A DNA stretch of 64,000 nucleotides, from the NCBI RefSeq assembly GCF_947490405.1, contig NZ_CANLGU010000001.1:434001-498000 (forward strand), read 5' to 3'. The stretch's first letter is position 1. Every line of letters starts with the position of its first letter. The notes under the pieces were generated by a model that did not search any database, had not been told where the DNA came from, and worked only from the letters and a program-made list of their open reading frames with translations. Positions 1 to 64,000 of this stretch are shown piece by piece. A program made the position numbers and the translations under genes. Source of the DNA: an uncultured Algibacter sp. GTDB taxonomy: Bacteria; Bacteroidota; Bacteroidia; Flavobacteriales; Flavobacteriaceae.

Positions 1-220
1 AGGAGCCACTTTTTCATTATAACAATTAAATGGAAAACACAAAAATAAGCTTTCTGCAAGTACTTTGTTTTTCGATTAAGATAATCTTAAGATTTTATGC
101 TTTGATACTATTTGTAAAGTTATTTTTACCATGAAAATGCTTAACTTCACTCATCCAACGCCACCATTTGCGAATTTATTGTTTTTTGGAACGGCTTTTG
201 AACTTAGATTTATAGATAAA
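1..220. other. Intergenic leader before the macroglobulin gene
   Basis: No supportable gene lies here. The stretch is AT-rich and holds a short palindrome (AATCTTAAGATT, 83-94). TACTATTTG near 107-115 is close to, but not an exact match for, the flavobacterial -7 element TAnnTTTG. An open frame continues upstream of the gene to 131, but the 30 extra residues would precede a good signal peptide and are probably untranslated leader. Confidence 0.5.
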
Positions 221-3200
221 ATGAAACCTATGAAACGTTCTCTATTCTTATATATGATTATATTATTTTCAACCTTTTCTGCAGCACAAAATCTGAATTA
301 TCAAGATTTATGGACAAAAGTTGAGACATTTGAGATTGATGGATTGCCTAAATCTGCACTTAAACTTGTAAATACTATTGAGAAACAAGCTTTAAAAGAT
401 GGTAACCATCCGCAACTCATAAAAACCATGCTTTTTAAAAGTAAGTATGCTTTGGTTTTAGAAGAAGATGCGCAACTGAGCATTATAAATGATTTTAAAA
501 CTAAAATTGAAGCTAGCCCGTTTCCTGTTAAAAACATTCTAGAAAACATATTGGCTAATTTGTATTGGCAATATTTTAATCAACATAGATGGCAATTTTA
601 TAACCGAACTAAAACATCTGAAAAAGTAGACACTGAAGACTTTAGAACTTGGGATTTACAAACGCTTTTTGATGAAATTCATGTACACTATCAAAAATCT
701 TTAGAAAATGGTTTGATGTTACAGCAGGAACCTTTAAAGACCTATAATGTTTTATTGAATGAACAGAAAGGGTCTAAAATTTATCGTCCCTCGTTGTTTG
801 ATTTTTTAAGCCATAATGCGTTAGTATTTTATAAGACGAACGAAACACAAATTACCAAACCTGCTTATAAGTTTGAGATTGATAATGTTGATTTTTTAGC
901 TGATGCTGAAACGTTTTCGGTTTTAAAAATTGAATCTAAGGATAACACATCATTACAATTAAATGCTTTAAAGATTTACAAAGATTTGATTCGTTTTCAT
1001 TTAAAAGATGAATCGCCTTTTGCTTTAGCTGATGTTAATATTGAACGTTTAAAATTTGTTAATCAATATGCTACGTTTTCTAACAAACAGAATATTCTTT
1101 TAACAGCTTTAACTGCTGAAAGCAAAAAGAATAAAGCACATGAAGTTTCTGGTTTATATGATTTTGAAATAGCTTCTATTTACAATCAAAAGAGTCAATC
1201 TTATCAACCAAAAACTAATGAAGAACAGCGATGGAAAGCTAAAGAAGCTATAGACATCTGCAATCAAGTTATTTCTAAATTTCCAAAAAGTAAAGCTGCT
1301 GAAAAGTGCACCATATTAAAGTCTCAAATTGAACAATTAACGCTACAAATAATTACTGAACAGTTTTTACCAGTACAAAAAGATGCTCGATTATTAGTTA
1401 GACATAAAAATTTAGATAATTTAAAACTCAATGTTTATAAAATTTCTAGAAATCAACATGAAAAATTCATAAAGACATACAGAAAAGATGAACAACTAAA
1501 GTTTATTAAAAATTTAGACACTTATGAAACTTGGAATTCCAGTATAAAAAACGAAAAAGACTACCAAATACATAGTACTGAAGTTCTATTACCAAAACTT
1601 AACAATGGCAGGTATTTGGTAGTGGCTTTTGTAGAAAATGAACAAGACACTTTTGCTTTTTCTCACCTACAAGTTACTAATATGGCTTTGGTTGAAACTG
1701 ATGATCCCAAACATAAAATTTTCCAAATTATAGATAGAAATAATGGTAACCCTATTACTAGTGCAAAAATTGAAGTCTCTTATAATTCTAGAAATGTAAA
1801 AAAGAGATTTTCTAAAAGTTATACCACTAATCAGTTAGGTGAAATAAAAATTGAAAAAGACAAGAATTGGTATAACGACATAAACCTTAAAGTAGAACAC
1901 AATAATGAAATAGCATACTTTGGCGACTTCTACATCAATCAAAAACGCAATCAACCTGAAGAAAGTGTTAGTTATAAATCCTTTTTATTTACTGACAGAA
2001 GTATTTACAGACCAGGACAAACTGTTTATTTCAAAGCGATTGCCATGAAAACTCAAGATGCAAAATCAGAAGTTTTAGCAAACGAAAATGTATATGCTGT
2101 TTTATATAATGTGAATGGTGAAGAAATAAAAGAATTAAATTTTAAAACTAATGATTTTGGTTCTATTGCAGGAGATTTTATTTTACCAAATAATGGGTTA
2201 AATGGCCAATATCATATTGAATTTGATACTGAATCTGGTTTTAATATGGAGAGCAACACCTATTTCTCGGTTGAAGAATACAAACATCCAAAGTTTGAAA
2301 CCAAATTCAAACCTGTAACAGAAACCTTTAAAATTAATGACTCTGTAACTGTAAAAGGAAACGCATTAGCTTATGCAGGTAGCAATATTACAGACGCCAA
2401 AGTAGTTTATCGTGTAAAAAGAAACGTGCAATATCCGCGTTGGTATTTTTGGTATAGGCCTTGGGTAAATAGTGAACCTCAAGAAATCTCTCATGGTGAC
2501 ACTACAACCAATAATAAAGGCGAATTTGAAATTACATTTAAAGCTATTCCTGACCAAAGTGTAGACAAAAGCAGCTTACCTATTTTTAATTACGAAGTTA
2601 CAGCAGATGTTACCGATTTAAATGGTGAAACCAGAAGCGCTACAACTATTGTAAATGTGGGTTATCATGCATTAACAGCTAATATGAGTATTGATAGTGC
2701 TTTGGATAAAACCAAAAAAAATCATAGTATTTCTATTGACACCAAAAATCTTAATGGCGAATTTGTTGCAGCAAAAGGAACCGTGAAAATATACAAACTT
2801 AAAGCACCAAATGCTGTTTTAAGGCCACGACCATGGGCAGCTCCAGATTATAAAGGTTTTTATGAAGAAGATTTCAAAAAGCTATTTCCGCATGAAGCTT
2901 ATGATAACGAACAGCATTCTGAAAATTGGGAAAAGGGTAAACTCGTTTTTGTTTCCTCTTTTAACACAGGAAATGAAACAAAACTTAATCTTGGCAAGAT
3001 TAAAAAATGGCAACCCGGTGCATATGTTATTATTCTAGAAAGTAAAGATAAATTTGGGCAGTTAGTAAAAGATGAAATTAAGACGACGCTTTTTAGTGAT
3101 GATGATAAAACGCCTGCGGATAGACAACTGTTTACAATTTCGAATGATAAATCATCTTATAACATTGGAGATACTGCAAATATTGCTTTGGGTTCTGCGG

Positions 3201-6200
3201 CTAATAATGTATCGGTTACGGTTACTATTGAAAAAGATAAAAACATCATCAAAACAGAGATTATCAAGCTAAATGCTAATAAAAAAACAATCTCTATTCC
3301 TGTTAATAAAAATGATTTAGGTGGTTTTGTGGTACATTATAGTTTTGCTGCTTTTAACAGTTTTAAATCTGGTTCACTAGCTATTTCAGTGCCATATCCT
3401 AAAACCAACTTAGAAATTGAAACGCTTACGTTTAGAGATAAATTACAACCAGGAACTGACGAAACTTGGCAATTTAAAATTAAAGGCCCTTATGGCGACA
3501 AAGTAAGTGCAGAATTGTTAGCAAGTATGTATGATGCTTCTTTAGATCAGTTTAAACCACACGCTTGGAATTTTAACCCTATCAATAATCCTGTTTATTA
3601 TTCTAGAAGCAACAGAAACGCTAATCGTAGTTTTGGAACACAAAGTTTTAGAGTGTATAATAATAAGTCGCGAATAAGTTACCCTCAACAATATTATGAC
3701 CAAATGAATTGGTTTGGTTTTAGTTTTGGAAATAATTATAATTTAAAAATTAGAGGTAATGCTAGTGTTTCAAAAGCGCTTAGCGGTCGAGTTGCTGGTG
3801 TTCAAGTTGTAGCTAATGAACTGGAAGTTGAAGAATCTATTGCTTTTATCAAATCTGAAAATGATTTAAATTTAGATGAAGTCGTTGTAACGGGTTCGGC
3901 TCTTGAGACAGATGTGGATTCTAAAAATAACGAAGAAACAAATTACGACAACATCCAAATCCGTAGAAACCTTCAAGAAACAGCCTTTTTCTTTCCGCGG
4001 TTAAAAACAGATGAAGCAGGAAATATAAGTTTCAGTTTTACAACACCAGAAACTTTAACGCAATGGAAGTTGCAATTATTAGCACACACTAAAACTATGG
4101 AGAGTGCTACTAAAACATTAACCACAGCCACTCAAAAAGAGTTGATGGTGATTCCAAATGCACCACGTTTTTTACGTGAAGGTGATGACATTACAATAAG
4201 TACCAAAATTGCTAATCTTACAGAAAAAATACTTTCAGGTGAAGCCAAATTAATTTTAACGGATGCCATTACAGGGAAAGATATAACCTCAAACTTGCTC
4301 AGTCCTTCCCCTTTTGGGAAGTTAGATGGGGCTTCGTCCTTTACTGTTGATGCTAAAGGTAACACCCAAGTATCTTGGAACTTAAGTATTCCTGAAGATG
4401 TTCAAGCAGTACAATACAAAATTGTTGCTAAATCTGAAGATTTTAGCGATGGGGAGCAAAATGCATTACCAGTACTTTCTAACAGAACGTTGGTTACCGA
4501 AACATTACCAATGTGGGTAAGAAGTAACCAAAGCAAAACATTCTCTTTAGATAAATTAAAAACTAACACGTCTTCAACTTTAAAGCATCATAAGTTGACT
4601 TTGGAGATGACCTCTAACCCAGCGTGGTATGCAGTTCAAGCGCTTCCGTACTTAATGGAGTATCCGTATGATTGTAATGAGCAAACATTTTCGAGATATT
4701 ATGCTAATGCGTTAGCAAGTCATATAGCAAATTCTAATCCTAGAATTCAAGAGGTATTCAACCAATGGAGAAATACAGATGCACTACTTTCAAATCTAGA
4801 AAAAAATGAAGATCTTAAATCTATTTTAATTCAAGAAACACCTTGGTTACGTGATGCGCAAAGTGAAACTGAGCAGAAAAAACGTATTGCTTTATTATTC
4901 GATTTGAATAAAATGAATAACGAATTACAATCTGCTTTAAATAAACTGAAAGCAAACCAAATGTCTTCTGGTGCTTGGGCTTGGTTTAAAGGTGGTAGAG
5001 CAAACCGGTACATTACACAGCATATTATTACAGGTTTTGGACACCTAAAACAATTAAATGTCATTTCGACAGAACGAGGAACGAGTGACGAGAAATCTCA
5101 TCAACAAATGCTTCAAAAAGCCATTAATTATCTTGATACCGAATTTGTAAAAGAATATAACGATATTAAAAAATACAATGCAAAAGTAGATTTAGACAAA
5201 GACCACTTAAGTTATACGCAATTGCATTATTTATATATGCGAAGCTTCTTTCCAGACATCAAAAAATCAAAAGAAGTTGAAAATATATCCGAGTATTACC
5301 AAACGCAAATTCAAAAGTATTGGTTATCCCGTTCTTTGTACTCAAAAGGGTTAATGGCTTTAGTCTCTCATAGAAATAAAGATTCTAAAACCACTTCGAA
5401 GATTTTAAAATCTTTAAAAGAAACAAGTATTACTTCTGAAGAGTTAGGTATGTATTGGAAAGCAAATACTAATTCGTGGTATTGGTATCAAGCGCCTATT
5501 GAAACGCAAGCTTTATTAATTGAAACTTTTGGTGAGATTGAAAACGATACCGAAACTATTGATAATCTAAAAATATGGTTGCTTAAAAACAAGCAAAACA
5601 ATCGATGGAAAACAACCAAAGCAACTACAGATGCGGTTTATGCTTTATTGCTTCAAGGCAGCGATTGGCTATCTGTTACTGAAATGGTTGAAGTGGTTAT
5701 TGGCGGACAACAAATAGAACCTTCAAAATTGGAAGCTGTTAAAGTTGAAGCTGGAACTGGGTATTACAAAACATCTTGGAGTACTTCTGAAATTAAACCA
5801 GAAATGGCAGATGTAACCTTATCTAAAAAAGGAAATGGTGTTGCTTGGGGTGGTTTATATTGGCAATATTTTGAAGATCTAGACAAAATAACTTCTGCTG
5901 AAACACCACTTAAATTAAAGAAAAAGTTATTCTTAAAAACCAATACGAATACTGGTGAAGAAATCTCAGAAATTACTTCTGAAACCGATTTAAATGTTGG
6001 TGATTTAGTTAGAATTAGGATAGAATTACGATGTGACAGAAATATGGAATTTGTTCACATGAAAGATATGCGTGCTTCTGGATTAGAACCTGTAAATGTA
6101 TTAAGCCAATACAAATGGCAAGATGGATTGGGTTATTATGAGAGTACTAAAGATGCCTCAACAAATTTCTTTTTTGATTATTTACCAAAAGGTGTTTATG

Positions 6201-6325
6201 TATTTGAATATGATTTGAGAGTTAATAATGCTGGAAATATGAGTAATGGCATTTCTACGATTCAAAGTATGTATGCGCCAGAATTTATTAGCCATAGTGA
6301 AGGTGCTAGAATTCAAGTAAACTAA
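221..6325 (+). CDS. Alpha-2-macroglobulin family protein with CNEQ thioester and SusC-like plug motifs
   Basis: Bacterial alpha-2-macroglobulins trap attacking proteases through a bait region and an internal thioester. With the ATG at 221 (a second ATG lies at 230) the product is 2034 aa and opens with a signal peptide ending near FSAAQ. An upstream in-frame ATG at 131 is less likely because it would bury that signal. An MG2-like stretch (IYRPGQTVYFKA) lies near residue 592. The thioester motif CNEQ is at 1485-1488. The characteristic segment with FFFPRLKTDEAG leads into the macroglobulin core after the bait region. The presumed bait region contains IRGN and LSGRVAGVQV (1177-1196) and DEVVVTGS (1219-1226), which resemble the SusC/TonB receptor plug. 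Residues 1613-1627 are encoded by a repeat-like DNA element. The stop codon overlaps that of the convergent response regulator. The family call is firm; the target protease and cell location are not visible. Confidence 0.9.
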   Translation: MKPMKRSLFLYMIILFSTFSAAQNLNYQDLWTKVETFEIDGLPKSALKLVNTIEKQALKDGNHPQLIKTMLFKSKYALVLEEDAQLSIINDFKTKIEASPFPVKNILENILANLYWQYFNQHRWQFYNRTKTSEKVDTEDFRTWDLQTLFDEIHVHYQKSLENGLMLQQEPLKTYNVLLNEQKGSKIYRPSLFDFLSHNALVFYKTNETQITKPAYKFEIDNVDFLADAETFSVLKIESKDNTSLQLNALKIYKDLIRFHLKDESPFALADVNIERLKFVNQYATFSNKQNILLTALTAESKKNKAHEVSGLYDFEIASIYNQKSQSYQPKTNEEQRWKAKEAIDICNQVISKFPKSKAAEKCTILKSQIEQLTLQIITEQFLPVQKDARLLVRHKNLDNLKLNVYKISRNQHEKFIKTYRKDEQLKFIKNLDTYETWNSSIKNEKDYQIHSTEVLLPKLNNGRYLVVAFVENEQDTFAFSHLQVTNMALVETDDPKHKIFQIIDRNNGNPITSAKIEVSYNSRNVKKRFSKSYTTNQLGEIKIEKDKNWYNDINLKVEHNNEIAYFGDFYINQKRNQPEESVSYKSFLFTDRSIYRPGQTVYFKAIAMKTQDAKSEVLANENVYAVLYNVNGEEIKELNFKTNDFGSIAGDFILPNNGLNGQYHIEFDTESGFNMESNTYFSVEEYKHPKFETKFKPVTETFKINDSVTVKGNALAYAGSNITDAKVVYRVKRNVQYPRWYFWYRPWVNSEPQEISHGDTTTNNKGEFEITFKAIPDQSVDKSSLPIFNYEVTADVTDLNGETRSATTIVNVGYHALTANMSIDSALDKTKKNHSISIDTKNLNGEFVAAKGTVKIYKLKAPNAVLRPRPWAAPDYKGFYEEDFKKLFPHEAYDNEQHSENWEKGKLVFVSSFNTGNETKLNLGKIKKWQPGAYVIILESKDKFGQLVKDEIKTTLFSDDDKTPADRQLFTISNDKSSYNIGDTANIALGSAANNVSVTVTIEKDKNIIKTEIIKLNANKKTISIPVNKNDLGGFVVHYSFAAFNSFKSGSLAISVPYPKTNLEIETLTFRDKLQPGTDETWQFKIKGPYGDKVSAELLASMYDASLDQFKPHAWNFNPINNPVYYSRSNRNANRSFGTQSFRVYNNKSRISYPQQYYDQMNWFGFSFGNNYNLKIRGNASVSKALSGRVAGVQVVANELEVEESIAFIKSENDLNLDEVVVTGSALETDVDSKNNEETNYDNIQIRRNLQETAFFFPRLKTDEAGNISFSFTTPETLTQWKLQLLAHTKTMESATKTLTTATQKELMVIPNAPRFLREGDDITISTKIANLTEKILSGEAKLILTDAITGKDITSNLLSPSPFGKLDGASSFTVDAKGNTQVSWNLSIPEDVQAVQYKIVAKSEDFSDGEQNALPVLSNRTLVTETLPMWVRSNQSKTFSLDKLKTNTSSTLKHHKLTLEMTSNPAWYAVQALPYLMEYPYDCNEQTFSRYYANALASHIANSNPRIQEVFNQWRNTDALLSNLEKNEDLKSILIQETPWLRDAQSETEQKKRIALLFDLNKMNNELQSALNKLKANQMSSGAWAWFKGGRANRYITQHIITGFGHLKQLNVISTERGTSDEKSHQQMLQKAINYLDTEFVKEYNDIKKYNAKVDLDKDHLSYTQLHYLYMRSFFPDIKKSKEVENISEYYQTQIQKYWLSRSLYSKGLMALVSHRNKDSKTTSKILKSLKETSITSEELGMYWKANTNSWYWYQAPIETQALLIETFGEIENDTETIDNLKIWLLKNKQNNRWKTTKATTDAVYALLLQGSDWLSVTEMVEVVIGGQQIEPSKLEAVKVEAGTGYYKTSWSTSEIKPEMADVTLSKKGNGVAWGGLYWQYFEDLDKITSAETPLKLKKKLFLKTNTNTGEEISEITSETDLNVGDLVRIRIELRCDRNMEFVHMKDMRASGLEPVNVLSQYKWQDGLGYYESTKDASTNFFFDYLPKGVYVFEYDLRVNNAGNMSNGISTIQSMYAPEFISHSEGARIQVN
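5059..5101 (+). repeat. Flavobacterial intergenic-type repeat inside a coding region
   Basis: The sequence opens with TGTCATTTCGACAG and closes with GAGAAATCTCAT. It carries ACGAG twice in its middle and complementary ends (ATTTC/GAAAT). From memory, very similar sequences are abundant between genes in Flavobacteriaceae. Here the copy lies in frame in the macroglobulin gene and encodes NVISTERGTSDEKSH. This is the only copy I see in the window, so the repeat status rests on recall and not on within-window evidence. Confidence 0.6.
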
Positions 6326-7053
6326 AAGCTTAACTGCTCTTTAAAAATATAGGACTGTCTTCTGGAGATTTCAATTTCTTCTCCAGAGTTCATTTCTATT
6401 TTAAGTTTTCCATTAAACCAAGACACTACTTTTTTTACATGATTTATATTTATAATCTGTTGCCTGTTAGCTCTAAAAAACACATCTTCAGGTAATTTTT
6501 CTTCAATTTGAGCAAGCGACTTATAAATTAATGCCTTATTGTGTTCAAAGAATACACGCGTATAATTTCCAACAATTTCAAACATAGAAATATCTTTAAT
6601 TTTTACAAGCCAACACTTTTCTCCTTCTTTAATAAAAATCTGCTTATCTAAACTTAAAGCATGTTCATTTTTTATTTCAGGTGATAAATTATTAGTTTCC
6701 TTTTCAATTACTTTTTTAATACTTTGAGAAAACCGTTTTTGATTGATCGGTTTCATTAAATAATCAAAAGCATTGTACTCAAAAGATTTAATCGCATACT
6801 CATCAAAAGCTGTTGTAAATATTACAATTGGCACCTCATCTAGCATTTCTAAGAGCTCAAAACCATCTTTCTCGGGCATGTTTATATCTAAAAATAGTAC
6901 ATCTGGTTTTGTTTCTATAATTAACGCATAACCATCATCTACATTTGCAGCCTCGCCCAATAACTGGATCTCTTTGTGTTCTTTAATAAGCTCTTTTAGC
7001 TCATTTCGAGCTAAACGCGAATCTTCAACTATAACGGCCTTTAGCTGTATCAT
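6322..7053 (-). CDS. LytTR-family response regulator
   Basis: This 243-aa cytoplasmic response regulator has an N-terminal receiver domain (about 1-120) and a C-terminal LytTR DNA-binding domain (about 140-240). Receiver landmarks are the acidic pair E10-D11, the phospho-acceptor D56 in FLDINMP, and the KP motif. The C-terminal part carries the LytTR pattern (WLVKIKDI, FFRANRQQIININHV). Its start overlaps the stop of the upstream histidine kinase by 4 bases (ATGA), so the two are translationally coupled and form a two-component system. LytTR proteins usually bind pairs of short direct repeats about two helical turns apart. The regulon cannot be read from here. The stop codon overlaps the convergent macroglobulin stop. 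Confidence 0.92.
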   Translation of the reverse strand: MIQLKAVIVEDSRLARNELKELIKEHKEIQLLGEAANVDDGYALIIETKPDVLFLDINMPEKDGFELLEMLDEVPIVIFTTAFDEYAIKSFEYNAFDYLMKPINQKRFSQSIKKVIEKETNNLSPEIKNEHALSLDKQIFIKEGEKCWLVKIKDISMFEIVGNYTRVFFEHNKALIYKSLAQIEEKLPEDVFFRANRQQIININHVKKVVSWFNGKLKIEMNSGEEIEISRRQSYIFKEQLSF

Positions 7054-8108
7054 TTTAATGGTATTTTAATAGTTGCAATTACCTTATTATCTAATTCTCT
7101 TAAATTAAAGGTAGAGTTTTCTCCATACAATAGTTCAAGACGTTTTTTAATATTTTGTAAACCTAACTGCGTTCCATTTTTATTTTGATTTAAGCCTCCT
7201 GTATTAGAAACTTCTATTTGTAATTGGTAATCTTCAATGGTTGTACTTAATTTAACTTTACCCCCTTTTTTTAAATTAGAAATCCCATGTTTAATAGCAT
7301 TCTCCACCAGCATTTGGATAATCATAGGCGGAATTTTAATATTCAATGATGCCTTATCAATATCTGTTTCAAATGTAAGTCTATCTTCAAATTGGATTTT
7401 AGAAATGGCAACATAGTTTTCAATCATTTCTAATTCATCCTCTAAAGCTATAGAATTTGAATCACTTTTAGTTAATGAGTATCGTAATGTTTCAGATAAA
7501 CTAGTAAGCATTACCCGAGCTTTATTAACATCCTCTAATATTAAACCACGAATATTATTTAAACTGTTAAACATAAAATGTGGATTAATTTGACCTTTTA
7601 GAGTATTAAGCTGAGATTCTCTCAAATTGCTCTCTAGTAGTACTTGCTTTAACTGAACTGATTTTAATTGATGATAGATTTTAATTGTTAAAAAAACAAA
7701 AAACCAAACAAAAAATAGAGTCATAAAATAAAATACATTATACATCTTACCTTTAAATGTAATTGTACTGTAAGCACCTTTAATTTGAAGAGAGGCGACA
7801 TCTAAAATTGGCCAAATTATTAGGGTATATAAGATTTGAACTAAAACAAAAACAACAATAAGCTTCCAAATATTTTGTTTTAAATTAGAAATATGAAGCT
7901 TATAATCAATGAATAATGAGATAATGTAACTACATAAAAAAGCAAAAATTCCACATAAAATACTTTCTGCCCAGAAATACAATTTTAGTTTATATGCCAA
8001 ATCCTCAGATCTTATAAATATTTTGGGTATGGCTAGTGTAGTTGTAAATAACAAAACCCAACCAATGAAACCGAATATGATGTAGTATTTGTTTAATGAT
8101 AATTTCAT
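7050..8108 (-). CDS. LytS/YehU-type sensor histidine kinase
   Basis: This 352-aa inner-membrane sensor kinase belongs to the His_kinase (PF06580) class. Four hydrophobic segments fill roughly residues 10-30, 45-67, 80-102 and 123-143. A short coiled stretch follows, and then the dimerisation/phosphorylation motif INPHFMFNSLNN with the presumed phospho-acceptor His177. The C-terminal ATPase part has VENAIKHG (N box) and QLGLQNIKKRL (G box). There is no obvious extracellular sensory domain, so the membrane part probably senses. It is coupled by a 4-base overlap to the LytTR regulator downstream. Confidence 0.92.
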   Translation of the reverse strand: MKLSLNKYYIIFGFIGWVLLFTTTLAIPKIFIRSEDLAYKLKLYFWAESILCGIFAFLCSYIISLFIDYKLHISNLKQNIWKLIVVFVLVQILYTLIIWPILDVASLQIKGAYSTITFKGKMYNVFYFMTLFFVWFFVFLTIKIYHQLKSVQLKQVLLESNLRESQLNTLKGQINPHFMFNSLNNIRGLILEDVNKARVMLTSLSETLRYSLTKSDSNSIALEDELEMIENYVAISKIQFEDRLTFETDIDKASLNIKIPPMIIQMLVENAIKHGISNLKKGGKVKLSTTIEDYQLQIEVSNTGGLNQNKNGTQLGLQNIKKRLELLYGENSTFNLRELDNKVIATIKIPLK

Positions 8109-8248
8109 ATGTTTTCTTTATCTCAAAAAAAGTATTTGTAATGTTTTCTAAATAATTCAATATACATATTTACAGCCTTATATACTATTCAAATAATCTT
8201 CTGGCACATACTTTATTCTTTATTTTTAATGTAATAACCATTAGCTTT

Positions 8249-9478
8249 TTATTTTTTAAGAGCGTCCCATATCTCCCACATAGTTCCCATAGAGTTTTCT
8301 TTTTTAGAATCTGTATTGGTAATAAGGATTCTTCCTTTTTTATCTTCAATATTAAAAAACATCATAGTATTTGTTCCTGGATCTCCACCAGTATGCCCAA
8401 TCACGTTATATGCTAATTCTTTGTCTATAAATAATCCTACGTTGAAGTTTTCTTTACCTCCTAATGCACTTTCTTCTAATTGTGATTTAAAAAACTCTTT
8501 GTAGCTATCAGCATCTAAAATACTCCCATGTCCAGAGTAGCCATTAATTAATTCAATTAGAAATTTACTTAAATCTGTGCTAGATGTAATAAGCCCTCCA
8601 TCAGGATAAGAAAGAATTTTGTAATACGGCAAAACCTCACCATCGTAATATAATTTTGAGTAATTTGTGCTATCAGCTTCTTCAAAAAACCAAGTTGTTG
8701 AAGCCATATTTAAAGGTTCAAATATATATGTTTTTGTAAATTCACTAAACGGTTTATCAGTTGCATATTCTATAACTAAGGCGCATAATGCTGCTCCAAT
8801 ATTACTGTATTCTCTTAATGCTCCGGGCTTTCTTTTTGCAAAAGTAGAATCCTCATAGAATACCTCATCTTTTTGTAAAATTTTCTTTAAATATTCCGCT
8901 AAAGGCATCCAGTTTTTTGATGAATTTTGATAATATAACTCATAACGTTTAAGACTTTCTCCAATTGGTATATCATCTTTATTTACATAACATGTTTGCA
9001 TGTAAATATCTGTATCCACTATGGAACTTGTATGGGTAGCTAACTGCCTAACAGTAATTAAATCATTGGGGTAATTAGGGTTTTTAACTTCAAAAGGCAA
9101 ATATTTATTTATTGATTCATCCAAATCAACCAAAGCCATTTCTTCCGCTTTTAAAAGTGCCGCAGCAATAAACACTTTAGATATAGAAGCTATATTAATC
9201 AGAGTATGCTCGGTATACTTTTTCTTTTTCTCAACATCGGCATACCCAAAACCTCTGTTATAGATAATTCCTTTAGAATCTACTATAGATACCGCAAATC
9301 CATTAAAAACCTCTTTATCATATAAACTTTCTATTTCACTAGTAATACTGTCTGTAGCTATATGAGTTTCTGTTTTAACACTACTGTTATCTCGCTTTAC
9401 ATTCTCCTTGCAAGAATTAGCAGTTAATAGTAACACTAGAAATACGATATTGTTTACTATACTTTTTATTGTTCTCAT
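8249..9478 (-). CDS. Serine hydrolase of the beta-lactamase/class C family, lipoprotein
   Basis: This 409-aa protein has a lipoprotein signal with lipobox ending at Cys23 (LTANSC). It is followed by a beta-lactamase-like serine hydrolase fold. The nucleophile motif SxxK is SISK (S98-K101) and the Tyr motif is YSN in REYSNIGAAL. A glycine-rich HTGGDPG near the C-terminus matches the third motif of the family. Such enzymes are penicillin-binding-protein-like esterases or D-peptidases, and resistance to beta-lactams cannot be inferred. It is a single gene, divergent from the lipoprotein gene at 9740. Confidence 0.85.
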   Translation of the reverse strand: MRTIKSIVNNIVFLVLLLTANSCKENVKRDNSSVKTETHIATDSITSEIESLYDKEVFNGFAVSIVDSKGIIYNRGFGYADVEKKKKYTEHTLINIASISKVFIAAALLKAEEMALVDLDESINKYLPFEVKNPNYPNDLITVRQLATHTSSIVDTDIYMQTCYVNKDDIPIGESLKRYELYYQNSSKNWMPLAEYLKKILQKDEVFYEDSTFAKRKPGALREYSNIGAALCALVIEYATDKPFSEFTKTYIFEPLNMASTTWFFEEADSTNYSKLYYDGEVLPYYKILSYPDGGLITSSTDLSKFLIELINGYSGHGSILDADSYKEFFKSQLEESALGGKENFNVGLFIDKELAYNVIGHTGGDPGTNTMMFFNIEDKKGRILITNTDSKKENSMGTMWEIWDALKK

Positions 9479-9739
9479 AATAACTTAAAATATTAAATGT
9501 ATTAGTATATCTAAGACTTTAACTATAAAACTTATTAGGACTTTAACTAAATTGATCATAACATTGTTCGTTTTTTGATTGATGATTGATTGATGATGTA
9601 AAGTTACTTTAGAAGTAAACTAAAAAAAGTAAAATTATGATAAGTGGTAAAATGCATCACTTAAACGGTATAATAAAAATGTTTCAGCAACTTATTTGTC
9701 TGTTCTCAAATTATTTACAAATGAAAACTTGAACTTTTT

Positions 9740-10270
9740 ATGCTTAACTTTACCAAACACAATCCCAAATTGGTTTTTTTGAAATATTATCACCTACATA
9801 AAATAACTTTACTAATTGTACTACTCATTTTTTCAGGGTGTAAAAGTGCAAAAAACGTATCTAATCAGTCATCACAGATTGAAAACGAACCAAAGGTTTT
9901 ATTTTTAAACTATAACATTAAAAAAACAGCAGAAGGTAAACGTCAGATTACTTACATTAATAAAAAAATTACCAATGGAAAAATAAAACAAAACCCATTC
10001 GAACCAATTGAAAATGGGATACAAGGTGATTTAATTTTTACTGAACTAAACAAGAAACAAAAGGTCATAAACCAGCTGTTAATTAAAAACCCTTTAATCA
10101 AAAAAATAGAATATGTTGATGAATCAAAACACTTTAAAACCAAAGTTATTGATTTCGATGAAATGCAGTTCTCAATCAGGTTACAATTGAAAAATGATAC
10201 TAAATACATAACAATTAGTAACTTTGCTAAAAGCGAGCCCCTCATTAAAACCCAAATTAGGCAACTATGA
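9740..10270 (+). CDS. Hypothetical lipoprotein coupled to the M64 peptidase
   Basis: I do not recognise this 176-aa protein. It has a long positively charged N-terminus, a hydrophobic stretch and a lipobox-like LIFSGC, which suggests export and lipid anchoring. The rest is Lys/Ile-rich with no motif I can name. No later Met offers a better signal peptide. Its last codons overlap the start of the M64 peptidase gene (ATGA), so the two are almost certainly co-translated. A role in anchoring, inhibiting or assisting the peptidase is a guess from position only. Confidence 0.75.
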   Translation: MLNFTKHNPKLVFLKYYHLHKITLLIVLLIFSGCKSAKNVSNQSSQIENEPKVLFLNYNIKKTAEGKRQITYINKKITNGKIKQNPFEPIENGIQGDLIFTELNKKQKVINQLLIKNPLIKKIEYVDESKHFKTKVIDFDEMQFSIRLQLKNDTKYITISNFAKSEPLIKTQIRQL

Positions 10271-11658
10271 AATCTGTTTTATGCTTTCTCATAATCCTTT
10301 TTAATATCTCAAGTTTAGCTGGACAAATCTTTGATGTAGAAGCTATAAAAGTTTCAGGAGATAATGATAAACGTATTAACCTTGTTTTTATGGGAGATGG
10401 CTACACCTTATTTGAATTAGATAAGTTTGTGACTGATGCTACCAATTTTTCTAATAGTTTGTTTAGCCAAAGCCCATTTTCCGAATATGCAGATTATTTT
10501 AATGTTTATGCCATAAAAGTACCATCAAATGATAGTGGAACGGACCACCCAGGAATTGCTACGGATGTTACAGAGCCTGTTTTTAGTGTTGCTTCAAAAA
10601 ACACTTACTTTAATACCTCTTTTGATACAGCCAATATTCACAGGTTACTTTACACATATAGCTCATCAATAGTTTATAATGTATTGGCTGATAATTTTCC
10701 ACAATACGATCAACCCATTATTATTGTTAACACTTCAGAATATGGAGGTGCTGGTGGCCCCTACGCTACTTCCTCTACAGGTAACAATGCCGATGAAATT
10801 GTTATACATGAAATAGGGCATTCGCTTTTTGATTTAAAGGATGAATATTATCCAGGAGATGCACTTGCTTCTGAAGCTATAAATATGACTCAAGAAACTA
10901 ACCCTGCTATAGTAGGCTGGAAAAATTGGGTAGGCACAGATGGAGTTGGTATTTATCAGCATAGTGGATCTGGTAATGCTACTAGTTGGTATAGGCCACA
11001 TCAAAATTGTAAAATGCGATATTTAGGTGTTCCATTTTGCTCTGTTTGTAAAGAAGGTATTATTGAAAAAATACATAGTTTAATTTCTCCTATTGATAGT
11101 TATATTCCCAATAGCTCAACAGTTGACAACCCAACATTACCTCTAGACTTTCAATTAAAATTGATTAAACCAAATCCCAATACCTTGGAAAGCGAATGGA
11201 CTTTAAACGGCTCAAGCTTTGCCACTAATGTGGATGACATTTCTATTGAAGAAACTGATTTAGTTGAAGGAGCTAACTTACTAACAACTGTTGTACATGA
11301 TAACAGTACTTTTTTAAGGGTAGATAATCATGATAGCTTTCATATTTACACTGTAAATTGGAATATTAATTACACTTCTCTAGGGATTGAAGAAGTTGAA
11401 AGCAATACAGACACTTTTAATATTTCCTTATATCCTAACCCAACAGAAAATTTGTTAAACTTAAAGTTTGAAAGCTCAAACACCTCCAATTTAAAAGTAG
11501 TAATTCTGACAGTGGATGGCAAAAAAGTAAAATCTGTAAAACTTAATAATTACGAAAACAAACAAGTTAGATTAAACCATTTAGATACAGGTATTTATAT
11601 TGTAAATTTCTACAATAACAACACACTATTAACTACTAAAAAATTAGTTAAAAAATAA
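10267..11658 (+). CDS. M64-family metallopeptidase with T9SS sorting domain
   Basis: This 463-aa secreted peptidase resembles the IgA-peptidase M64 family. It has a signal peptide ending near SLAGQ, then a catalytic domain beginning with the family-typical VFMGDGYT. The zinc motif HEIGH is at 181-185, followed by DLKDEY. The C-terminal 75-80 residues (from about 385) start with NISLYPNPT and end in a Lys-rich tail after DTGIYIVNF. This is the pattern of a type A T9SS C-terminal sorting domain, so the enzyme is probably exported by T9SS and attached at the surface. PorU and PorV, encoded at 43.7-48.9 kb, would process it. Substrate unknown. Confidence 0.9.
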   Translation: MKSVLCFLIILFNISSLAGQIFDVEAIKVSGDNDKRINLVFMGDGYTLFELDKFVTDATNFSNSLFSQSPFSEYADYFNVYAIKVPSNDSGTDHPGIATDVTEPVFSVASKNTYFNTSFDTANIHRLLYTYSSSIVYNVLADNFPQYDQPIIIVNTSEYGGAGGPYATSSTGNNADEIVIHEIGHSLFDLKDEYYPGDALASEAINMTQETNPAIVGWKNWVGTDGVGIYQHSGSGNATSWYRPHQNCKMRYLGVPFCSVCKEGIIEKIHSLISPIDSYIPNSSTVDNPTLPLDFQLKLIKPNPNTLESEWTLNGSSFATNVDDISIEETDLVEGANLLTTVVHDNSTFLRVDNHDSFHIYTVNWNINYTSLGIEEVESNTDTFNISLYPNPTENLLNLKFESSNTSNLKVVILTVDGKKVKSVKLNNYENKQVRLNHLDTGIYIVNFYNNNTLLTTKKLVKK

Positions 11659-11667
11659 ATACTCGAT

Positions 11668-12189
11668 TTATTTCTTAGGAGGATATCCAGATAATACTTT
11701 TTCTACAATAGCTTGCATGCGTGCTTCTCTTTTTTCGGGCGTTGCTCTTGGGTTAAAACTAGATTCACTTATGGCCTGCCAAAAGAGTTGTTTTTTATTT
11801 TCATCTACGAAATCGATAGTAATTTGACGGTTTATATTACCTTGACCGATAGGTAAACCTATGGAAATTCCACCACCCACATTTCGTCCACCACCACCTA
11901 CCCCAACACCAACACTTTGACTTTGAGGTTCTTGATATTCAGCACTTTTAATATCTATGAAAAAATCTGGAGTTTCTGAGATACTGAATCCTTTTACTTT
12001 CATTTTGGCATCAATGGCATCTAAGAGACGCTTAGTATCTAACTCGCTTAAGCCAGTTTCCATATCTGCATAGTATTGATAGGTTTTATAATTATTAAAA
12101 TTTACAGCTTTATCATAATCGTAATTCACATGAATTGGAGCACAGGATACTATAATTAAGGCTAGAATACTAATTTTTAGAAATCGCAT
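11668..12189 (-). CDS. DUF4136-type lipoprotein
   Basis: This 173-aa exported lipoprotein has a short signal with lipobox IIVSC at residues 12-16. The motifs VNYDYDKAVNFNNYKTYQYY near the start and QITIDFVDENKKQLFWQ later match the DUF4136 family as I know it. A central low-complexity stretch is very rich in Gly and Val. It probably sits in the periplasm on the inner leaflet of the outer membrane. Function unknown. It is convergent with the M64 gene. Confidence 0.8.
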   Translation of the reverse strand: MRFLKISILALIIVSCAPIHVNYDYDKAVNFNNYKTYQYYADMETGLSELDTKRLLDAIDAKMKVKGFSISETPDFFIDIKSAEYQEPQSQSVGVGVGGGGRNVGGGISIGLPIGQGNINRQITIDFVDENKKQLFWQAISESSFNPRATPEKREARMQAIVEKVLSGYPPKK

Positions 12190-12252
12190 AGGTTTAATTT
12201 TATCTAAATTTAATCAAAAATTATTCCAATGTTTCTTTTTAGTTCAGAAGTT

Positions 12253-12340
12253 GCGTTAGGGATAGCAGTGAAAAGCCCAAAGCCTGACGAAGGAAGTGCG
12301 AGGACTTGTAACGAATAGCCCGACCCTTGTGGAAACGCCC
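12253..12340. repeat. Flavobacterial intergenic repeat element, copy 1
   Basis: This 88-bp GC-richer block lies in an AT-rich intergenic region. It begins GCGTTAGGGATAG and ends GGAAACGCCC, so its ends can pair (GCGTT with AACGC). The internal words AAAGCCC and TAGCCCGACCC recall a repeat common in Flavobacteriaceae (from memory). A degenerate relative occurs at 56748-56806. No ORF or known RNA family is apparent. It could be a REP-like element or a structured RNA. Confidence 0.65.
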
Positions 12341-12368
12341 AAAGAGCAAATCATTTTAACTAAAATAT

Positions 12369-12399
12369 TTGCTAAATTAAAATAGTATTTAGATATTTG
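12369..12399 (+). promoter_or_regulatory. Probable promoter of the sdpR-like gene
   Basis: TTG at 12369-12371 and GATATTTG at 12392-12399, separated by 20 bases, approximate the flavobacterial TTG/TAnnTTTG promoter. The -7 part lies in the spacer of the inverted repeat at 12385-12408, so a bound repressor would block the polymerase. Confidence 0.45.
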
Positions 12400-12408
12400 T
12401 CTAAATAC
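12385..12408. promoter_or_regulatory. Operator-like inverted repeat of the ArsR/SdpR-type repressor
   Basis: Perfect 9-bp arms GTATTTAGA and TCTAAATAC flank a 6-base spacer (TATTTG). The site ends 7 bases before the start codon of the ArsR-type gene and overlaps the predicted -7 element. ArsR-family regulators bind such inverted repeats and often repress their own operon, so autoregulation is the natural reading. Confidence 0.75.
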
Positions 12409-12415
12409 CTAATTA

Positions 12416-12670
12416 ATGAATTACTTATTTAAGGCATTAAATGATGAAACGAGGCGCGAAATTCTGGAATTGCTTAAGGATAAGGACATGACTGCGGGTG
12501 ATATTGCTGATGCATTTAATATTTCGAAACCTAGTATCTCACATCATTTGGATATTTTGAAGCGTGCTGATTTGGTGACGAGTGAAAAGAACGGACAGTT
12601 TATTACATACTCTATAAACACAACGATTCTGGAAGATGTATTGCAATGGATTTTAACTTTAAAAAAATAA
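12416..12670 (+). CDS. ArsR-family repressor, SdpR-like
   Basis: This 84-aa single-domain winged-helix protein matches the ArsR family. It starts with the family-typical FKALNDETRREIL, and the recognition-helix region is ISKPSISHHLDIL. It has no metal-binding Cys cluster, so metal sensing is unlikely. It resembles SdpR-type autorepressors, which are paired with SdpI immunity proteins in Bacillus. The gene lies 4 bases upstream of an SdpI-like gene, and an inverted repeat covers its promoter. Confidence 0.88.
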   Translation: MNYLFKALNDETRREILELLKDKDMTAGDIADAFNISKPSISHHLDILKRADLVTSEKNGQFITYSINTTILEDVLQWILTLKK

Positions 12671-12674
12671 AATA

Positions 12675-13316
12675 ATGAATTTGAAAAGAGAAATACCATT
12701 GATAATTATTGTTTTAATTCCGTTTATTTATTTGGCCTATATCTGGAGTTTGCTACCAGAGACGGTGCCAACACACTGGAATTACAAAGGTGAGATTGAT
12801 GATTGGGGTAGTAAAAATTCGCTGATACTTATTACTTTTTTACTATCGGGAGTTACTTATATTTTATTTACAATTATTCCATTAATAGACCCGAAAAAAC
12901 GCATACAAACCATGGGCAACAAATACCATAACTTAAAGTTTTTGATGGTGTTATTTATGTCTGCTTTAGCTGTATTTATAATTTACAGTGTTAAAGAACA
13001 ATCTATAACCAACCCATCACTTGTAATTTTTGCTATTGGTATTTTATTTATGCTTTTAGGGAATTACATGAAAACCATAAAGGCGAATTATTTTATTGGG
13101 ATAAGAACACCTTGGACTTTAGAAAACGAAAGTGTTTGGAAAAGTACTCATAAACTAGCTGGCAAATTGTGGTTTGTTGGTGGATTAGCTATTGCAATAT
13201 CTAGCCTTACAGCTAGTAAGAAGTTTAATAGTATATTCTTTATTAGTGTTACACTATTAATTACTTTAATACCTTTTGTGTATTCGTATTTAGAGTATAA
13301 AAAAATTAGGAAGTAA
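12675..13316 (+). CDS. SdpI/YhfL-family integral membrane protein
   Basis: This 213-aa protein has about six hydrophobic segments. The N-terminal LPETVPTHWNYKGEIDDWGSK is the hallmark of the DUF1648 part and is followed by an SdpI-like C-terminal half (GIRTPWTLENESVWKSTHKLAGKLW, about residues 143-167, matches the SdpI core motif). In Bacillus, SdpI protects against the SdpC toxin and signals to SdpR. No toxin gene is next to this pair, so it may act on external toxins or as a general membrane-stress system. Confidence 0.85.
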   Translation: MNLKREIPLIIIVLIPFIYLAYIWSLLPETVPTHWNYKGEIDDWGSKNSLILITFLLSGVTYILFTIIPLIDPKKRIQTMGNKYHNLKFLMVLFMSALAVFIIYSVKEQSITNPSLVIFAIGILFMLLGNYMKTIKANYFIGIRTPWTLENESVWKSTHKLAGKLWFVGGLAIAISSLTASKKFNSIFFISVTLLITLIPFVYSYLEYKKIRK

Positions 13317-13346
13317 TTATTTTGTTTAAAACAGACAAGATATATC

Positions 13347-14345
13347 TTAATTGTTTAGCATCTTCCAAAGCATATCTTTTAACTCAGTAATACCTTTTTG
13401 AGCAACAGATGAGATGAATATATATGGAATTGGTAGCTCATTATCAAGCTCAGTCTTTAATTCTGCTTTTAGTTCATTATCCAACATATCACTTTTTGAA
13501 ATAGCAATAATACGCTCTTTATCAAGCATTTCTGGATTGTACCTTCTAAGTTCATCTAACAAAATATCATATTGTTTTTTGATATCGTTAGCATCAGCTG
13601 GAATTAAAAAAAGAAGAATAGAATTTCGTTCTATGTGTCGCAAAAAATAATGTCCAAGCCCCTTACCTTCTGCAGCCCCCTCTATAATTCCAGGGATATC
13701 TGCCATAACAAAGGTTTGAAAATCTCTGTATTTAACGATACCTAAATTGGGTTTTAGTGTAGTAAATTCGTAATCTGCAATTTTTGGTTTTGCAGATGTA
13801 ACAACTGATAAAAGCGTAGACTTACCTGCATTGGGGAAACCAACCAAACCAACATCAGCGAGCACTTTAAGCTCCATGGTAACATACTTTTCCTCAAGAG
13901 GCATACCAGGTTGCGCATAACGCGGTGTTTGATTAGTTGAACTTTTAAAATGCCAGTTCCCTAAACCTCCTTTACCACCTTCAGCTAGAATTCTTTCCTC
14001 GCCTTCATCGGTAATTTCAAAAAGTATAGTGTTGGTTTCTGTATCTCTTATTACTGTACCTAAAGGCACATCGACATATACATCCTCTCCATCGGCACCT
14101 GTGCTTCTACTTTTGCTACCATGCTCACCATGACCTGCTCTTATATGCTTTTTGAATTTTAGATGAAGTAGTGTCCAAAGATTAGAATTTCCGCGAACAA
14201 TAATATGACCTCCACGGCCACCATCCCCACCATCAGGACCACCTTTTTCTATATATTTTTCGCGATGTAAATGCGCAGATCCCTGTCCGCCCTTTCCAGA
14301 ACTGACATACATTTTTACATAATCTACAAAATTCCCCTCTGTCAT
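13347..14345 (-). CDS. obg: GTPase Obg/CgtA
   Basis: This 332-aa protein shows the Obg architecture. The N-terminal glycine-rich Obg fold (about 1-158) contains [12 protein letters not shown]. The GTPase domain has GFPNAGKS as P-loop, a switch region with TTLKPNLG, and [10 protein letters not shown] as G3. It ends soon after the G domain, without a long C-terminal extension. Obg binds the 50S subunit and acts in ribosome maturation and stress control. It lies 81 bases downstream of the Hpt-Adk fusion on the same strand and is probably cotranscribed. Confidence 0.96.
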
Positions 14346-14375
14346 CTCTGTTGTTTATTTGTTTTCAGTGAATTT

Positions 14376-14406
14376 GTTGTTTAGTCTTGTTTAACTTCTA
14401 AACAAC
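14376..14406. repeat. Inverted repeat between hpt-adk and obg
   Basis: Arms GTTGTTTAG (14376-14384) and CTAAACAAC (14398-14406) are perfect complements with a 13-base loop, and further GTTTA words lie around them. The hairpin sits between two co-oriented genes. It lacks the U-tract of a good terminator on the minus strand, so it may mark an mRNA processing or attenuation point. Confidence 0.5.
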
Positions 14407-14426
14407 TAAACGAATAAACGTTAGCA

Positions 14427-15536
14427 CTATAGTTTGTCTATTACGCTACTCAATCGCTCTGTAATATCTTTGATACTACCAACACCATCAACACCATGAT
14501 ATTTATCTTGCGCCGTGTAGTAATCTTTTAAAATAGCAGTTTCATCGTAATACACTTTAATTCTGTTTCTAATTACAGCCTCATCTGCATCATCTTTACG
14601 ACCACTTGTTTTTCCTCTTTCCAGTAAACGTGTTACTAAAACCTCATCATCAACCTCTAAAGCAATCATTGCATTAATTTGAGAATCTTTGCTATCCATT
14701 AACTGATCTAAAGCTTCAGCCTGTGCATTAGTTCTTGGAAATCCATCAAAAATAAATCCATTGGCACCGGCATTTTTTTCAACCTCTGCCTTTAACATGT
14801 CTATAGTTACTTGGTCTGGAACCAAACCGCCTTTTTCGATGTATGATTTAGCTAACATTCCTAAAGCTGTATCATTTTTCATGTTGTAACGAAAAACATC
14901 TCCTGTAGAAATATGTACTAGGTTATATTTCTCCTTTAAAAATTCTGCTTGCGTTCCTTTACCTGCTCCCGGAGGGCCAAATAGCACTAAGTTTGTCATG
15001 TGTTGCGTTTCTTTTATTTGATAGACTTCTGGTAAATTTCGTCCCAAACCATCATAATCTAAGCCATAACCTACTATGAATTTATTTGGAATTTCTATAC
15101 CAACATAATGTAATTTAAAATCTTTTTTATACGCTTCTGGTTTGTAAAAAAGTGTCGCAATTTTTAACGATTTAACCTTTTCATTTTTAAAAATTCTATG
15201 AACTTCATGAAGCGTATTCCCTGTATCTATAATGTCTTCTAAAATTATAACTGTTCTGCCTGTTAGATCTTGTGTTATACCAATTAATCTTTGAATATCT
15301 TCAGTAGACTTTACGCCTTCATAAGATGCTAGCTTTATAAAAGTAACCTCGCATGTTTTTGGGTACTTCTTTACAAAATCGCTGGTTAGCATAAACGATC
15401 CGTTTAAAATACCAACAAAAACTGGAATTTCATCACCTACATCTTCAGCTATTTTATCAGCTAATCGCTGTAATGCAGCATCAATTTCTTTAGCAGAAAC
15501 GAAGGGTTTGAAGTATTTGTCGTGTAGCTTTATCAC
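14427..15536 (-). CDS. Fused hypoxanthine phosphoribosyltransferase-adenylate kinase
   Basis: One uninterrupted frame encodes two purine enzymes. The N-terminal part (about 1-172) is a hypoxanthine phosphoribosyltransferase with the PRPP loop ILEDIIDTGNTL. It turns hypoxanthine (probably also guanine) plus PRPP into the nucleotide. The C-terminal part from Met180 (14999) is a complete 190-aa adenylate kinase with the P-loop GPPGAGKGT and a short lid (RGKTSGRKDDADEA), which converts AMP + ATP to 2 ADP. I place the start at the GTG at 15536, giving 369 aa and the typical opening IKLHDKYF. The upstream TTG at 15560 lies inside a TATCTTTG -7 element. The kinase Met is an internal ATG that might also yield free Adk. 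obg follows. Confidence 0.93.
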   Translation of the reverse strand: MIKLHDKYFKPFVSAKEIDAALQRLADKIAEDVGDEIPVFVGILNGSFMLTSDFVKKYPKTCEVTFIKLASYEGVKSTEDIQRLIGITQDLTGRTVIILEDIIDTGNTLHEVHRIFKNEKVKSLKIATLFYKPEAYKKDFKLHYVGIEIPNKFIVGYGLDYDGLGRNLPEVYQIKETQHMTNLVLFGPPGAGKGTQAEFLKEKYNLVHISTGDVFRYNMKNDTALGMLAKSYIEKGGLVPDQVTIDMLKAEVEKNAGANGFIFDGFPRTNAQAEALDQLMDSKDSQINAMIALEVDDEVLVTRLLERGKTSGRKDDADEAVIRNRIKVYYDETAILKDYYTAQDKYHGVDGVGSIKDITERLSSVIDKL

Positions 15537-15557
15537 GGGTGTTATATTTTGAAAGCG

Positions 15558-15565
15558 CAAAGATA
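15558..15565 (-). promoter_or_regulatory. -7 promoter element of hpt-adk
   Basis: On the minus strand the sequence is TATCTTTG, an exact match to TAnnTTTG, 21 bases before the GTG start at 15536. No clear TTG lies at the usual -33 distance. The element overlaps a possible TTG start codon and argues against using it. Confidence 0.45.
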
Positions 15566-15630
15566 ATCAATAGATTAAGTAATAACGATTTTTTGATTTA
15601 GGATTTCAATAGTAATTTAAGATTTAAATG

Positions 15631-15638
15631 TATTTTTG
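15631..15638 (+). promoter_or_regulatory. Possible -7 promoter element of purK
   Basis: TATTTTTG matches TAnnTTTG 34 bases before the purK ATG. There is no convincing -33 TTG, and such T-rich words arise by chance in this AT-rich DNA. Confidence 0.35.
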
Positions 15639-15672
15639 CTTATCATTATTTTGATTTCGAAAAAACGTTTAG

Positions 15673-16827
15673 ATGAATTATTTCTCTTCAAATTTTAAAC
15701 TTGGTATTCTTGGTGGTGGCCAATTAGGTAAAATGTTATTGTACAACACTAGAAAATTTGATATCCAAACTGTTGTCTTAGATGCCAGTAAAGAAGCACC
15801 GTGTAAAATAGCTTGTGATGAATTTCATTTGGGTAATTTAATGGATTATGATGCTGTTTACAATTTTGGAAAATTAGTTGATGTATTGACTATTGAAATT
15901 GAAAACGTTAATGTTGATGCTTTAGAAACTCTAGAAAATGAAGGGATTAAAGTGTTTCCTGCATCTAAAACATTAAGAACCATACAAAATAAAGCGAAAC
16001 AGAAACTTTTTTACAGAGACAACAATATACCAACATCTAGTTTTAATCGATTTGCTTATTTATCTGAAATTGAAGATGCTATAGCCAATGGAGGCATAGA
16101 ACTTCCCTTTGTTTGGAAAGCGGCTCAATTTGGTTATGATGGTAATGGCGTAAAAGTAGTGAGAAAACTTTCAGATTTAAAAGGCTTACCAGCTGGTGAA
16201 TGTATTGCTGAAGATTTAATTCCTTTTAAAAACGAATTAGCAGTTATTGTTGCGCGGAGCCCTTCTGGAGAAACTAAGACATATCCAGTTGTTGAAATGG
16301 AATTTCACCCTGAAGCAAACCAAGTTGAATATGTGATTTGTCCAGCAAGAATTCCTGAAGATACCGCAAAAAAAGCAGAGACTGTGGCGTTAAAAACTTC
16401 AGAAGCATTTAATCATGTAGGATTATTAGCTGTTGAAATGTTTCAGACGCAAGATGATGATATTTTAGTAAACGAAGTTGCACCAAGACCACACAATTCG
16501 GGGCATCAAACAATTGAAGCGAGTTATACTTCTCAGTTTGAACAACATATTAGAGCCATTTTAGATTTACCCTTAGGAAGAACTTCCAGTAAAGTTGGAG
16601 GTGTAATGGTTAATCTTGTAGGTGCTGAAGGACACACAGGAAATGTAGTTTATAAAAACATTGAAAACATCATGAATATGGATGGTGTAACACCCCATAT
16701 TTACGGTAAAAAGCAAACACGACCATTCAGAAAAATGGGACATGTTACTATTGTGAATGAAGATTTAAACGAAGCAAGACGTATTGCTGAATCAGTTAAG
16801 AAAAGTATAAAAGTTATAAGTGAATAA
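15673..16827 (+). CDS. purK: N5-carboxyaminoimidazole ribonucleotide synthase
   Basis: PurK uses ATP and bicarbonate to turn AIR into N5-CAIR in de novo purine synthesis. The 384-aa ATP-grasp protein begins with the dinucleotide-fold-like LGILGGGQLGKML. It has the ATP-grasp central region with FVWKAAQFGYDGNG and a catalytic segment ending EVAPRPHNSGH, typical of PurK. purE, for the next step, follows 89 bases downstream on the same strand, so both probably share a transcript. Confidence 0.97.
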   Translation: MNYFSSNFKLGILGGGQLGKMLLYNTRKFDIQTVVLDASKEAPCKIACDEFHLGNLMDYDAVYNFGKLVDVLTIEIENVNVDALETLENEGIKVFPASKTLRTIQNKAKQKLFYRDNNIPTSSFNRFAYLSEIEDAIANGGIELPFVWKAAQFGYDGNGVKVVRKLSDLKGLPAGECIAEDLIPFKNELAVIVARSPSGETKTYPVVEMEFHPEANQVEYVICPARIPEDTAKKAETVALKTSEAFNHVGLLAVEMFQTQDDDILVNEVAPRPHNSGHQTIEASYTSQFEQHIRAILDLPLGRTSSKVGGVMVNLVGAEGHTGNVVYKNIENIMNMDGVTPHIYGKKQTRPFRKMGHVTIVNEDLNEARRIAESVKKSIKVISE

Positions 16828-16877
16828 TAATTGGTCAAACTTAGTCTAGGCCTCATTAAAATTCAAAATATTATAAA

Positions 16878-16897
16878 CCCCTCGACTGCACTCGGGG
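16878..16897. repeat. Short GC-rich imperfect palindrome between purK and purE
   Basis: A CCCCTCGA...CTCGGGG sequence interrupts AT-rich spacer DNA. Only four outer C-G pairs plus scattered inner pairs form, so it looks like a degenerate copy of a CCTCGA/TCGAGG palindrome that I recall from many flavobacterial genomes. Confidence 0.35.
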
Positions 16898-16916
16898 AAA
16901 CATAAATTATTTTTTT

Positions 16917-17396
16917 ATGAGTAAAGTAGGAGTAATTATGGGAAGCAAAAGTGATCTTCCTGTTATGCAAGATGCCATTGACATCTTAAAAGGTTTTGAT
17001 ATTGAAGTTGACGTTGATATTGTATCAGCACATCGTACACCAGAAAAACTTTTCGATTATGGTAAGCATGCGCACACCAGAGGGTTTTCTGTAGTTATTG
17101 CTGGTGCTGGAGGTGCTGCCCATTTACCAGGAATGATAGCGTCTTTATCGCCTCTACCAGTTATTGGTGTGCCAGTAAAGAGTAGTAATTCTATTGATGG
17201 TTGGGATTCTGTACTTTCAATTTTACAAATGCCTGGAGGCGTACCTGTAGCAACCGTTGCACTTAATGGAGCCAAAAATGCTGGAATTCTAGCTGCTCAA
17301 ATTATTGGTTCTAACGATGTAAGCGTTTTAGACAAAATTATTGCTTATAAAGAAGATCTTAAAATAAAAGTAAACGAATCTGCTAAAGATTTATAA
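16917..17396 (+). CDS. purE: N5-carboxyaminoimidazole ribonucleotide mutase
   Basis: PurE rearranges N5-CAIR to CAIR. The 159-aa class I enzyme has VGVIMGSKSDLPVM at the N-terminus, VSAHRTPEKL with the catalytic-site His, and GAGGAAHLPGM, all hallmarks of the family. Length is normal for bacterial PurE. It follows purK on the same strand and is followed by a terminator hairpin. Confidence 0.97.
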   Translation: MSKVGVIMGSKSDLPVMQDAIDILKGFDIEVDVDIVSAHRTPEKLFDYGKHAHTRGFSVVIAGAGGAAHLPGMIASLSPLPVIGVPVKSSNSIDGWDSVLSILQMPGGVPVATVALNGAKNAGILAAQIIGSNDVSVLDKIIAYKEDLKIKVNESAKDL

Positions 17397-17402
17397 TAAA
17401 AA

Positions 17403-17428
17403 AAAGCCCCGAAGTTATTCAGGGCTTT
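17403..17428 (+). terminator. Terminator after purE
   Basis: AAAGCCC (17403-17409) pairs with GGGCTTT (17422-17428) across a 12-base loop, starting 7 bases after the purE stop. An A-run precedes it and a short T-run ends it. Confidence 0.7.
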
Positions 17429-17488
17429 CAGCTATTAACAAATAATTCTCATGAGTTAGTCACTCTGTGTATTATTGATTACAAAAAT

Positions 17489-17526
17489 AAAATAAATTTA
17501 CTATGCATACATAGTAAATTTATTTT
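17489..17526. promoter_or_regulatory. Long AT-rich inverted repeat before the M3 peptidase gene
   Basis: Two 17-bp arms are perfect complements around the 4-base spacer CATA. The inner core is TACTATG-CATA-CATAGTA. It ends 20 bases before the peptidase ATG and is followed by a T-rich run. It could be an operator of an unlinked regulator or a second terminator for the purE transcript. The symmetric core and the position near the start favour an operator. Confidence 0.55.
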
Positions 17527-17546
17527 TTAACACATTTTTTGAATAA

Positions 17547-19583
17547 ATGATAGAAAAAACACCATTTTACCCATTTAAAAGCAAACACAACACCGCTCCT
17601 TTCAGAATAATTAAAAATGAAGATTATTTACCTACCATTAAAGAATCTATCATATTAGCTAAAAAAGAGGTTGAAAGTATAATTAATAACCCTAATAAAC
17701 CTTCTTTTAAGAACACTATTGAAGCTCTAGATTTTTCTGGAGAACAACTTGATAGAATCACAAGTATATTCTTTAATTTAAATTCTGCTGAAACAAATGA
17801 AGAAATTCAAAAAATAGCACAAGAAGTTTCACCTTTATTATCTGAATTTAGTAATGATATCACTTTAAATGTTGAATTATTTAAACGTGTTAAAGACGTT
17901 TATGATTCTAAAAAAGAACTAAACCTAACTAAAGAGCAAGAAACACTACTTGATAAAAAATATAAAAGTTTTTCTAGAAATGGCGCAAACCTTCCTGAAG
18001 ACAAAAAAGACAAACTCAGAGCCATTGATAAAAAATTAAGTCAATTAAAATTAAAATTTGGGGAAAACATTTTAGCAGAAACAAATAAATTTGAGATGCT
18101 AATTACCATTGAGTCTGATTTAGCTGGATTACCAGATGGCGCAAAAGAAGCCGCTAAACAGTTAGCAGAATCAAAAGATAAAAATGGCTGGTTATTTACT
18201 CTGGATTACCCTAGTTACATTCCTTTTGTTACTTATGCAGATAATAGAGCTCTAAGAAAAAAAATGTCTTTAGCCGCTGGCGCCAAAGGTTTTAAAGATG
18301 ATGAGCTCGATAATCAAAAACATGTTTTAGATATAGCAAGTCTCAGGCATGAACGCGCTAATTTATTAGGCTACAAAACCCATGCAGACTTTGTTTTAGA
18401 AGAACGTATGGCAGAAAGCCCTAAAAATGTTCAGAAATTTTTAAACGAATTGCTAGAAAAAGCTAAACCTGCAGCAAAACGAGAATTTGAAAACCTAGAG
18501 CAATTTGCCAAAGATTTAGATGGTATAGATCAATTACAAAAATGGGATGGTGCTTACTATTCTGAAAAGCTAAAACAGAAATTATTTAGTTTGGATGATG
18601 AATTGCTAAAGCCATATTTTAAGCTTGAGAATGTTATTAATGGAGCTTTTACAATAGCTAACAAATTATTCGATTTAAAGTTCGAAGAAATTGATACTAT
18701 TGATAAATACCATGACGATGTTTTAACCTATAAGGTAACCGACTCTAAAGGTGATTTTATAGCTATTTTTTATGCTGATTATTTTCCAAGATCAGGAAAA
18801 CGCAATGGCGCTTGGATGACTGTATATAAGCCACAATACATTAAAAATGGTAAAAATAGCAGACCACATATTTCCATTGTTTGCAATTTTACAAAACCCA
18901 CTAAAACCAAACCTTCGCTATTAACATTTAATGAAGTTACCACATTATTTCATGAATTTGGGCATGCGCTACATGGTATGCTGGCCAATACCACTTACCC
19001 AAGTTTATCAGGAACCAGTGTGTTTTGGGATTTTGTAGAATTACCAAGTCAGGTTATGGAAAACTGGTGCTACGAAAAAGAAGCATTGGAATTGTTCGCT
19101 ACACATTATGAAACAGGTGAAGTAATTCCAATGGATTTAGTCGAAAAAATTAAGGAATCTGCTACCTTCCATGAAGGGATGCAAACCTTACGACAATTAA
19201 GTTTTGGATTATTAGATATGAGTTGGCATGGTACAGACCCAAGCGATATAACCAATGTAAAAGCTTACGAATCTAAAGCTTTTAAAAACACAAAATTATA
19301 TCCTGATATTGCTGAGAACTGTATGAGTACAGCATTTTCACATATTTTTCAAGGTGGTTATTCTTCTGGTTATTACAGCTACAAATGGGCAGAGGTTTTA
19401 GATGCTGACGCTTTTGAGTTTTTCAAAGAAAAAGGCATTTTTAATAAAACTGTTGCTGATAAATTTAAGGATCATGTGTTAAGCAAAGGTGGCACAGAAA
19501 ACCCAATGACGCTTTATAAACGTTTTAGAGGGCAAGCACCTAAACCTGAAGCTTTATTGAAACGTGCGGGATTGTTAAAATAA
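17547..19583 (+). CDS. M3-family oligopeptidase (dipeptidyl carboxypeptidase type)
   Basis: This 678-aa zinc metallopeptidase is of the thimet oligopeptidase/Dcp type. The catalytic HEFGH is at 469-473 (HEFGHALHGML), and the family motif FSHIFQGGYSSGYYSYKWAEVL lies near the C-terminus. There is no signal peptide, so it is probably a cytoplasmic enzyme that clears short peptides, although related enzymes are periplasmic in other bacteria. It is a single gene with a long inverted repeat just upstream and a terminator hairpin after it. Confidence 0.92.
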   Translation: MIEKTPFYPFKSKHNTAPFRIIKNEDYLPTIKESIILAKKEVESIINNPNKPSFKNTIEALDFSGEQLDRITSIFFNLNSAETNEEIQKIAQEVSPLLSEFSNDITLNVELFKRVKDVYDSKKELNLTKEQETLLDKKYKSFSRNGANLPEDKKDKLRAIDKKLSQLKLKFGENILAETNKFEMLITIESDLAGLPDGAKEAAKQLAESKDKNGWLFTLDYPSYIPFVTYADNRALRKKMSLAAGAKGFKDDELDNQKHVLDIASLRHERANLLGYKTHADFVLEERMAESPKNVQKFLNELLEKAKPAAKREFENLEQFAKDLDGIDQLQKWDGAYYSEKLKQKLFSLDDELLKPYFKLENVINGAFTIANKLFDLKFEEIDTIDKYHDDVLTYKVTDSKGDFIAIFYADYFPRSGKRNGAWMTVYKPQYIKNGKNSRPHISIVCNFTKPTKTKPSLLTFNEVTTLFHEFGHALHGMLANTTYPSLSGTSVFWDFVELPSQVMENWCYEKEALELFATHYETGEVIPMDLVEKIKESATFHEGMQTLRQLSFGLLDMSWHGTDPSDITNVKAYESKAFKNTKLYPDIAENCMSTAFSHIFQGGYSSGYYSYKWAEVLDADAFEFFKEKGIFNKTVADKFKDHVLSKGGTENPMTLYKRFRGQAPKPEALLKRAGLLK

Positions 19584-19594
19584 GTTTTATTTAT

Positions 19595-19620
19595 AAGGTT
19601 GAATGCAAAAGATCAACCTT
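19595..19620 (+). terminator. Terminator after the M3 peptidase gene
   Basis: AAGGTTGA (19595-19602) pairs perfectly with TCAACCTT (19613-19620) around a 10-base loop and is followed by TTCTTTT. It starts 12 bases after the stop codon. Confidence 0.8.
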
Positions 19621-19631
19621 TTCTTTTAAAA

Positions 19632-19659
19632 TAAACTTTCAATAATTATTGAAAGTTTA
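19632..19659. promoter_or_regulatory. 28-bp perfect palindrome, operator 1 of the GbsR-type regulator
   Basis: The site is a perfect palindrome with the core AACTTTCA-N8-TGAAAGTT. It ends 23 bases before the start of the GbsR/MarR-type gene, and its right arm contains the -33 TTG of the predicted promoter. A second site with the same arms and same spacing lies after that gene, which strongly suggests one dimeric regulator. Confidence 0.8.
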
Positions 19660-19678
19660 GAAATTGTTTATATCTTTG
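19649..19678 (+). promoter_or_regulatory. Promoter of the GbsR-type regulator gene
   Basis: TTG (19649-19651), a 19-base spacer and TATCTTTG (19671-19678) fit the flavobacterial consensus exactly. The ATG follows 4 bases later, so the transcript should be nearly leaderless. The -33 box lies inside the palindromic operator. Confidence 0.7.
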
Positions 19679-19682
19679 TGGT

Positions 19683-20186
19683 ATGGAATATCAAGAAGCA
19701 AAAGAAAAATTTATAAGTACTTGGGGAAGTTTGGGAACCTTATGGGGTATTAATAAAGCGATGGCACAGATACAGGCGCTCCTTTTTATTTCAACAAAAC
19801 CATTATCTATGGAAGAGGTTATGGAGGAATTAAAGATTTCTAGAGGTAATACAAGTATGAATTTACGTCAGTTAATGGATTGGGGTATTGTAACTAAAGA
19901 AATCGTTCGTGGAGAGCGCAAAGAGTTTTTTACTACTGAAAAAGATGTACAAGAACTGGCAAGAATAGTTGCCAAAGAACGAAGCCGAAGAGAAATAAAA
20001 CCTGTTATTAAAGTTCTGGAAGAAGTTAGCTCTATTAAAGATGACGGCACAGAAAAAACTAAAGAATTGATAAAACAAACCAAAGCATTAAAAGACCTAA
20101 CTGACGATTTAGATACTTTAATGAATAAACTTGTAAACCAAAAACAAAATTGGCTAACAAAGTCTGTTTTTAAATTGATGAAGTAA
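19683..20186 (+). CDS. GbsR/MarR-family transcriptional regulator
   Basis: This 167-aa protein has a winged-helix domain (about 25-80). It opens with a GbsR-like stretch (FISTWGSLGTLWGINKAMAQ), the recognition region is ISRGNTSMNLRQLMDWG, and the wing is VRGERKEFF. The C-terminal half (about 95-160) is helical and charged and probably dimerises. GbsR is a choline-responsive repressor in Bacillus, but flavobacterial relatives are mostly uncharacterised. Identical inverted repeats lie just before and just after the gene, so it likely represses itself and the downstream five-gene operon. The ligand is unknown. Confidence 0.88.
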   Translation: MEYQEAKEKFISTWGSLGTLWGINKAMAQIQALLFISTKPLSMEEVMEELKISRGNTSMNLRQLMDWGIVTKEIVRGERKEFFTTEKDVQELARIVAKERSRREIKPVIKVLEEVSSIKDDGTEKTKELIKQTKALKDLTDDLDTLMNKLVNQKQNWLTKSVFKLMK

Positions 20187-20205
20187 ATAAATTTTTTTTA
20201 ATTAC

Positions 20206-20229
20206 AACTTTCAATATTTTCTGAAAGTT
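20206..20229. promoter_or_regulatory. Operator 2 of the GbsR-type regulator
   Basis: AACTTTCA (20206-20213) and TGAAAGTT (20222-20229) are perfect arms with an 8-base spacer. This is the same arm sequence and spacing as operator 1, while the spacers differ (ATAATTAT versus ATATTTTC). It lies between the regulator and the DoxX-like gene, 14 bases before its ATG. Confidence 0.78.
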
Positions 20230-20243
20230 TAAAATAAAAATAC

Positions 20244-20633
20244 ATGAAAAACATAATAAATATTATCATTGCTCTTATTTGGTTTATTAATGGATTACTA
20301 TGCAAAGTTTTAAATCTGGTTCCTAGACATCAAAAGATAGTTTCAGAAATCACTAATTCTAAATATTCTAGAGAACTAACAATTGCAATTGGAATTCTAG
20401 AGATACTTATGTGTTTTTGGATTTTAAGTAAAAATCAACCAAGACTTAATGCCATTATTCAAATAATAATTATTGCATCAATGAACATTTTAGAATTCAT
20501 TATGACTCCACACTTATTAATGTGGGGAAGGCTCAATAGTGTCTTTGCACTTCTATTAATTCTATTTATTTACTTAACTAGTTTTCATTTTAATAACATC
20601 TTCAAAACTAACGATTATGCTTTCAAATCTTAA
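20244..20633 (+). CDS. DoxX-like small membrane protein
   Basis: This 129-aa protein consists of four hydrophobic helices (about 3-22, 44-62, 71-90, 95-113), with features of the DoxX-like family such as IALIWFINGLLCKVLN near the start. Related proteins are often found with redox or membrane-modification genes, but their function is unclear. The gene starts the operon behind operator 2, and its end overlaps the DUF2071 gene by 17 bases, which points to coupled translation. Confidence 0.7.
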   Translation: MKNIINIIIALIWFINGLLCKVLNLVPRHQKIVSEITNSKYSRELTIAIGILEILMCFWILSKNQPRLNAIIQIIIIASMNILEFIMTPHLLMWGRLNSVFALLLILFIYLTSFHFNNIFKTNDYAFKS

Positions 20634-21342
20634 AAAACATCCGTTTACGGTAGAGGCATTCTTTAAAAGCTCTATCGTTTTAACCTTTGCAGTACCAAAA
20701 CAAGAACTGGAGGCTTTAATTCCTGAATGTTTAGAACTAGATACATTCAATAATAAATGGTCTTTCATTGCTGTTGCTATGGTTCAAACTAAAAACATTA
20801 GACCTAAAGGATTTCCTGCCTGTTTTGGAAATGACTTATTCTTAATTGGGTATCGCATTTTTGTTCGCTATAAGACAGAAAAAGGAAAACGTTTGAGAGG
20901 TTTATATATTTTAAAGTCGGAGACAGATAAAAAAAGGATGGCTTTTGCTGGAAACCTGTTTACGCATTACAACTATACATCTACAGATATAAGTTGTAAG
21001 GATGAAGAGATAAATTCAATAAAATCAAATTTCAAAATCAAACTAAATTCTAAAAGACGCAACATTACATTGCCAAATCAATCTCCTTTTTCAAATTTGA
21101 AAGAAGCTAGAAGGTTTGCAGGACCTTTGCCATTTACATTCACTTACAATGAAGGCAAAAAAGAAGTTTTAATTATTGAGGGTGTGAGACAAAACTGGAA
21201 ACCCAATCCTGTACATGTTGAATATTACAATATCGCATTCTTAGACGAATTAAAGTTAAAAGATATTGTTCTGGCAAATGCATTCAAAATTAATAACATT
21301 CCGTATTACTGGAAAAAAGGTAGAATAGACTTATGGAACTAA
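20617..21342 (+). CDS. DUF2071 (YqjF-like) protein
   Basis: This 241-aa soluble protein has the DUF2071/acetoacetate-decarboxylase-like pattern: an N-terminal VEAFFKSSIVLTFAVPKQELEALIP, then FLIGYRIFVRYKTEKGKRLRGLYIL. The cofactor and substrate of this family are not established. Frames overlap with the genes on both sides (17 and 10 bases), which is strong evidence for an operon. Confidence 0.72.
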   Translation: MLSNLKKHPFTVEAFFKSSIVLTFAVPKQELEALIPECLELDTFNNKWSFIAVAMVQTKNIRPKGFPACFGNDLFLIGYRIFVRYKTEKGKRLRGLYILKSETDKKRMAFAGNLFTHYNYTSTDISCKDEEINSIKSNFKIKLNSKRRNITLPNQSPFSNLKEARRFAGPLPFTFTYNEGKKEVLIIEGVRQNWKPNPVHVEYYNIAFLDELKLKDIVLANAFKINNIPYYWKKGRIDLWN

Positions 21343-22079
21343 AAAGAAAACCATTTCAGGGTGTGCTAAACATCCTGAGTTTTAACCGTCATTTTTATGT
21401 GATAGGATTAAGTATAATTGCATTACTTTTATTAAGCAAGCTTTTATTTGATTGGAATAATATATTGTTTTGGGTAATCATTATTTCATTCTTATACGGT
21501 TTAATTATGCCTTTGATTGTATCGGCTTATGTTTATGATTTTTCTGGGTATTATGATTTTAAATGGCTTGAGCATTTGAATATTACAAATTCGAACCACC
21601 ACATTGTTAATATCAATGCAGGATTTGATGAAACAAGCTTTATTTTAAAAAGTAATTTTCCAAATGCTAATTTGCAAGTTTTTGACTTTTATAATTCTGA
21701 AAAGCACACAGAAGCAGCCATAGTTAGAGCAAGAAAAGTTAGTTTAGTTTATCCTAAGACTAAACAGATTAGCACTAATACTATTCCTTTAGAAAATAAA
21801 TCTGTTGATATGGTTTTTCTTTTATCTGCCGCTCATGAAATCAGGTCCTTTGAGGAGAAAGTCTTATTTTTAAAAGAATGTAAACGCATCTGCAAACCTG
21901 ATGCACATGTAATTTTAGTTGAACATTTAAGAGATATTCCAAACTTCTTAGCTTTCTCCATTGGCTTTACACACTTTTTCTCAAAACAAACATGGATAAA
22001 CGCATTTAAAAGTGCTGGTTTTAAATCGTTTACTGAAACTAAATTCACTCATTTTATGTCTATATTAAAATTTAACTAG
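21333..22079 (+). CDS. Membrane-anchored class I methyltransferase-like protein
   Basis: This 248-aa protein has two N-terminal transmembrane helices (about 21-37 and 44-65) followed by a methyltransferase-like domain. The usual SAM-binding glycine motif is degenerate (VNINAGFDE in place of a DxGxGxG form). Later strands fit the fold: VDMVFLLSAAHEI as motif II region and ICKPDAHVILVEH as motif III. It may act on a membrane substrate or have lost catalysis. It starts inside the DUF2071 gene and lies 5 bases before the next gene. Confidence 0.7.
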   Translation: MELKRKPFQGVLNILSFNRHFYVIGLSIIALLLLSKLLFDWNNILFWVIIISFLYGLIMPLIVSAYVYDFSGYYDFKWLEHLNITNSNHHIVNINAGFDETSFILKSNFPNANLQVFDFYNSEKHTEAAIVRARKVSLVYPKTKQISTNTIPLENKSVDMVFLLSAAHEIRSFEEKVLFLKECKRICKPDAHVILVEHLRDIPNFLAFSIGFTHFFSKQTWINAFKSAGFKSFTETKFTHFMSILKFN

Positions 22080-22084
22080 AAACG

Positions 22085-22480
22085 ATGACTTTACATATAC
22101 AAATAATTGGCTATATACTAATTGCACTAGCATTAATTCATACTACATTCCCTAAATATTTTAATTGGAAAATGGAGCTAAAATCGCTGAGTTTAATAAA
22201 CAAACAAATGTTTAAGGTTCATACTTTTTTTATAGCACTCACAGTTTTACTAATGGGTATACTTTGTGTCATTTCATATGAATCATTAGTAACAACAAAT
22301 CTTGGTAAAACCTTGTGTTTAGGATTTGGTCTATTTTGGTTAATACGCTTAATATTCCAGCTTTTTGTTTACTCTTCAAAATTATGGAAAGGAAAAAAAT
22401 TTGAAACTATTGTACACATCTTCTTCATCTTACTTTGGGTATACCTATTTGTTATATTTACTGTCATTTATATAAACTAG
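22085..22480 (+). CDS. Hypothetical four-helix membrane protein
   Basis: I do not recognise this 131-aa protein. It has four predicted transmembrane segments (about 5-22, 47-66, 75-96, 106-128) and basic loops between them. A short HTTFPKYFNWKMEL loop follows helix 1. Its position between two methyltransferase genes, with gaps of 5 and 6 bases, makes it part of the same operon, perhaps a membrane partner of the enzymes. Confidence 0.7.
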   Translation: MTLHIQIIGYILIALALIHTTFPKYFNWKMELKSLSLINKQMFKVHTFFIALTVLLMGILCVISYESLVTTNLGKTLCLGFGLFWLIRLIFQLFVYSSKLWKGKKFETIVHIFFILLWVYLFVIFTVIYIN

Positions 22481-22486
22481 TTTGCT

Positions 22487-23350
22487 ATGAAAACAACTGT
22501 TTTAAATATCAAAAATAATCGCATAGAAATGATTGATTTCTATAACGAAGCTACTGAAGATTATAAATTCTGGAGTAAAGACTTCAACATGCATTTTGGA
22601 TATTTTGTGCCATTTAGAACAAATCCTTTTAAACGTGATTCTATGCTAAACCAAATGAATGCTCAGATGATTAAGCGTTTGAATATTGGAACATCAAAAC
22701 ACAGATTGGTAGATTTAGGTTGCGGCATGGGTGGAACCATGAGGCATGTTTTAAAAACATATAAGAATGTAATTGCTTATGGTGTTACACTTTCCGATTT
22801 TCAAGTAAAACACGGCAACATGTTATTAAAAGGAGAAAACGGAATTATTCTTAAAGAAAACTACAACAAAACATCATTTACATACAACTCTTTCAACTCT
22901 GCTGTAGCCATAGAAAGTTTTTGTCATTCTGGTCATAATGACAATTCAATTAAAGAAGCACACAGAATATTAAAACCTGGAGGTATACTGATTATTGCAG
23001 ATGCTTTTCTTAAGAAGAACGTACCAGAACTCTGTAAAGGCAGCAAATATGCCTACAATAAACTATGCAACCACTGGAGCTTAGAGAAATTAGAGACTAT
23101 TGATAACATGATTGAAAAAATAAAAAGTTTCGGGTTCAAAAATGTAAAAATTGAAAATGCTTCATTTAAAGTTGCCCCTTCTGTTCTTCACGTTCCATTT
23201 GCAATTACAGGATTTATATTAAAAAAGATTTTGAGCTTTAAACCCATAAAACAGGAAAGTTTTCACAATCTAAAAGGGTCTTTTTACGCCTTATTATCTG
23301 GATTGCATTTCAAAAGTTTTGGGTACTACATTATTTCAGCCACAAAATAG
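22487..23350 (+). CDS. SAM-dependent methyltransferase, small-molecule or lipid type
   Basis: This 287-aa soluble class I methyltransferase has a complete motif I (VDLGCGMGG, about 75-83). It also has YGVTLSDFQVKHG as the SAM-ribose region and a GGILIIADAFL strand. The N-terminal FYNEATEDYKFW and the overall layout resemble enzymes acting on tocopherol/quinone heads, sterols or other small hydrophobic molecules. The substrate cannot be read. It is the last gene of the GbsR-type operon. Confidence 0.8.
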   Translation: MKTTVLNIKNNRIEMIDFYNEATEDYKFWSKDFNMHFGYFVPFRTNPFKRDSMLNQMNAQMIKRLNIGTSKHRLVDLGCGMGGTMRHVLKTYKNVIAYGVTLSDFQVKHGNMLLKGENGIILKENYNKTSFTYNSFNSAVAIESFCHSGHNDNSIKEAHRILKPGGILIIADAFLKKNVPELCKGSKYAYNKLCNHWSLEKLETIDNMIEKIKSFGFKNVKIENASFKVAPSVLHVPFAITGFILKKILSFKPIKQESFHNLKGSFYALLSGLHFKSFGYYIISATK

Positions 23351-23395
23351 ATGTAACTGATTCATAAACAATTCAAAAAATTCATTTTTTTACCT

Positions 23396-23403
23396 TATTT
23401 TTG
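23396..23403 (+). promoter_or_regulatory. Possible -7 element of the ECF sigma gene
   Basis: TATTTTTG matches TAnnTTTG 25 bases before the ATG of the sigma factor gene. No good TTG lies at the expected upstream distance. Confidence 0.35.
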
Positions 23404-23428
23404 GAATTCAAAAAAAAGAGATTAGCTA

Positions 23429-23980
23429 ATGCCCGACCACAAAATTGATCCAAACAAATGGATAGACTTATATTCTGACTACCTCTTTAATTATACCATT
23501 ACGCGTGTAAGTGACCGAGAGATTGCTCAGGACTTAGTTCAAGAAACTTTTTTAGCTGGTTTAAAGTCAATGAAAAATTTTAAAGGAGAAGCCAGTGAGC
23601 GCACATGGCTTATTTCTATTTTAAAGCGAAAAATAATTGACCATTACCGTAAAATTAATTCTAATAAAGGAAAAGCTGAAGTAAGAATAAATTATAATGA
23701 TGCTGAAAGCGAAGGTGATTGGCTTGAAGAGCGTGTTGCAGACCCTTTTGATAAAACAGCAGAAGATACTCTGCAAAATAACGAATTGGGAGATGCTATA
23801 CATAACTGTTTAAGTAAATTACCACAAAAACAAGCTGACGTTTTTAAAATGAAGACCATTTTAAATCATGAAACTGAAGCAATTTGTAATGAATTAAATA
23901 TTACAGCGTCTAATCTATGGGTAATTATCCATAGAGCAAGAACAGCTATGGCAGATTGCCTTAAAGCAAATTGGTTTTAA
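23429..23980 (+). CDS. ECF-type RNA polymerase sigma factor
   Basis: This 183-aa sigma-70 family protein has region 2 (about 15-85) with AQDLVQETFLAGLKSM and the -10-binding stretch RTWLISILKRKIIDHYRK. Region 4 (about 125-180) has LSKLPQKQADVFKMK and a helix-turn-helix ending LWVIIHRARTAM. A linker joins the two. It is followed 3 bases later by a small zinc-finger protein, the usual arrangement of an ECF sigma with its anti-sigma. The signal is unknown. Confidence 0.92.
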   Translation: MPDHKIDPNKWIDLYSDYLFNYTITRVSDREIAQDLVQETFLAGLKSMKNFKGEASERTWLISILKRKIIDHYRKINSNKGKAEVRINYNDAESEGDWLEERVADPFDKTAEDTLQNNELGDAIHNCLSKLPQKQADVFKMKTILNHETEAICNELNITASNLWVIIHRARTAMADCLKANWF

Positions 23981-23983
23981 GCT

Positions 23984-24247
23984 ATGAATAAAAAAAATAA
24001 AATATTTATACCGTGTGATGAAGCAAATCATGTATGTGATAAAAATCAATACAAAGAAGCATCATTGTGGGAATTGATTAAATTAAATGTACATTTAATT
24101 TATTGCAAAGCCTGTAGAAAATATACAGTAAATAACACAAAACTCACCAAAGCAATTAAAAAAGGGGAGGTTGAATATCTTGATACTTCAACAAAAAGTG
24201 ATATGAAAAAAGAGTTTGAAAAAGCTCTAAATGACGTTTCTAATTAA
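23984..24247 (+). CDS. Small ZAS-like anti-sigma factor without membrane anchor
   Basis: This 87-aa protein has the zinc-binding pattern Hx3Cx2C (H37-C41-C44), preceded by Cys/His residues (C11, H16, C18), as in ZAS anti-sigma domains. No transmembrane segment follows, so it should work in the cytosol. Redox-sensitive soluble ZAS proteins of this kind are known in other groups. It is cotranscribed with the sigma gene, and its 3' end overlaps the convergent UbiA-like gene by 8 bases. Confidence 0.75.
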   Translation: MNKKNKIFIPCDEANHVCDKNQYKEASLWELIKLNVHLIYCKACRKYTVNNTKLTKAIKKGEVEYLDTSTKSDMKKEFEKALNDVSN

Positions 24248-25055
24248 AATATAACATAAAAATCAGCCAAAGAATCGGCAAACTTTCTACCCAAAACGCA
24301 CTATAATATTTGTTTTGTTCAATCTTACAAAAACAAACAAACAGTGCTGCAATAACGCATATCGTAAATAAAATTACAATAGAGATTAAAACAGTTTCAT
24401 CTTTTAAAAATTCTAACAAAAAAAATACAATAAGAATTGTAATACCTAATAATTTAGTATTTCTTAAACCTAACTTTTGAGGAAGCGTTGATAATGCTAC
24501 ACTATCAAATTTCAAGTCTCTTATTTCAAAAGGTAACATTAGTACAACTACAAATAAAAAACGCTGAATTGCTAATAACACAACATCCGTATTGATCTTA
24601 TAATCCAAGGCAATCAAAGGCAAAAAAACTGTTACTCCTGTCCATACCAAAGCAATAATATAAACTTTTAGTCCACCAATAGTTCTTAGCGTACTTTTTT
24701 TTGATAATAGTGGTATAGCATAAAAGAAAGTAATTACTGCTAAGCATAAATTAAAAACATGAGCTTTTAAAGGTAATTGTGTGGCATAAAAACACATCAA
24801 AACAAAACAAACAAAAGACAGTATTTGAATTAATTTAAGCCAATTAGCAAGTTGTCTATGATGAAATTTTGCAATAGCAAAATACTTTACAAAATTGTAA
24901 CCTGTAATTGAGGCATAAAACACAAAATATAACACCGACTCCATGTAACTTAAATCTAAACTTAAAAGCGTAATCCATGTTAATGAAAATACAGACAAAG
25001 CCACATGAATACTACTATTTATGTAAAAATTAAAAAGGCGTCTCAAAAATGTCAT
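24240..25055 (-). CDS. UbiA-like polytopic membrane protein with degenerate active site
   Basis: This 271-aa protein has about eight or nine hydrophobic segments and resembles the UbiA prenyltransferase superfamily. The second Asp-rich motif is partly kept (D180-LKF-D184), but the first one, normally NDxxDxxxD, appears as GYNFVKYF with no Asp. Prenyl transfer is therefore doubtful. A -7-like TACTTTTG ends 4 bases before the ATG. It is convergent with the anti-sigma gene. Confidence 0.6.
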   Translation of the reverse strand: MTFLRRLFNFYINSSIHVALSVFSLTWITLLSLDLSYMESVLYFVFYASITGYNFVKYFAIAKFHHRQLANWLKLIQILSFVCFVLMCFYATQLPLKAHVFNLCLAVITFFYAIPLLSKKSTLRTIGGLKVYIIALVWTGVTVFLPLIALDYKINTDVVLLAIQRFLFVVVLMLPFEIRDLKFDSVALSTLPQKLGLRNTKLLGITILIVFFLLEFLKDETVLISIVILFTICVIAALFVCFCKIEQNKYYSAFWVESLPILWLIFMLYFN

Positions 25056-25059
25056 GGCG

Positions 25060-25067
25060 CAAAAGTA
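25060..25067 (-). promoter_or_regulatory. -7 element of the UbiA-like gene
   Basis: On the minus strand TACTTTTG matches TAnnTTTG and lies only 4 bases before the ATG, so the transcript would be nearly leaderless. There is no clear -33 TTG. Confidence 0.4.
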
Positions 25068-25141
25068 ATCAAAGTGTTGATAACGTTTGTGATTAGTTAA
25101 AAACTTTCAAAACAACTCAATAAAACACACTAAATATTGCT

Positions 25142-25149
25142 TATTTTTG
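25142..25149 (+). promoter_or_regulatory. Possible -7 element of gcvP
   Basis: TATTTTTG lies 27 bases before the gcvP ATG. There is no clear -33 partner. The 5' region shows no glycine-riboswitch-like tandem structure. Confidence 0.38.
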
Positions 25150-25176
25150 CGAATTATATAAAAAAAGATTTGCTAA

Positions 25177-28026
25177 ATGAATACCAATGCTTTTGCTCTT
25201 CGTCATATTGGTCCTCGAGAAAAAGACCAAAAATTAATGTTAGACACATTAGGATTAGACACATTAGACCAACTAATTTACGAAACTATCCCAGATGATA
25301 TTCGCTTAAAAAACGGTTTAAATTTGGATGCCCCTATGACGGAACATGAGTATTTATTACATATTCATGAATTATCAAAAAAGAACAAAGCACGTAAAAC
25401 CTATATTGGTTTGGGTTATCACCCAACTATCATGCCTGCTGTGATTCAAAGAAATATTCTTGAAAATCCGGGTTGGTATACAGCCTACACCCCTTACCAA
25501 GCTGAAATTGCTCAAGGCAGGTTAGAAGCTCTGTTAAATTTCCAAACCATGGTTATTGATTTAACTGGAATGGAAATAGCAAACGCATCTCTATTGGATG
25601 AAAGTACTGCTGCTGCTGAGGCTATGAGTTTATTATTTGCTGTAAGAGAACGAGATCAGAAAAAATCTGGAGTCAATAAATTTTTTGTTTCTAAATATAT
25701 TTTACCTCAAACTCTATCATTACTACAAACTAGGGCAACTCCAATTGGCATTGAACTTGTTGTTGGTGAAGAAGAAGCATTTGATTTTTCTGAAGATTTC
25801 TTTGGAGCTATACTTCAATACCCTGGTAAAGATGGACAGATTACCGATATAAAATCATTTATAAATCAAGCAAATAATTCTAGAATTAAAGTAGCTGTTG
25901 CTGCAGATATTTTGAGTTTAGTTAAACTAGAAGCTCCAGGTAAATTTGGAGCTGATGTTGTTGTTGGGACCACACAACGTTTCGGAATTCCTATGGGGTA
26001 CGGTGGTCCACATGCTGCATATTTTGCAACGAAAACAGCTTATAAAAGAGATATCCCTGGGCGTATTATAGGCGTAACAAAAGATGCTAACGGAAATCGT
26101 GCATTACGTATGGCGCTTCAAACAAGAGAGCAACATATAAAACGAGATAAAGCCACATCAAATATTTGTACTGCTCAGGTTTTACTTGCAGTTATGGCGA
26201 GTATGTATAGTGTTTATCATGGACCGCAAGGCTTAAAATTTATAGCTAGCAAAGTCCATAATAAAACAGCAACACTCGCCAATATATTAGAAAAATTGGG
26301 TTACGATCAAGTAAACACATCTTATTTTGATACGCTTCAAATAAAAACCAAGGCTAAAACAATAAAGAAAGTTGCTACCGAAAAGAAGGTAAACTTACAC
26401 TATCCCAATAAAAACACGGTTACAATTTCAATTAATGAAACTACCTCTATTAGAGATATTAATTATTTAATTTCCATTTTTGCAGAGGCTGCTAAAAAAG
26501 AAACAATCGTCATTTCTTCAGTTGAAGATACAAATCAAATTTCCGAACCATTACAAAGACAATCAGATTTTTTAACTGAAGCCGTTTTTAATACCTACCA
26601 TTCTGAAACAGAATTGATGCGTTACATAAAAAACTTAGAGCGTAAAGATTTAGCCTTAAATCATTCCATGATTTCGTTAGGATCTTGTACTATGAAGTTA
26701 AATGCAGCTTCAGAGATGCTACCTTTAAGTTGGTTTAAATGGGGGAATATTCATCCTTTTGCACCCCTAAAACAAGCTAAAGGTTATTTAACAGTTTTAA
26801 AAGAATTAGAAGATCAATTAACAGAGATTACAGGTTTTTCTGCAACCTCGTTACAACCAAACTCTGGTGCTCAAGGTGAATTTGCTGGACTCATGGTTAT
26901 TAAAGCATATCATGAATCTCGTAATGACCATCATAGGAATATTTGTTTAATCCCATCTTCTGCTCATGGCACTAATCCAGCAAGTGCAGTTATGGCTGGT
27001 ATGAAAGTAGTTGTTACAAAATCAACCGAAGAAGGTAATATAGATATAGACGATTTACGTGAAAAAGCAGAGCTACATAAAGACAACCTTTCCGCATTAA
27101 TGGTAACCTATCCATCTACTCATGGTGTATACGAATCTGCTATTAAAGAAATAACGCAAATTATTCACGATAATGGAGGACAAGTTTATATGGACGGTGC
27201 CAACATGAATGCTCAAGTAGGTTTAACTAACCCCGGAAATATTGGTGCAGATGTTTGTCATCTTAATCTCCATAAAACTTTTGCAATTCCGCATGGTGGT
27301 GGCGGACCTGGTGTTGGTCCAATTTGTGTTGCAAAACAATTAGTACCATTCTTACCCGGAAATCCTCTTGTAAAAACGGGAGGCGACAAAGCTATTACTG
27401 CTATTTCTGCAGCACCATTTGGTTCATCTTTAGCTTGTTTAATTTCTTACGGCTATATTAAAATGCTAGGTGCACAAGGCTTAACTGAGTCTACCAAAAT
27501 AGCTATTTTAAATGCAAACTATATTAAACATCGTCTTCAAGGAAGTTATGAAACGTTGTATTCTGGTGAACGTGGACGTGCTGCGCATGAAATGATTATA
27601 GATTGTCGTCCATTTAAAGTCCATGGAATAGAGGTTACTGATATTGCTAAACGCCTTATGGATTATGGTTTTCATGCACCAACTGTTTCTTTTCCTGTAG
27701 CTGGAACCATGATGATTGAGCCCACAGAAAGCGAAAGTAAAGCAGAAATGGATCGTTTTTGTGATGCCATGATTTCTATCAAAAAAGAAATAGATAGTGT
27801 ATCCAAGGAAGATGATAATAATGTTTTAAAAAATGCACCGCATACATTATCTATGATTACGACAGATGAATGGCAATTTCCTTACTCTAGAAAAGAAGCT
27901 GCTTTCCCATTAGATTATGTTAAAGACAACAAATTCTGGCCAAGTGTAAGACGTGTTGATGATGCTTATGGTGATAGAAATTTAATTTGCTCTTGCACGC
28001 CTATAGAAGCTTATGCAGAGGCCTAA
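25177..28026 (+). CDS. gcvP: Glycine dehydrogenase (decarboxylating), P-protein
   Basis: GcvP decarboxylates glycine and passes the aminomethyl group to lipoyl-GcvH in the glycine cleavage system. At 949 aa this is the long single-chain form. It has an N-terminal half starting with FALRHIGPREKDQ and a C-terminal half with the PLP-binding lysine K700 in HLNLHKTFAIPHGGGGPG. Other signatures are SLGSCTMKLNA and PNSGAQGE. The other gcv genes are not in the window. Confidence 0.98.
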   Translation: MNTNAFALRHIGPREKDQKLMLDTLGLDTLDQLIYETIPDDIRLKNGLNLDAPMTEHEYLLHIHELSKKNKARKTYIGLGYHPTIMPAVIQRNILENPGWYTAYTPYQAEIAQGRLEALLNFQTMVIDLTGMEIANASLLDESTAAAEAMSLLFAVRERDQKKSGVNKFFVSKYILPQTLSLLQTRATPIGIELVVGEEEAFDFSEDFFGAILQYPGKDGQITDIKSFINQANNSRIKVAVAADILSLVKLEAPGKFGADVVVGTTQRFGIPMGYGGPHAAYFATKTAYKRDIPGRIIGVTKDANGNRALRMALQTREQHIKRDKATSNICTAQVLLAVMASMYSVYHGPQGLKFIASKVHNKTATLANILEKLGYDQVNTSYFDTLQIKTKAKTIKKVATEKKVNLHYPNKNTVTISINETTSIRDINYLISIFAEAAKKETIVISSVEDTNQISEPLQRQSDFLTEAVFNTYHSETELMRYIKNLERKDLALNHSMISLGSCTMKLNAASEMLPLSWFKWGNIHPFAPLKQAKGYLTVLKELEDQLTEITGFSATSLQPNSGAQGEFAGLMVIKAYHESRNDHHRNICLIPSSAHGTNPASAVMAGMKVVVTKSTEEGNIDIDDLREKAELHKDNLSALMVTYPSTHGVYESAIKEITQIIHDNGGQVYMDGANMNAQVGLTNPGNIGADVCHLNLHKTFAIPHGGGGPGVGPICVAKQLVPFLPGNPLVKTGGDKAITAISAAPFGSSLACLISYGYIKMLGAQGLTESTKIAILNANYIKHRLQGSYETLYSGERGRAAHEMIIDCRPFKVHGIEVTDIAKRLMDYGFHAPTVSFPVAGTMMIEPTESESKAEMDRFCDAMISIKKEIDSVSKEDDNNVLKNAPHTLSMITTDEWQFPYSRKEAAFPLDYVKDNKFWPSVRRVDDAYGDRNLICSCTPIEAYAEA

Positions 28027-28128
28027 AATAGCTTTTGAACATCGTAAAACATCTTAAAACTAGATTTTTATTTTTGCAAATGATTTTATATTGCTTTTGT
28101 TGAATCATATTAAAGGAATTGTTCTCAT

Positions 28129-29187
28129 ATGAATATTAAAATTACTGGCACTGGAAGCTACATACCTGCGGAAATTGAAAAAAATGAAGACTTCCATAAT
28201 CATGAATTTTTAAATAGTGACGGCTCTAGTATAAATGCTCCTAGCGAGATTATAGTTAAAAAATTTAAAGCCATAACAGGTATTGAAGAACGTCGTTACG
28301 CAAAAAAACATTTAAACACTTCTGATATCGCTTCATTTGCTGCTGAAAAAGCTCTTGAAAACGCTAAAATTAATCGAGAAGATTTAGATTATATTATAGT
28401 TGCTCACAATTATGGAGATGTTAGACATAACAGCCAACAAAGCGATACCGTACCAAGTATAGCTTCAAGAGTTAAGCATTTATTACAAATTAAAAACCCT
28501 AAATGCGTTGGTTACGATTTACTTTTTGGTTGCCCAGGTTGGGTTGAAGGCGTTATACAAGCCCATGCCTTTATAAAATCTGGAATCGCACAAAAATGCT
28601 TAGTCATTGGAGCTGAAACGTTATCTCGTGTTATCGACCCACACGATAGAGATTCTATGATTTATAGTGATGGGGCTGGTGCTGTTATAGTTGAAGCTTC
28701 AGAAGACAAATCAGGTATATTAGCCCATGAATCTGCTACTTTTGCTTTAGACGAAGCTCATTTTATATTCTTCGGAGAAACAAATAATCAAGAGTCTGAT
28801 GATACACGTCGCTACATAAAAATGTATGGTCGTAAAATATATGAATTTGCATTAACCAATGTTCCACTAGCTATGAAATCTTGCTTGGACAAAAGTGGAA
28901 TTAATATTTCTCAGGTTAAAAAAATTTTAATACACCAAGCCAATGAAAAAATGGATGAAGCTATTGTAAAACGTTTTTATGAGCTTCATAATATGGATAT
29001 GCCTGAAGGCATTATGCCTATGAGTATAGGAAAACTTGGAAACTCAAGTGTTGCAACAGTTCCTACCTTATACAACATGATTTTGAATGGCGACCTTGAA
29101 AACCAAGAAATAAACAAAGGTGATGTTATTATTTTTGCTAGTGTTGGTGCTGGTATGAATATTAATGCTATCGTTTATAAACAATAA
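28129..29187 (+). CDS. 3-oxoacyl-ACP synthase III family protein (KAS III)
   Basis: This 352-aa thiolase-fold enzyme keeps the full KAS III triad: Cys135 (LLFGCPGW), His269 (ILIHQAN) and Asn305 (KLGNSSV). These enzymes join a starter acyl-CoA to malonyl-ACP. A stretch of about 25 residues after ITGTGSYIPAEIE is atypical for FabH and suggests a specialised paralogue rather than housekeeping FabH. The next gene starts 2 bases after the stop, and a glycosyltransferase follows, hinting at synthesis of a modified lipid or other acyl product. Confidence 0.85.
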   Translation: MNIKITGTGSYIPAEIEKNEDFHNHEFLNSDGSSINAPSEIIVKKFKAITGIEERRYAKKHLNTSDIASFAAEKALENAKINREDLDYIIVAHNYGDVRHNSQQSDTVPSIASRVKHLLQIKNPKCVGYDLLFGCPGWVEGVIQAHAFIKSGIAQKCLVIGAETLSRVIDPHDRDSMIYSDGAGAVIVEASEDKSGILAHESATFALDEAHFIFFGETNNQESDDTRRYIKMYGRKIYEFALTNVPLAMKSCLDKSGINISQVKKILIHQANEKMDEAIVKRFYELHNMDMPEGIMPMSIGKLGNSSVATVPTLYNMILNGDLENQEINKGDVIIFASVGAGMNINAIVYKQ

Positions 29188-29189
29188 GC

Positions 29190-29711
29190 ATGTACGAGAA
29201 AACCTTTCCCAATAAACGTTTTAAACACACCATCGATTTTCTAGAAAAACATGTTACAAACGCAGAATCTATTTTAGATTTAGGTGTTGCAAATCCTTTT
29301 ACCAAAATTATGCAGGAGCATGGATATTCTGTAGAAAACACCAAAGGCGAAGATTTAGATATCGACACCTCTAATATTGAAATTTCAGGTGCAGACGTAG
29401 TAACCGCTTTTGAAATTTTTGAACATTTACTTTCTCCTTTTACTGTTTTAAAATCGATTAAATCTAATAAACTTGTTGCTAGTATACCTCTTAAACTATG
29501 GTTTTCTTCAGCATATAGAAGTAAAACTGATATGCTTGACAGACACTATCATGAGTTTGAAGATTGGCAATTCGATTGGCTTTTAGAAAAAGCTGGATGG
29601 AAAATTATTGATAGCCAAAAATGGACAAATCCAACAAAAAAAATTGGTATCCGCCCTATTCTAAGATGGTTTACTCCCAGATACTACATTGTTTATGCTG
29701 AAAAAGTTTAA
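29190..29711 (+). CDS. Class I methyltransferase-like protein
   Basis: This 173-aa protein has an abbreviated Rossmann methyltransferase layout. Motif I appears as ILDLGVANP, followed by GADVVTAFEIFEHLLSP, a typical motif II/post-I region. It is shorter than most such enzymes. It sits 2 bases after the KAS III gene and 26 bases before the glycosyltransferase, so it is likely part of that operon. Substrate unknown. Confidence 0.75.
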   Translation: MYEKTFPNKRFKHTIDFLEKHVTNAESILDLGVANPFTKIMQEHGYSVENTKGEDLDIDTSNIEISGADVVTAFEIFEHLLSPFTVLKSIKSNKLVASIPLKLWFSSAYRSKTDMLDRHYHEFEDWQFDWLLEKAGWKIIDSQKWTNPTKKIGIRPILRWFTPRYYIVYAEKV

Positions 29712-29737
29712 TTTAGTTTTTTAAACTCAAAAAGCTT

Positions 29738-30589
29738 TTGAATTTTTACATTATCATTCCTGCACATAACGAAGCGGATTCTATCGGATTAACGCTTAAT
29801 TCCTTGGTAAAGCAAACTTTAATACCAAAAAAAATTATTGTAGTAAATGATAATTCAACAGATAACACACAAGCTGTAGTTGATGGATACGCCGAAGTTC
29901 ATCCTAATATATCTCTAATACATAATACATCTTCTAACGAGCACTTACCTGGTTCAAAAATCATTAATGCATTTTACAAAGGTTACAATACTCTAGATGA
30001 AAATTACGATGTAATTTGCAAATTTGATGCTGATTTAATCTTTCCTGAAAATTATTTAGAGCAATTAGCGTCTCATTTTAAAAAAAAAGAATCACTAGGG
30101 ATGGCAGCAGGGTTTTGTTATATTGAAAAAAATGGTGATTGGGTTTTAGAAAATTTAACTCGAAAAGATCATATTCGTGGTGCTTTAAAAGCCTACAGAA
30201 AAACATGTTTTCATCAAATTGGAAAACTAAAACCGTCTATGGGTTGGGATACCGTAGATGAACTTTTAGCTCAATACTACAAGTGGGAAATTTTAACTGA
30301 TGAAAAGCTGCATGTAAAACATCTTAAGCCTACAGGAATTAGTTATAATAAAGCCTCAAAATATTTACAAGGTGAAGCGATGTACAAAATGCGTTATGGC
30401 TTTTTTATCACTTTAATTTCTGCGTTGAAACTAGCCTACAAAAAACAAAGTGCTTCACTTTTTAAGAATTATATGGTTGGATACTTTAAAGCTAAAAAAC
30501 AAAAAACAGACTTTTTAGTTTCTGAAAAAGAGGGTGAATTTATTAGAGACTTACGTTGGAAGGGCATGTTGAGTAAATTGAAAATTTAA
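29738..30589 (+). CDS. Family 2 glycosyltransferase (TTG start)
   Basis: This 283-aa GT-A type transferase begins with FYIIIPAHNEADSIGLTL. The nucleotide-sugar region is VVNDNSTDNT, the DxD-like motif is KFDADLIFP, and MGWDTVDEL lies further on. No ATG is available upstream, since an in-frame TAG lies at 29714-29716, so TTG at 29738 is the best start. It lacks membrane helices. With the KAS III and methyltransferase genes it suggests assembly of a glycosylated product, whose nature is open. Confidence 0.82.
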   Translation: MNFYIIIPAHNEADSIGLTLNSLVKQTLIPKKIIVVNDNSTDNTQAVVDGYAEVHPNISLIHNTSSNEHLPGSKIINAFYKGYNTLDENYDVICKFDADLIFPENYLEQLASHFKKKESLGMAAGFCYIEKNGDWVLENLTRKDHIRGALKAYRKTCFHQIGKLKPSMGWDTVDELLAQYYKWEILTDEKLHVKHLKPTGISYNKASKYLQGEAMYKMRYGFFITLISALKLAYKKQSASLFKNYMVGYFKAKKQKTDFLVSEKEGEFIRDLRWKGMLSKLKI

Positions 30590-30629
30590 AACCCTAAAAA
30601 CAAGTTTTTGACAAAGAATACTTATTCTA

Positions 30630-31436
30630 CTAGAAGCTCCAATCTTTATAACTACCAGAAGCTTCCAACTTATTCTCAACAGAATCTTCTAATTCTGGAA
30701 AAAAATCAATTCCTGTCAATTTTTCAATAGTATCAACAGGTACAACAAATTCATACAATGGTTTTCTAGAATCTTTATGCCTCATCAAAAAACCAATCAT
30801 CTTAGTTTCACCTGTATTGTTATCAATTAAAACTTTATAAAATTGATTAGGAACTGAGACCTCTTCTTTTCCTATAGTTTTCATACGCCCTTTTAATACA
30901 CCTCCTGTTACCACAAACACCCCATCATACTTTCTTGCCCAATACCGTACTTTTTGTTCTAGCCTGTTCCAGATTCCTGAATTAAATCGATGTTCTTGCG
31001 GTGAAATATTACTGGTTAAAAAAGTTTCATCATGTGCTTTTTTAGTATACCGTCTGTCTCCTGCAGGACATAAATGTCCGCGATCATAACCAGAATTTTT
31101 ATAGTTGCGCCAACTAGCTGCTCCTGTTTTTATAGTATGATCTATTTCAAAATAAGGGCGTTTGTGATTTGTATTTGAAAGGTGTGATTTTTTTAACTCA
31201 TAGGCAACCCATTCAGCTTGCTCATGAGGTTCACTATAAGATAGCGAGTAACCGTTATGATGTACAATTTGACCTGTTGTGCTTGATGGCAAAAAAAACT
31301 CATTAGTATCATACTTGGGTATTTTACCCTCATTAACAACTTCTGCTTTTATTTCTTCATCTAAAAAATAATCGTAAATATAAAGTCCTACCATAATAGT
31401 TATGGCCACAATTGAGTATACTGCTCGTTTATTCAT
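30630..31436 (-). CDS. Membrane-anchored DNA/RNA non-specific endonuclease
   Basis: This 268-aa protein has one N-terminal hydrophobic helix (about 5-24) and a nuclease domain of the NucA/EndoG type. The metal-site motif is DRGH (GYDRGHLCPAGD), followed by LTSNISPQEHRFNSGIWNRLE. Such enzymes cleave DNA and RNA without sequence specificity, here outside the cytoplasm. Its ATG overlaps the stop of the PafA-type phosphatase by one base (TAATG), so the two are coupled. Together they could release phosphate from extracellular nucleic acid. Confidence 0.9.
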   Translation of the reverse strand: MNKRAVYSIVAITIMVGLYIYDYFLDEEIKAEVVNEGKIPKYDTNEFFLPSSTTGQIVHHNGYSLSYSEPHEQAEWVAYELKKSHLSNTNHKRPYFEIDHTIKTGAASWRNYKNSGYDRGHLCPAGDRRYTKKAHDETFLTSNISPQEHRFNSGIWNRLEQKVRYWARKYDGVFVVTGGVLKGRMKTIGKEEVSVPNQFYKVLIDNNTGETKMIGFLMRHKDSRKPLYEFVVPVDTIEKLTGIDFFPELEDSVENKLEASGSYKDWSF

Positions 31437-33058
31437 TATTTCAAAACAAACTCTAATGGTTGACCCGTGGCAAAATTTGGAAAACTGATACCTAAAAGCG
31501 CCGACATGGTTGGGGCAATATCTGTAATCTCTGTTTTCTTATACGTATATCCAGATTTTACACCTTTTCCGAAGAACAATAACGGTACATGGGTATCATA
31601 ATTTAAACCACTACCATGTGTAGAACCAGTTTTCCCATAACTGATATAAGATGGGTCATTAACTATAATAACGTCGCCAGAACGCTTTTGATTGTAACCC
31701 ATTTGCAACAACGCCTCTATACCAGTTGTAAAATTTACAGAACTCATTGTTGTAGCAGTATAAGCTTTTGAAACATGTGAATATGTAATTTGCTCATCAA
31801 CAATTGCGCGTTGAACATCTTTTAATTTTAGACCTAAAGCCTTTACTTTATCTCGATTTAAAAAAATCTGATTATTACTTATATTGTCAACAATTTCTGT
31901 AGTACCAAACGTCTCTGTTAAAAATGTATTGAAGCGCTTTTTTCGCTCAGAAAGTTTTAAATAACCTGCAGGTATTTTAACAGACTGCAAATATGCAGGA
32001 ACTTCAATAGCTCCATGATCAGCAGTTAAAAAAACGGTGTACTCACCTTCACCAACTTCAATATCTAACACATTAAAAAAACGTTCTAAATCCTTATCTA
32101 GTCTCAAATAAGTATCTTGAATTTCTTTAGAATTTACTCCAAAATTATGTCCTATATAATCTGTACTAGAAAAACTCACTGTTAGAACATCTGTGATATC
32201 GTCTTTTCCAAGACTTTCTGCTTTTACAGCTTGAATAGCAAAATCTGTAACAATACTATTACCATAAGGGCTTTGTTTTAAAATATCAAACCCCATATTC
32301 GTCTTTGCTAACTTTTTTAAATCATATGGAAAAGTAGCTGTTTTTTTTCCAGTATACCCCCTTTCAAAATCATTCAAATCTTCACCACTTTCGGTATAAT
32401 CTTCAATATTATAAAGGGTATTCCATTCTTTTAAATAAGACGTAACAACCTTAGATCCATTAAACTTTTTCACCCATTCTGGCAAGGTTACCATATAATA
32501 AGTACTGGACACAAAATTACCCTCGTCTTTACCCCTGAACCAATAAGCGGCATTTGCCGAATGACCTGCAGGTAAAATTGCCCCACGATCCTTTATTGAG
32601 ATACCAATACTTTTTCCTCGCATTTGTGTAAACAATCTATTTTCATCAGCAAAGGTTGTAGTTTTCATCCTATGAGGAGACATACGCTCTAATTCCGAAT
32701 CAGTCCCTACTGCCTTAACAGAATCATCTCCAGCACAATACACCATTTCCTTTACTTCCTTATCGTACCAATTGTTTCCTATTACACCATGATATTTAGG
32801 TGTTGTACCTGTATATATTGATGTATGCCCCGGCCCTGTATAAGTTGGCACGTAATTAAAATGATTGTTCTTGCAGTTAAACCCCTCACGCATCATACGT
32901 TTAAAACCGCCTTTTCCATATTTACCATTAAAACGTGTGAGATAATCATAACGCATTTGGTCCACCACAATACCAACGACTAGTTTTGGTTTTTGATTTT
33001 GCGCCACAGTGGACAATGACATAAAAAACCCGAAAAGTAATGATAGAAAAAATCTCAT
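31436..33058 (-). CDS. PafA-type alkaline phosphatase
   Basis: This 540-aa exported phosphomonoesterase belongs to the alkaline phosphatase superfamily. It has a signal peptide ending near STVAQ, a metal-ligand Asp33 in GIVVDQMRYDYL and the presumed nucleophile Thr74 in YTGPGH. The SIKDRGAILPAGH segment supplies the Lys and Arg typical of PafA, and TADHGAIEVP the late metal ligands. PafA-type enzymes are common in Bacteroidota and are often not repressed by phosphate. It is translationally coupled to the nuclease gene. Confidence 0.9.
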   Translation of the reverse strand: MRFFLSLLFGFFMSLSTVAQNQKPKLVVGIVVDQMRYDYLTRFNGKYGKGGFKRMMREGFNCKNNHFNYVPTYTGPGHTSIYTGTTPKYHGVIGNNWYDKEVKEMVYCAGDDSVKAVGTDSELERMSPHRMKTTTFADENRLFTQMRGKSIGISIKDRGAILPAGHSANAAYWFRGKDEGNFVSSTYYMVTLPEWVKKFNGSKVVTSYLKEWNTLYNIEDYTESGEDLNDFERGYTGKKTATFPYDLKKLAKTNMGFDILKQSPYGNSIVTDFAIQAVKAESLGKDDITDVLTVSFSSTDYIGHNFGVNSKEIQDTYLRLDKDLERFFNVLDIEVGEGEYTVFLTADHGAIEVPAYLQSVKIPAGYLKLSERKKRFNTFLTETFGTTEIVDNISNNQIFLNRDKVKALGLKLKDVQRAIVDEQITYSHVSKAYTATTMSSVNFTTGIEALLQMGYNQKRSGDVIIVNDPSYISYGKTGSTHGSGLNYDTHVPLLFFGKGVKSGYTYKKTEITDIAPTMSALLGISFPNFATGQPLEFVLK

Positions 33059-33081
33059 TTTATTATAATATTTATTGTATC

Positions 33082-33089
33082 CAAAAATA
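33082..33089 (-). promoter_or_regulatory. Possible -7 element of the pafA-like gene
   Basis: TATTTTTG on the minus strand, 23 bases before the ATG. No good -33 TTG was found. A PHO-box-like repeat was not recognised. Confidence 0.33.
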
Positions 33090-33169
33090 CACTTTTTAAA
33101 ACATCATAATTTAAATTTAAGCTTAAATTGGTATAAGTTTTTTTTACTTTAGCATTAACAAAAAAGTAT

Positions 33170-33907
33170 ATGACATACCTACACAACATAGGCGCTTATT
33201 TTTTAATGATTGTTGAAATGTTTCGAAAACCAACCAAATGGAGCGTTATGAAACAACTCATCCTTAAAGATGTTGATGACCTAATTATTGGCTCTTTGGG
33301 TATTGTAGCATTTATATCCTTTTTTGTAGGTGGTGTAGTAACCATACAAACAGCACTTAATATTGATAACCCCTTAATTCCTAAATACCTTGTTGGGTTT
33401 GCTACAAGACAATCTATAATTCTTGAGTTTGCCCCCACTTTTATGTCTATTATTATGGCAGGAAAAGTAGGATCGTTCATTACATCCAGTATAGGAACTA
33501 TGCGTGTTACAGAGCAAATTGATGCTCTTGAAGTTATGGGAATTAATTCACTTAACTACTTGGTTTTTCCTAAGTTTGTTTCCATGATGCTCTACCCTTT
33601 TGTTATATCAATAGCCATGTTTTTAGGAATTCTTGGAGGTATGGCTGCTTGTGTATATGGGGGCTTTAGCACGCTTGAAGACTACATAACTGGAATTCAA
33701 ACAGATTTTGAGACCTTCCATGTAACTTACGCTTTCATTAAAACAATTGTTTTTGCTTTTGTCCTAGCAACAATTCCTTCTTTTCATGGGTTTTACATGA
33801 AAGGTGGTGCCTTAGAGGTTGGTAAAGCAAGTACCACATCTTTTGTTTGGACTAGTGTTGTTATTATCATTTTAAACTATTTTCTAACCCAAATGTTGTT
33901 AAGCTAA
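33170..33907 (+). CDS. mlaE: MlaE-type ABC transporter permease
   Basis: This 245-aa permease belongs to the phospholipid/MCE transport family. It has about five membrane segments and the conserved stretches GGVVTIQTAL, PTFMSIIMAGKVGSFITS and GTMRVTEQIDALEVMGI. In Gram-negative bacteria MlaE moves lipids between the membranes together with MlaF, MlaD and others. The ATPase gene starts on the last base of its stop codon. No MCE-domain (MlaD) gene is adjacent. Confidence 0.92.
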   Translation: MTYLHNIGAYFLMIVEMFRKPTKWSVMKQLILKDVDDLIIGSLGIVAFISFFVGGVVTIQTALNIDNPLIPKYLVGFATRQSIILEFAPTFMSIIMAGKVGSFITSSIGTMRVTEQIDALEVMGINSLNYLVFPKFVSMMLYPFVISIAMFLGILGGMAACVYGGFSTLEDYITGIQTDFETFHVTYAFIKTIVFAFVLATIPSFHGFYMKGGALEVGKASTTSFVWTSVVIIILNYFLTQMLLS

Positions 33908-34674
33908 TGATAGAAGTTAATAATTTACATAAATCATTTGGAGACGTAGAAGTTTTAAAAGGAATAAGCACCTCTTTTGAAAAAGGAAAAACAAACCTCA
34001 TAATTGGACAGAGTGGCTCTGGTAAAACAGTATTTCTAAAATGTTTATTAGGTCTTTTTGAATATGAAGAAGGTGCTATAGCTTATGATGGGAAGATATT
34101 TTCTCAACTTTCTGAAGATGAAAAGCGAAATATAAGAGCACAGATTGGTATGGTATTTCAAGGTAGTGCACTTTTTGATTCGATGACCATAGCTGAAAAT
34201 GTGATGTTTCCATTACAAATGTTTACTAAACAAAGTAAAAGCGAAATGGAAGACCGTGTTGATTTTGTTTTAAAACGTGTTAACTTACCTGACGCTCATT
34301 CAAAAATGCCAAGTGAAGCTTCTGGAGGTATGCAAAAGCGTGTTGCTATAGCCCGTGCTATTGTAAATAATCCAAAGTATTTATTTTGTGATGAACCTAA
34401 TTCTGGTTTAGATCCAAAAACAGCCATTGTAATTGATAACTTAATACAAGAAATTACGGATGAATATCAAATAACAACCGTCATTAATTCTCATGACATG
34501 AACTCTGTAATGGAAATTGGAGAAAAAATTGTTTTTCTAAGGCATGGATTGAAAGCTTGGGAAGGCTCTAATAAAACTATCTTTAAGACAGATAATGAGG
34601 TGGTAACAGACTTTGTTTACTCTTCAAACTTGTTCAAAAAAGTACGTAAAATGTATCTAAAAGAGCATGACTAA
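33907..34674 (+). CDS. mlaF: MlaF-type ABC transporter ATPase
   Basis: This 255-aa ATPase partners MlaE. Walker A is GQSGSGKT, the Q-loop is in GMVFQGSALF, the signature is SGGMQKR and Walker B is LFCDEPNSGLD. These are typical for the MCE-associated subfamily. It overlaps mlaE by one base, and its stop codon overlaps the stop of the convergent DUF389 gene. Confidence 0.94.
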   Translation: MIEVNNLHKSFGDVEVLKGISTSFEKGKTNLIIGQSGSGKTVFLKCLLGLFEYEEGAIAYDGKIFSQLSEDEKRNIRAQIGMVFQGSALFDSMTIAENVMFPLQMFTKQSKSEMEDRVDFVLKRVNLPDAHSKMPSEASGGMQKRVAIARAIVNNPKYLFCDEPNSGLDPKTAIVIDNLIQEITDEYQITTVINSHDMNSVMEIGEKIVFLRHGLKAWEGSNKTIFKTDNEVVTDFVYSSNLFKKVRKMYLKEHD

Positions 34675-36155
34675 TTAACTCTATTAACTACCAAAGTATC
34701 TAACTCTAATTTATATTTTAACCATTTTTCTAATCTTACTTTATCTTTCTTTCTAATCTCTTCATTTGCCAAAGAATCTACCCATTTAACTGAAAAAACC
34801 GATAGTGTATCCATTTTAGAAAAATTTGAGTTAATAACATTAGCGTATGAAAACTGTTCTACAGTTTCAAATTGAATTTTGATTTCTTCTAAGATTTCAT
34901 CTAGTGCTATATAATTTTTTTCAAGCTTAGATAGTTGCAAAACACGCCCTTCCAAATAGGCGATTTTTTGAGTTTGTGATAGCAAATCTAAAGAGTCTCT
35001 CGACCTAAGCTGCTCCATATATTTGAAGTTATCTAAATTTTTTGAGCGATTTTGATTAACAACTAGTTTACTATTTATCAATGCACCATAATCTGCCATT
35101 CGACTCTGCAAGACAGCAATTGTAGATTCTGGAATTTCATCTAAACCAAAAGTATTTAACTCAATTTTGCTATCATCATTTCCACCATACTTATAAATAG
35201 CGTTATTCTTAATGAATGCCGCATGCGGTAATGCACTTAATTCATTATCAACAAATAATCCAGCATCACGTTTAAAATTACTCTCTCTATAAACATCTAC
35301 AAATGTAAAACCTGCAGGAATCATAACTACAATAGCTAAAAGTGTTGCCATTCTTGATATGAATAATCGTTTTTTTGAATTGGCATACTTCAACATAGGG
35401 AATCTTAAAAGTTTAAGAACCAAAAATGTTGCTAAAGCTATAAAAATAGTATTAATTGTAAATAAATACATGGCACCTCCAAAGTATACAAAGTTACCTT
35501 TAGCCAAACCATAACCCGCTGTACAAAGTGGTGGCATTAAAGCTGTAGCAATGGCAACTCCAAAAATAACGGAAGCTATTGTACCTTTTTTAGTTCTAGC
35601 AATAATTAAAGCTAAACCACCAAAAAAGGCAATTAAAACATCTCGAATATCAGGCTTTACTCTACCCAAAAGTTCGTTTGTATCTTCACTTAGAGGAAAG
35701 AATTTGAAGAATAAAAAGGCTGTTAATAAACTTAGCACAATCATGGTTGCTAAATTGATTAAAGATCGCTTAAGGGTATCAATATCATTTATTGCAATGG
35801 ACAAACCAACACCTAAAATTGGCCCCATAAGCGGAGAAATTAACATCGCACCAATAACAACCGCTGTAGAGTTGGCATTTAACCCAACAGATGCCACAAA
35901 TATAGAACATACTAAAATCCATGCTGTAGCACCTTTAAAAGGAATATCTCCTTTTATAGCTTGCACCGTTGCCTCTCTATCGGTATCATCCCTAAAATCT
36001 AAGAGTTCTCTTAAAAACTTTCTTATGCTAGCTAAAAGTCCTTGAGCACCTTTTCTAACCTCCTCTTTGGATTGCTCAACGTTTTGTTCTTTTTTTAATG
36101 CTTCAGCTTTTGATTCTTCCTCTTCGGAAAAATTAAACTTACTTTCTTCACTCAT
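34671..36155 (-). CDS. DUF389 integral membrane protein
   Basis: This 494-aa protein has a charged N-terminus, then about five to seven transmembrane segments (about 80-290) with the DUF389 signatures TAVVIGAMLISPLMGPI and IATALMPPLCTAGYGL. A long helical C-terminal region follows. Function is not established for the family. It is the last gene of a tight operon (SprT-like, mannose-1-phosphate guanylyltransferase, DUF389), starting 2 bases after the stop of the guanylyltransferase gene. Confidence 0.88.
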   Translation of the reverse strand: MSEESKFNFSEEEESKAEALKKEQNVEQSKEEVRKGAQGLLASIRKFLRELLDFRDDTDREATVQAIKGDIPFKGATAWILVCSIFVASVGLNANSTAVVIGAMLISPLMGPILGVGLSIAINDIDTLKRSLINLATMIVLSLLTAFLFFKFFPLSEDTNELLGRVKPDIRDVLIAFFGGLALIIARTKKGTIASVIFGVAIATALMPPLCTAGYGLAKGNFVYFGGAMYLFTINTIFIALATFLVLKLLRFPMLKYANSKKRLFISRMATLLAIVVMIPAGFTFVDVYRESNFKRDAGLFVDNELSALPHAAFIKNNAIYKYGGNDDSKIELNTFGLDEIPESTIAVLQSRMADYGALINSKLVVNQNRSKNLDNFKYMEQLRSRDSLDLLSQTQKIAYLEGRVLQLSKLEKNYIALDEILEEIKIQFETVEQFSYANVINSNFSKMDTLSVFSVKWVDSLANEEIRKKDKVRLEKWLKYKLELDTLVVNRVN

Positions 36156-36157
36156 AA

Positions 36158-37237
36158 TTAGCCATATTGTTCTCCATACTTATCTTTAACTTGCTGGAGT
36201 GTTTTCTTTATATCTTGTTCCTTTGACTTAGGAAAGATAAGCAAAACTTCGTCTTTATCAACAATAATATAATCACTCAAGCCATCAACTACTACAATTT
36301 TGTCGGTTTTAGTTCTTATCATATTACCTGATGCATCTTCAGCTAAAGTTCTAGCATGCACAACAGCATTATTAGATTCATCTTTATCCAATTTATCATA
36401 TAAACTGCCCCAGGTTCCTAAATCGTTCCAATCAAATTCTGCAGCAATTACATAAACATTCTTTGACCGTTCCATAATTGCATAATCTACTGAAATGTTT
36501 TCTGCTTTTGGGTAATTATCTCTTATAAAATCATCTTCAAACTCAGTGTTATAAACGGAAATTCCGTTTTCAAACAAGGTATATAACTCGGGTTGATTAT
36601 TCTTAAAAGCTTCAACCACGCTTTTTACACTCCACATAAAAATACCTGCGTTCCACAAAAAGTTTCCTTGCTCAATAAATGCTTTTGCCGTTTCGTAATC
36701 TGGTTTTTCTCTAAATTGGTTAACAAACTTGATGCTTGAAGAATTTGATTTATCAAATTCGATATAGCCATAACCTGTATTTGGAAATGTTGGCTGGATT
36801 CCTAATGTCATTAAAGCATTGTTGTTTTCACAATAATCAAACGCTTGCTGAACATTTTTTGAAAATGTTTTCTCATCCTCAATCCAATGATCACTTGGCG
36901 CTACTATCATAACTGCATCAGGGTTCTCCTTTTGGATTTTTAATGAAGCGTATAATATACAAGGAGCTGTATTGCGCATTGCAGGTTCCAAAACAACCTG
37001 TCGTTGCTCAACTTCAGGCAGTTGTTCTAAAACTAAATCATTGTATCGCTCATTAGTTAATATAAAAATATTCTCTTTAGGAATTAAATCTGCTAAGCGA
37101 TGGAATGTTTTTTGTATTAGTGTGTCTCCCGTTCCTAACATATCATGAAACTGTTTCGGAAAATCTTGAGTACTAACTGGCCAAAATCTAGAACCTACTC
37201 CTCCTGCCATTAATATGGCGTAATAATTTTTATTCAT
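36158..37237 (-). CDS. manC: Mannose-1-phosphate guanylyltransferase
   Basis: This 359-aa enzyme makes GDP-mannose from mannose-1-phosphate and GTP, a precursor for polysaccharides. The N-terminal nucleotide-binding motif is AGGVGSRFWPVS, followed by FPKQFHDMLG. Later motifs are ILEPAMRNTAPC-like (VVLEPAMRNTAPC) and FLWNAGIFMW. It is of the short form, lacking the C-terminal isomerase domain of bifunctional ManC. It lies 4 bases after the SprT-like gene. Confidence 0.94.
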   Translation of the reverse strand: MNKNYYAILMAGGVGSRFWPVSTQDFPKQFHDMLGTGDTLIQKTFHRLADLIPKENIFILTNERYNDLVLEQLPEVEQRQVVLEPAMRNTAPCILYASLKIQKENPDAVMIVAPSDHWIEDEKTFSKNVQQAFDYCENNNALMTLGIQPTFPNTGYGYIEFDKSNSSSIKFVNQFREKPDYETAKAFIEQGNFLWNAGIFMWSVKSVVEAFKNNQPELYTLFENGISVYNTEFEDDFIRDNYPKAENISVDYAIMERSKNVYVIAAEFDWNDLGTWGSLYDKLDKDESNNAVVHARTLAEDASGNMIRTKTDKIVVVDGLSDYIIVDKDEVLLIFPKSKEQDIKKTLQQVKDKYGEQYG

Positions 37238-37241
37238 TTTT

Positions 37242-37838
37242 TTAATTTATCAATTCTACTTCTGCGTTTGGGTTAAACAAATATAACTTTCCTGTTTTCA
37301 CTTCTACACACTCATAACGCTTAACTCGTTTTTTGCCCATTTTAAAAACTTTGTTGTTGTGTAACCTAAATGCTTGCCCCAAAGGTATTTGAAAAATGAA
37401 CGTTTTATTATTTGGTTCGTCGAAATGCTTTAAGGCTAAGGCTAATGGTACATCTGTATCGCTAGATGCCTTTGGGTTTATAAAATGTTTAGCTAATAAA
37501 GGTAATAACTCATTTGGGAAAATTTCTGGATTTATAAAAGGCAACATCAAATGCTGGAAGGTTCGCTTCCATTCTAAACCATGTGGTTTAATAAATCTTC
37601 CATAGTTTTTATAAGCCTCAAAATGTGCAATTTCGTGAATTAATGTAATTAAAAAACGGTACTGATTCAAGTTTGAATTTATCGTAATTTGATGTTTACC
37701 ATTTGGTAACGGTTTATAATCGCCATGGCGCGTTTTACGCTCCTTTTTTATTTTAACAATAAGATTATCATGCTCTAAAAGCGAAATAACTTTTGGAATG
37801 GCTTTTTCTGGGATATACGCTTTAAGTTGATCTTGCAT
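37242..37838 (-). CDS. SprT-like zinc metallopeptidase domain protein
   Basis: This 198-aa protein has the SprT-family zinc motif HEIAHFE in TLIHEIAHFEAYK, with HGLEWKRTF supplying the third ligand region. The N-terminal half is short and charged. Bacterial SprT-like proteins are poorly characterised, and the related SPRTN of eukaryotes cleaves DNA-protein crosslinks. It is first in the operon with manC and the DUF389 gene. Confidence 0.87.
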   Translation of the reverse strand: MQDQLKAYIPEKAIPKVISLLEHDNLIVKIKKERKTRHGDYKPLPNGKHQITINSNLNQYRFLITLIHEIAHFEAYKNYGRFIKPHGLEWKRTFQHLMLPFINPEIFPNELLPLLAKHFINPKASSDTDVPLALALKHFDEPNNKTFIFQIPLGQAFRLHNNKVFKMGKKRVKRYECVEVKTGKLYLFNPNAEVELIN

Positions 37839-37899
37839 TACAACGAAAATAATAGTTTTATTAAAATAGGTAATTCATTTTATTAGAAATTTTTAAGCT

Positions 37900-38535
37900 C
37901 TATAACATTCCTAAAAGGACATTCATACTATCAAAAGTTTTAGTAGCTAAGGCTTCAAGTTCATTATTATAGTCATGCTCTGTATAACCATAAACATCAA
38001 AACCTCCAAATTTGGCAGCTTTCACTCCAGAGACACTATCTTCTATAACTAAACATTCGTTTGGTTTAAACCCCATACTTTTGGCTGCCCAAAGAAAAAT
38101 ATCTGGTTCTGGTTTCCATTTTTGTATAGCATAGCAACTAAAAATATTACCCTCAAAAAAAGGCAACAAGCCAGTAATTTCTAAATTAAGACGAATTTTA
38201 TTTTCCGGTCCACTAGATGCTACACAAAAAGGTATATTCAGATTCTCTACAATATCTTTAATGCCATTTATTGGCTGAATACCTTTACGGAACGCTTCAA
38301 ATGTATTAATACGATAATCTTGTTCAAAATGAACAGGTAAAAGATTATTAATACGTTTGGAAATAACATTCATACATAAATTAAGCGATTTCCCTTTTAA
38401 ATTAATAAGTGACTCTTGAAAATCCATATTTGCACCCAAATCATTAGCCATATCTACTAAAACTTTTATAGCTATAGATTCACTATCAATTAAAACACCA
38501 TCACAATCAAATATGATGCATTTGTATTTACTCAT
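37900..38535 (-). CDS. HAD-family hydrolase, beta-phosphoglucomutase/phosphatase-like
   Basis: This 211-aa HAD enzyme has motif I FDCDGVLIDSE with both catalytic Asp residues, motif II CVASSGPENK, a motif III Lys in WKPEPDIF and motif IV VIEDSVSGVKAA. A helical cap domain lies between motifs I and II. These match the subfamily that includes sugar-phosphate phosphatases and beta-phosphoglucomutase. Substrate unknown. It is third in the M28-SDR-HAD operon, 3 bases after the SDR gene. Confidence 0.88.
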   Translation of the reverse strand: MSKYKCIIFDCDGVLIDSESIAIKVLVDMANDLGANMDFQESLINLKGKSLNLCMNVISKRINNLLPVHFEQDYRINTFEAFRKGIQPINGIKDIVENLNIPFCVASSGPENKIRLNLEITGLLPFFEGNIFSCYAIQKWKPEPDIFLWAAKSMGFKPNECLVIEDSVSGVKAAKFGGFDVYGYTEHDYNNELEALATKTFDSMNVLLGML

Positions 38536-38538
38536 AAA

Positions 38539-39222
38539 TTAAGGTGTGGAATTTGAAACCTGAAGCAATTTTCCGTTGTAATATTTATTTCCATTTAACG
38601 AAAAATCAAAAATATATTGTGCCATTTCTAATGCAGTTGTTGGAGCTTTGTAACCAGGAAACGCTTCTTCTAGCATTTCAGTTTGTACGGCACCTAAAGC
38701 TAATACATTAAATGAAATACCAAAATCTTTATATTCCTCGGCCAATAACTCTGTTAAGGTAATTACCGCCGCTTTACTAGAACTATATGCTGCTAACCCA
38801 GGAAATTTCATACTCCCTTGAACACCTCCCATTGAGCTAATAGTTAGTACATGACTTTCATTTTTCATAAAAGGCAATACAATTCTAGTAAGTTCTGCAA
38901 CACCATAAACATTTGTTTTATAAACGCTTTCAAAATCTTTCATGCTTGTTTCAGCAAATGGTTTATTCAAAAGCGCCCCGGCATTATTGATTAATATATC
39001 TACATGTTTCCATTCAGCTTTTACAAAAGCTTCAACTTTTTTGTAAGAACCATTATCATTTAAATCAAAAGGAAAATAAGTCACATTTTTTAAATTCAAA
39101 TTTCGAATAGGGGTTTCATTCCTGGAAAGCGCTAATACTTTATGCCCTGCTTTAGCAAAAATTTGTACTAGCTCGAAGCCAATACCTCTACTCGTTCCTG
39201 TAATTATGACGTGTTTACTCAT
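38539..39222 (-). CDS. Short-chain dehydrogenase/reductase
   Basis: This 227-aa SDR enzyme has the cofactor motif TGTSRGIG near the N-terminus, the NNAG strand motif, a catalytic Ser in ISSMGG and the YxxxK motif (YSSSK). Substrate cannot be named. Its start overlaps the end of the M28 peptidase gene by 8 bases, so it is coupled to it. Confidence 0.92.
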   Translation of the reverse strand: MSKHVIITGTSRGIGFELVQIFAKAGHKVLALSRNETPIRNLNLKNVTYFPFDLNDNGSYKKVEAFVKAEWKHVDILINNAGALLNKPFAETSMKDFESVYKTNVYGVAELTRIVLPFMKNESHVLTISSMGGVQGSMKFPGLAAYSSSKAAVITLTELLAEEYKDFGISFNVLALGAVQTEMLEEAFPGYKAPTTALEMAQYIFDFSLNGNKYYNGKLLQVSNSTP

Positions 39223-40234
39223 TATTCATTTTAATTTCTTTTGAAACTGAATTTACCATGCCTTCAATAGCTGGAATCATTGCATTGATAAAATTGGTCA
39301 TGTGATTAAAATCCATTTTATCAGCTTCATCATCTACATGATGATAATAATCAAAATTAGTAAAATCGAAGGTGGAAATAGCATGTGCTGGCACTTTAAA
39401 TTCTTGATAAAACGGATAATTATCAGAGCGCATAAATAAATTAAATTCCTTTGCTTTTGGGAAGAAGCCAATCATTTCACTACCTCCGTAAACATTTAGT
39501 TGCTTAGCTAAATTAGATTTTTCGTATCCAGACATATAAGCCATAATTTCGTTTTCGGCTCTAGGCACACCAATCATTTCAAAATTAATCATGGTATATA
39601 AGTCTAGATTTTCTTTTTTAAGACGTTTTGCTAGATGTTCCGAACCTTTTAACCCCATTTCCTCTGCAGAGTATAACGTAAACAACATACTTCTTTTGTT
39701 GCTTTTAGTTTTAGAAAAATATTTAGCCCACTCCATTACCGCTACTGTTCCTGAGGCATCATCATTAGCACCGTTAGCGATGGTATCACCATTAACTTCT
39801 TTTGCTGTCCCTATATGATCATAATGGGCACCAAGAATAACAAATTCATCTTTAAACTTAGGATCATTACCCTCTAGATAACCAACTACATTATAACCAA
39901 TTATTTTCTTGATATTAAAGCTATCTCTATACGTTTTAAAATAAGGTCTAATGTTATGCTTTTTAAAAAATGTTTCAATATAAACGGCAGCTTTTTCGAT
40001 GCCTTCCGATCCTGTGTTTCTACCTTTTAATTCATCAGAAGCTAAATATTCTAAACTACTTTTTACATCTTTCTGATTAATATAATTTACGATTTCAATT
40101 ATTTTTTTTGAATCTGTTTCCGTTTTAGTGTTAGAAGTGTTTTTAACTGTTTCGGGATTAGTTTCAATGATTTGCTTTTGTCCTCCGCAGCTAAAAATAA
40201 AAACTAAAACAAGTAAACTAAATATTTTTTTCAT
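39215..40234 (-). CDS. M28-family aminopeptidase lipoprotein
   Basis: This 339-aa protein has a lipoprotein signal (lipobox FIFSC) and a two-zinc M28 peptidase domain. The zinc ligands are in GAHYDHIG, GANDDASGT and SAEEMGLKGS, with a later His in YYHHVDD. It probably acts in the periplasm on peptides. It heads an operon with an SDR and a HAD hydrolase. Confidence 0.92.
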   Translation of the reverse strand: MKKIFSLLVLVFIFSCGGQKQIIETNPETVKNTSNTKTETDSKKIIEIVNYINQKDVKSSLEYLASDELKGRNTGSEGIEKAAVYIETFFKKHNIRPYFKTYRDSFNIKKIIGYNVVGYLEGNDPKFKDEFVILGAHYDHIGTAKEVNGDTIANGANDDASGTVAVMEWAKYFSKTKSNKRSMLFTLYSAEEMGLKGSEHLAKRLKKENLDLYTMINFEMIGVPRAENEIMAYMSGYEKSNLAKQLNVYGGSEMIGFFPKAKEFNLFMRSDNYPFYQEFKVPAHAISTFDFTNFDYYHHVDDEADKMDFNHMTNFINAMIPAIEGMVNSVSKEIKMNNE

Positions 40235-40261
40235 AAAGCATATGTATTAATTTTTAAAGAT

Positions 40262-40308
40262 AAAAAAAACCTGCTTCAATCCCGATAGCTACCGGAAGAA
40301 ACAGGTTT
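40262..40308 (-). terminator. Terminator after pdhA-pdhC
   Basis: AAACCTG (40267-40273) pairs with CAGGTTT (40302-40308), with an inner CTTC/GAAG stem and an apical CCGATAGCTACCGG word. Read on the minus strand, a run of seven or eight U residues follows. The same CCCGATAGCT core appears in the palindrome at 56687-56726. Confidence 0.75.
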
Positions 40309-40356
40309 GATTGTATATTTCCCTTCTACTCTGTTGAAGGTAACTTTTTAAGTCTA

Positions 40357-41991
40357 TTAAACTAACATCGTCACAGGGTTTTCAATATAACCTTTCAATG
40401 TTTGAAGAAATTGTGCTCCAGTAGCTCCGTCAACTGTTCTGTGATCACAGGCTAATGATAATTTCATAGTATGACCAACTACAATTTGACCATTTTTAAC
40501 CACTGGTTTTTCAACAATATTTCCAACTGAAAGTATTGCAGAGTTTGGTTGATTAATAATAGATGTAAATGTATCAATACCAAACATACCCAAGTTAGAT
40601 ACCGTAAAAGTACTACCTTGCATCTCGTCTGGAGTTAATTTTTTGTTTCTTGCTTTTCCAGCTAATTCTTTAACTGCTGCACCTATTTGAGGTAAGCTTT
40701 GCTCATTAGCAAATCGTACAACGGGTACAACCAGTCCATCAGGAACCGCTACTGCTACTCCAATATGCACATGATTATTTAAACGCATTTTATCTGCAAA
40801 CCATTGCGAATTTACTTGCGGGTGCTGTTTTAAAGCTAAAGCACAAGCTTTAACAATAATATCATTATAAGAAATTTTAGTATCTGGAATGGAATTAAAC
40901 TGCGCACGAAATGCCATCGCGTTTTCCATATCAAACTCGACACTTAAGTAATAGTGTGGCGCAGAAAATTTAGAATTTGTTAATGCTTTTGCAATAGCTT
41001 TACGCATTTGCGAGTTATCAACATCATCAAAATCTTCTTGTCCTGAAGGCACAAATTTACCAACTGATGCTGCTCCTGCTGCAGGTTCATAATTTTCTAT
41101 ATCACGTTTAACTATTCGTCCGTTCTCTCCAGAACCTTGTACTTTAGTTAAATTAATACCTTTTTCCTCTGCTAACTTTTTAGCTAAAGGAGAAACGTAT
41201 ACTCTTCCATTTTCAGTAACAGGTGTTGGTATAGGCGCCTTAGTTTTGTTCTCAGTTTTAGCTGGCGTAGATGTCTTTACTTCGGTCTTAGTTTCTGCTT
41301 TAGGAGCATCCTCAGTTTTAGTTGGTGCTGAACTTGCACTAAAATTAGCTGCTACTCCTGAAACATCAGTTCCTGCAGGTCCTATTATTGCTAAGAGCTC
41401 ATCTACCTTCGCAGATTCACCTTCCTTTAAACCTATTTCTAACAAAGTCCCAGACTGGAATGATTCAAATTCCATAGTCGCTTTATCAGTTTCTATTTCG
41501 GCTAAAATATCACCTTCTTCAACTGCATCTCCTACTTGTTTTAACCAAGTGGCTACAGTACCTTCTTCCATCGTATCACTCAACCTTGGCATCGTAACCA
41601 CAATAACGCCTTCTGGTAAATCGGCAGATCCATTTGGTACATCAATATTATTCGAAGAAGTTTCTTCTGAACTTGATTCTGATTCAACAACTTCATCTTT
41701 AGATTCTGAAGAAGTATTTCCTCCTCCATTTAAAATACCAGAAATATCTTCGCCATCATCACCTATAATAGCTAAAAGTTCGTCTACTTTTGTGGTCTCG
41801 CCTTCTTGAACACCAATATGAAGTAATGTTCCTTCGTTAAAAGATTCAAACTCCATTGTGGCTTTATCCGTTTCTATTTCAGCTAAAATATCACCTTCTT
41901 CAATCTTATCTCCTACTTTTTTCAACCAAGTAGCAACGGTTCCTTCTTCCATCGTGTCGCTTAAACGCGGCATATTTACAACTATTGCCAT
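40357..41991 (-). CDS. pdhC: Dihydrolipoamide acetyltransferase, E2 of pyruvate dehydrogenase
   Basis: E2 transfers the acetyl group to CoA in the pyruvate dehydrogenase complex. The 544-aa protein has two N-terminal lipoyl domains that are near-copies. Each contains ETDKATMEFESF, the first with lipoyl Lys43. Linkers rich in Ala, Pro, Ser and Glu follow. The peripheral subunit-binding domain is near VSPLAKKLAEEKGINL, and the catalytic domain ends with the active-site DHRTVDGA. It follows pdhA by 3 bases. The E1-beta gene is not nearby. Confidence 0.97.
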   Translation of the reverse strand: MAIVVNMPRLSDTMEEGTVATWLKKVGDKIEEGDILAEIETDKATMEFESFNEGTLLHIGVQEGETTKVDELLAIIGDDGEDISGILNGGGNTSSESKDEVVESESSSEETSSNNIDVPNGSADLPEGVIVVTMPRLSDTMEEGTVATWLKQVGDAVEEGDILAEIETDKATMEFESFQSGTLLEIGLKEGESAKVDELLAIIGPAGTDVSGVAANFSASSAPTKTEDAPKAETKTEVKTSTPAKTENKTKAPIPTPVTENGRVYVSPLAKKLAEEKGINLTKVQGSGENGRIVKRDIENYEPAAGAASVGKFVPSGQEDFDDVDNSQMRKAIAKALTNSKFSAPHYYLSVEFDMENAMAFRAQFNSIPDTKISYNDIIVKACALALKQHPQVNSQWFADKMRLNNHVHIGVAVAVPDGLVVPVVRFANEQSLPQIGAAVKELAGKARNKKLTPDEMQGSTFTVSNLGMFGIDTFTSIINQPNSAILSVGNIVEKPVVKNGQIVVGHTMKLSLACDHRTVDGATGAQFLQTLKGYIENPVTMLV

Positions 41992-41994
41992 ATC

Positions 41995-42993
41995 TTATAA
42001 TTTGTGTTTTATAAATGGATAATCTTCTTGCTCATACACCATATCGTAAAGTTGTTGAGCCTCTGGATATGGAGATTCCTCAGCAAATTTTTCACATTCC
42101 AGAACTTTTGATTTAACACGTTTATCAATTTCTTTTATTTCTTCTTCTGAAGCATACTTCTTTTCAAGAATAATATCTTTTACTTGCGTAATAGGATCTA
42201 TTTTTTTGTATTCTTCAACTTCATCTTTTGTTCTGTAATGTTGAGCATCAGACATTGAGTGCCCTCTGTAACGATACGTTTTTAATTCTAAAAACGTTGG
42301 CCCGCCTCCTTTTCTAGCTCGTTGAATAGCTTCATCGAAGGCTTCAGCTACTTTCACAGGATTCATACCATCAACTGGTCCAGAAGGCATTTCGTAACCT
42401 AAACCTAGTTTCCAAATATCATCATGATTTGCAGTACGCTCTACCGAAGTACCCATAGCATAACCATTATTTTCACAAACAAAGACAACTGGTAAATTCC
42501 AAAGCATTGCTAAATTAAAAGTTTCATGTAATGATCCTTGTCTTGCTGCACCATCACCAAAACAACATATAGTTACACCATCTACTCCATGGTATTTATC
42601 TCCAAATGCAATACCAGCTCCTAATGGAATTTGGCCTCCAACAATACCATGACCACCATAAAAACGATGTTCCTTTGAAAAGATATGCATAGACCCTCCC
42701 ATACCACGAGATGTTCCTGTTACTTTTCCATATAATTCCGCCATAACACGTTTAGGATCTACTCCCATGCCAATTGGCTGAACGTGATTACGATATGCTG
42801 TAATCATTTTATCTTTCGTCAAGTCCATTGCATGTAAAGCTCCTGCTAATACAGCTTCTTGACCATTGTATAAATGAAGAAATCCTCTTACTTTTTGTTG
42901 AATGTATACTGCAGCTAGTTTATCTTCAAACTTTCTCCAAAATAACATGTCTTCGTACCATTTAAGATACACCTCTTTTGTGATTTTTTGCAT
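41995..42993 (-). CDS. pdhA: Pyruvate dehydrogenase E1 alpha subunit
   Basis: This 332-aa thiamine-diphosphate enzyme subunit has the TPP-binding motif GDGAARQGSLHE ending in ENN, and the phosphorylation-loop-like RYRGHSMSD. It decarboxylates pyruvate with E1-beta, which is encoded elsewhere. It heads the pdhA-pdhC operon behind a good promoter. Confidence 0.96.
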   Translation of the reverse strand: MQKITKEVYLKWYEDMLFWRKFEDKLAAVYIQQKVRGFLHLYNGQEAVLAGALHAMDLTKDKMITAYRNHVQPIGMGVDPKRVMAELYGKVTGTSRGMGGSMHIFSKEHRFYGGHGIVGGQIPLGAGIAFGDKYHGVDGVTICCFGDGAARQGSLHETFNLAMLWNLPVVFVCENNGYAMGTSVERTANHDDIWKLGLGYEMPSGPVDGMNPVKVAEAFDEAIQRARKGGGPTFLELKTYRYRGHSMSDAQHYRTKDEVEEYKKIDPITQVKDIILEKKYASEEEIKEIDKRVKSKVLECEKFAEESPYPEAQQLYDMVYEQEDYPFIKHKL

Positions 42994-43026
42994 CTGCTAC
43001 TATTAAGTTTTTAATGTCGCGAAATA

Positions 43027-43055
43027 CAAAAGTAACACATTGCGATGTATTGCAA
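43027..43055 (-). promoter_or_regulatory. Promoter of pdhA-pdhC
   Basis: Read on the minus strand, TTG (43055-43053), an 18-base spacer and TACTTTTG (43034-43027) fit the flavobacterial consensus, 33 bases before the ATG. Confidence 0.58.
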
Positions 43056-43168
43056 AAACACAACATCATTAAAGTAAAAAAAATATGAAAAAAAACGCTC
43101 TAAACCTGTTCGATTAACTAATTAATAATTTTTGTATTAAATATTTGAAAATTGAAAAGAGTAGCTTA

Positions 43169-43651
43169 TTAAAGCACAGACTTATCAAACCCAAGTGGCA
43201 GTAAATCTGAAAGCGAATTTGACTTTATTACCGACCCAATTTCGCCCATAAAATATATTTCTATTGGGGCATCTTGCTTTATTTCATATTCTGCGATAGA
43301 CTGCCTACAAGCCCCACAGGGAGGAATTGGCTTTATTGTTTGATTTATTTTTGAACCTGCAGAAATAGCCATTCGCAATATTTTAGCATTAGGAAATTGA
43401 GAACCAGCATAGTAAATAGCTGTTCGTTCTGCACACAAACCAGATGGATACGATGCATTTTCTTGATTATTACCTGTAACAATCTCACCATTATCCAATA
43501 AAATTGCAGCACCAACATTAAAATTAGAATATGGGGCATAAGCCTTTTCTCTTGTTTTTATGGCTTCTTGCATAAGAGAAAAAGCATTTTTTGGAAGCGC
43601 CTCTATATTTTCATAGAGATATAGCGTAGACTCAATTTTTATTTCTTTCAT
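43169..43651 (-). CDS. cdd: Cytidine deaminase
   Basis: This enzyme turns cytidine into uridine in pyrimidine salvage. The zinc motifs are CAERTA and PPCGACRQ, and the substrate region is SNFNVGAAI. The start is placed at the ATG at 43651 (160 aa, MKEIKIES), because the 13 residues of open frame upstream lie between the porV terminator and this codon. It is separate from porV. Confidence 0.95.
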   Translation of the reverse strand: MKEIKIESTLYLYENIEALPKNAFSLMQEAIKTREKAYAPYSNFNVGAAILLDNGEIVTGNNQENASYPSGLCAERTAIYYAGSQFPNAKILRMAISAGSKINQTIKPIPPCGACRQSIAEYEIKQDAPIEIYFMGEIGSVIKSNSLSDLLPLGFDKSVL

Positions 43652-43688
43652 AATCAAAATGTTATAAATATAAGAAACCCTTACAAAC

Positions 43689-43720
43689 AAAAAAACTATT
43701 GCGTATGCAATAGTTTTTTT
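43689..43720 (-). terminator. Strong terminator after porV
   Basis: A 14-bp perfect stem with core ACTATTGC/GCAATAGT and a 4-base GTAT loop is flanked by A- and T-runs, so it can work on either strand. It lies 20 bases beyond the porV stop. Confidence 0.88.
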
Positions 43721-43740
43721 ACTTCTATCTTTTGATGATT

Positions 43741-44943
43741 TTAGTACTCTATGTACTCTCCCGCTCCGATATTGAAGGTTAAAGAAAAACGTAGTGTATT
43801 TTCCAGAGGACTTTGTACTTTGGATGCTGAGAATAAATATGATAAATCAATATTTACCACATTAGCTTTGAATCCAGCTCCTAGGGCTAAAAACTTTCTA
43901 GCACCTTTATCTTCACTTTCGTTAAAATAACCAGCTCTGAACGCAAAAGAATCCTGATATAAATATTCTGCACCCAAAGCCCAAGTGAACTCTTTAAGTT
44001 CTTCACTAAATCCATCTGGCGCATCTCCAAACGACTGAAACATACCTGATAAAAAACTTACATCTGGGTCTTTACCTTCTACAATAATTGTTGGTTCATC
44101 ACTATCTTGATTTTCATCACCGTTAGTATCAACATAACCTAAAACTGGTGGTGTTGGCACTAACAATTTTGACACCTCAGCGGTAACTGCTATTTTATTA
44201 TAGTCATCAAATATAAAATCGAATCCTGCACCTAATCTTAGGTTAGTTGGTTGAAAATTTTCTTGTCCACCTTCATCATATTTAAACTTAGGCCCTATAT
44301 TTTGAATTGCAAAACCTGCTCTCCAACGTCCATTAAAATCGGCATACGCCTCTTCTTCACTCTGGTAATAACCTGAAATATCCACTCCAAAAGTACTAGC
44401 TGGTGTTGCATCGCCATCTACACCATCTAATCTTAAATCTGAACGTAAAAAACGCATAGCAACAGACATAGCAAATTGATCTGATAATCGAAGTGCATAG
44501 GATGCATCAATAGTTAATTCATTTGGACGTTGAATTAATGCCTCTGAAAATTCATCATTAACAAACTCAATATCTCCTAACGAAAAATATTTTAGACTAG
44601 CCGCAAACGCGCTTCTATCATCAATTCTGTTAAAATAAGTTACATTTCCTAAAAATATATCATTTACTAATTTACTGAGGTATGGTGTATAACTAACTCC
44701 TATACCTGACTTGGTTTCAGAAAATGCGTATTTAGATGAGTTCCATTGTTGCGAAAAAGCATCAACAGAAGTAGCAACACCCATATCTCCCATTGCTGCT
44801 GCACGAGCATCAGGAGCGATTAATAAAAAAGGGACTCCTGTTGTTATAACTCTTCTATCTTGATTAGGAAAAATAATAGTTTCTTGTGCATTTATTTTAA
44901 AAATAAATGCAAAGGCTATTAGTAGCAATATTCGATTCTTCAT
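43741..44943 (-). CDS. porV: T9SS outer-membrane protein PorV (LptO)
   Basis: PorV is an outer-membrane barrel that shuttles T9SS cargo from the translocon to the PorU attachment complex. The 400-aa form starting at 44943 has a good signal peptide (MKNRILLLIAFAFIFKINAQ). The ATG at 44964 would add seven residues before it. The PFLLIAPDARAAAMGDMGVATS stretch is a PorV hallmark, and the rest shows alternating beta-barrel strands. It lies 96 bases downstream of porU on the same strand, as in other flavobacteria. Confidence 0.94.
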   Translation of the reverse strand: MKNRILLLIAFAFIFKINAQETIIFPNQDRRVITTGVPFLLIAPDARAAAMGDMGVATSVDAFSQQWNSSKYAFSETKSGIGVSYTPYLSKLVNDIFLGNVTYFNRIDDRSAFAASLKYFSLGDIEFVNDEFSEALIQRPNELTIDASYALRLSDQFAMSVAMRFLRSDLRLDGVDGDATPASTFGVDISGYYQSEEEAYADFNGRWRAGFAIQNIGPKFKYDEGGQENFQPTNLRLGAGFDFIFDDYNKIAVTAEVSKLLVPTPPVLGYVDTNGDENQDSDEPTIIVEGKDPDVSFLSGMFQSFGDAPDGFSEELKEFTWALGAEYLYQDSFAFRAGYFNESEDKGARKFLALGAGFKANVVNIDLSYLFSASKVQSPLENTLRFSLTFNIGAGEYIEY

Positions 44944-45039
44944 GAATTCAATTTTAATTAGCAAATATAAATTTTATTTTTAGAATTGTTTTTTAATTCT
45001 TAAACATGTTATTTTTTTCGATTAGAAACATTTAGACTC

Positions 45040-48000
45040 TTAAAGTATGACAAGTTTTTCTATTTTCTCTACAGTTTTATTTAATAAATTTGAATGTACT
45101 TTTAACTTATAAACATAGACACCTTTACCTATTTTATCTCCAAAATCATCTCGTCCATCCCAAACTATGTCTCTAGATAATGAACTTGTTGATTTTACAC
45201 CTCCAGAAGTTTGTCCATTCAAGGTTCTAACCAGTTTCCCAGAAACCGTGAATATCTGTATTGAAACGTCTAAAGGTTCCGAACTATTGTGATTAAACCA
45301 AAATTCTGTATAATTTACAAATGGATTTGGATAATTAAGAACATTATTAACTACCAAAGTTTGATCTTTATCGAAAACAACAAATTGTATTTCTGAAATA
45401 GATGAATTATTATAAACATCCCAAGCTTTGACTGTTAAAGTATGTAAACCAGAATCCAAGTCTCTAAAAGGAAAACTCACTGTACCTTTTGTATAATCAT
45501 CAACTTCAGTTTGGTAGTAATCATTTAAAACAATTGGGTTAGTTTCATCACCATCAATAATAGCAACAATATCATGCCCTATGCCACTTGCTGTGTTTAT
45601 ACCATTGACATCTTCCATTTTTGCTAGTAGAGTGGGAGATTCATTGGTAATACCTCCTGTAACAAAATTTTCATCGTTCATAAATAATGAAATAATAGGG
45701 CCTGTATTATCTTCTGGGGCATTTTCATTTAAACCTCCTATTCTTACTGAACTAATGTTTGCACCAGCCTGATTTTCTGTTAAATCTTGATTTTTTGAAT
45801 AGAAACTAACTTTGCCCAACCCAACTGGAATTCCAATATCTTTTGGCACAACAAAATCAAACTCAAAACGTCCATTTACAACTGAGGCTTGTCCCCTAAA
45901 AATAATTTCACCAAGGGTTGTGAAATCCAATTTAATAACTTGTCCACTTTGACTTATACCATCGTTAGCTAAAGTTTGTCTGTTTATCGCTTTATCATAA
46001 ATGGTAGCAGATAAAGTTCCTGTATAATTATTTAAAAGATTACCTGATAAATCTGTTACCTCTCCCGCCATTTTAATATAACTCAAAGCCTTCAAAGTAT
46101 CTGTGGCCTGAGAAATAGGCACATCATTTATCTCTGTCAATCTAACACTAGGTTTTGAAAATGCTAGTTTCATAGCAGGATCCCCAATAAAAAACACTAG
46201 GTTTTTTTGACTACTTCCTGAAATAGAAGGATCATTCTTAGCTAGTCTTAATGCTTCAGAGACAGTTGGATATTCATTATCTGCAAAGTCATCATTATCA
46301 CTGTATGAAAATAAATATTGTCCTAATTCTTTATTAAAAATAATTCCAAAATTCACAAAAACCTGTCTAGTAGTCGTTATTAAACCAACCGCACCTGTAT
46401 CTTTATTCCAAAAGGTAAACTCTCCTGCTGTTTCTCTGAAGGGATTATCAAACCTTGTAAACTCACACGTAACGGTAACAAAACAGTTTAATCTACAAAA
46501 ATTACGAAATCCAGTAATATCTGGTTTTAGCAAAATACGTTCTTCTGCTAAACCTTCCTCTCCACCGTGTCCAAAATAGTTAACCACCAAAGCCCCATTA
46601 TCTATAGCATTAGCAATTTCTATATTAACTTCTGGATACCTATCTCCTCCAGCAGAAGACTCTTGTTGAAATGCATCTGAATGAATTTTTATAACATTAA
46701 GAAAAGGTTTTTCTTGAGACACAACATCACCTATTTGATCAGTAGTAGATTGCAAAAGATCTTTAATACCGTCATCATTATCATCTGAGACAAAAACAAC
46801 ACTATTTCTCCAACTACCAAACGCTTCTTTTACATAGTAAGATTCTATTTTATCTACCATTTCTTTGGCTCTTTGAGGCGTATCTGCTAAAATTCTACCT
46901 ACAGCAATGTCTAATTTATCACTTGTATTCATTCTACCTTCATTTTCATCCATCATACCGTAAAAATCATCAGACACAAATGATACTGCCAAACTAAAAC
47001 TATTATATGAATACCAAGAAGGAACTATATTCGTATTATTTGGCGTCCTGTTTTTATAATCAAAAGAACCATCACCAAATAAGCACAAGTACTTTAATCT
47101 TCTATCTGGCACACTAGCATTATCATAAATGTATTTTACTAAATTTCTAATTGCCCCAATATCTTGATTTCCTGAACTAAACTCATTATAAATCTCATCC
47201 AAACCTACAACCTTAACATTCAATCCGTATTGATTTCTATTAAGTTGGGCTAAACGTTCTGCATCCGAAAACATATTATTTGGGGTTACAATAAGGTAAT
47301 CAATATCTTGAAACGCACCTTGACTGTTTTGAAAAATAGACCCTTTAATATTTTGATTGTTTACTTGTGTTTTTGAGTCAAACTTCGGGCTAAAATAATC
47401 GGATGGAGAAACTGCCACATAGCTTTTTTGAACACCCAATAAGGATGTAAAACTTAAATTTGAAGATGCATCTGTATTAGTATAATTTGACACATTATAT
47501 ATATCAGTAACATCCCATATTTCTGAAAGTCCTGATGCATTTTCGATATTATATTGACCTATCCCAGAAACTGAAACAACATCTCTATTCTTAAAAAGAA
47601 ACTGTTTATTATTAAAAATTAATTCACGTCTTGCTTCAATAGCTATATAATCCAGATAACCTGCGGTACTTGGGTTTCCATTATTATCAAAATCTAAACC
47701 TATTTTTATATTTGAAGAAGTAACATTAACTGCTCCATTATAATCCCTCCCATTTGCTAAAGTAGGACGTGTAACCCCCGTTATAAATAATGATGATACC
47801 TCAGCTCCATTAACTTTTATACTCATACTACTATCATTTTGAGAGGCCGTAGCTACTAAAACTGAAAGTTGAATTGGCACTGTTGTTACCAAGTTTGGAA
47901 AATCAAACTCAAATTCCTTAGAACTTTCTATGTCAAACTTATTTCCAAACCAACGCCGTCCCAAAGAAATAAGGTTATAAATATCTTTTTCATAAAACTT

Positions 48001-48921
48001 ATAATCATCAAAAGTATTAATTACCATATCAACTGTTCCTGTAGGCTGATTAAATTCTTGTATGCGTTTACCATTTCCAGGACTAACGTTTATATAGTAG
48101 TATGTTTTATCTGTGTAGCAATTAATATGGGTTCTACTCTCTACATTAAACTCTTTTGGACCTTGGGCGTAAAACAAAATATAGTCGTTATTATCAAATG
48201 AACCATCTTCTTCACCAATAAATTTTATAGCATTTTCTGGTACATCTAAAGGATAGGGTTCTGAATTTAAATAAGGAATCATTCTACCTCCATGTCCAAA
48301 CAACTTAATAGTTCTTGGGTCCACACTATTTACTTTCACTCCTAAACGTTGCAGAAAACTCTTGGACAGTTTAAAAACACCTGTTGTATCCACATAAAAC
48401 CTATACCATTCACCAGAACTTAAAACGGAGTTAGAAATAACCCTAGTTCCTCTATTTTTATTAAGCAATGTGGATTTACTAATTACACTATTATTATAAT
48501 TAATTTGGAATGAAGTTACTTTTTTGTAGTTACCACTCTCATCCTTTATAATAGGAGAGCACTTAAAAAAAGCATATATTTTATTTCTATCTATTGAATT
48601 TTCTAGACTATATACTAATTTACTTGGAATTAAGCTAAGATCTAAATCTCTTAAATCCGACTTAGAAATGGATTGAAATGAAACATTACTTACTGTAATT
48701 GAGGATTCATCAACTAAAGTTTGGGTTTTCCACTGATCAACGAATAAAATACCTTCTGTACCATCATAGCTAAAATATTCCTTATTAAATGATGGTACTT
48801 CATAAGAAAAACCAGCTCCAGATAATGTTTGTGGTTTATCCCAAGTTATGCTATATCGCTTTTGTTGCGCAAACAATCCTGTTGAAAACATCAACAGTAA
48901 TAATAAAATCTTCTTTTTCAT
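45040..48921 (-). CDS. porU: T9SS C-terminal signal peptidase/sortase PorU
   Basis: PorU removes the T9SS sorting domain and joins cargo to anionic LPS or another anchor on the cell surface. The 1293-aa protein has a signal peptide (ending LFAQQ) and a gingipain-like C25 domain with catalytic His785 (FGHGG) and Cys819 (VTCEF). A sorting-domain-like region begins near NVLNYPNPF and ends with a Lys-rich tail. The family keeps this domain uncleaved. It lies divergent from gldJ across a 261-base regulatory region, with porV downstream. Confidence 0.96.
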   Translation of the reverse strand: MKKKILLLLLMFSTGLFAQQKRYSITWDKPQTLSGAGFSYEVPSFNKEYFSYDGTEGILFVDQWKTQTLVDESSITVSNVSFQSISKSDLRDLDLSLIPSKLVYSLENSIDRNKIYAFFKCSPIIKDESGNYKKVTSFQINYNNSVISKSTLLNKNRGTRVISNSVLSSGEWYRFYVDTTGVFKLSKSFLQRLGVKVNSVDPRTIKLFGHGGRMIPYLNSEPYPLDVPENAIKFIGEEDGSFDNNDYILFYAQGPKEFNVESRTHINCYTDKTYYYINVSPGNGKRIQEFNQPTGTVDMVINTFDDYKFYEKDIYNLISLGRRWFGNKFDIESSKEFEFDFPNLVTTVPIQLSVLVATASQNDSSMSIKVNGAEVSSLFITGVTRPTLANGRDYNGAVNVTSSNIKIGLDFDNNGNPSTAGYLDYIAIEARRELIFNNKQFLFKNRDVVSVSGIGQYNIENASGLSEIWDVTDIYNVSNYTNTDASSNLSFTSLLGVQKSYVAVSPSDYFSPKFDSKTQVNNQNIKGSIFQNSQGAFQDIDYLIVTPNNMFSDAERLAQLNRNQYGLNVKVVGLDEIYNEFSSGNQDIGAIRNLVKYIYDNASVPDRRLKYLCLFGDGSFDYKNRTPNNTNIVPSWYSYNSFSLAVSFVSDDFYGMMDENEGRMNTSDKLDIAVGRILADTPQRAKEMVDKIESYYVKEAFGSWRNSVVFVSDDNDDGIKDLLQSTTDQIGDVVSQEKPFLNVIKIHSDAFQQESSAGGDRYPEVNIEIANAIDNGALVVNYFGHGGEEGLAEERILLKPDITGFRNFCRLNCFVTVTCEFTRFDNPFRETAGEFTFWNKDTGAVGLITTTRQVFVNFGIIFNKELGQYLFSYSDNDDFADNEYPTVSEALRLAKNDPSISGSSQKNLVFFIGDPAMKLAFSKPSVRLTEINDVPISQATDTLKALSYIKMAGEVTDLSGNLLNNYTGTLSATIYDKAINRQTLANDGISQSGQVIKLDFTTLGEIIFRGQASVVNGRFEFDFVVPKDIGIPVGLGKVSFYSKNQDLTENQAGANISSVRIGGLNENAPEDNTGPIISLFMNDENFVTGGITNESPTLLAKMEDVNGINTASGIGHDIVAIIDGDETNPIVLNDYYQTEVDDYTKGTVSFPFRDLDSGLHTLTVKAWDVYNNSSISEIQFVVFDKDQTLVVNNVLNYPNPFVNYTEFWFNHNSSEPLDVSIQIFTVSGKLVRTLNGQTSGGVKSTSSLSRDIVWDGRDDFGDKIGKGVYVYKLKVHSNLLNKTVEKIEKLVIL

Positions 48922-49038
48922 TGCTTAAATAACGTTGTTAATGCATTGTTATTATTAAAAAAACAACAATTTTAAAAACAGTTTCAAAAATACAATAATA
49001 AATTAGTAAAACACACGTTAATACAACACAAAACTATG

Positions 49039-49113
49039 GTTTAAATCATCAAAATCATCGTTGAAATACACAAAATATAGGTTGAAATACACTATTTTTT
49101 GGTTAAAATGTAA
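49039..49113. promoter_or_regulatory. Four phased 21-bp direct repeats upstream of gldJ
   Basis: Copies begin at 49039 (GTTTAAATCATC), 49060 and 49081 (both GTTGAAATACAC) and 49102 (GTTAAAATGTAA), each exactly 21 bases apart. A weaker fifth match may begin near 49017. The array ends about 8 bases before the -33 TTG of the predicted gldJ promoter and lies between gldJ and porU. Two-turn spacing puts all copies on one face of the helix, as for an activator binding as a tandem array. Confidence 0.6.
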
Positions 49114-49121
49114 AAAACAGC

Positions 49122-49150
49122 TTGCGTTATTGGGTTTAATTCTTATATTG
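49122..49150 (+). promoter_or_regulatory. Probable gldJ promoter
   Basis: TTG (49122-49124), a 19-base spacer and TATATTG (49144-49150), one base short of TAnnTTTG, lie 33 bases before the ATG at 49183. Confidence 0.48.
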
Positions 49151-49182
49151 CAGCTCCAAAATTAATTAGCTTACTTAAAAGT

Positions 49183-50877
49183 ATGGATATGAAAAAAGTA
49201 GTAGCATTCAAGGTTTTATTAGTTTTAGCACTTATCGTGTCTTCTACTAGTTGTAAAAAATCTTCGAGTTCAAAAAATAGCTCCAGAGCTACTGGATGGA
49301 ACATCAACGATAGAAATGGCGGTTTCCAGTATAATAGTGATTTTAAAGAACAAGAAACAGCTCCAGGATTAGTTTTCATAGAAGGTGGTACATTTACTAA
49401 AGGACGTGTACAAGATGATGTGATGCACGATTGGAATAATAGTCCAAATCAACAACATGTGCAATCTTTTTACATGGATGAAACTGAGGTTACCAATGCT
49501 ATGTATATGGAGTACCTAGATTGGATCAAACGTGTTTACCCACCATCTGACGAAAGTTTCAGAGCTATATATCATGGTGCTTTACCAGATACATTAGTAT
49601 GGAGAAATCGTTTAGGTTTTAACGAAGTAATGACTGAAAACTACCTACGTCATCCAGCCTATGGAGAATATCCTGTTGTAGGTGTAAGTTGGATTCAAGC
49701 CGTTGAATTTGCCAATTGGCGTTCAGATCGTGTTAATGAATTTAATTTAGAAAAAGCTGGTTACTTAAAACGTGATGCAAAAGTTCTTGATGTAAACGCT
49801 GACCAAACTTTCAACACCGACACTTATATAAATGCTCCTACACTAACCTACGGTGGAAATGAAGAAATTATAAACGGAGATGGACGTAGAAAAAGAAGTA
49901 CACAAGTAGATGCTGACGGAAATGAAACAGGGATTTATGCAACTAGAGCGACTGGTATTATCTCACCAAAATACAGACTACCAACCGAAACTGAGTGGGA
50001 ATATGCTGCTTTAGGCTTAAGTGAATTGAGAAGTTTTAATTTATATCGTGGCAGAAAAAAATACCCATGGGATGGACAATATACGCGTTCTGGAAAACGT
50101 AAAATACGTGGTGATCAATTAGCTAACTTCAAGCAAGGTAAAGGTGATTACGGTGGTATTGCTGGCTGGTCTGATGACGGAGCAGATATTACCAACGCTG
50201 TAAAATCTTATGACCCAAATGACTTTGGATTATATGATATGGCAGGAAATGTTGCTGAATGGGTAGCTGATGTTTACCGACCTATAGTTGATGATGAGTT
50301 CAACGATTTCAATTATTACCGCGGTAACGTCTACACTAAAAATGCGTTAAATGAAGATGGTACTGTTAAAGTTGTAACATCTGATGATATTGTATATGAC
50401 ACCTTATCAAATGGAAAAGTAGTTGCTAGAAATTTACCTGGTGAAATTTTACAAGTTCCTGTTGATGAAAACGAGACCTATTTACGTACAAACTTTGATA
50501 GAAGTAATCAAATAAACTTTAGAGATGGAGACAAACGTTCTTCTCGTTACTTTGAGAGCTTTAATGATGATGAAGAAGAAGTTTCTGGTGAATCTTCAGA
50601 AACAAGAAAAATGTATAACTCGCCTAAGCACAATATTACAAGAGACTCATTAGGAAATATTATTAGAGAGTACGACAAAGGTAACAACAGAACCTCTTTA
50701 ATAAACGATGAAGTAAGGGTTTATAAAGGTGGATCTTGGAAAGATCGAGAATACTGGTTAGACCCAGCACAAAGACGTTACTTCCCGCAAGATATGGCTA
50801 CAGACTATATTGGGTTTAGATGCGCAATGTCCAGAGTAGGTTCTAAAAGTAAAGGGAAACAGAAAAAGAAAAACTAA
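49183..50877 (+). CDS. gldJ: Gliding motility lipoprotein GldJ
   Basis: GldJ is an outer-membrane lipoprotein needed for gliding and T9SS function. The 564-aa precursor has lipobox SSTSC (Cys near residue 24) and a formylglycine-generating-enzyme-like domain with FIEGGTFTKG, MDETEVTNAMYMEYL, VVGVSWIQAVEFANWRS and LYDMAGNVAEWVADVY. A second in-frame ATG is at 49189. It is divergent from porU and followed by a terminator and murF, an order conserved in flavobacteria. Confidence 0.95.
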   Translation: MDMKKVVAFKVLLVLALIVSSTSCKKSSSSKNSSRATGWNINDRNGGFQYNSDFKEQETAPGLVFIEGGTFTKGRVQDDVMHDWNNSPNQQHVQSFYMDETEVTNAMYMEYLDWIKRVYPPSDESFRAIYHGALPDTLVWRNRLGFNEVMTENYLRHPAYGEYPVVGVSWIQAVEFANWRSDRVNEFNLEKAGYLKRDAKVLDVNADQTFNTDTYINAPTLTYGGNEEIINGDGRRKRSTQVDADGNETGIYATRATGIISPKYRLPTETEWEYAALGLSELRSFNLYRGRKKYPWDGQYTRSGKRKIRGDQLANFKQGKGDYGGIAGWSDDGADITNAVKSYDPNDFGLYDMAGNVAEWVADVYRPIVDDEFNDFNYYRGNVYTKNALNEDGTVKVVTSDDIVYDTLSNGKVVARNLPGEILQVPVDENETYLRTNFDRSNQINFRDGDKRSSRYFESFNDDEEEVSGESSETRKMYNSPKHNITRDSLGNIIREYDKGNNRTSLINDEVRVYKGGSWKDREYWLDPAQRRYFPQDMATDYIGFRCAMSRVGSKSKGKQKKKN

Positions 50878-50897
50878 TATAATTTCTTAAAATATAT

Positions 50898-50927
50898 AAA
50901 AGGTTCTAATAATTATTAGGACCTTTT
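50898..50927 (+). terminator. Terminator after gldJ
   Basis: AAAAGGT pairs with ACCTTTT around an inner CTAATAATTATTAG stem with one T-G wobble, followed by a T-run. It starts 21 bases after the gldJ stop. Confidence 0.82.
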
Positions 50928-50961
50928 TTTATACATTTAATTTTATTAAAAAATTTAATTT

Positions 50962-52242
50962 TTGAAAACAGAAGCACTCCATAAACTCTTTTTAGAATGT
51001 CATTCAGTATCCACAGATACACGAAAAATAAAAAAAGGCGACATATTTTTCGCTTTGAAGGGAGATAACTTTAATGGTAATGAATATGCTGAAACCGCAC
51101 TACAAAATGGTGCAAAATTCGCCGTAATAGATGAAGCTGAATTTCTCACCTCCTCGAAAACAATATTAGTAGACAATGTCTTAGAAACACTTCAAAAACT
51201 CGCCACTTTCCATAGGAATCACATTAACAAACCAATAATAGCCTTAACAGGTAGTAATGGAAAAACAACAACTAAGGAATTAATAAACGCTGTTCTTTCT
51301 AAAAAATATATTACAACTGCTACAAAAGGCAACTTAAATAATCACATTGGAGTTCCGCTAACACTGTTATGCCTAACAGAAGAAACCGAAATTGGTATTG
51401 TAGAAATGGGAGCAAATCATCAAAAGGAAATTGAGTTTCTTTGTGAAATTGCTCAACCTGATTATGGCTACATTACAAACTTTGGAAAAGCACATTTAGA
51501 GGGTTTTGGCGGTGTTGAAGGCGTAATTAAGGGCAAAAGCGAAATGTATGATTACCTAATTTTGACTAACAAACACATTTTTGTAAACGCTAATGATCCT
51601 ATTCAAGTAGAAAAAACCAAAAACACGAATACATTTACTTTCGGAAATCAAATAGAAGAGACGAATGTTTCGATTAGTTTTATTGAAGCACAACCTTTTG
51701 TTAAGTGTAATTATCAAAACATAGAAATACAAAGTCAACTAATAGGTGATTATAACTTTAATAATATTGCAATAGCTATAACCATAGGAAACTATTTTAA
51801 GGTTGATGATTCTAAAATAAAAAATGCCATTGAGAGTTACGTACCAACCAATAATCGCTCTCAAATTATAAAACAGGGTTCTAATAAAATAATTCTTGAT
51901 GCATATAACGCAAACCCAACTAGCATGCGAGCTGCTTTGTTGAATTTTGAAAAGCAGGATGGTTATAAAGTAGCTATTTTAGGCGACATGTTTGAACTAG
52001 GTGAAGACTCTAAATTTGAACATCAAAATATTACTAATTTGACTCTATCTCTTAATATCGATGAAATCATTCTAATTGGAGAAAATTTTTTTGAATCTGA
52101 AATAAATTCCAAACAAAAAAATCAATACAAATCTTTTGAAGCGCTTAAGAATAGTTTCGACTTTTCGAAAATAAAAAGCAGTACTCTATTAATTAAGGGA
52201 TCCAGAGGAATGGCACTTGAACGCATTTTAGATTTTATCTAA
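50962..52242 (+). CDS. murF: UDP-N-acetylmuramoyl-tripeptide:D-alanyl-D-alanine ligase (TTG start)
   Basis: MurF adds D-Ala-D-Ala to UDP-MurNAc-tripeptide in the cytoplasm. The 426-aa Mur ligase has an N-terminal substrate domain (STDTRKIKKGDIFFALKGDNFNGN), the ATP motif TGSNGKTTTKE, a central EMGANH and DAYNANPTSM. The start must be TTG at 50962: an in-frame TAA lies at 50956-50958 and the conserved N-terminus begins immediately. Confidence 0.95.
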   Translation: MKTEALHKLFLECHSVSTDTRKIKKGDIFFALKGDNFNGNEYAETALQNGAKFAVIDEAEFLTSSKTILVDNVLETLQKLATFHRNHINKPIIALTGSNGKTTTKELINAVLSKKYITTATKGNLNNHIGVPLTLLCLTEETEIGIVEMGANHQKEIEFLCEIAQPDYGYITNFGKAHLEGFGGVEGVIKGKSEMYDYLILTNKHIFVNANDPIQVEKTKNTNTFTFGNQIEETNVSISFIEAQPFVKCNYQNIEIQSQLIGDYNFNNIAIAITIGNYFKVDDSKIKNAIESYVPTNNRSQIIKQGSNKIILDAYNANPTSMRAALLNFEKQDGYKVAILGDMFELGEDSKFEHQNITNLTLSLNIDEIILIGENFFESEINSKQKNQYKSFEALKNSFDFSKIKSSTLLIKGSRGMALERILDFI

Positions 52243-52253
52243 AATACACTCAT

Positions 52254-52286
52254 AAAAAAAGTGCCAGCTTAAACAAACCGACACTT
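52254..52286 (-). terminator. Terminator of the PAS-LuxR gene (minus strand)
   Basis: Read on the minus strand, AAGTGTCGGTTT pairs with AAGCTGGCACTT as a 12-bp stem using three G-U pairs around a 4-base loop, followed by a U-run. On the plus strand the same positions give A-C mismatches, so the signal acts for the minus-strand gene and not for murF. Confidence 0.72.
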
Positions 52287-52384
52287 CATTTTAATATAAT
52301 TCTCCCTAAGAACTAATTAATAGCACTGTAAAGGTGCGTAATTAATTCCATATACACAATACTCAAATTGAGTATTAAACACTC

Positions 52385-53155
52385 TTAAATGAGATTTTTA
52401 TTCATTTTAAGCATTCCAATAAGCTCCCCTGTTGAAGATATGCTTAATTTTTTAAGAATATTCCTTCTATGCGTATCTACTGTATTTGTTGATATACCAA
52501 GCCTTTCCGCAATCTCTTTACTAGAATGATTCAACACTAAAAGCCTAATTACATCACGCTCTCTATTACTTATACCACTTGAAAGTAATTTTTGCGAAAA
52601 ATTATTAAAATAAACGGTTTCATATTCATTTTTAGCGTTTAGTAATTTTGCAGAGGCACAAATTTGCATTTCTATATTAGCAGACATTACCGTATAATGT
52701 GCTAAACCTATAATAGGTTTATCTTCACTATCAAACTCCAAAGGTGTGGTATTCTGAACGACATTAACATATTCATCCTTTCCGTTTTTCAATCGATAAT
52801 TCCAAGTATAACTCATTCTATCTCTATCTTTTATAGAAATTTCTCTTAAAGTAAAATCCATGAGTTCATTCAACGCTTTTAACCATATGTCCAAATCATC
52901 TGGGTGCATTCTACTCCACAGAAAACGCATGCCTTTATTTTCAAATTCTTGTTTGTCTAGACTGAGGCAAGCAGTCATATTTTTACTTACATGTTCAAAA
53001 GACAGTTCTTGTGTATTTGTAATACAAAAAAATGTAGAACTGTAAGGTAAATAACTGTCTAGCTCTATTATTTTTTCAATGTGCTTTTCTAAGGAAGGAT
53101 TGTCGTGAGATTTAAATATTTCTTTGTAAGCTTCTTTAATGGAGCTATTGGTCAT
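52385..53155 (-). CDS. PAS-LuxR transcriptional regulator
   Basis: This 256-aa protein has a PAS-like region (about 60-165, including HPDDLDIWLKAL and YTWNYRLKNGKDEYV) and a C-terminal LuxR-type helix-turn-helix (about 190-250) with SNRERDVIRLL and ISTNTVDTHRRNILKKL. It lacks a receiver domain, so it probably senses a small molecule through PAS. Targets are unknown. It lies downstream of the tRNA-Val terminator and is not cotranscribed with it. Confidence 0.88.
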   Translation of the reverse strand: MTNSSIKEAYKEIFKSHDNPSLEKHIEKIIELDSYLPYSSTFFCITNTQELSFEHVSKNMTACLSLDKQEFENKGMRFLWSRMHPDDLDIWLKALNELMDFTLREISIKDRDRMSYTWNYRLKNGKDEYVNVVQNTTPLEFDSEDKPIIGLAHYTVMSANIEMQICASAKLLNAKNEYETVYFNNFSQKLLSSGISNRERDVIRLLVLNHSSKEIAERLGISTNTVDTHRRNILKKLSISSTGELIGMLKMNKNLI

Positions 53156-53220
53156 AGATGAGAGATTTTATTAAAAATAGCAAAAAAAGTTGAAAAGAAG
53201 TCATTAAACTACTTGCATAA

Positions 53221-53250
53221 AAAAATCCTGATAATACTATCAGGATTTTT
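53221..53250 (-). terminator. Terminator after tRNA-Val
   Basis: A perfect 13-bp stem (core ATCCTGATA/TATCAGGAT) closes a 4-base loop ATAC, with A- and T-runs at its feet. It begins 3 bases beyond the tRNA on the minus strand. Confidence 0.92.
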
Positions 53251-53253
53251 TGT

Positions 53254-53327
53254 GGGCGCGAAGGGATTCGAACCCCTGACCCCTTGGGTGTAAACCAAGT
53301 GCTCTGAACCAACTGAGCTACGCGCCC
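53254..53327 (-). tRNA. tRNA-Val (anticodon UAC)
   Basis: This 74-base cloverleaf on the minus strand has a 7-bp acceptor stem (GGGCGCG/CGCGCCC) and a D-arm with AGCTCAGTTGGT. The anticodon stem is CTTGG/CCAAG with loop TTTACAC, giving anticodon UAC, and the T-arm carries GGTTCGAATCC. CCA is not encoded. A terminator follows at once. Confidence 0.97.
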
Positions 53328-53389
53328 TCTAAATTGGACTGCAAATATAACCTAGTTTTTAATATTGCAAAAACTTTTTCAATAAAAAT

Positions 53390-54607
53390 TTAAATTATTT
53401 CAGCCACGACAAATGTACTACCTCCAATAAAAATAAAATCATCTTTTCCAGCGTTTTTAAAAGCCTTTTCATAAGCTTCATTAACAGAATTATAAGCTTC
53501 ACCATTCAAATTATATTTGGTAAAACTTTGTTTCAATTTATTGGCATTTAATCCTCTTGGAATATTTGGTTTACAGAAATAATAAATGGCTTCTTCAGGT
53601 AATAAATCTACAATAGATTCTAAATCTTTATCACTAACAACACCAAAAACAATATGCAAAACTTTGAAAGTTTCATTTAAAAGTTGTTGCATCACATAGG
53701 TTAAGCCTTCCCTATTATGTCCTGTATCACAAACTACTTTTGGGGATTGATTTAAAACTTGCCAACGTCCTAACAATCCAGTATTTTTTATAACGTTAAG
53801 CAATCCAAATTTTAAATGTTGCTCTGTAATCTTATAACCAGATGCTTGAAGTGTTTTTATTGTTTGGACCGTTGTTTTTATATTTTTTGATTGATAAGTT
53901 CCTACCAAATCAGATTCATAATCCTCCTTAACAATTTTATCAGCAAATACAATTTTAGAATCTTTCTTTTTTGCTAAATTTCTAAAAACATAAGCAGTTT
54001 CTTCTTGTGTTTCACCAACAACAACTGGAATATTTGGTTTTATGATACCGCCCTTTTCATAAGCAATTAATTCTAAAGTATCACCTAAAAACTGTGTATG
54101 ATCTAGACCTATATTGGTAATAACCGAAACTTCAGGATTGATAATATTTGTTGAATCTAATCGACCTCCTAAACCAACTTCTACAACAGCGATATCAACC
54201 TTTTGTTTTGCAAAATAATCAAAAGCCATACCCACAGTCATTTCAAAAAACGATAGTTTACTAGTTTCAAAAAAAGCTCTGTTACGTTTTATAAAACCAA
54301 TCACAAACTGCTTACTTACTTCTTGCCCGTTTATTTTAATACGTTCTCTAAAATCTTTTAAATGCGGAGACGTATACAATCCTACTTTATAGCCTGCTTC
54401 TTGCAAAACAGATGCTACCATGTGGCTCGTAGAACCTTTACCGTTGGTTCCTGCTACATGTATTGAATTAAACTTGTTTTCTGGATTATTTAAATGATGG
54501 GCTAACTTTATAGTGTTTGATAAATCCTTTTTGAAAGCCGTTTTTCCTTGCCTTTGATACATTGGGAGTTGAGAAAACATCCAATTGAGTGTATCTTGAT
54601 ATGTCAT
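53390..54607 (-). CDS. folC: Bifunctional folylpolyglutamate/dihydrofolate synthase
   Basis: This 405-aa Mur-ligase-like enzyme adds glutamate to folates (and may also make dihydrofolate). It has the ATP motif AGTNGKGST, the folate-binding GLYTSPHLKDFRERI and VEVGLGGRLDSTN. It lies 5 bases downstream of tonB in the exbB-exbD-tonB-folC run, so its expression is tied to that operon. Confidence 0.95.
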   Translation of the reverse strand: MTYQDTLNWMFSQLPMYQRQGKTAFKKDLSNTIKLAHHLNNPENKFNSIHVAGTNGKGSTSHMVASVLQEAGYKVGLYTSPHLKDFRERIKINGQEVSKQFVIGFIKRNRAFFETSKLSFFEMTVGMAFDYFAKQKVDIAVVEVGLGGRLDSTNIINPEVSVITNIGLDHTQFLGDTLELIAYEKGGIIKPNIPVVVGETQEETAYVFRNLAKKKDSKIVFADKIVKEDYESDLVGTYQSKNIKTTVQTIKTLQASGYKITEQHLKFGLLNVIKNTGLLGRWQVLNQSPKVVCDTGHNREGLTYVMQQLLNETFKVLHIVFGVVSDKDLESIVDLLPEEAIYYFCKPNIPRGLNANKLKQSFTKYNLNGEAYNSVNEAYEKAFKNAGKDDFIFIGGSTFVVAEII

Positions 54608-54612
54608 TTTAA

Positions 54613-55470
54613 CTATTGACTTAATTTGAAGTTAACACTAACAAAACCTATTTGTCTTGTGGGTGCTTTAGAATCTGATGGCCATTTATGAGATAATGCT
54701 ATCTTTTTTGCAGGCTCCAATAAACACTGTGCTGTATTTGTTGTTCCACGAACTCCTGGAGTAGCTTCTACTACATTACCACTTTGGTTAACAACAATTT
54801 TAACGATAACCATTCCTGATTCGTTACAATCTTGTTTCAATCTTTTAAAAGATGCTTTTCCTCTTCCATTAAGTCCATAACCAACACCACCGCTACCAGT
54901 GCCTTGACCACCAAAATAACTAGGAGCATAAGGGTTGCCATCTAATTGCCCTTTATCACCTGCTTTATTGTCATTGCCCTGACTACCTGTTTCGGTTCCA
55001 TCAGATTTACTTACGCCACCAATTAAAGCATCTAATTTTCTTCTCTTTTCTTCTTGTTCTCGTTTTTCCTTAGCAATTCTATCTGCCTCAGCCTTAGCTT
55101 TAGCTTCTTCAATAGCTTTAGCTCTTGCTTCTGCTTCTTTTTGCTTTTTAATAGCTATTTCTTCTGCGTTATCTTGAGTTAAGACTTCTTCTTTTACTTC
55201 AGAGGTTTTTGCGGGTTCGGGTTCAGATTTAGAAACATCAGGTTTAGGTAATTCTTCAATTTCTCTAGGCTCTGATTTTACAGGTTTTAATGGTTGCACA
55301 TTACCTTTTCCAAAATCTGAATTACCAAAATTTACTGCAACACCATATTCTTCTGGCGGATCCATATACGTAGTACCTACTACAAACAATAAAAGCAGCA
55401 AAATAATAGCGATTAATGCCGTTAGTTTCGCAGAGTTCCTTTCATGTTTTGTTTTAAAGTACTTCTTCAT
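54613..55470 (-). CDS. tonB: Energy transducer TonB
   Basis: This 285-aa protein spans the inner membrane once (about 16-31), then has a Pro/Glu/Lys-rich periplasmic linker and a charged AEARAKAIEEAKAKAEAD helix. A Gly-rich stretch and a C-terminal TonB domain (about 205-285, GMVIVKIVVNQSGNVVEA) follow. It passes the energy of ExbBD to outer-membrane receptors. The gene is 8 bases after exbD. Confidence 0.93.
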   Translation of the reverse strand: MKKYFKTKHERNSAKLTALIAIILLLLLFVVGTTYMDPPEEYGVAVNFGNSDFGKGNVQPLKPVKSEPREIEELPKPDVSKSEPEPAKTSEVKEEVLTQDNAEEIAIKKQKEAEARAKAIEEAKAKAEADRIAKEKREQEEKRRKLDALIGGVSKSDGTETGSQGNDNKAGDKGQLDGNPYAPSYFGGQGTGSGGVGYGLNGRGKASFKRLKQDCNESGMVIVKIVVNQSGNVVEATPGVRGTTNTAQCLLEPAKKIALSHKWPSDSKAPTRQIGFVSVNFKLSQ

Positions 55471-55478
55471 TTTACTCT

Positions 55479-55871
55479 TTACTTTGGTTTTACCGCTAAA
55501 ATAACTTTGAATTTATTTCTATTAGCAATATCCATAACCTTTACAACATTTTCAACAGGAACCGATTTCTCAGCCCTTAAAACGATAGTTGGTTTTTCTT
55601 TAGACGATAATGCTGCTAGCAACTCGTTTTCTAAAACACTAATACCAACTCGTTTCTGATCTATGTAATAGGTTAAATCTTTTTTTATGCTTACCGCAAC
55701 GGACTTTTTGTTTTCTGTTTTCCCACTAGCTTTTGGTAATAAAATATCAATTGCGTTAGTGGTTACCAAAGTAGACGCTATCATAAAAAAGATAAGCAAC
55801 AAGAATACAATATCCGTCATAGACGACATATTGAATTCTGGTGTAACTTTATTTCTTCCTCTAAAGTTCAT
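55479..55871 (-). CDS. exbD: ExbD/TolR-family biopolymer transporter
   Basis: This 130-aa protein has one N-terminal transmembrane helix with the proton-path Asp20 in MTDIVFLLLIFFM, and a periplasmic domain. It works with ExbB as the proton-driven motor for TonB. It starts 1 base after the exbB stop. Confidence 0.95.
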   Translation of the reverse strand: MNFRGRNKVTPEFNMSSMTDIVFLLLIFFMIASTLVTTNAIDILLPKASGKTENKKSVAVSIKKDLTYYIDQKRVGISVLENELLAALSSKEKPTIVLRAEKSVPVENVVKVMDIANRNKFKVILAVKPK

Positions 55872-55872
55872 A

Positions 55873-56574
55873 CTATGTAGGCTCGTTTAAGTGATCTAAA
55901 AACTCTAATGAATTGGCTTCCATTTGATAAACCACTTTATCGGTTTTAACTACCAAATGATTGTATGCCATATAAGCCACAATACCTACAATTAAACCGG
56001 CTACTGTGGTTGTCATAGCTGTATATAATCCACTTGCTAAAACATCCATTTGGATGGTGCCTCCTGCGTTTGCTAGTTCAAATATTGCTAATATCATTCC
56101 AATTACCGTACCAAGGAATCCTATCATTGGAGCTGCACCTGAAATAGTTGCTAAAATACTTACGTTTTTTTCTAATCCGTAAATTTCTAAACGTCCCGCA
56201 TTTTCTATAGCTGTATTAATATCTGCAAGAGGTTTTCCTATTCTAGAGATCCCTTTACCGATAAGCCTAGATACAGGTGAATTTTGTTGCGCACACAACA
56301 TTTGAGCTGAATCTATCTTACCATTACTAACATGGTCTTTAATTTGATTCATGAAGTTTGCGTCTACTTTTGATGCAGCTTTGATAGCAAAAATACGCTC
56401 GAAATAGATATAAATAGCACCTACCAATAATAAGAAAAGCACAGCGATAATGAGCTGTCCTGCAAGACCTCCGCTACTTATTAACTCTATAATTGACAGT
56501 GTTTTTTCTACAGATTCGCCATCTGTAAGCACTTCTGCTCCATCTTGTGTGTTTTGTATTAATGTACTTAGCAT
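55873..56574 (-). CDS. exbB: ExbB/TolQ/MotA-family proton channel protein
   Basis: This 233-aa protein has three transmembrane helices (about 35-55, 140-160, 180-205) with the family motifs ATISGAAPMIGFLGTVIGMI and AMTTTVAGLIVGIVAYMAYN. It forms the motor with ExbD. It is first in the exbB-exbD-tonB-folC operon and carries a -7 element at 56592-56599. Confidence 0.95.
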   Translation of the reverse strand: MLSTLIQNTQDGAEVLTDGESVEKTLSIIELISSGGLAGQLIIAVLFLLLVGAIYIYFERIFAIKAASKVDANFMNQIKDHVSNGKIDSAQMLCAQQNSPVSRLIGKGISRIGKPLADINTAIENAGRLEIYGLEKNVSILATISGAAPMIGFLGTVIGMILAIFELANAGGTIQMDVLASGLYTAMTTTVAGLIVGIVAYMAYNHLVVKTDKVVYQMEANSLEFLDHLNEPT

Positions 56575-56591
56575 ATAATATTAATTTATTG

Positions 56592-56599
56592 CAAATGTA
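56592..56599 (-). promoter_or_regulatory. -7 element of the exbB operon
   Basis: TACATTTG on the minus strand matches TAnnTTTG and lies 17 bases before the exbB ATG. No good -33 TTG is visible. Confidence 0.42.
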
Positions 56600-56686
56600 T
56601 AACGTTTCGTTTTTTATTAAAGTATAATAGGTAATTTAATATGTGTGAGAACATGATACTTTGTTAAAACTTTAGATAGAAACTGC

Positions 56687-56726
56687 AACTGTATTAGTCC
56701 CGATAGCTATCGGGACTAATACAGTT
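56687..56726. repeat. 40-bp perfect palindrome
   Basis: Two 20-base halves are exact reverse complements, meeting at CGATAG/CTATCG inside CCCGATAGCTATCGGG. It lies between exbB and nhaD and has no U-tract on either side, so it is not a standard terminator. Its central word recurs, slightly changed, in the terminator at 40262-40308. From memory, this word is frequent between genes in flavobacteria. Confidence 0.85.
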
Positions 56727-56747
56727 AAAAGCTCACAACTTTTACTT

Positions 56748-56806
56748 CATAGCGCAGAAGCAAGGACTTGCAACAAAAAGCCCAATGCCTGGGTAACGCA
56801 AAAACT
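56748..56806. repeat. Flavobacterial intergenic repeat element, degenerate copy 2
   Basis: It aligns with the 3' half of the element at 12253-12340 in the same orientation. Both share GAAG, a GGACTTG word followed by AAC, AGCCC and a closing AACGC before an A-run. The 5' half is missing or decayed. It lies just after the nhaD stop. Confidence 0.5.
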
Positions 56807-56816
56807 TTTATATATT

Positions 56817-58208
56817 TTAAAACATAGTTCTTGTAACCATAAATGCGGCTGAGCCTACTAGGAAACCAACAAGTGCTAACCAAGCGATTTTTTTTAAGTA
56901 CCAGAAAAAATCTATTTTTTCCATACCCATAGCTACAACTCCGGCAGCTGAACCAATGATTAACATACTACCACCTGTTCCTGCAGAAAAGGCTATAAAA
57001 TGCCATAATTCATGATCGGTTGGCTCTGAAAACATACCCAAACTAGCAGCAACTAGCGGTACGTTATCAATTACAGCAGAACCTACCCCAAGTAATAGAA
57101 CTACTAAATCTGAAACCCCTCCAGAGTGCATTTCAGTACCTAGTTGAGGCATTGAATCTTGTAAAGATGTGGCAAAATTGAATAAAATCCCTAACGACTC
57201 TAAAGCTGCTACTGCCATTAAAATCCCTAAGAAAAACAGTATACTAGGCAATTCTATTTTAGCCAAAGCGCTATGTACTGGACTGTGGTGTGCATGCGCA
57301 TCGCTTTCTTCTGAATCGTGACTAGACATACTGAATTTAGAACTACTATATATCTCTGCAAATGTTGCTACGATACCTAGAGACAGCATCATACCAACAT
57401 AGGGCGGCAAATGTGTAACCATTTTAAAAATAGGCACAAAAACAATTGCACCCAAACCTAAATATAACATTGTACCACTGAATCGCGACTTGGATTTACC
57501 ACCTGTCTCTTCCATTTCTAAATCTCCCTTAAACGCAGGTAAAAACGATGCGATAAGCGTAGGTACTGCCATACATAAAAACGAAGGGAGTAATAAGTAA
57601 CCTATTAAATGACCTGTTGTAACTTTTTTACCAATCCATAACATAGTTGTTGTTACATCCCCAATAGGAGACCAAGCACCACCAGCATTAGCAGCTATGA
57701 TGATTAAACCCGCAAACCAAATTCGAACACTTCTATCTTTTACAATTTTCTGAAGAATAGAAATCAAAACAATTGTAGCAGTTAAGTTGTCTATGATTGC
57801 AGATAAAACAAAAGCTAGAATAGCAAATATCCATAGGATTTTTGTTTTCTTTTTTGTCTTGATAAAGTTTTTAATTGTTGAAAATCCATCAAAATAATCA
57901 ATAATTTCAACGATAGTCATTGCACCCAATAAAAACACTAGTATCTCTGAGGTCTTACCTAGATGATGTAAGAGTGTTTCTTCCATCATATGCATTTTTT
58001 CTTCATGACCCAAAAGCCCAAAGTTTTCCAATAAAGCATGCTTTCCTGAATCAAACCACTGCGGGAAAGTTTCTAAACCCAAAGCTATTAAAGCCCAACA
58101 AATGGCCATCATAACCAATGCTGGTATAAGTTTATCAATTTTTATACTATGCTCTAAGGTAATGGCTAAATAGCCCATTACAAATACTAAAATAATTACT
58201 GTTTCCAT
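56817..58208 (-). CDS. nhaD: Na+/H+ antiporter NhaD
   Basis: This 463-aa inner-membrane protein has 12 or more hydrophobic segments and fits the NhaD/ArsB superfamily. Signatures include AIIDNLTATIVLISIL, NAGGAWSPIGDVTTTMLWI and AVIDNVPLVAASLGMF. A His/Glu/Asp-rich loop (about 300-312) lies in the middle. It exports Na+ in exchange for protons, fitting a marine bacterium. It starts 8 bases after the dehydrogenase gene. Confidence 0.93.
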   Translation of the reverse strand: METVIILVFVMGYLAITLEHSIKIDKLIPALVMMAICWALIALGLETFPQWFDSGKHALLENFGLLGHEEKMHMMEETLLHHLGKTSEILVFLLGAMTIVEIIDYFDGFSTIKNFIKTKKKTKILWIFAILAFVLSAIIDNLTATIVLISILQKIVKDRSVRIWFAGLIIIAANAGGAWSPIGDVTTTMLWIGKKVTTGHLIGYLLLPSFLCMAVPTLIASFLPAFKGDLEMEETGGKSKSRFSGTMLYLGLGAIVFVPIFKMVTHLPPYVGMMLSLGIVATFAEIYSSSKFSMSSHDSEESDAHAHHSPVHSALAKIELPSILFFLGILMAVAALESLGILFNFATSLQDSMPQLGTEMHSGGVSDLVVLLLGVGSAVIDNVPLVAASLGMFSEPTDHELWHFIAFSAGTGGSMLIIGSAAGVVAMGMEKIDFFWYLKKIAWLALVGFLVGSAAFMVTRTMF

Positions 58209-58216
58209 ATTATGGT

Positions 58217-59443
58217 TTAAATTAGTTGTTTGAGAGCTAGCTCAAAAGCTGTAGCGCTCATCTCGGTTTTTGACTTATTTTTATTATAAATTTTTTGTAT
58301 TGCGTCTCTTATTATATTTGATGTGTCATTAAAAATAGCTTCGTCAGTCATTTGCACCTTTCGTTCCATAAAATAAGCAAAAACTCTAGCCATCCCACAG
58401 TTTGAGATAAAATCTGGTATCAGACTTACTTTATAATCGGTATGTTCCATGATTGGACCAAAGAAAATTTCTTTATCAGCAAATGGTACATTCGCGCCAC
58501 AAGATATAACTTCTAATCCACTTTCAATCATTTCATCAATTTGATGGATTGTAATTAAACGTGAGGCTGCACAGGGTGCAAAAATTTCTGTTTTTAATGC
58601 CCAAATCTTTTTATTAATTTCCTCAAAAGGGATTAAATTTTCTGCTACTAAAGTATTACCCTTTTTGGTAACGAAAAAATGACAAATATCATCAAATGAG
58701 AATCCATCTTCATTTATTAAACCTCCTGCAATATCGATAATTCCAACAATTTTCGCCCCCATTTGAGACAAATAAAATGCTGCCGCTGCACCAACATTTC
58801 CAAAACCCTGAACTACAGCACGTTTCCCTTTAATAGATCCTCCATAAATATCATAAAAATGTTTAGCAGCTTCAGCTACTCCAAAACCAGTAATCATATC
58901 TGCTACAGTATATTTTTTTGTAACATCTGGAGAATAATCGGGATTTTCTATAACCTTGATTACACCTTGACGTAACTGCCCTATTCTATTTATTTTATCA
59001 GCTTCAGTGGGTTTAAAATGCCCATTAAAGACTCCTTCTTGCGGGTGCCAAACGCCACTTTGTTCCGTTATTGGAATAACCTCATGGATTTCGTCTACAT
59101 TCATATCTCCTCCTGTTCCATAATAACTTTTCAACAAAGGTGAAACAGCTCCATACCAACGTTCTAATACACCTTTTTTTCTAGGGTCTTTGGGGTCAAA
59201 ATTAATACCCGATTTAGCGCCACCAATAGCAGGACCAGAAACCGTAAACTTGATTTCCATGGTTTTTGCTAATGATAAAACTTCATTCATATCAAGTCCC
59301 TTACGCATTCTTGTTCCTCCACCAGCAGCACCTCCGCGCAATGAGTTTATAACAACCCAACCTTCAGCTTCTGTTTGAGAATCTTTCCAATTGAATACAA
59401 TTTCTGGTGCTTTATTTTCGTATTTCTTTAATAATTCTTTCAT
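58217..59443 (-). CDS. Glu/Leu/Phe/Val-type amino acid dehydrogenase
   Basis: This 408-aa NAD(P)-dependent enzyme has the substrate and catalytic region MEIKFTVSGPAIGGAKSGI, the catalytic-Asp segment TGGDMNVDE and the cofactor motif VVQGFGNVGAAAA. Family assignment is firm. Whether it acts on glutamate, leucine or another amino acid cannot be read. It is upstream of and probably cotranscribed with nhaD. Confidence 0.9.
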   Translation of the reverse strand: MKELLKKYENKAPEIVFNWKDSQTEAEGWVVINSLRGGAAGGGTRMRKGLDMNEVLSLAKTMEIKFTVSGPAIGGAKSGINFDPKDPRKKGVLERWYGAVSPLLKSYYGTGGDMNVDEIHEVIPITEQSGVWHPQEGVFNGHFKPTEADKINRIGQLRQGVIKVIENPDYSPDVTKKYTVADMITGFGVAEAAKHFYDIYGGSIKGKRAVVQGFGNVGAAAAFYLSQMGAKIVGIIDIAGGLINEDGFSFDDICHFFVTKKGNTLVAENLIPFEEINKKIWALKTEIFAPCAASRLITIHQIDEMIESGLEVISCGANVPFADKEIFFGPIMEHTDYKVSLIPDFISNCGMARVFAYFMERKVQMTDEAIFNDTSNIIRDAIQKIYNKNKSKTEMSATAFELALKQLI

Positions 59444-59598
59444 TTTTTTCTAATAGATTCGTTTTTATAGCTTTCTTATAATTTATCCAGAGGTAAGTCT
59501 AAGCGAAGTTATAATTGAGTCATCGAAAAAAAATTAATATTATTAATGTAACAAATATAAAAAACTAAAAATCCTTTAAGATTAATTTTATGTGATTT

Positions 59599-60663
59599 TT
59601 AAGGAAGAAACATTATACCTGAACTGTGGTCTCTTGATGCGCCGGTAACACTTTTCAAGCAATTAACTTCATTTCTAAGCCTTAACACCCCTAAAAATCC
59701 AAAAATGAGTGCTTCTTTAAACTCTATAATATTGTTTGAAGGCAATAGAATAGCAGTTTTAGAATGATGTTTTATTCTTTCTATTAAATATGTATTGTAA
59801 ACACCTCCGCCTGTTGCAAGAACAGTGGCATCTGCTTTTTTGTTAGTCTCTGAAGCAATTTGAATAGCGATATGCTCAATAAAAGTTCTTAAAAGATCTT
59901 TTAAATCAAGTTGAAAACTATCCATAATTGGAAAAATATTATGGTTTACCCACTCTAAACCTAAAGATTTTGGATGTTCTTCATTATAAAACTCTAGATT
60001 ATTCAATTTATCTAACAATTTAAAATTCAAACTACCACTTTTCGCAATCCTACCCTCATCATCATAAGGCAACCCAAGTTGATTTACATATTTGTTTAAA
60101 ACAATATTAACCGGACATATATCGTAAGCAATACGCTCACCATCAAAATTCATTGAAATATTGGCAAATCCTCCTAAATTCAGACAAAAATCATATTCTG
60201 AAAACAATAACTCATCTCCAATAGGAACTAGGGGCGCACCTTGACCACCTAATTTAACATCTTGTACCCTAAAATTGCAAACCACATTTTGATTTAACAA
60301 ATCTGCCAAAGTTGGCAAGTTACCAATTTGATATGTTAAACGCTTGTATGGTTGATGCAAAGCGGTATGTCCATGAGAACAAATTGCATCAATATTTTTT
60401 ATTTGATTTTTATTGATGAAATCTTTTATTACTCCAGCAAGATATTCTGTGTAATCATCATCAATTCTTTGTAATTCTTCAATTGGAAAGGACACTAAAC
60501 GTTTTAAAATATCAAACCATTTTTTACTGTATTTTATGGTTTCAGTACAACCAACCTTAAAACTCCAATTTATTTCTTTTTGAAAATTTATATACACCAA
60601 ATCTATACCATCCAAAGAGGTTCCAGACATTACGCCAATTACATTATACTCAGATTTCATCAT
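59599..60663 (-). CDS. anmK: Anhydro-N-acetylmuramic acid kinase
   Basis: AnmK phosphorylates and opens 1,6-anhydro-MurNAc during cell-wall recycling. The 354-aa sugar-kinase-fold protein begins MSGTSLDGIDL after a short lead and has CSHGHTALHQP, GGFANIS and ATGGGVYNT. Either of two adjacent ATG codons (60663 or 60660) can be the start. It is a single gene, divergent from the acyl-CoA dehydrogenase. Confidence 0.95.
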   Translation of the reverse strand: MMKSEYNVIGVMSGTSLDGIDLVYINFQKEINWSFKVGCTETIKYSKKWFDILKRLVSFPIEELQRIDDDYTEYLAGVIKDFINKNQIKNIDAICSHGHTALHQPYKRLTYQIGNLPTLADLLNQNVVCNFRVQDVKLGGQGAPLVPIGDELLFSEYDFCLNLGGFANISMNFDGERIAYDICPVNIVLNKYVNQLGLPYDDEGRIAKSGSLNFKLLDKLNNLEFYNEEHPKSLGLEWVNHNIFPIMDSFQLDLKDLLRTFIEHIAIQIASETNKKADATVLATGGGVYNTYLIERIKHHSKTAILLPSNNIIEFKEALIFGFLGVLRLRNEVNCLKSVTGASRDHSSGIMFLP

Positions 60664-60756
60664 AAGAAAGTAAAAGTAATCATCTTAGTTAAAATTATAA
60701 AAAAATTTAACCAGTGATATCAAACTTTTAGTTTTTAAGAATTCACAATTAAAAGC

Positions 60757-60764
60757 TATATTTG
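60757..60764 (+). promoter_or_regulatory. -7 element of the acyl-CoA dehydrogenase gene
   Basis: TATATTTG is an exact TAnnTTTG match 39 bases before the ATG. The -33 TTG is not clear. Confidence 0.45.
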
Positions 60765-60803
60765 TAAACATTTTTTATTAAAAACACTATTTAATTACGA
60801 AAT

Positions 60804-61946
60804 ATGAATTTTAATCTTTCAGAAGAACATATCATGATACGTGATGCTGCACGCGATTTTGCCAGAACAGAATTACTTCCTGGAGTAATTGAGCGTGATA
60901 ATAAACAAGAATTCCCCCAAGAACTTGTTAAAAAAATGGGAGATTTAGGTTTTATGGGAATTATGGTAGATCCTAAATATGGTGGAAGTGGTATGGATGC
61001 GATTTCATATGTTCTGATTATGGAAGAATTATCAAAAATTGACGCATCTGCCTCAGTAATTGTTTCCGTTAATAATTCCTTAGTTTGCTATGGTTTAGAA
61101 GCCTATGGAACTGAAGAACAGAAACAAAAATACCTAACAAAACTTGCCACTGGAGAATTTGTTGGTGCTTTCTGTTTAAGCGAACCAGAAGCTGGAAGCG
61201 ATGCTACATCACAACGTACAACTGCTATAGATAAAGGCGACCATTACATAATTAACGGTACAAAAAACTGGATTACAAGCGGTGGACGTGCCGATGTTTA
61301 TTTGGTTATAGCACAAACAGATAGAGACAAAGGGTCTCACGGAATTAATGCTTTTATTGTTGAAAAAGGCACTAAAGGTTTCGACATTGGACCAAAAGAA
61401 GATAAATTAGGAATACGCGGAAGCGACACACACACCCTACAATTTAACGATGTAATAGTGCCTAAAGAAAATAGAATTGGGGTTAACGGTTCTGGATTTC
61501 GCTTTGCTATGAAAACACTTTCCGGTGGGCGAATAGGTATTGCAGCTCAGGCTCTAGGAATTGCCTCTGGAGCTTATGAATTAGCTTTAAAATATTCTAA
61601 AGAACGAAAAGCATTTGGTACTGAAATTTGTAACCACCAAGCCATCGCTTTCAAGTTAGCTGATATGTATACAGATATTGAAGCTGCAAGAATGTTAGTA
61701 ATGAAAGCCGCTTGGGATAAAGACCAAGGCAATAATTACGATAAATCTAGCGCCATGGCAAAATTATATGCATCCAAAGTAGCTATGGAACACACTGTTG
61801 AAGCTGTTCAAATACATGGTGGTAACGGCTTTGTTAAAGAATATCATGTAGAACGTTTAATGCGTGATGCAAAAATTACGCAGATTTACGAAGGCACTTC
61901 TGAAATACAAAAGATTGTAATTTCAAGGAGTTTAATTAAAGAGTAA
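60804..61946 (+). CDS. Acyl-CoA dehydrogenase
   Basis: This 380-aa FAD enzyme oxidises acyl-CoA at the alpha-beta bond. The FAD motif CLSEPEAGSDA and the C-terminal YEGTSEIQ with the catalytic Glu are intact, as is IHGGNGFVKEYHVERLMRDA. Chain-length preference cannot be told, but the pattern is closest to short-chain/butyryl-type enzymes. It is a single gene with its own terminator. Confidence 0.95.
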   Translation: MNFNLSEEHIMIRDAARDFARTELLPGVIERDNKQEFPQELVKKMGDLGFMGIMVDPKYGGSGMDAISYVLIMEELSKIDASASVIVSVNNSLVCYGLEAYGTEEQKQKYLTKLATGEFVGAFCLSEPEAGSDATSQRTTAIDKGDHYIINGTKNWITSGGRADVYLVIAQTDRDKGSHGINAFIVEKGTKGFDIGPKEDKLGIRGSDTHTLQFNDVIVPKENRIGVNGSGFRFAMKTLSGGRIGIAAQALGIASGAYELALKYSKERKAFGTEICNHQAIAFKLADMYTDIEAARMLVMKAAWDKDQGNNYDKSSAMAKLYASKVAMEHTVEAVQIHGGNGFVKEYHVERLMRDAKITQIYEGTSEIQKIVISRSLIKE

Positions 61947-61968
61947 CATAATAACTAAACATACTTTT

Positions 61969-62011
61969 AAAAATCGCCATGCAATATTTTAAATATTAAT
62001 TGGCGATTTTT
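61969..62011 (+). terminator. Terminator after the acyl-CoA dehydrogenase gene
   Basis: AAAAATCGCCA (61969-61979) pairs perfectly with TGGCGATTTTT (62001-62011). The AT-rich 21-base loop can fold further. The hairpin begins 22 bases after the stop. Confidence 0.85.
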
Positions 62012-62076
62012 GTTAAGTTCAGTTAAACCTATCGACTAAATCATTTAGATTTCTATCTTTAGCCAAAAAATATTTT

Positions 62077-62412
62077 ATGAGTAAAACATATTACGATCCT
62101 GCAGACTTAAGAAAATTTGGAAAAATCACTGAATGGAGTGAGGAATTAGGTAACAAATTTTTTGAGTACTATGGTAAAGTTTTTGAAGAAGGTGCACTTT
62201 CAGCTCGCGAAAAATCTTTAATAGCCTTAGCAGTAGCACATACTGAACAATGCCCATATTGTATTGACGCTTACACCAAAGACGGTTTGCAACGTGGCGT
62301 AACAAAAGAAGAAATGATGGAAGCTATTCACGTTGGTGCAGCTATAAAAAGCGGCGCAACGTTAGTGCATGGTGTTCAAATGATGAATAAAGTAAACAAG
62401 TTAGACGGGTAA
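62077..62412 (+). CDS. Arsenosugar-cluster peroxidase-like protein (AhpD/CMD fold)
   Basis: This 111-aa carboxymuconolactone-decarboxylase-like protein has the AhpD-type Cys pair C59-x2-C62 in EQCPYCIDAY, followed by a conserved helix (GAAIKSGATLVHGVQM). The same small family is found directly upstream of arsS in many bacteria, as here. It may handle thiol or peroxide chemistry for the pathway. Confidence 0.85.
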   Translation: MSKTYYDPADLRKFGKITEWSEELGNKFFEYYGKVFEEGALSAREKSLIALAVAHTEQCPYCIDAYTKDGLQRGVTKEEMMEAIHVGAAIKSGATLVHGVQMMNKVNKLDG

Positions 62413-62489
62413 AATAAGGTACAGTTTTTGAATTACGGTTTTTTGATTTTTTATCACGAATTTGTAGTTCATAATTCTCAAATCAAAAT

Positions 62490-63545
62490 ATGGCAATAAA
62501 GTCACTACACAAACGCGAGAGCGATTTAGCAAACAGCAACAGGCAATTAGAAATTCTGTCTAATGGTATTTTTAAAAATGGAGAATTACCAACATTTAAA
62601 GATAAAATATCAGAAACAGATCAGTTTCCTTTAAAAGCAAAAAAGCTAGAAATATTACAAATTAATGTAGGTTACATGTGTAATCAAGTTTGCGAACATT
62701 GTCATGTTGATGCTGGTCCAGACCGTAAAGAAATCATGACCAGAGAAACCATGCAGCAATGTTTGGACGTTATAAAAAATACAGGTGCACATACTTTAGA
62801 TCTAACGGGAGGCGCACCAGAAATGAATCCTGATTTCCGTTGGTTTGTTGAAGAAGCTGCAAAAGTTGGTATTAAAGATTTTATTGTGCGATCTAATCTA
62901 ACCATCATCAGAGCCAATAAAAAATATTACGACTTACCCGAATTCTTTAAAAAACACAATGTGCACGTAGTAAGTTCTATGCCACATTGGACACGTGGCA
63001 AAACTGATAAACAGCGTGGTGATGGTGTTTTTGATAAATCCATAAAAGCGCTTCAAGAATTAAATGCTGTTGGTTATGGTATGCCCGGAAGTAGCCTAAA
63101 ATTAGATTTGGTTTATAATCCATCAGGTGCTTTTTTACCAGGTGACCAAATGGCTATGGAAAAAGATTTCAAAAAAGCATTACTCGAAGATTTTGGCATT
63201 CAGTTTCATAATTTATTTGCCATTACTAATTTACCAATCTCACGTTTTTTGGATTACTTAATTGCTTCAGAAAACTATGAAGATTATATGTATTCTCTAG
63301 TTGAAGCCTATAATCCTGCTGCTGTTGAAAATGTAATGTGTACCAATACACTCTCTGTAAGTTGGGATGGTTATTTATTTGATTGCGATTTTAATCAAAT
63401 GCTAGAACTTCCAGTAAATAGTAAAGCAAAACACATATCAGAGTATAACCAAGACTTGTTAGAAGGAAGAAATATTGTTATTTCTCAGCATTGTTATGGT
63501 TGTACAGCTGGCGCAGGAAGTAGTTGTCAAGGAAGCGTTGCTTAA
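62490..63545 (+). CDS. arsS: Radical SAM protein ArsS, arsenosugar biosynthesis
   Basis: This 351-aa radical SAM enzyme has the iron-sulfur cluster motif CxxxCxxC (C64, C68, C71) and the family C-terminal Cys-rich domain ending CYGCTAGAGSSCQGS. In cyanobacteria ArsS forms the 5'-deoxyadenosyl-arsinoyl bond from SAM. Some relatives carry selenocysteine near the C-terminus, but here the position is an ordinary Cys codon (TGT). It is preceded by the peroxidase-like gene and followed by a rhodanese gene 9 bases later. Confidence 0.9.
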   Translation: MAIKSLHKRESDLANSNRQLEILSNGIFKNGELPTFKDKISETDQFPLKAKKLEILQINVGYMCNQVCEHCHVDAGPDRKEIMTRETMQQCLDVIKNTGAHTLDLTGGAPEMNPDFRWFVEEAAKVGIKDFIVRSNLTIIRANKKYYDLPEFFKKHNVHVVSSMPHWTRGKTDKQRGDGVFDKSIKALQELNAVGYGMPGSSLKLDLVYNPSGAFLPGDQMAMEKDFKKALLEDFGIQFHNLFAITNLPISRFLDYLIASENYEDYMYSLVEAYNPAAVENVMCTNTLSVSWDGYLFDCDFNQMLELPVNSKAKHISEYNQDLLEGRNIVISQHCYGCTAGAGSSCQGSVA

Positions 63546-63554
63546 AAGCATGAC

Positions 63555-64000
63555 ATGAAAAACATATTTTTATTCATATTAATTGGTGTTTCTATTTCTG
63601 GATTTTCACAGAAAAAATTATCTAAACTCTTAAAACAACAGAATCAAGAGACGATTCCATACATATCTGTTGAAGCTCTAAGTAATGAAAAAGAAAATGT
63701 TATTTTATTAGATTCTAGAGAAGAAAAAGAATTTAAAACCAGTCATTTACAAGATGCTATTTGTGTGGGTTACGACTCATTTAACTTGGCTTCTATTCAA
63801 CCTAAGCTACCAAATAAAGATTCAAAAATAGTAGTGTATTGTTCTTTAGGTATTCGCTCTGAAGATGTAGCAGAAAAACTTAAAAAAGCAGGATATACCA
63901 ATGTTTACAATTTATATGGTGGTATTTTTGAATGGAAAAACAACGATTTAGAAGTTCTAAATTCACAAGAAAAAACAACAGATTCCATCCACACATTTTC
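63555..64000 (+). CDS. Exported rhodanese-like protein, cut by the window end
   Basis: The ATG at 63555 opens a frame that reaches the window end without a stop (148 codons seen, 3' end missing). A signal peptide (MKNIFLFILIGVSISGFSQ) is followed by a rhodanese domain with ILLDSREEKEF and the active-site Cys96 in VVYCSLGIRS. A rhodanese gene commonly follows arsS in flavobacteria, so it probably belongs to the arsenosugar cluster. Confidence 0.88.
   Translation, partial: MKNIFLFILIGVSISGFSQKKLSKLLKQQNQETIPYISVEALSNEKENVILLDSREEKEFKTSHLQDAICVGYDSFNLASIQPKLPNKDSKIVVYCSLGIRSEDVAEKLKKAGYTNVYNLYGGIFEWKNNDLEVLNSQEKTTDSIHTF

Follow-up and report, generated by a model that had tools for sequence, protein, structure and literature searches.

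The locus raises the question of what a GbsR-type regulator controls in this member of the Flavobacteriaceae, and whether the five genes that follow it form a pathway of their own. The window, that is, the whole 64,000-nucleotide stretch of DNA that was analysed, comes from an uncultured Algibacter sp., and the features on which the argument draws are listed below with their positions in the window and their strands. The term core is used for the four genes from DoxX to TM4, and cargo for the genes that stand behind the regulator.

19632..19659 (no strand): operator A, a perfect 28-bp palindrome with its right arm over the putative -33 box of gbsR
19671..19678 (+): putative -7 element TATCTTTG of the gbsR promoter, 19 bases after TTG
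19683..20186 (+): GbsR-type (MarR superfamily) regulator, 167 aa; Pfam MarR_2 1.5e-8
20206..20229 (no strand): operator B, after the gbsR stop codon and ahead of the first cargo gene
20244..20633 (+): DoxX_3 membrane protein, core gene 1; Pfam 5.9e-15
20617..21342 (+): DUF2071, core gene 2; Pfam 5.7e-14; in 72 of 73 core loci
21333..22079 (+): memMT, membrane-anchored protein with a predicted methyltransferase fold, core gene 3; rebuilt motif I NINAGFDETS
22085..22480 (+): TM4, four-helix membrane protein, core gene 4; in 72 of 73 core loci
22487..23350 (+): MT, a class I methyltransferase of ordinary type (CMAS-like) and accessory cargo; Methyltransf_11 9.4e-12, CMAS 3.6e-10

The regulator and its putative twin operators

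Two exact AACTTTCA-N8-TGAAAGTT sites (19634-19657 and 20206-20229) flank the regulator gene, and the former is the core of the palindrome at 19632-19659, which bears out an earlier note on this DNA that had described twin sites with identical arms and N8 spacing around the regulator. The right arm of site A overlaps a TTG (19649-19651), the candidate -33 box of gbsR, and this TTG together with TATCTTTG presumably forms a Bacteroidota-type promoter; in 36 of 37 GbsR loci, TAnnTTTG was present at most 32 bases beyond site A. No clear -33 box was seen at site B, so a second promoter and a roadblock are both possible there. In a genome-wide search, as the earlier note had suggested, sites A and B were the only exact copies, both bracketing gbsR. 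With up to two mismatches, the same genome contained 7 matches (the 2 exact sites and 5 with two mismatches) and 9 matches to a reversed control pattern. In the window alone, 2 matches were found with up to three mismatches, and at least 2 also occurred in 58 of 100 shuffles; since this count is not unusual, the significance of the operator rests on its exactness and its conservation. Site A was recovered with up to two mismatches in 37/37 GbsR loci, compared to 7/6822 control windows, and site B with up to three mismatches in 36/37, compared to 20/6822, windows over real sites being left out of the controls.

Exact sites were present in 24 of the 29 GbsR-bearing genomes of the family and in 0 of 43 without GbsR, always beside gbsR. 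This supports the claim that regulator and repeats belong together and at the level of genome comparison shows that the GbsR regulator goes with operators A and B. The accompanying claim that the regulator is dedicated to this operon was not supported, as 21 of these 29 genomes contain no memMT match and 5 of the 13 genomes with a strong memMT match contain no GbsR match.

The regulator itself matches MJ223 (PDB 1ku9; profile positions 3-149, E 9.7e-24), a MarR-type winged helix with a C-terminal dimerisation part, and it falls short of the model for the choline-responsive CudC equivalog (NF047500; 52.9 bits, cut-off 218). GbsR, OpcR, and OpuAR of Bacillus are of the same family and, in the portions of PMC6207618 and PMC7396694 used here, are described as repressors encoded beside their target operons. 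There, OpcR exerts its block at the -35 region, which could also be the mode at site A here, and GbsR is a roadblock downstream of the start site, which is possible for site B; the half-sites are 8 bases apart here, compared to 4 at the B. subtilis gbsAB site (PMC6207618, PMC7396694).

A four-gene membrane cassette

Downstream of the regulator, five genes are tightly packed, with overlaps of 17 and 10 bases and gaps of 5 and 6, and the gene ends agree with the packing reported earlier. The Pfam families recognised at the locus were MarR_2, DoxX_3 (56.1 bits; gathering cut-off 25), DUF2071 (52.7 bits; cut-off 27), and Methyltransf_11 (twice), while TM4 matched no Pfam family. Conservation of all five genes together, as first supposed, was found only in part across 73 core loci from Bacteroidota and Streptomyces plasmids. 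DoxX, DUF2071, memMT, and TM4 keep a fixed order and are all present in 66 loci (DoxX in 67, with an HMM built in this analysis), and MT accompanies them in 5. The locus comparison shows DoxX-DUF2071-memMT-TM4 to be a self-contained cassette of fixed order, mostly without GbsR nearby. The memMT of L193 is an open frame that seems short if ATG starts alone are allowed, and L086 also carries memMT. On a tree of the cassette (70 loci, from a quick search in which 27 of 67 inner branches are open forks, and omitting L201, where GbsR is present and DUF2071 absent), the link to GbsR changes 2 times, and on this tree the cassette came under GbsR control late.

On Streptomyces plasmids, three core genes are kept in the same order; no DoxX was recognised or annotated in stretches L205 and L207, so DoxX is perhaps dispensable. 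Genes beside the core outside GbsR loci, some of which were read by eye, are varied, and the lipid-type neighbours (a sphingolipid-type desaturase in L084, a ketoacyl synthase in L032, an acyltransferase in L046, and a BtaA-like gene in L206) are therefore read as single cases. Others are a peptidoglycan-binding CHAP protein (L025) and a phenol-degradation-type protein (L044; Phenol_MetA_deg, 55.4 bits, cut-off 22), which lies 122 bases upstream of DoxX. The BtaA-like (DUF3419) gene stands inside the cassette of one Streptomyces plasmid, and its protein matches 1 plasmid record. A BtaA/betaine-lipid pathway was considered and rejected, PF11899 (BtaA) being present in 4/43 core-bearing genomes and 0/31 others, with no match in the Algibacter genome. 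In G419, from another family, the core is unlinked to gbsR, and WAYTTTCA-N8-TGAAAGTT, a pattern loosened with this site already in view, has a single match in the whole genome, just upstream of the core and followed by TATCTTTG. Among 21 genomes, G442, G289, G512, and G241 contain matches to the loosened pattern at other places, and the reversed control of that pattern gave one match each in G450 and G301. No operator was found at the core of G434 or G442, where core and gbsR are likewise unlinked.

Class I methyltransferases carry a Gly-rich motif I, E/DxGxGxG. This motif is absent from memMT, which has NINAGFDETS instead, and the loop G[FLYM]DExS is present in 68 of the 73 core loci. All 22 aligned rows have GFDE, HTE, HEIR, and EHLRD unchanged, and over the 73 loci HE[IL]R was found in 73, DFY..HTE in 69, and EHLRD in 62. 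The predicted structure of memMT (pLDDT 88.7) gave 877 PDB matches at E ≤0.001 in Foldseek, among them 3dh0 (E 5.5e-9), as expected for a class I Rossmann-like fold. The alignment to Pfam Methyltransf_11 starts only at model position 25 of 95; 3dh0 and other SAM methyltransferases align over the C-terminal half, HE[IL]R included. By its model, memMT keeps the class I methyltransferase fold, with a conserved G-F-D-E-T-S loop replacing the SAM motif. Membrane methylation, as proposed in the earlier note, which had described an unusual SAM motif, is only a candidate reading, because the canonical SAM loop is missing. UbiE/COQ5 and plant O-methyltransferase-type class I enzymes share with memMT the fold, the acid after strand 2, the HE motif region, and a KPxG-type end, but memMT differs from both types in its motif I, its N-terminal membrane helices, and its fixed partners, DUF2071 and TM4.

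TM4 was predicted with a pLDDT of 90.6; its best PDB structural match has an E of 4.5, and it has no PDB sequence match. His19, His46, Arg88, and His111 are invariant in 21 rows and, by the helix limits of the model, would lie near one membrane face. His46, His111, and LW[KR]G were not aligned in 11 distant relatives, among which L098 has a His one position on. A relationship of TM4 to DoxX was tried and rejected (hhalign probability 5.7). No PDB sequence match was found for DoxX or the 271-aa neighbour, and DUF2071 gave only weak ones. The DUF2071 family (PF09844) has an acetoacetate-decarboxylase (ADC)-like fold in which the Schiff-base lysine is missing, according to an excerpt of PMC4520260. 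Literature searches on DUF2071, DoxX, and methyltransferase operons found no paper joining DUF2071 with DoxX or with a methyltransferase operon, and the original judgement that no known pathway can be assigned still stands.

Exchanged cargo behind a fixed regulator

Relatives of this locus have the same regulator, twin operators, and flanking genes but other cargo, an arrangement we call a dock. The core is absent from 20 of the 37 dock loci tabulated, one of these being cut by a contig end. At 20 further GbsR loci, hand-picked from 123 matches and all among the better-scoring (at least about 207 bits), at least one recognised cargo family was present in 15. Between loci of one genus, identity is 85-95% for the peptidase, GbsR, and sigma factor and 72% for MT, but the c11 pair takes the place of the core. 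On a tree of the flanking proteins (28 loci; a quick search with 7 of 25 inner branches as open forks), the minimum number of changes was at least 5 for the core, 10 for MT, and 7 for c11. The cargo profiles (c11, SMP, TM4L, EPI, SRP, SRPB2, FAD, DCC, and DUF2071b) were built from one to few loci, and SMP, accepted at E 0.001, could combine small membrane proteins that are unrelated. Among the dock cargo are fatty acid desaturases and epimerases, SRPBCC proteins scoring below the Pfam cut-off, MT in loci without the core, and in some docks a second DUF2071, which scores 180 and 188 bits against the Pfam model, where the core DUF2071 is weaker.

An ECF sigma/anti-sigma pair was considered as part of the system and rejected; it borders the dock in many loci, whether the core is there or not, and is read as conserved chromosomal context. 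The comparison shows that cargo changes from relative to relative behind a regulator, operators, and chromosomal flanks that remain in place. Unlike that of the Bacillus GbsR, OpcR, and OpuAR systems, the cargo here is exchangeable, and its recognised members include no osmolyte transporter or betaine gene. Such exchange would account for the "no consistent picture" that a 2018 survey of the GbsR family, in the part used here, gives for Bacteroidetes neighbourhoods (PMC6207618, PMC7396694).

A proposed autorepressor dock and competing explanations

These comparisons point to a locus that is probably a GbsR-type autorepressor dock for membrane- or lipid-modifying genes, here with a four-gene membrane cassette. 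Dimers of GbsR would shut off the gbsR promoter through site A and, through site B, keep transcription from reaching the cargo until a small ligand released them. To judge by their folds and company, the four cargo proteins may act jointly in the membrane on one hydrophobic substrate. In this reading memMT, a methyltransferase fold whose cofactor loop is rebuilt, would be the anchored catalytic subunit and DUF2071 a soluble enzyme working with it; DoxX and TM4, the latter with His and Arg clustered toward one side of the membrane, would be partners within the membrane. Most likely, the cell would in this way modify a lipid or another membrane-soluble molecule in response to stress, and the other sets of cargo would answer to the same stimulus.

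A dedicated inducible lipid-methylation pathway, comprising the regulator and five genes, with both methyltransferases acting on a membrane lipid, would agree with the packing of these genes behind an operator, with the normal GCGMGG loop of the CMAS-like MT, and with the fold of memMT, but it is weakened by the exchange of cargo. We regard it as quite unlikely, given the 20 of 37 dock loci that lack the core, the rarity of MT beside the core (5/73), and a memMT that has no canonical SAM loop and joins the Methyltransf_11 model only from position 25. Detoxification of quinone-like or electrophilic aromatics, in which DoxX, DUF2071, and an O-methyltransferase-like memMT would handle a lipophilic toxicant sensed by GbsR, is somewhat less improbable. 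The nearest structures to memMT include Coq5 and many aromatic-compound O-methyltransferases, and it has weak UbiE-type profile matches. YqjF of E. coli is a DoxX-family protein. According to PMC10493890, the yqjF promoter responds to nitroaromatics. The Phenol_MetA_deg protein of L044 would also fit but is a single case; the neighbour and cargo genes that were scanned yielded no dioxygenase, azoreductase, or drug efflux family by name, and the desaturases and epimerases of dock cargo speak against detoxification.

The dock model is compatible with a further alternative, a rival on chemistry only, in which memMT is not a methyltransferase and carries out another SAM reaction or uses a different cofactor, TM4 being its redox partner and binding haem or a metal. 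This is a real but minority possibility, suggested by the conserved N-x-N-A-G-F-D-E-T-S in place of GxGxG, the invariant His and acid residues of memMT, the predicted clustering of His19, His46, His111, and Arg88 in TM4 together with the distant TM4 relatives in which the motifs are not aligned, and the BtaA-like gene within one Streptomyces plasmid cassette. Against it stand the alignment of the C-terminal half of memMT with SAM methyltransferases, its retained acid after strand 2, and the sparse distribution of PF11899. Returning to the autorepressor dock, a broader form is tentative: GbsR with its twin operators may be a widespread Bacteroidota plug-in dock whose membrane or lipid cassettes are swapped, one stimulus eliciting a different membrane chemistry in each strain, and the present cassette, found also on Streptomyces plasmids, may encode a new enzyme class, a methyltransferase fold with a rebuilt cofactor loop that is joined in a membrane complex by DUF2071 and a four-helix protein rich in His.

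As far as the cited portion of the 2018 survey goes, Bacteroidetes GbsR was tied to no process, its neighbours differing; here, this variation is itself the pattern. Membrane-gene cargo that changes behind a constant regulator, operators, and flanks would give these regulators a defined operator, a target list, and a shared theme, and a conserved three- to four-gene membrane cassette in two phyla would carry a methyltransferase-fold protein with a non-standard cofactor loop.

Putative twin operators around the regulator gene

The GbsR-type regulator gene (gbsR) is bracketed in the window by twin sites with identical arms and spacing, one of them lying within a perfect palindrome over a putative -33 box, as the earlier note had described.

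19632-19659: 28-bp perfect palindrome with site A as its core
19634-19657: site A, exact AACTTTCA-N8-TGAAAGTT, on one side of the regulator gene
19649-19651: TTG, overlapping the right arm of the site A palindrome
19671-19678: TATCTTTG, 19 bases after the TTG
19683: start codon of the regulator gene (167-aa product)
20206-20229: site B, exact AACTTTCA-N8-TGAAAGTT, on the other side of the gene from site A

The TTG and TATCTTTG are presumably the -33 and -7 boxes of the Bacteroidota consensus. The tight packing of the five genes was likewise confirmed (overlaps of 17 and 10 bases, gaps of 5 and 6), and the genome of the window holds no exact operator beyond sites A and B. This combination of twin sites and packed genes is real and exceeds chance. 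Pfam assigned the regulator and the five genes, in order, to MarR_2, DoxX_3, DUF2071, Methyltransf_11 (memMT, a membrane methyltransferase-fold protein), no family (TM4, a four-helix membrane protein) and Methyltransf_11/CMAS (MT, an ordinary methyltransferase); DoxX to TM4 form the core, or cassette.

The regulator profile matched MJ223 (1ku9), the template for GbsR models, at 9.7e-24, and stood below the CudC equivalog cut-off; the regulator is present in 29 of 149 family genomes. Operators were searched in 72 of these genomes, 29 with the regulator and 43 without, and the exact pattern was present in 24/29 (not found in G015, G028, G077, G118 and G144) versus 0/43, with zero matches to the reversed pattern in all 72; the listed exact sites adjoin gbsR. 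Regulator and repeats travel together across these genomes. Across 37 regulator loci, site A was found within two mismatches in all and site B within three in 36 (exception L201), compared with 7 and 20 matches at these respective limits among 6822 control windows elsewhere in the same loci. The most frequent spacers were ATAATTAT for site A (14/37) and ATATTTTC for site B (9/37), and TAnnTTTG followed site A in 36/37. From such comparison, the regulator-operator pairing and autoregulatory layout are very probable, and operator conservation with TAnnTTTG behind site A supports a repressor that would close its own promoter there. In the Bacillus models of PMC7396694, OpcR occludes the -35 region and GbsR acts as a roadblock; by analogy, the former would suit site A and the latter might suit site B, which shows no clear -33 box.

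Exchange of cargo behind the dock

The regulator gene, twin operators and flanks (the dock) hold different genes, or cargo, in different genomes. A memMT match accompanies the regulator in only 8/29 regulator genomes of the family sample. Of the 21 regulator genomes without memMT, 20 were examined (G015 not included); all carry both operators beside the regulator (A within two mismatches, B within three), 15 hold the same sigma-factor neighbour within the locus, and the cargo differs from the core (in L161 the contig ends before any cargo). These docks hold c11 (small membrane proteins in pairs), fatty acid desaturases and distant relatives of TM4, besides MT and another type of DUF2071; further cargo comprises a DCC1-like protein, an Epimerase+DUF1731 protein that we take to be TIGR01777-like, and weak SRPBCC-type proteins that score under the Pfam cut-off. 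In the dock cargo table, c11 occurs in 0/17 core loci. G044, of the same genus, holds c11-c11 at the position of DoxX-DUF2071-memMT-TM4 in the window, with 85% identity in the peptidase, 85% in GbsR, 72% in MT and 95% in the sigma factor; memMT is present in 3/10 genus genomes, the window's own counted. On a tree of the 28 loci having all three flanking proteins, the core requires at least 5 changes, MT 10 and c11 7. Exchange of cargo is thus strongly indicated.

Individual docks vary further. L157 has three sites, the third (operator-like; 7390-7413, one mismatch) lying ahead of the c11 pair and downstream of an additional 92-aa frame. The cargo of L156 (7865-9358) looks decayed, since MT is disrupted by frame changes and stops and just short open stretches are left of the epimerase. 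L021 (9165-9875) and L023 (9181-9936) carry an additional, canonical DUF2071 gene 3' of TM4, a kind that is also cargo in core-less docks. An ECF sigma factor (TIGR02943-like) and a small anti-sigma-type protein, both under cut-off, form a pair (window 23429-24247) that is conserved beside docks with different cargo. A 271-aa membrane protein (24240-25055, minus strand) often adjoins the dock and had no match in Pfam or PDB; its C-terminal stretch (EIRDLKxD...LPQKLG) is reminiscent of UbiA prenyltransferases.

At 1e-20, 123/395 phylum genomes matched the regulator profile, many distantly. Among 20 of these loci, all better-scoring (6 from the same family, 14 from outside), none holds the core and 15 hold one or more recognised cargo families of another kind; no recognised cargo was found in L252, L254, L255, L258 and L259. 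Site A was within three mismatches in 18/20 (exceptions L246 and L255), and site B within three in 13/15 loci with recognised cargo (exceptions L246 and L253) and in 0/5 without. A GbsR survey describes Bacteroidetes neighbourhoods as uninformative (PMC6207618).

Regulator and core are unlinked in three genomes of the phylum sample. In G419, which belongs to a different family of the order, the best-matching site in the 500 bases before DoxX deviates from the operator at two positions and is followed by TATCTTTG. The operator was loosened to WAYTTTCA-N8-TGAAAGTT after this site had been found; the site is its sole match in G419, and 8/21 genomes searched have matches. The loosened pattern by itself is not specific, because four sites (in G442, G289, G512 and G241) lie away from core and gbsR and the reversed control matched once each in G450 and G301 among the 21 genomes; the argument for G419 rests on position and promoter layout. 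No operator site was found near the core in G434 and G442, the other two unlinked genomes, and none at all in five family genomes with the core and without the regulator.

The four-gene cassette

Strong memMT matches were found in 13/149 family genomes (plus one weak), 13/395 phylum genomes and 33/248 genomes of another order; the nearest named relative, an Algibacter, shares 85% memMT identity, on which basis the genome of the window was placed in the Flavobacteriaceae. TM4 adjoins memMT in 13/13 phylum genomes, and seven more genomes hold just a distant TM4 relative. In 73 core loci, including the window (L035, on the same contig as L047, excluded; G695 not included), memMT occurs in 73, TM4 and DUF2071 in 72 each, and DoxX in 67; 17 loci carry the regulator and 5 carry MT. 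Contigs end before DoxX in L082 and L176, L175 is without DoxX and TM4, L201 is without DUF2071, and our profile recognised no DoxX in L205-L207 (Pfam does find DoxX_3 in L206). The proposed conservation of the gene set therefore holds for the four core genes, in the fixed order DoxX-DUF2071-memMT-TM4 on the locus maps, and not for MT; that the core is a unit is highly probable.

Six Streptomyces plasmid records matched memMT, each over at most 80% of its length, and all three examined carry DUF2071-memMT-TM4, preceded in two by an ArsR-type regulator and in one by DoxX and a BtaA-like gene (DUF3419; L206:3936-4865), which lies between DoxX and DUF2071 and overlaps both. On a tree of 70 cassettes, regulator linkage (16 linked) needs two changes, with a possible third for the omitted 17th linked locus, L201 (another order, without DUF2071). 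Given these few changes, the cassette appears to predate its link to GbsR.

Neighbours of the cassette include a sphingolipid-desaturase-like gene with a 4-base overlap with DoxX (L084:7873-8877, minus strand) and, in two related genomes, an upstream HTH_11 + WCX regulator (L085:8123-9019 and L088:8256-9152, minus strand), which overlaps DoxX in L085; the L088 copy was assigned as a homologue of the scanned L085 one. L092-L098 hold distant TM4 relatives in other Bacteroidota, with memMT and DUF2071 unmatched within the examined stretch.

In the predicted structure of memMT (pLDDT 88.7; Foldseek), three helices at the N-terminus precede a methyltransferase domain of class I. In the alignment it resembles SAM methyltransferases around HE[IL]R and the next strand, the His presumably corresponding to the general base of plant O-methyltransferases, but it differs in the Gly-rich loop: the standard loop is absent, since N-I-N-A-G-F-D-E-T-S stands behind the first strand. 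N93, I94, A96, G97, F98, D99, E100, T101 and S102 are invariant in an alignment of 22 of 29 sequences, which excludes L034 (8001-8720, one in-frame stop near the memMT 3' end); G[FLYM]DExS occurs in 68/73 loci and TGLDExS on the Streptomyces plasmids. TM4 was modelled with confidence as four helices, and no PDB entry matched it meaningfully; judged from helix limits, His19, His46, Arg88 and His111 may lie near one membrane face, and His46, His111 and an LW[KR]G stretch distinguish core TM4 from 11 distant relatives. DUF2071 is described in PMC4520260 as an ADC-like fold.

A candidate role in the membrane

No publication on the four-gene core was found in the open-access literature, to which the search was confined. 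We tentatively propose, at somewhat less than even probability, that the regulator represses until a ligand releases it and that the four core products would act together in the membrane on a hydrophobic substrate. Detoxification might be suggested by a Phenol_MetA_deg family protein upstream of the cassette in L044 (6201-6722), a hint at aromatic compounds, but it is the less favoured reading, since the exchanged cargo includes fatty acid desaturases and CMAS-like proteins; these point, if weakly, to modification of a lipid or other membrane-soluble molecule.

The earlier view of regulator and five genes as one dedicated system is corrected, given memMT in so few regulator genomes and MT in so few core loci. 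The locus is better interpreted as a conserved regulatory dock that now holds an independent four-gene membrane cassette and an accessory methyltransferase.
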